DNA of 8,808 bases from Candidatus Bipolaricaulota bacterium (lineage in GTDB: Bacteria; Bipolaricaulota; Bipolaricaulia; UBA7950; UBA9294): contig JAUWNS010000095.1 in NCBI GenBank assembly GCA_030612485.1, forward strand, positions 1 to 8,808. Reading direction: 5' to 3'. Below, piece by piece: positions 1 to 8,808 of this stretch. Positions within the stretch are counted from its first letter, which is position 1; each line of letters begins with the position of its first letter. The notes beneath the pieces were generated by a model. It had not been told where the DNA came from and did not search any database. It worked only from the letters and a program-made list of their open reading frames with translations. Made by a program: the position numbers and the translations under genes.

Positions 1-2685
1 CAGGTTGGTCCGTCGGCGTACTTTGATCTCGTCGTTCAACAGCTTGCGCAGCACCTCCCCCGCAAGATTGCGCTGTTTCATCCCCCGCACTTCGGCGAGG
101 AAGGTGTCCGAGAGGATGGAGATGTCGGGCTTGTCGATCCCGACGACCTCGAAGATGTCGATCACCCGGTCCGGCGCGATTGCCTTGTCTACGATCTGCC
201 GCACAGCGGCATTCAGCTCCTCTTCGGGGCGCAGGTGCGTAACGGTGTGCTTGACCAGTGCTGCCTTGACATGCTGGAAAAAGGCGACCTCATCGCGCGC
301 CTCGATCGCCTCCGGCTTTGGTACAGCGAGCGCGAACGCCTGGGACAGCGCGGCCACGGCCTCGATGAACCCCTGTGTCTCTTCGCCTTGCTGAACGATG
401 TGCTCCTCTGCGAATGGTGCGAAGTGCAGCTTCTCCTGCTGGCTGCCCTTCAGATACGGGGTGTAGTCGAAGCCATGGAAGAAACCCCGGCAAATCTCCA
501 GCTTCTCCAGCATGATCGCCACGGCCTCCCGCTGGTCGTATGCGATCTCTCCGCGCCCGGTTCCCTCGGTGTAGTTGTGCAGCGCCTTGCGCAGCGCATC
601 GGCTAATCCGATGTAGTCGACGATCAACCCGCCCGGCTTGTCGCGAAAGACGCGGTTCACGCGGGCGATCGCCTGCATCAACGTGTGCCCCTTCATCGGC
701 TTGTCGACATACATCGTGTGCAGACAGGGCGCATCGAACCCCGTTAGCCACATGTCCCGCACGATGGCGACCTTGAGCGGATCGTTCGGATCCTTAAACC
801 GCTGCGCCAGCCGATCGCGGCGCTGTTTGTTGCGGATGTGAGGCTGCCAGTCCACCGGATCGGAAGCCGAGCCCGACATCACGACCTTGACCGTGCCCTG
901 CTCATCGTCCTCGCTGTGCCACTCTGGATGACGCTTGACGACCTGCTTGTAGACGTCCACGCAGATGCGGCGGCTCATGCAGACGATCATCGCCTTCCCC
1001 TCCATCGCCGACAGCCGCTGGTCGAAATGGGTGAGCAGATCATCCGCGACAAGCTCAAGACGCTTTGGCGTGCCGACAATCTCCGCGAGCTGAGACCATT
1101 TCGACTTCATCCGCTCGACGCGCTCGATCTCCTCCCCTTCGGTGACCTCCTCCAGGTCCTCGTCGATGTGCGGCTTCTCCTTCTCATCGAGGTCGAGCTT
1201 GGCGATCCGACTCTCGTAGTAGATCGGCACCGTCGCCTTGTCCTCCACCGCTTGGTGGATGTCGTACGTGCTGATCGTGTTCCCGAACACGGCGTACGTG
1301 TTACGATCGGACAGCTCGATCGGCGTGCCGGTAAACCCGATGAACGTCGCGTTCGGCAGCGCGTCACGGATGTGACGAGCGAAGCCGTCGATGAAGTCGT
1401 ACTGGCTGCGGTGCGCCTCATCGGCGATCACGACGACGTTGTCGCGATCCGTTAGGAGTGGCATTTCGGGTTCCGACACACGGCTGCTTCCTCTCCCCCT
1501 GGGAGAGGACTGAGGTGAGGGTGCCGCCGAAGGCGGCATGAACTTCTGAATCGTCGAGAAGACCACCCCGCCCGCCGCCACGCTGAGCAGCTTGCGCAGA
1601 TGCTCCCGGCTCTCTGCTTGCTTCGGTGCTTGACGAAGGATTTCGTGACATCGCGAGAAGGTTCCAAAGAGCTGATTGTCGAGGTCGTTGCGGTCGGTGA
1701 TCACCACGATCGTCGGATTGCGCATCTCTGGGCGAAGGACCAGCTTCCCGGCGAAGAACGCCATCGTCAGGCTCTTGCCCGCACCCTGGGTGTGCCAGAC
1801 CACGCCGCCCTGCTTCTTGCCGCCGGGCTTCGAAGTGGCAACTACCTGCTCAATGGCCCGTTGCGTCGCGTGGAACTGGTGATAGGCGGCGATCTTCTTG
1901 ACGATCTCGCCGTCCGAGTCTTCAAAGACGATGAAGTGTCGGACCAACTCGAGGAACCGTGCCCTGTCGAACACGCCCTTGATCAGCGTCTCCAGTTCGA
2001 GATCCGTTGCGGCAGCGATCCTGTCGCCCTCGATCGTCTTCCACGGCAGGAACCATTCGCGCGTCGACGTGAGCGAGCCCATCCGTGCTTCGCGACCATC
2101 GGAGATGATGAGCAGTTCGTTCGTCGCAAACAAACTGGGAATCTCGGCCTTGTACGTCTCGAACTGCTTGCGCGCCGTCTCGATGGTTGCATTCTCGTCG
2201 GCCGGGTTCTTCAACTCGATCACGGCCAGCGGGAGGCCGTTGACGAAGACGACAATGTCTGGGCGGCGGTTATGCTGACCTTCAACAACCGTGAACTGGT
2301 TGACGACGAGCCAGTCGTTCGCATCCGGATTCTCGAAGTCGATCAGCTTCACCTGCTCACCTCGTACGCGACCATCCTCGGCAATCTCGACCTCAACCCC
2401 ATCGGTCAGCATCCTGTGGAACGTTCGATTGCGAAGGATGAGCGACGGCGAATCGACGTGGAGAACCTTGCGGAGGGCCTCTTCCTTGGCTTGAGCAGGC
2501 AGGGCTGGATTCAGGGTATCGATCGCTGCTTCCAGGCGGCCTCGAAGGACTACATCGGCGTAGCTAACGCGTTCAGCGGCTGGCTCGTCAGGAGCAATAT
2601 CGGGGCCGTGGAGAACGGTCCATTCCAGTACCTCAAACCATTCGAGAGCGAGTTCTTCGACGTGGGATTCAGCTATACCAGCCAT
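1..2685 (-). CDS. hsdR: Type I restriction enzyme R subunit, C-terminus cut by window edge
   Basis: ATP-dependent DNA translocase/endonuclease subunit of a type I restriction-modification complex; it works with HsdM and HsdS and cuts DNA away from the recognition site. The frame is open for 895 codons from ATG at 2685 to the left edge with no stop or frameshift. The N-terminus reads [20 protein letters not shown], typical of HsdR. The PD-(D/E)XK nuclease core is visible as D143, E157 and K159 (AVIELKN). Helicase motifs follow: Walker A HTQGAGKS at 298-305, DEAH at 422-425, FIGFTGTP at 448-455, LTGFDAP at about 647-653, and QAIARVNR at about 671-678. HsdR proteins are usually 1000-1100 residues, so roughly 100-200 C-terminal residues lie outside. 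Residues about 384-407 are an odd low-complexity insert made by a palindromic repeat. The start is chosen for its GGAGG and its N-terminal similarity to the family; it overlaps the RAYT stop. Identification is very secure. Confidence 0.97.
1490..1521. repeat. Palindromic CCTCTCC/GGAGAGG repeat unit inside hsdR
   Basis: The stem CCTCTCC (1490-1496) pairs with GGAGAGG (1502-1508) around a 5-base loop, followed by an arm ending GGTGAGGG (to 1521). The same plan of hairpin plus GGTGAGGG arm occurs at 6409-6444 in the same orientation and at 6017-6047 in inverted orientation, where the two copies bound the DUF559 insert in hsdS. Here the unit is translated in frame as a Pro/Ser/Arg/Gly-rich segment of HsdR (about residues 384-407). 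A second small hairpin, GCCGCC-GAA-GGCGGC, adjoins at about 1523-1537. Confidence 0.8.
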
Positions 2686-3338
2686 GGCACCTCCGGTGCG
2701 TGGACCTCGGATTTAGCGTTCGGGTTCTCGCGGTCCAATTCCCATTTTAGCGGATTATTCATAATGTATTCACGAATTCGGTTTAACTCGTCGTCATTTC
2801 GGACGATGTGTTCGTAGTAATTGCGTTGCCATAGCCGCCGATCGAACCGTGGCCATCCAAATTGTTTGACGCCGCGGATATATTCATTGGTCGTCATGGT
2901 TTTGAACCATTGAACAATTCTTGGTAGGGGCACACCTATGTGTGTGCCCGCACTTGTGTGTGCGCCCACACCTGTGTGTGCACCCATATTCGTATATGCG
3001 CCCGCACCTGTGTGTGCGCCCGGTTCATCGGGGCAGACAGGTAGGTCGTGAGGGCAGACACGCAGGGCTGCCCCTACGATGGCAATGATTCCGTGTACAT
3101 GGTTTGGCATCACAGCAAATTGGTCGGTTTGTACCATGGGGAATTTGTGGTTCAATTCCGACCACCATTTTTCAACCATCCGCCCAGCATCATTCAACCG
3201 CATATCCCCATTCACTACATCACCAAACAAGCACACCCGATTCTGCGCGCAGATCGTGCCGAAATACATCCCAGTGCGCGAATAATCCCAATCCTTCAGA
3301 CGGATGGATCGGCGGCGGGTTGCGAGAACGTTATTCAT
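2673..3338 (-). CDS. REP-associated tyrosine transposase (RAYT, Y1_Tnp / IS200-like)
   Basis: Single-strand DNA HUH transposase of the class that mobilises or processes REP hairpins. The protein has 221 residues from ATG at 3338. Visible motifs: N-terminal [13 protein letters not shown] and [11 protein letters not shown]; the metal-binding HUH pair H80 and H82 in [24 protein letters not shown] at about 140-154; and the region [14 protein letters not shown] (172-184), where Y174 or Y175 is the likely catalytic tyrosine, followed by [19 protein letters not shown] as in other RAYTs. Residues about 88-138 are encoded by an in-frame block of REP-type DNA that carries six-residue repeats of the GAHTGV type. 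An upstream in-frame ATG at 3374 lies inside a REP hairpin, so the start at 3338 with a weak AAGG is preferred. The last 14 residues look like former hsdR leader read through, and the stop overlaps hsdR by 13 bases. The frame is intact; activity is unknown. Confidence 0.93.
2690..2694 (-). promoter_or_regulatory. Shine-Dalgarno for hsdR
   Basis: GGAGG lies 4 bases before the hsdR ATG (2685), inside the final codons of the RAYT gene. It supports this hsdR start and shows that the hsdR ribosome-binding site is now embedded in transposase coding sequence. Confidence 0.65.
2924..3077. repeat. BIME-like pair of REP units inserted inside the RAYT gene
   Basis: The left unit (plus strand) is GTAG at 2924-2927 directly followed by GGGCACAC (2928-2935), which pairs with GTGTGCCC (2942-2949). 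The right unit (minus strand) is GTAG at 3077-3074 directly followed by GGGCAG (3073-3068), which pairs with CTGCCC (3057-3052). A GTAG tetranucleotide 5' of a hairpin is the hallmark of REPs recognised by RAYTs. The two units face opposite ways, as in a BIME. The 154-bp block falls between the HUH motif and the IVQWFKTM segment of the transposase and stays in frame. Confidence 0.8.
2938..3022. repeat. 18-bp tandem repeat, about five units, in the RAYT gene
   Basis: Units begin at about 2938, 2956, 2974, 2992 and 3010, with consensus GTGTGTGCGCCCRCACCT; the first and last are degenerate. Because 18 bp equals six codons, the protein carries [24 protein letters not shown] and GTHIGV one after another. 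The unit resembles a partial REP hairpin, and related sequence recurs outside the gene at about 3383-3406. Confidence 0.85.
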
Positions 3339-3362
3339 GGTTTGTGGGCCTTCGGTAAGTCG

Positions 3363-3388
3363 GTAGGGGCGCACCTACGGGTGCGCCC
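3363..3388 (+). repeat. GTAG-type REP hairpin at the phosphatase/RAYT junction
   Basis: GTAG (3363-3366) is followed immediately by GGGCGCACC (3367-3375), which pairs perfectly with GGTGCGCCC (3380-3388) around the loop TACG. The 9-bp stem and GTAG guide match the two REP units inside the neighbouring transposase. It lies between the broken phosphatase-like ORF and the RAYT start, so it probably marks one boundary of the RAYT/REP insertion. A weaker related stretch continues to about 3413. Confidence 0.85.
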
Positions 3389-3572
3389 ACATCTGTGTGT
3401 GTGCCCGGTCCACCGGGTGATCCTTCGGGGCGCCACGGGTTGTATAGCCCAGAAGATTCCGATGGTATGGTTCCTTGCAGGCGTGGACGACAGCCCAACC
3501 GTCTTGGCCTTGGACCAGGTACTCGTAGTCGCCCTGATGCCCGACGTAGAGGTTTGGGTGGATCTCGATCAT
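3375..3572 (-). pseudogene. 5' remnant of a dual-specificity-phosphatase-like gene, truncated by REP/RAYT
   Basis: The open frame of 65 codons starts at ATG 3572. The first 53 residues (beginning [11 protein letters not shown], with [14 protein letters not shown] and GAPKDHP) match what I recall of the N-terminus of a small family of dual-specificity protein phosphatases. After P53 (about 3414) the sequence becomes [12 protein letters not shown], which is translated REP DNA, and stops in the REP hairpin. The part that would carry the catalytic HCxxGxxR loop is absent; the next gene is the transposase and then hsdR, with no room for the missing 3' end. The fragment therefore cannot be an active phosphatase. 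The family call is from memory of the N-terminal motif; the truncation is seen directly as a switch to repeat sequence. Confidence 0.72.
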
Positions 3573-3676
3573 TGGTGATCACCCGTTGCAATGTCGGAAG
3601 CGCAGAAAACAGTCCATTGCGGCTCCTCGAACCAGTCAAGGGGGGGCCTGTTTAATGTGGGTTCCACAACACCGGC

Positions 3677-5356
3677 TCATTCGGACAACTCCCGCCCTAC
3701 TAGCCACGAAAGCGCCGAAACGAGCTTCTCCGGTATGGGCAGCAATTGCTCAGTAGCTATCAGTCGTCCACGAAGCGCTTTATTCCTCCCATACTTCTCG
3801 CAAAGCGCGAGATACCGTGCCTCGCCAATAGTTCTTCGAAGCTCGTCCTCATAGTCCTTCTCGAGTCGCCAGATCTGACAGGTACCGTCAGGACATGCAA
3901 GAGCATCCAATTCGGCGTTGAACAACTTCTCCTTGTCGCGCTTAGCTTCGAAGTCTGACGAATCCCGATCGTAGAGGATGCCAACTGGGATGCCGAAAGA
4001 TGAGGCAATCTCATGGAATGGCTTGAGATTTCGTTTCCCCCCCACCGCGACAATGCTTGTGTTAGCTGCCCCCAGATCGGCGCCGAGCCTTCGTGCATAC
4101 TCCGGAAGAGCTAGACGCTCAGTGTCACCTTCAACAAGCAACAGGTGGTCTGCAAAGAACAACTCACTCCGATCAGGATCGAGCTCCTTCTGGAGCTTCT
4201 CCCTATTAACAGTCTCCGGCTTCAGATCAGAGAACTGAATCGTGGTTCCTTCCGTGTCTCTTCGGACAAGACCTACGTGCGTGTAGTCCGGGACTGTTAG
4301 GAAGTGAGGCGAATGCGTCGTGTACACGATTTGGTTGTCGTCCGCGAGCTCTCTGAGCATCCGATATAGCGATCGTTGCATCTGCGGATGGAGGAACATC
4401 TCCGGCTCCTCGATGAGGATTATTGCACCTTGCTTCCTCCTCTTCTCGAACGCCTTGAGTAATGAGAGCACGATCGCATTCTGGAACCCTTCCCCCAACT
4501 CAGTCGCGCTAATGGAAAAACCCTCCTCCCTGACTAGAAGATCCAGCGAGCGGTAGAACTTTTTCGTGTCGAATGCGGCGAATCGAAAGTCGAGCTTCGA
4601 TATGTCTTCTTCTGGATCAAATCCTAGGTACCTTAGAGCCTCAGATCTGAGGTCGTCCTCGAGCTCTTGTAGTGCGTTGGTTCGCAGAAGCGCCATCATG
4701 CCTTCCGAGAGCTCGGAATAGTGTTCCGCCCGCGTAATCGTCTCAATGCCGGTTTCGCGCCGAACCGGGATCACACAACTCGGATCGTGAAAGTCGCAGT
4801 CAATGTCATCCATGAGCTGTCCTAGCAGTGAATACCGAGCTCTCGGAAGATGGTCGGTAAGCGCTCTACTGGTTCCAATGTAAATCAGTGGTACCTGTTC
4901 CTGAACCTCAGACGGGATCGTCACAAGCGGTTTGTACTGGCGCTGCTCCCCTTTTCGAGGAGCTCTGGCTAGTACCTGTGCGGGATCCCCATGCTTATTC
5001 AGACAGGTCTGCTGCAGTCTACGCTCTCCAGAACGTGCCCCCTTCTTGTAACGTGTCCAAAGGAACTCCAATCCATGGATCTCGGTGGGATCGACGTTTT
5101 TGAAGGTCTCGTAGAGGAGAGGGGGGTCAAACCAGATTCGGATCATGATGTCCTTGTCAGGATCTCTGCTGAAGACATCCTCCTCAGTGAAGGAATAGAC
5201 CCGCACCCAGTCGCGCTCCAGAACGCGGCGCAGTGCCTCGAGGAAGTTGCTCTTCCCTGAGTTGTTGGGACCAACCAGCGCGCAAATATCGCCTAGTTCG
5301 ATGTCAAGTTTCTTAATGGAGCGGAAGTTCTCGATCTGGACTCTATCGATACGCAC
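3677..5356 (-). CDS. OLD-family ATP-dependent nuclease (ABC-type ATPase plus TOPRIM)
   Basis: 559 residues. The N-terminal SMC/RecF-like ATPase has MRIDRVQIENFRSIKKLDIE, Walker A GPNNSGKS (29-36), an ABC-signature-like ELGEGFQNA (286-294), Walker B AIILIEEPE (311-319) and the H-loop TTHSPHF (346-352). The C-terminal TOPRIM domain has VEGDTERL (408-415, the metal-binding Glu), VGGKRN (438-443) and YDRDSSD (462-468). OLD proteins are nucleases used in phage exclusion (P2 Old) and in systems such as Gabija GajA; no UvrD/GajB helicase is seen beside this one. The start is GTG at 5356, preceded by GGAGG at a 9-base spacing, and the G is shared with the hsdS stop (TAGTG). This implies translational coupling with hsdS. 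Whether it works with the restriction complex or alone cannot be told from sequence. Confidence 0.93.
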   Translation of the reverse strand: MRIDRVQIENFRSIKKLDIELGDICALVGPNNSGKSNFLEALRRVLERDWVRVYSFTEEDVFSRDPDKDIMIRIWFDPPLLYETFKNVDPTEIHGLEFLWTRYKKGARSGERRLQQTCLNKHGDPAQVLARAPRKGEQRQYKPLVTIPSEVQEQVPLIYIGTSRALTDHLPRARYSLLGQLMDDIDCDFHDPSCVIPVRRETGIETITRAEHYSELSEGMMALLRTNALQELEDDLRSEALRYLGFDPEEDISKLDFRFAAFDTKKFYRSLDLLVREEGFSISATELGEGFQNAIVLSLLKAFEKRRKQGAIILIEEPEMFLHPQMQRSLYRMLRELADDNQIVYTTHSPHFLTVPDYTHVGLVRRDTEGTTIQFSDLKPETVNREKLQKELDPDRSELFFADHLLLVEGDTERLALPEYARRLGADLGAANTSIVAVGGKRNLKPFHEIASSFGIPVGILYDRDSSDFEAKRDKEKLFNAELDALACPDGTCQIWRLEKDYEDELRRTIGEARYLALCEKYGRNKALRGRLIATEQLLPIPEKLVSALSWLVGRELSE

Positions 5357-7149
5357 TAGAGAACACCTCCAACGTCGAGCTCGCCCGAAAGAAGGTTCGG
5401 AAGAAGAACATCACGACACGTTCGGAGAGAACGCGCCTCTTTGAGGTTGGCTAGGACTCTCGAAAGAGGTGTGGTGACTGCGCGTTCGAACGCCCTGATG
5501 AGTCGTTCTCCCGGCTTGGGAATCATCACAGAGGCGAGTGTCTTCCGAGTGATGGTGTCGAAAACCGATCCATGTGCCATTTGCTGCAGGAGCACAGCAA
5601 TCCACCGTGTCGCGTAGTACGTGTAGTAACCGTAGGCGTCGTGGAGTCCGCGCAACCCATAGCAAGATTGATTCATTGCCATAGGGATACCGGCAAGAGC
5701 AAGCCGGCCAACTGTACCTCGTGCGGAGATGATCGTCGTACCGCGAGGAAGAAGCCGTGCTGAAGAACCTTCCAACCCTGCCGGGGTTATCGTTCTCTCA
5801 GTGTCAACCACGAAGATGTCCGAGGCCGCCGGAGCGTCGACAATCGAGAACCAAGGGATGCCCCCGTTCCAGTATTCATCCACGTTTGTCTTTGGCGTCC
5901 CTCCCCCAATAATCTCGACGGTTTTTGCAAAGGGGACAACCTTCCATCCCCGCGGGATCATGCCGAGGGGGGAATCTTGGAAACTGTCGGGGAATAAGTG
6001 GCGATAGCCCGCCACACCCTCACCCCCGCCTCTCCCAGAGGGAGAGGGGCCTACACCCACGGCTTCGACGATTTTGGACAAGACGTGCTCAGGGACATTG
6101 AGAACATCTAGATTGGGGAATCGGAGGACGGTCATGCCGATGGATTGCATGTAGGCATCACGCTTGGCGTCTTTGAGTGACTGGGTTTGATGAATGCCAC
6201 CATCGAGTTCGATCACGAGCTTGTGATCATGGCAGTAGAAGTCGGCAATGTAGTCACCGATCTGATGTTGGCGGCGGAACTTGAGATCCAGAAAACGTCG
6301 ATCTCGCAGCAGCTCCCACAGAATTTCTTCGGCGGGCGTCTGGTTCTGCCTCAGCTCGCGCGCTGTTTCGACAAGCCCTGAGAAGTCGAACCCACCACGG
6401 TAGTCCCTCCCCTCTACCTCTGGGAGAGGGGACGGGGGTGAGGGTTGACTTCGAGCCAGGATCTCACGACGAACCTCTGCGCGCTTGGCAAATTCATCTG
6501 GAATCGGCTTCCCATTCAGGATCGCATTGTCAATGATTGGGTCGAAGTCAATGAACCAGCTCTTGAAGATCGCTCGAGCGATTGCTTCCAACGTTCGATT
6601 CATCCGCCGATTTAGCTCGATCTTGTCGTCTAGCGTCCCAAGGATGTGCGCGATCCTGTCTTGATATGGCTTGGAGGGAAGCACAAGAGGGATGAGATCC
6701 AGGATTTCCTGGTTGAGGGATGGCATTGTCGCGCCATGTGCATGCTGCTCGATCCATGTTCTGTGAGCCCATGTACCAAGCAGATAGGAAACGAATGCCG
6801 GGTTAATCCTATTGCTGTCGAGTCTCAGTCGGATGCAGTCACTACCCTGCACCCACCCTTCTTCTTGAGCCTTCACGAGTGCACGGCGCGACACAGCGCC
6901 CTTCCTGGCAAATAGGATGTCGTTCGCCTGCAGCTTGTACTTCCTGAGACGCGCCACAGTTTCGGCATCGATTCGCGGCATATCGCTGTGGATGAGCTGG
7001 TTGTCTCCGATGTGTTTCACCGCCACAACGGGTATACCGTTCGCTCTGTACGCGGAGGCATGCAGCATCGTGCCGAAGGGGCCCGTCTGGAGTTCCGCAA
7101 GCCCATTCTCCACTAGCTGGCCAAGCGTGGTGTTGCTCCACTCACACAT
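5356..7149 (-). CDS. hsdS: Type I restriction specificity subunit with an embedded DUF559 nuclease domain
   Basis: DNA-recognition subunit of the type I restriction-modification complex; 597 residues, against about 400-460 for ordinary HsdS. Layout: target-recognition domain 1 (about 1-160, with LQTGPFGTMLHAS); first conserved repeat (about 163-203, DRIAHILGTLDDKIELNRRM and FKSWFIDFDP); a foreign segment (about 234-378); target-recognition domain 2 starting at LFPDSFQDSPLGMIPRGW (385-402) and including IGGGTPKT; and the C-terminal conserved repeat (about 552-592, ending LLPNLLSGELDV). The foreign segment holds a DUF559 domain (about 258-362) with LRQNQTPAEEILWELLRD, D303 in YIADFYC and E314 in LVIELDG as candidate catalytic residues. 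It reads through without a stop and interrupts a naturally variable linker, so specificity may be retained. The start at 7149 overlaps a possible upstream small ORF by 8 bases; the Shine-Dalgarno is weak. No HsdM lies within the window. Confidence 0.95.
   Translation of the reverse strand: MCEWSNTTLGQLVENGLAELQTGPFGTMLHASAYRANGIPVVAVKHIGDNQLIHSDMPRIDAETVARLRKYKLQANDILFARKGAVSRRALVKAQEEGWVQGSDCIRLRLDSNRINPAFVSYLLGTWAHRTWIEQHAHGATMPSLNQEILDLIPLVLPSKPYQDRIAHILGTLDDKIELNRRMNRTLEAIARAIFKSWFIDFDPIIDNAILNGKPIPDEFAKRAEVRREILARSQPSPPSPLPEVEGRDYRGGFDFSGLVETARELRQNQTPAEEILWELLRDRRFLDLKFRRQHQIGDYIADFYCHDHKLVIELDGGIHQTQSLKDAKRDAYMQSIGMTVLRFPNLDVLNVPEHVLSKIVEAVGVGPSPSGRGGGEGVAGYRHLFPDSFQDSPLGMIPRGWKVVPFAKTVEIIGGGTPKTNVDEYWNGGIPWFSIVDAPAASDIFVVDTERTITPAGLEGSSARLLPRGTTIISARGTVGRLALAGIPMAMNQSCYGLRGLHDAYGYYTYYATRWIAVLLQQMAHGSVFDTITRKTLASVMIPKPGERLIRAFERAVTTPLSRVLANLKEARSLRTCRDVLLPNLLSGELDVGGVL
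5366..5370 (-). promoter_or_regulatory. Shine-Dalgarno for the OLD gene inside the hsdS 3' end
   Basis: GGAGG is placed 9 bases before the GTG start at 5356 and within the last codons of hsdS. Together with the TAGTG stop/start overlap it decides the GTG start and indicates coupled translation from the hsdS message. Confidence 0.7.
6017..6047. repeat. Palindromic repeat unit, 3' boundary of the DUF559 insert
   Basis: CCCTCACCCCCG (6017-6028) is followed by CCTCTCC (6029-6035), which pairs with GGAGAGG (6041-6047) around CAGAG. It is inverted relative to the copies at 6409-6444 and 1490-1521. In HsdS it is translated as part of the Gly/Pro/Ser-rich run near residues 367-379. Confidence 0.85.
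6409..6444. repeat. Palindromic repeat unit, 5' boundary of the DUF559 insert
   Basis: CCCCTCT (6409-6415) pairs with AGAGGGG (6425-6431), then comes an arm ending GGGGGTGAGGG (6434-6444). It has the same orientation as the hsdR copy and is inverted relative to 6017-6047. It is translated in HsdS as SQPSPPSPLPEVEGRD (residues about 234-249). Confidence 0.85.
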
Positions 7150-7288
7150 CGAACCCCATCCCCTTCAGATTCTTCCAGATTTTGTCGATCAGCTTTCTTG
7201 AAGAGCAGCGGCAGTATGTATTGTCCACGCCGATACCGGAAGGCGTACTTCCTCGTAGCGACACAGAGAATTCCTTATCAAGCCACAT
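7142..7288 (-). CDS. Possible small protein, 48 residues, between TIR and hsdS
   Basis: ATG at 7288 opens 6 bases after the TIR stop, with AGGTAGGTG just upstream. It runs 48 codons to a TGA that overlaps the hsdS start by 8 bases (ATGTGTGA). The product starts MWLDKEFSVSLRG and ends KLIDKIWKNLKGMGFDV, basic and without a motif I recognise. The tight packing argues for a translated leader or a real small gene. However, its 3' end is an imperfect duplicate of sequence upstream of the TIR gene, so it could instead be the leftover tail of a displaced gene that once preceded hsdS. Homology would decide; I give it only moderate belief. Confidence 0.38.
   Translation of the reverse strand: MWLDKEFSVSLRGSTPSGIGVDNTYCRCSSRKLIDKIWKNLKGMGFDV
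7146..7181. repeat. Direct repeat, copy 1, spanning the hsdS start
   Basis: This segment matches 7874-7909 at 31 of 36 positions by hand alignment, including an unbroken 17-base core CCCCTTCAGATTCTTCC (7160-7176). The two copies have the same orientation and lie on either side of the TIR gene. This copy includes the hsdS initiation codon and the end of the small upstream ORF. Confidence 0.75.
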
Positions 7289-7294
7289 GTTCAC

Positions 7295-7774
7295 CTACCT
7301 TTCCTTGGTCAAGAAATACAGAAGGAGAAGGCCAAGCGCTACTATCGTAATCCCTTGGAGCCATTCCCTCTGGTGCTTACTCAGTGCAAGCTTGCCAAGG
7401 AAATCTTTGAGAACTGGAAACGCTTCATCGGGCGCTGCCGGATCGAAACCGACATATTCCCTCCCTGTAAGCAGCGCAAGTTTCCGGTTATCCAACCCTG
7501 ATTCCACAAGCGGTATAACAGGGATGTTTGCCATCTCTGCGCAGCCGCTCTCCTGTTGGACCCAAGCGGACTCACTTCCACGTTTCGTAAGAAAAACAAG
7601 CATTGCGTCGCTTAAGCGGATGGCTTCTTTGATCTTGTCCGTAACAAGATCTCCCGGTTGAGGATCGTTCTCATACGCGTAGGCCTCCACCCCGATTTGT
7701 TGTAGTGCATGCACGATTCGCTGAACTGCATCGAAATCTTCCGAGTTATGGCTCATAAAAACTCTATACGCCAT
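7295..7774 (-). CDS. TIR-domain protein with C-terminal transmembrane anchor
   Basis: 159 residues. Residues 1-130 form a TIR fold: the first strand MAYRVFMSHNSEDFD, the AYAYENDPQPGD loop, the helix TDKIKEAIRLSDAMLVFLT, and WVQQESGCAEMANIPVIPLVE, in which E75 is the likely catalytic glutamate of NAD-cleaving TIRs. After a linker, residues about 138-155 (WLQGITIVALGLLLLYFL) form a single membrane helix with a short basic tail, placing the domain on the inner face of the membrane. Bacterial TIR proteins commonly act as NAD-depleting or signal-producing effectors in phage defence (Thoeris ThsB, CBASS and Pycsar effectors). No ThsA, cyclase or STING-like partner is visible here. The start at 7774 is chosen over an upstream ATG because of AGGAGG 4 bases ahead and because MAYRVF begins the TIR fold. 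Flanking direct repeats suggest that it arrived as a cassette. Confidence 0.92.
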   Translation of the reverse strand: MAYRVFMSHNSEDFDAVQRIVHALQQIGVEAYAYENDPQPGDLVTDKIKEAIRLSDAMLVFLTKRGSESAWVQQESGCAEMANIPVIPLVESGLDNRKLALLTGREYVGFDPAAPDEAFPVLKDFLGKLALSKHQREWLQGITIVALGLLLLYFLTKER

Positions 7775-7777
7775 GAT

Positions 7778-7784
7778 CCCTCCT
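7778..7784 (-). promoter_or_regulatory. Shine-Dalgarno for the TIR gene
   Basis: AGGAGGG ends 3 bases before the ATG at 7774. This strong site fixes the start at MAYRVF rather than the ATG 21 bases upstream. Confidence 0.75.
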
Positions 7785-7873
7785 GTGCAAGTCATCTTGC
7801 TGCAGAACAGAAACAGATGTTACTCTCGCTGCGCCATTTGAACGCGATCCTCGCTCCTTCTCATCAGTTCTAG

Positions 7874-7909
7874 ACATTGCACTCCACCCCCTTCAGATTC
7901 TTCCGGATC
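7874..7909. repeat. Direct repeat, copy 2, upstream of the TIR gene
   Basis: Partner of 7146-7181 (31 of 36 identical, 17-base identical core at 7888-7904). On the minus strand it ends with an ATG at 7877 that aligns with the hsdS start codon. The following frame is only 37 codons long and runs into the TIR start, so this looks like a relic of a second gene-start junction. Confidence 0.7.
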
Positions 7910-7999
7910 GTGATCATGTTCTTCATGGTTCTCACCTTGGTTTCCGTCTTCGTGCTCGTCGTCATCGTCTTGGTCGTGATTGTCGCCTTCGCAATTGGC

Positions 8000-8148
8000 C
8001 GATTTACAGAATTCATCGGTCGAATGTCGGTCGATTCCTCTGTCGATCCGCATCTGGCGATTCCGCATTCTCGCCTAACGATTGCCTGACGATTCATCGA
8101 ACCCCAGCCTCTCCGATGTTTACGATTTCACGCATCCGATTTCCGATT
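8000..8148. repeat. Cluster of CGATT/AATCG words
   Basis: CGATT occurs eight times on the plus strand in 149 bp (at 8000, 8032, 8058, 8079, 8090, 8123, 8137 and 8144) with irregular spacing. On the minus strand this appears as AATCG words, ending in the series GGAATCGGAAATCGGATG. It could be a protein-binding array or degenerate low-complexity sequence. A 12-base string TGGGGTTCGATG at about 8095-8106 (minus) is also found at the hsdS start. Confidence 0.55.
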
Positions 8149-8256
8149 CCTTTACGCTTCCTCCCCCCCCGTTTTGCCCCGCCGTAATCAACCGTCATCA
8201 AGATCCTGATGAAGGATGATGCCTACAGGCTCTCACGGCACGGCTCTCGTCTTCTC

Positions 8257-8808
8257 CTATGCCTTCCAGATGGGGCACTCCTTCCAATTATCTGGGATGT
8301 CCATGTAGCTCTTGGGTATCGTGGAAAACCCTGCCAGCAGGGTCTCCAAACGCTCCATCCACTTGCTCTGGAGTGCGATCTCGCGCAGGCAATGGCGACA
8401 GATGGTCAAGATCGCAAAGACCCTCTTATTCTCCACCTTGACGGGCGTATGCCAGTCTGGGTAGTCAGTAATTCGTGGGATGATCGGCTTCAGACCAAGC
8501 ACACGGTTCCACAGTCTTGCGTGATGGGCAACGATGTTCCGAATCGTGTTCAGAGATAGCAGCCACGACTCGAAAACCTTGTGGGGCATCCCGAACTCCG
8601 ATGCAACAGCTGTCTTGACCTTGCTGGAGGAGTTCCGAAAGAAGGTCAAGACGCTCCCAAAGGACATGACTTCAGTGACCATCCACACGGGGAGATACCG
8701 GTGAGAGTCGCCATACTTGGCTTGGAAATGCTCCACGAACGTCTCTTTGCTGCGCTCAGTTTCTTCGGCTATCCGGGCAAGAAACTCGTCGTGATCGTCT
8801 GGGCTCAT
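8257..8808 (-). CDS. Abi_2-type (AbiD/AbiF-like) HEPN abortive-infection protein, N-terminus outside the window
   Basis: 183 residues are visible up to the right edge. The Met at 8808 coincides with the edge and is probably internal, because Abi_2 proteins are about 300 residues and this segment resembles their middle and C-terminal parts. Recognisable features: YLPVWMVTEVMSFGSVLTFF (38-57) and SLNTIRNIVAHHARLWNR, in which R90-x4-H95 (RNIVAH) is the HEPN ribonuclease motif. The family comprises lactococcal AbiD/AbiF-like proteins that block phage growth, and the HEPN motif suggests RNA cleavage as the mechanism. It is the first gene of the visible island in the direction of transcription. It is separated from TIR by about 480 bp, so it is likely a separate unit. 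Confidence 0.85.
   Translation of the reverse strand: MSPDDHDEFLARIAEETERSKETFVEHFQAKYGDSHRYLPVWMVTEVMSFGSVLTFFRNSSSKVKTAVASEFGMPHKVFESWLLSLNTIRNIVAHHARLWNRVLGLKPIIPRITDYPDWHTPVKVENKRVFAILTICRHCLREIALQSKWMERLETLLAGFSTIPKSYMDIPDNWKECPIWKA

Follow-up and report, generated by a model that had tools for sequence, protein, structure and literature searches.

How a DUF559 nuclease domain came to lie, in frame and between inverted palindromic repeats, inside the type I restriction-modification (R-M) specificity gene hsdS is the question raised by the stretch of Candidatus Bipolaricaulota DNA analyzed here (8,808 nucleotides; hereafter, the window). A first-pass annotation, made from the sequence alone, offered two readings: a compact mobile unit that spreads as a translated passenger, or a specificity subunit that has acquired a nuclease and with it could cleave at the target site without HsdR. 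From the comparisons described below, we consider the insert to be, probably, one copy of a small mobile element that consists of a DUF559 nuclease gene between inverted REP-like palindromes and is translated as a tethered passenger.

Anatomy of the Insert in HsdS

The hsdS gene (5356–7149, minus strand) was recognized from its open reading frame (ORF), Pfam, and PADLOC, which labels the product Specificity_I; it encodes 597 amino acids and has the two target-recognition domains (TRDs) and the conserved regions (CRs) of a type I HsdS. Pfam splits Methylase_S into two stretches with DUF559 between them. The whole element, palindrome-DUF559-palindrome, occupies 428 bp (6017–6444, minus strand) in frame with hsdS, which confirms the insert as first described. 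The protein had also been described as longer than usual, and the linker between CR1 and TRD2 indeed measures 191 aa, compared with mostly 28–50 aa in uninserted relatives and about 180–240 aa in those with DUF559. The domain in this linker is complete, as had been claimed, comprising HsdS residues 261–363 (6061–6369, minus strand), and matches the PF04480 profile with an E-value of 3.6e-36 and 123.8 bits (curated cut-off, 20.6).

Each edge of the insert is composed of the tail CCCTCACCCC and a CCTCTCCC/GGGAGAGG hairpin, inverted relative to the other edge. One palindromic unit (6017–6049, plus strand), with its tail outward and its hairpin inward, encodes the C-terminal tether of the insert; the inverted copy (6405–6444, minus strand) encodes the N-terminal tether PSPPSPLPEVEG. 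The inversion reported for these edges is borne out by arms of 13 nt at 100% identity (6016–6028/6433–6445) and 21 nt at 95% identity (6029–6049/6409–6429). A fuzzy unit model recovers both edges (6017–6047, plus strand; 6411–6444, minus strand), and on Markov-1 shuffled windows it gave any match in only 1 of 30. The unit search also located a third palindromic unit, without DUF559, in frame inside hsdR (1490–1521, minus strand; approximately residues 388–399). An Rfam search of the window returned no match, and Pfam identified no intein domain in HsdS. Since none of the codons ATG, GTG, and TTG occurs in frame at HsdS residues 225–300, it seems that the nuclease is produced solely as a tethered part of HsdS.

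In the structure predicted for HsdS by AlphaFold (mean pLDDT 85.9, pTM 0.55), a confident DUF559 domain lies between two low-confidence tethers. Confidence falls below 50 at residues 195–200, 235–254, and 367–379, and the latter two segments are the translated palindromes around DUF559. Modeled alone, the domain reached a pLDDT of 84.7.

Linker States Among HsdS Relatives

Uninterrupted alleles, which the first-pass annotation had proposed to look for, were found among the relatives retrieved with the whole protein (best 120 of 7965 matches). P0097, 86% identical to the window HsdS across 203 aa of TRD1 and CR1, has a plain linker. P0002 is identical to the window across the same 203 aa and only 28% identical in the TRD2 half; its linker of 83 aa, like that of P0010 (100 aa), contains translated palindromes and no DUF559. 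The palindrome-only status of these two proteins was assigned by reading their sequences, as the automatic class of this name (5 rows) includes DUF559 holders missed by the pattern, P0134 and P0147 among them. One HsdS linker therefore occurs in three states: uninserted in P0097, carrying palindromes alone in P0002, and carrying both palindromes and DUF559, as in the window.

The idea that the element stimulates TRD swapping was considered and rejected, as the six half-swapped HsdS pairs comprise proteins with and without inserts and show no visible enrichment. In P0094, the same HsdS linker contains a GIY-YIG domain, with another translated repeat (RLPAGQAG) after it. Separately, an N-terminal nucleotidyltransferase domain (PF18765/PF01909) is present in the HsdS proteins P0006, P0007, P0041, P0112, and others.

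Embedded Copies in Type I Restriction-Modification Proteins

A search of long proteins with the DUF559 region gave 906 matches, of which the best 120 were examined. By Pfam label, or by flanking sequence where a label was lacking, all of these 120 hosts are HsdS, HsdM, or HsdR, with copies at no fewer than three sites in HsdM and at least two in HsdR. P0011, P0021, P0071, and P0088 (<120 bits) were left out of the 133 copies for clustering, active-site, and palindrome scoring. Rather than carrying DUF559 without repeats, the relatives show the translated palindrome signature on both sides in 115 of the 123 copies with enough flank, versus 0 of 120 positions drawn at random from the same proteins; on one side alone, 8 and 15 of the 120 random positions scored. 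All eight copies that fail the two-sided score resemble repeat variants or cut-off ends.

DUF559 sequences cluster by host gene, with 8 label changes along the clustering versus 47.5 when labels are shuffled. Four proteins among the best 120 carry two copies. Those of P0122 each group with others at their own site, and the copies of P0121 group with those of P0122; in P0123 and P0124, each an HsdR, the two copies occupy different sites and are sisters. Host and DUF559 distances correlate at 0.24 for HsdS and at 0.59 and 0.28 for two hand-chosen HsdM sets of 17 and 20 proteins, the first of which includes P0185 with its mixed site. Clustering by host gene and site fits site-specific homing and also descent with the host gene. 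Similarly, the identical DUF559 domains of P0150 and P0180, within HsdM proteins that are 81% identical, fit recent transfer as well as allelic recombination.

DUF559 Loci in Genomes

At an E-value of 1e-3, PF04480 is matched in 108/299 sampled Pseudomonadota and 73/198 sampled Desulfobacterota genomes; matches below 1e-20, here termed strong DUF559, occur in 77 of the 299 Pseudomonadota genomes. From the best PF04480 matches, 62 genomic loci were used, 46 of them in open frames shorter than 250 aa. Inverted flanks scoring >15 were found at 41 of the 62 loci, compared with 1 of 166 control ORFs (80–300 aa, from 20 stretches of the same genomes; Fisher p 2e-28), and at 12 of 20 loci when only matched genomes were counted; the other 21 of the 62 fall below the threshold. 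In the first version of this test, 45 of 63 loci (window included) exceeded the 99% level of shuffles. At this level, which is lower than the score threshold above, direct left-right matches also passed in 35 of 63 and cross-locus inverted pairs in 32%, since each unit is a palindrome in its own right and different genomes share the units; for flank repeats, the comparison with control ORFs is the informative one. L007 is the second piece of the gene L006 and was excluded from the flank tests and from the similarity correlation reported below. As a general palindrome partner, the GIY-YIG domain was tried and discarded: flanks scored >15 in 0 of 29 loci and >12 in 2 (one short locus of 30 dropped; inner margin slightly narrower than for DUF559). 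At one locus, L034, a complete heads-out palindrome doublet, instead of a single unit, seems to lie on either side of the DUF559 gene.

Insertions of the same unit elsewhere, a further suggestion of the first-pass annotation, were found in HsdS, HsdM, HsdR, AsnB, and DNA methylases. Pfam labels of hosts in the same frame include asparagine synthase (L023), N6_Mtase/HsdM_N (L026), Methylase_S (L064), N6_N4_Mtase (L004), DUF1156 (L040), and HSDR_N (L092); by reading, L045 resembles the L040 host, with the DUF1156 part missing from its locus. DUF559 also stands ahead of CbiG_C (L009, L010, L012), Radical_SAM (L039), a solute-binding protein (L041), and a pilin-type N_methyl motif (L063), cases that may be joined frames rather than insertions. 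In genome G268, a DUF559 domain 57% identical to that of the window lies in frame in HsdR.

In asnB, the stretch measures 780 nt in G272 and 66 nt in the related G613, which is shorter by 238 codons, and the site is empty in all three relatives compared (G613, L119, and L120); the frame of the G613 gene changes further downstream. In Synechocystis sp. B12, the unit breaks a DUF1156 gene out of frame, with a one-base gap upstream in that gene; the insert edges fall in a variable linker, making their positions approximate. Orthologues from Planktothrix, Nostoc, and Calothrix are without the insert, and the Geminocystis DUF1156 protein is without the DUF559 unit. The latter protein (L192) has another, unrelated-looking in-frame insert (MANGDGVMADGD...). 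A copy in the HsdS of M. capsulatus is frame-broken (draft).

In Azospirillum, DUF559 occupies the same stretch of six related replicons and appears stable. No empty plasmid sites were found for it; NZ_CP007794 matches the stretch and is missing from the plasmid DUF559 matches. With the lineage of the window as query, DUF559 was rare in plasmids and phages, being detected in 28 of 72,556 plasmid records at 1e-10, some of them chromosome-sized, and in 2 of 50,697 phage records at 1e-8.

Palindromes Without the Nuclease

The palindromes also occur alone. In the repeat-rich genome G092, 20 stretches picked for pattern matches contain 64 units, which form 13 heads-out pairs, no heads-in pairs, and 8 same-direction neighbors within 300 bp. 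The heads-out pairs reproduce the arrangement of the units in the window and end sharply at CCCTC...GAGGG, matching the window boundaries at 6017 and 6444; the lone repeats thereby share their ends with the insert, in agreement with the boundaries first proposed. When the 13 doublets were checked by eye, no target-site duplication was evident.

Counting a genome with three or more units as palindrome-positive, 38 of the 77 genomes with strong DUF559 were positive, versus 12 of the 222 without (299 genomes; G+C content uncontrolled). A pattern control was near zero for this count; another control is not clean, its reversed pattern resembling a repeat variant. Strong DUF559 is missing from nine genomes that have at least five units. 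As a control gene, GIY-YIG was compared in 150 genomes, taken to be the first 150 of the series: palindromes occurred in 18/70 genomes with it versus 7/80 without, an association that was weak within DUF559-negative genomes (4/48 versus 3/73), while for DUF559 in the same set the counts were 18/29 and 7/121. Nuclease identity and palindrome similarity also co-vary across 42 loci (Spearman 0.44; 0.34 across phyla), with 0 of 999 permutations as high.

The Nuclease and a Proposed Mechanism for Its Spread

The probable active-site codons D303, E314, and D316 lie at 6202–6243 (minus strand). D303 and E314 had been named as candidate catalytic residues and are where they were said to be; together with D316, D327, R330, E274, H295, and R267, they are invariant in all 129 embedded copies, the window included. 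A stop codon interrupts 2 of the 62 genomic DUF559 domains. In nine chosen pairs of close loci, not all independent, pN/pS ranged from 0.12 to 0.27, which indicates purifying selection on the nuclease. The DUF559 profile matches 3hrl (endonuclease-like) at 1e-30 and 3r3p ("Mobile intron protein") at an E-value of 7e-4; the latter we take to be I-Bth0305I. Judged from these residues and homologies, the active site appears intact and DUF559 presumably cleaves DNA.

According to the explanation that we prefer, DUF559 would be a PD-(D/E)XK nuclease resembling Vsr and homing endonucleases, which would recognize and break either a target or the palindromic ends; the element would then be copied in by the repair system of the cell, in a homing- or REPtron-like manner. 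Short doublets without a gene would represent its non-autonomous form. In the window, the units are read through as disordered tethers and the insert length keeps the frame, so HsdS probably still functions with the element inserted in a permissive linker. That the nuclease drives the unit we infer from palindrome tracking, co-variation, selection, and homology to a mobile-intron protein. The compact unit translated as a passenger, as first proposed, is well supported by its presence in HsdS, HsdM, HsdR, AsnB, and DNA methylases and by the palindromes found alone; its cleavage and movement, and with them its spread, would be the steps that connect these sites.

Alternative Origins of the Insert

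The insert could instead be a domesticated fusion, in which a type I enzyme gained a host-serving nuclease that cuts near HsdS targets or replaces HsdR cleavage. Such a fusion would account for the invariant active-site residues of the embedded copies, for the many proteins that carry DUF559 in the same HsdS linker, and for the restriction of the best 120 of the 906 long hosts to type I R-M subunits. However, a homing enzyme would equally show selection on its nuclease, the same unit lies at several sites in HsdM as well as in HsdR and AsnB, and most genomic loci (46/62) are short open frames; given also the out-of-frame interruption in Synechocystis sp. B12 and the frame-broken copy of M. capsulatus, we regard domestication as quite improbable. 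For the proposal of the first-pass annotation that HsdS could cut at its target with its own nuclease, the intact active site is the sole evidence, and the occurrence of the unit in unrelated hosts speaks against it as the principal account. A somewhat less improbable, but still unlikely, alternative is that a few old insertions per site were inherited with their hosts, the palindromes being only recombination or RNA elements and nothing moving now. That DUF559 clusters by host gene and site, that host and DUF559 distances correlate, and that the Azospirillum stretch looks stable are all in line with inheritance. Against it stand the asnB insert of G272, missing from three relatives, the sister copies at two sites of one HsdR, and the difference in DUF559 between the TRD1-identical window and P0002, for which loss or swap is also possible.

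Very unlikely, in our judgment, is that RAYT (HUH) transposases move the palindromes as REP repeats and that DUF559 is an accidental passenger. The window does contain a RAYT-like ORF (2673–3374), although its match to NF047646 (51.2 bits) is below the cut-off of 80, and both REP dimers and intragenic REPs are described in the excerpted text of one account (PMC3733652). RAYT also goes with the palindrome, which is present in 22/89 genomes with RAYT versus 28/210 without, and in 20/27 versus 18/50 among DUF559-positive genomes. Without DUF559, however, RAYT is not predictive (2/62 versus 10/160), whereas DUF559 is predictive both with RAYT (20/27 versus 2/62) and without it (18/50 versus 10/160), and logit coefficients for palindrome presence are 2.8 for DUF559 and 0.8 for RAYT. 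Across the 299 genomes, palindromes track DUF559 much more than RAYT transposases, and DUF559 is itself flanked in 41 of the 62 loci.

Relation to Known Elements

As far as the consulted portions of two sources describe them, REPs are short tailed palindromes that form inverted doublets mostly 20–100 bp apart, some inside genes (PMC3733652), and their movement is proposed to involve the enzyme whose gene they flank, in RAYT REPtrons (PMC3733652; PMC6006769). The element described here is similar in its one-end-tailed palindromes, its inverted doublets, some of them intragenic, and its flanking of the gene for the proposed mobilizing enzyme; as in REPtrons, the tailed palindromes are multi-copy and arranged in inverted doublets (in the 20 pattern-chosen stretches of G092). 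It differs in that the flanked enzyme is a PD-(D/E)XK nuclease instead of an HUH tyrosine transposase, and in its tail, which is CCCTCACCCC instead of the GTAG or CGTC of REPs. Rickettsia palindromic elements, in the excerpt available of PMC10969869, are about 150 bp long with an ORF for a conserved peptide. They too are translated palindromic inserts, in frame in unrelated genes, but the present insert contains a full nuclease domain and its hosts span several phyla.

Vsr-fold homing endonucleases (3r3p) resemble DUF559 by profile homology, and the DUF559 lineages likewise cluster by site; unlike homing endonucleases, the element has palindromic ends, the host protein retains the insert, and no intron or intein was seen. 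The gene-less doublets recall MITEs in being short inverted-repeat pairs with sharp ends in several copies, yet a nuclease is proposed as their partner in place of a transposase, and target duplication is not evident at the 13 doublets inspected by eye. The Caulobacter protein VsrA shares the Pfam domain DUF559; in the part of the report consulted (PMC12907096), VsrA is needed for the DNA-damage response in cells without a methyltransferase, and it is encoded by its own gene and has a proposed repair role. Among the matches listed in a search of open-access PMC titles and abstract starts, no paper linked DUF559 to palindromes or in-frame insertion.

We see about even chances that these elements form a class of selfish DNA of a new kind: a Vsr-like DUF559 nuclease, not a transposase, would mobilize REP-like palindromes, and the element would insert in frame and persist as a tethered passenger domain without splicing, with lineages specialized to type I R-M sites and with gene-less doublets explaining palindrome families that have no known transposase. 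If so, a role would be found for many proteins of the DUF559 family, whose domain is common and of unknown function, a widespread palindrome family would acquire its cognate enzyme, and a splicing-free, in-frame parasitism of proteins would have been described.

Neighborhood of the Insert

The window is a dense defense region. According to its ORF, Pfam, and PADLOC, hsdR (1–2685, minus strand) has its 3' end beyond the window, and its start is overlapped by the RAYT-like ORF, a Y1_Tnp protein. An OLD/GajA-like ATPase-TOPRIM protein (3677–5356) is encoded between hsdS and hsdR, and genes for a TIR-domain protein (7295–7795) and an AbiD-like protein (8257–8808) are also present. Inside the RAYT-like ORF lies an 18-bp tandem repeat (2933–3022).
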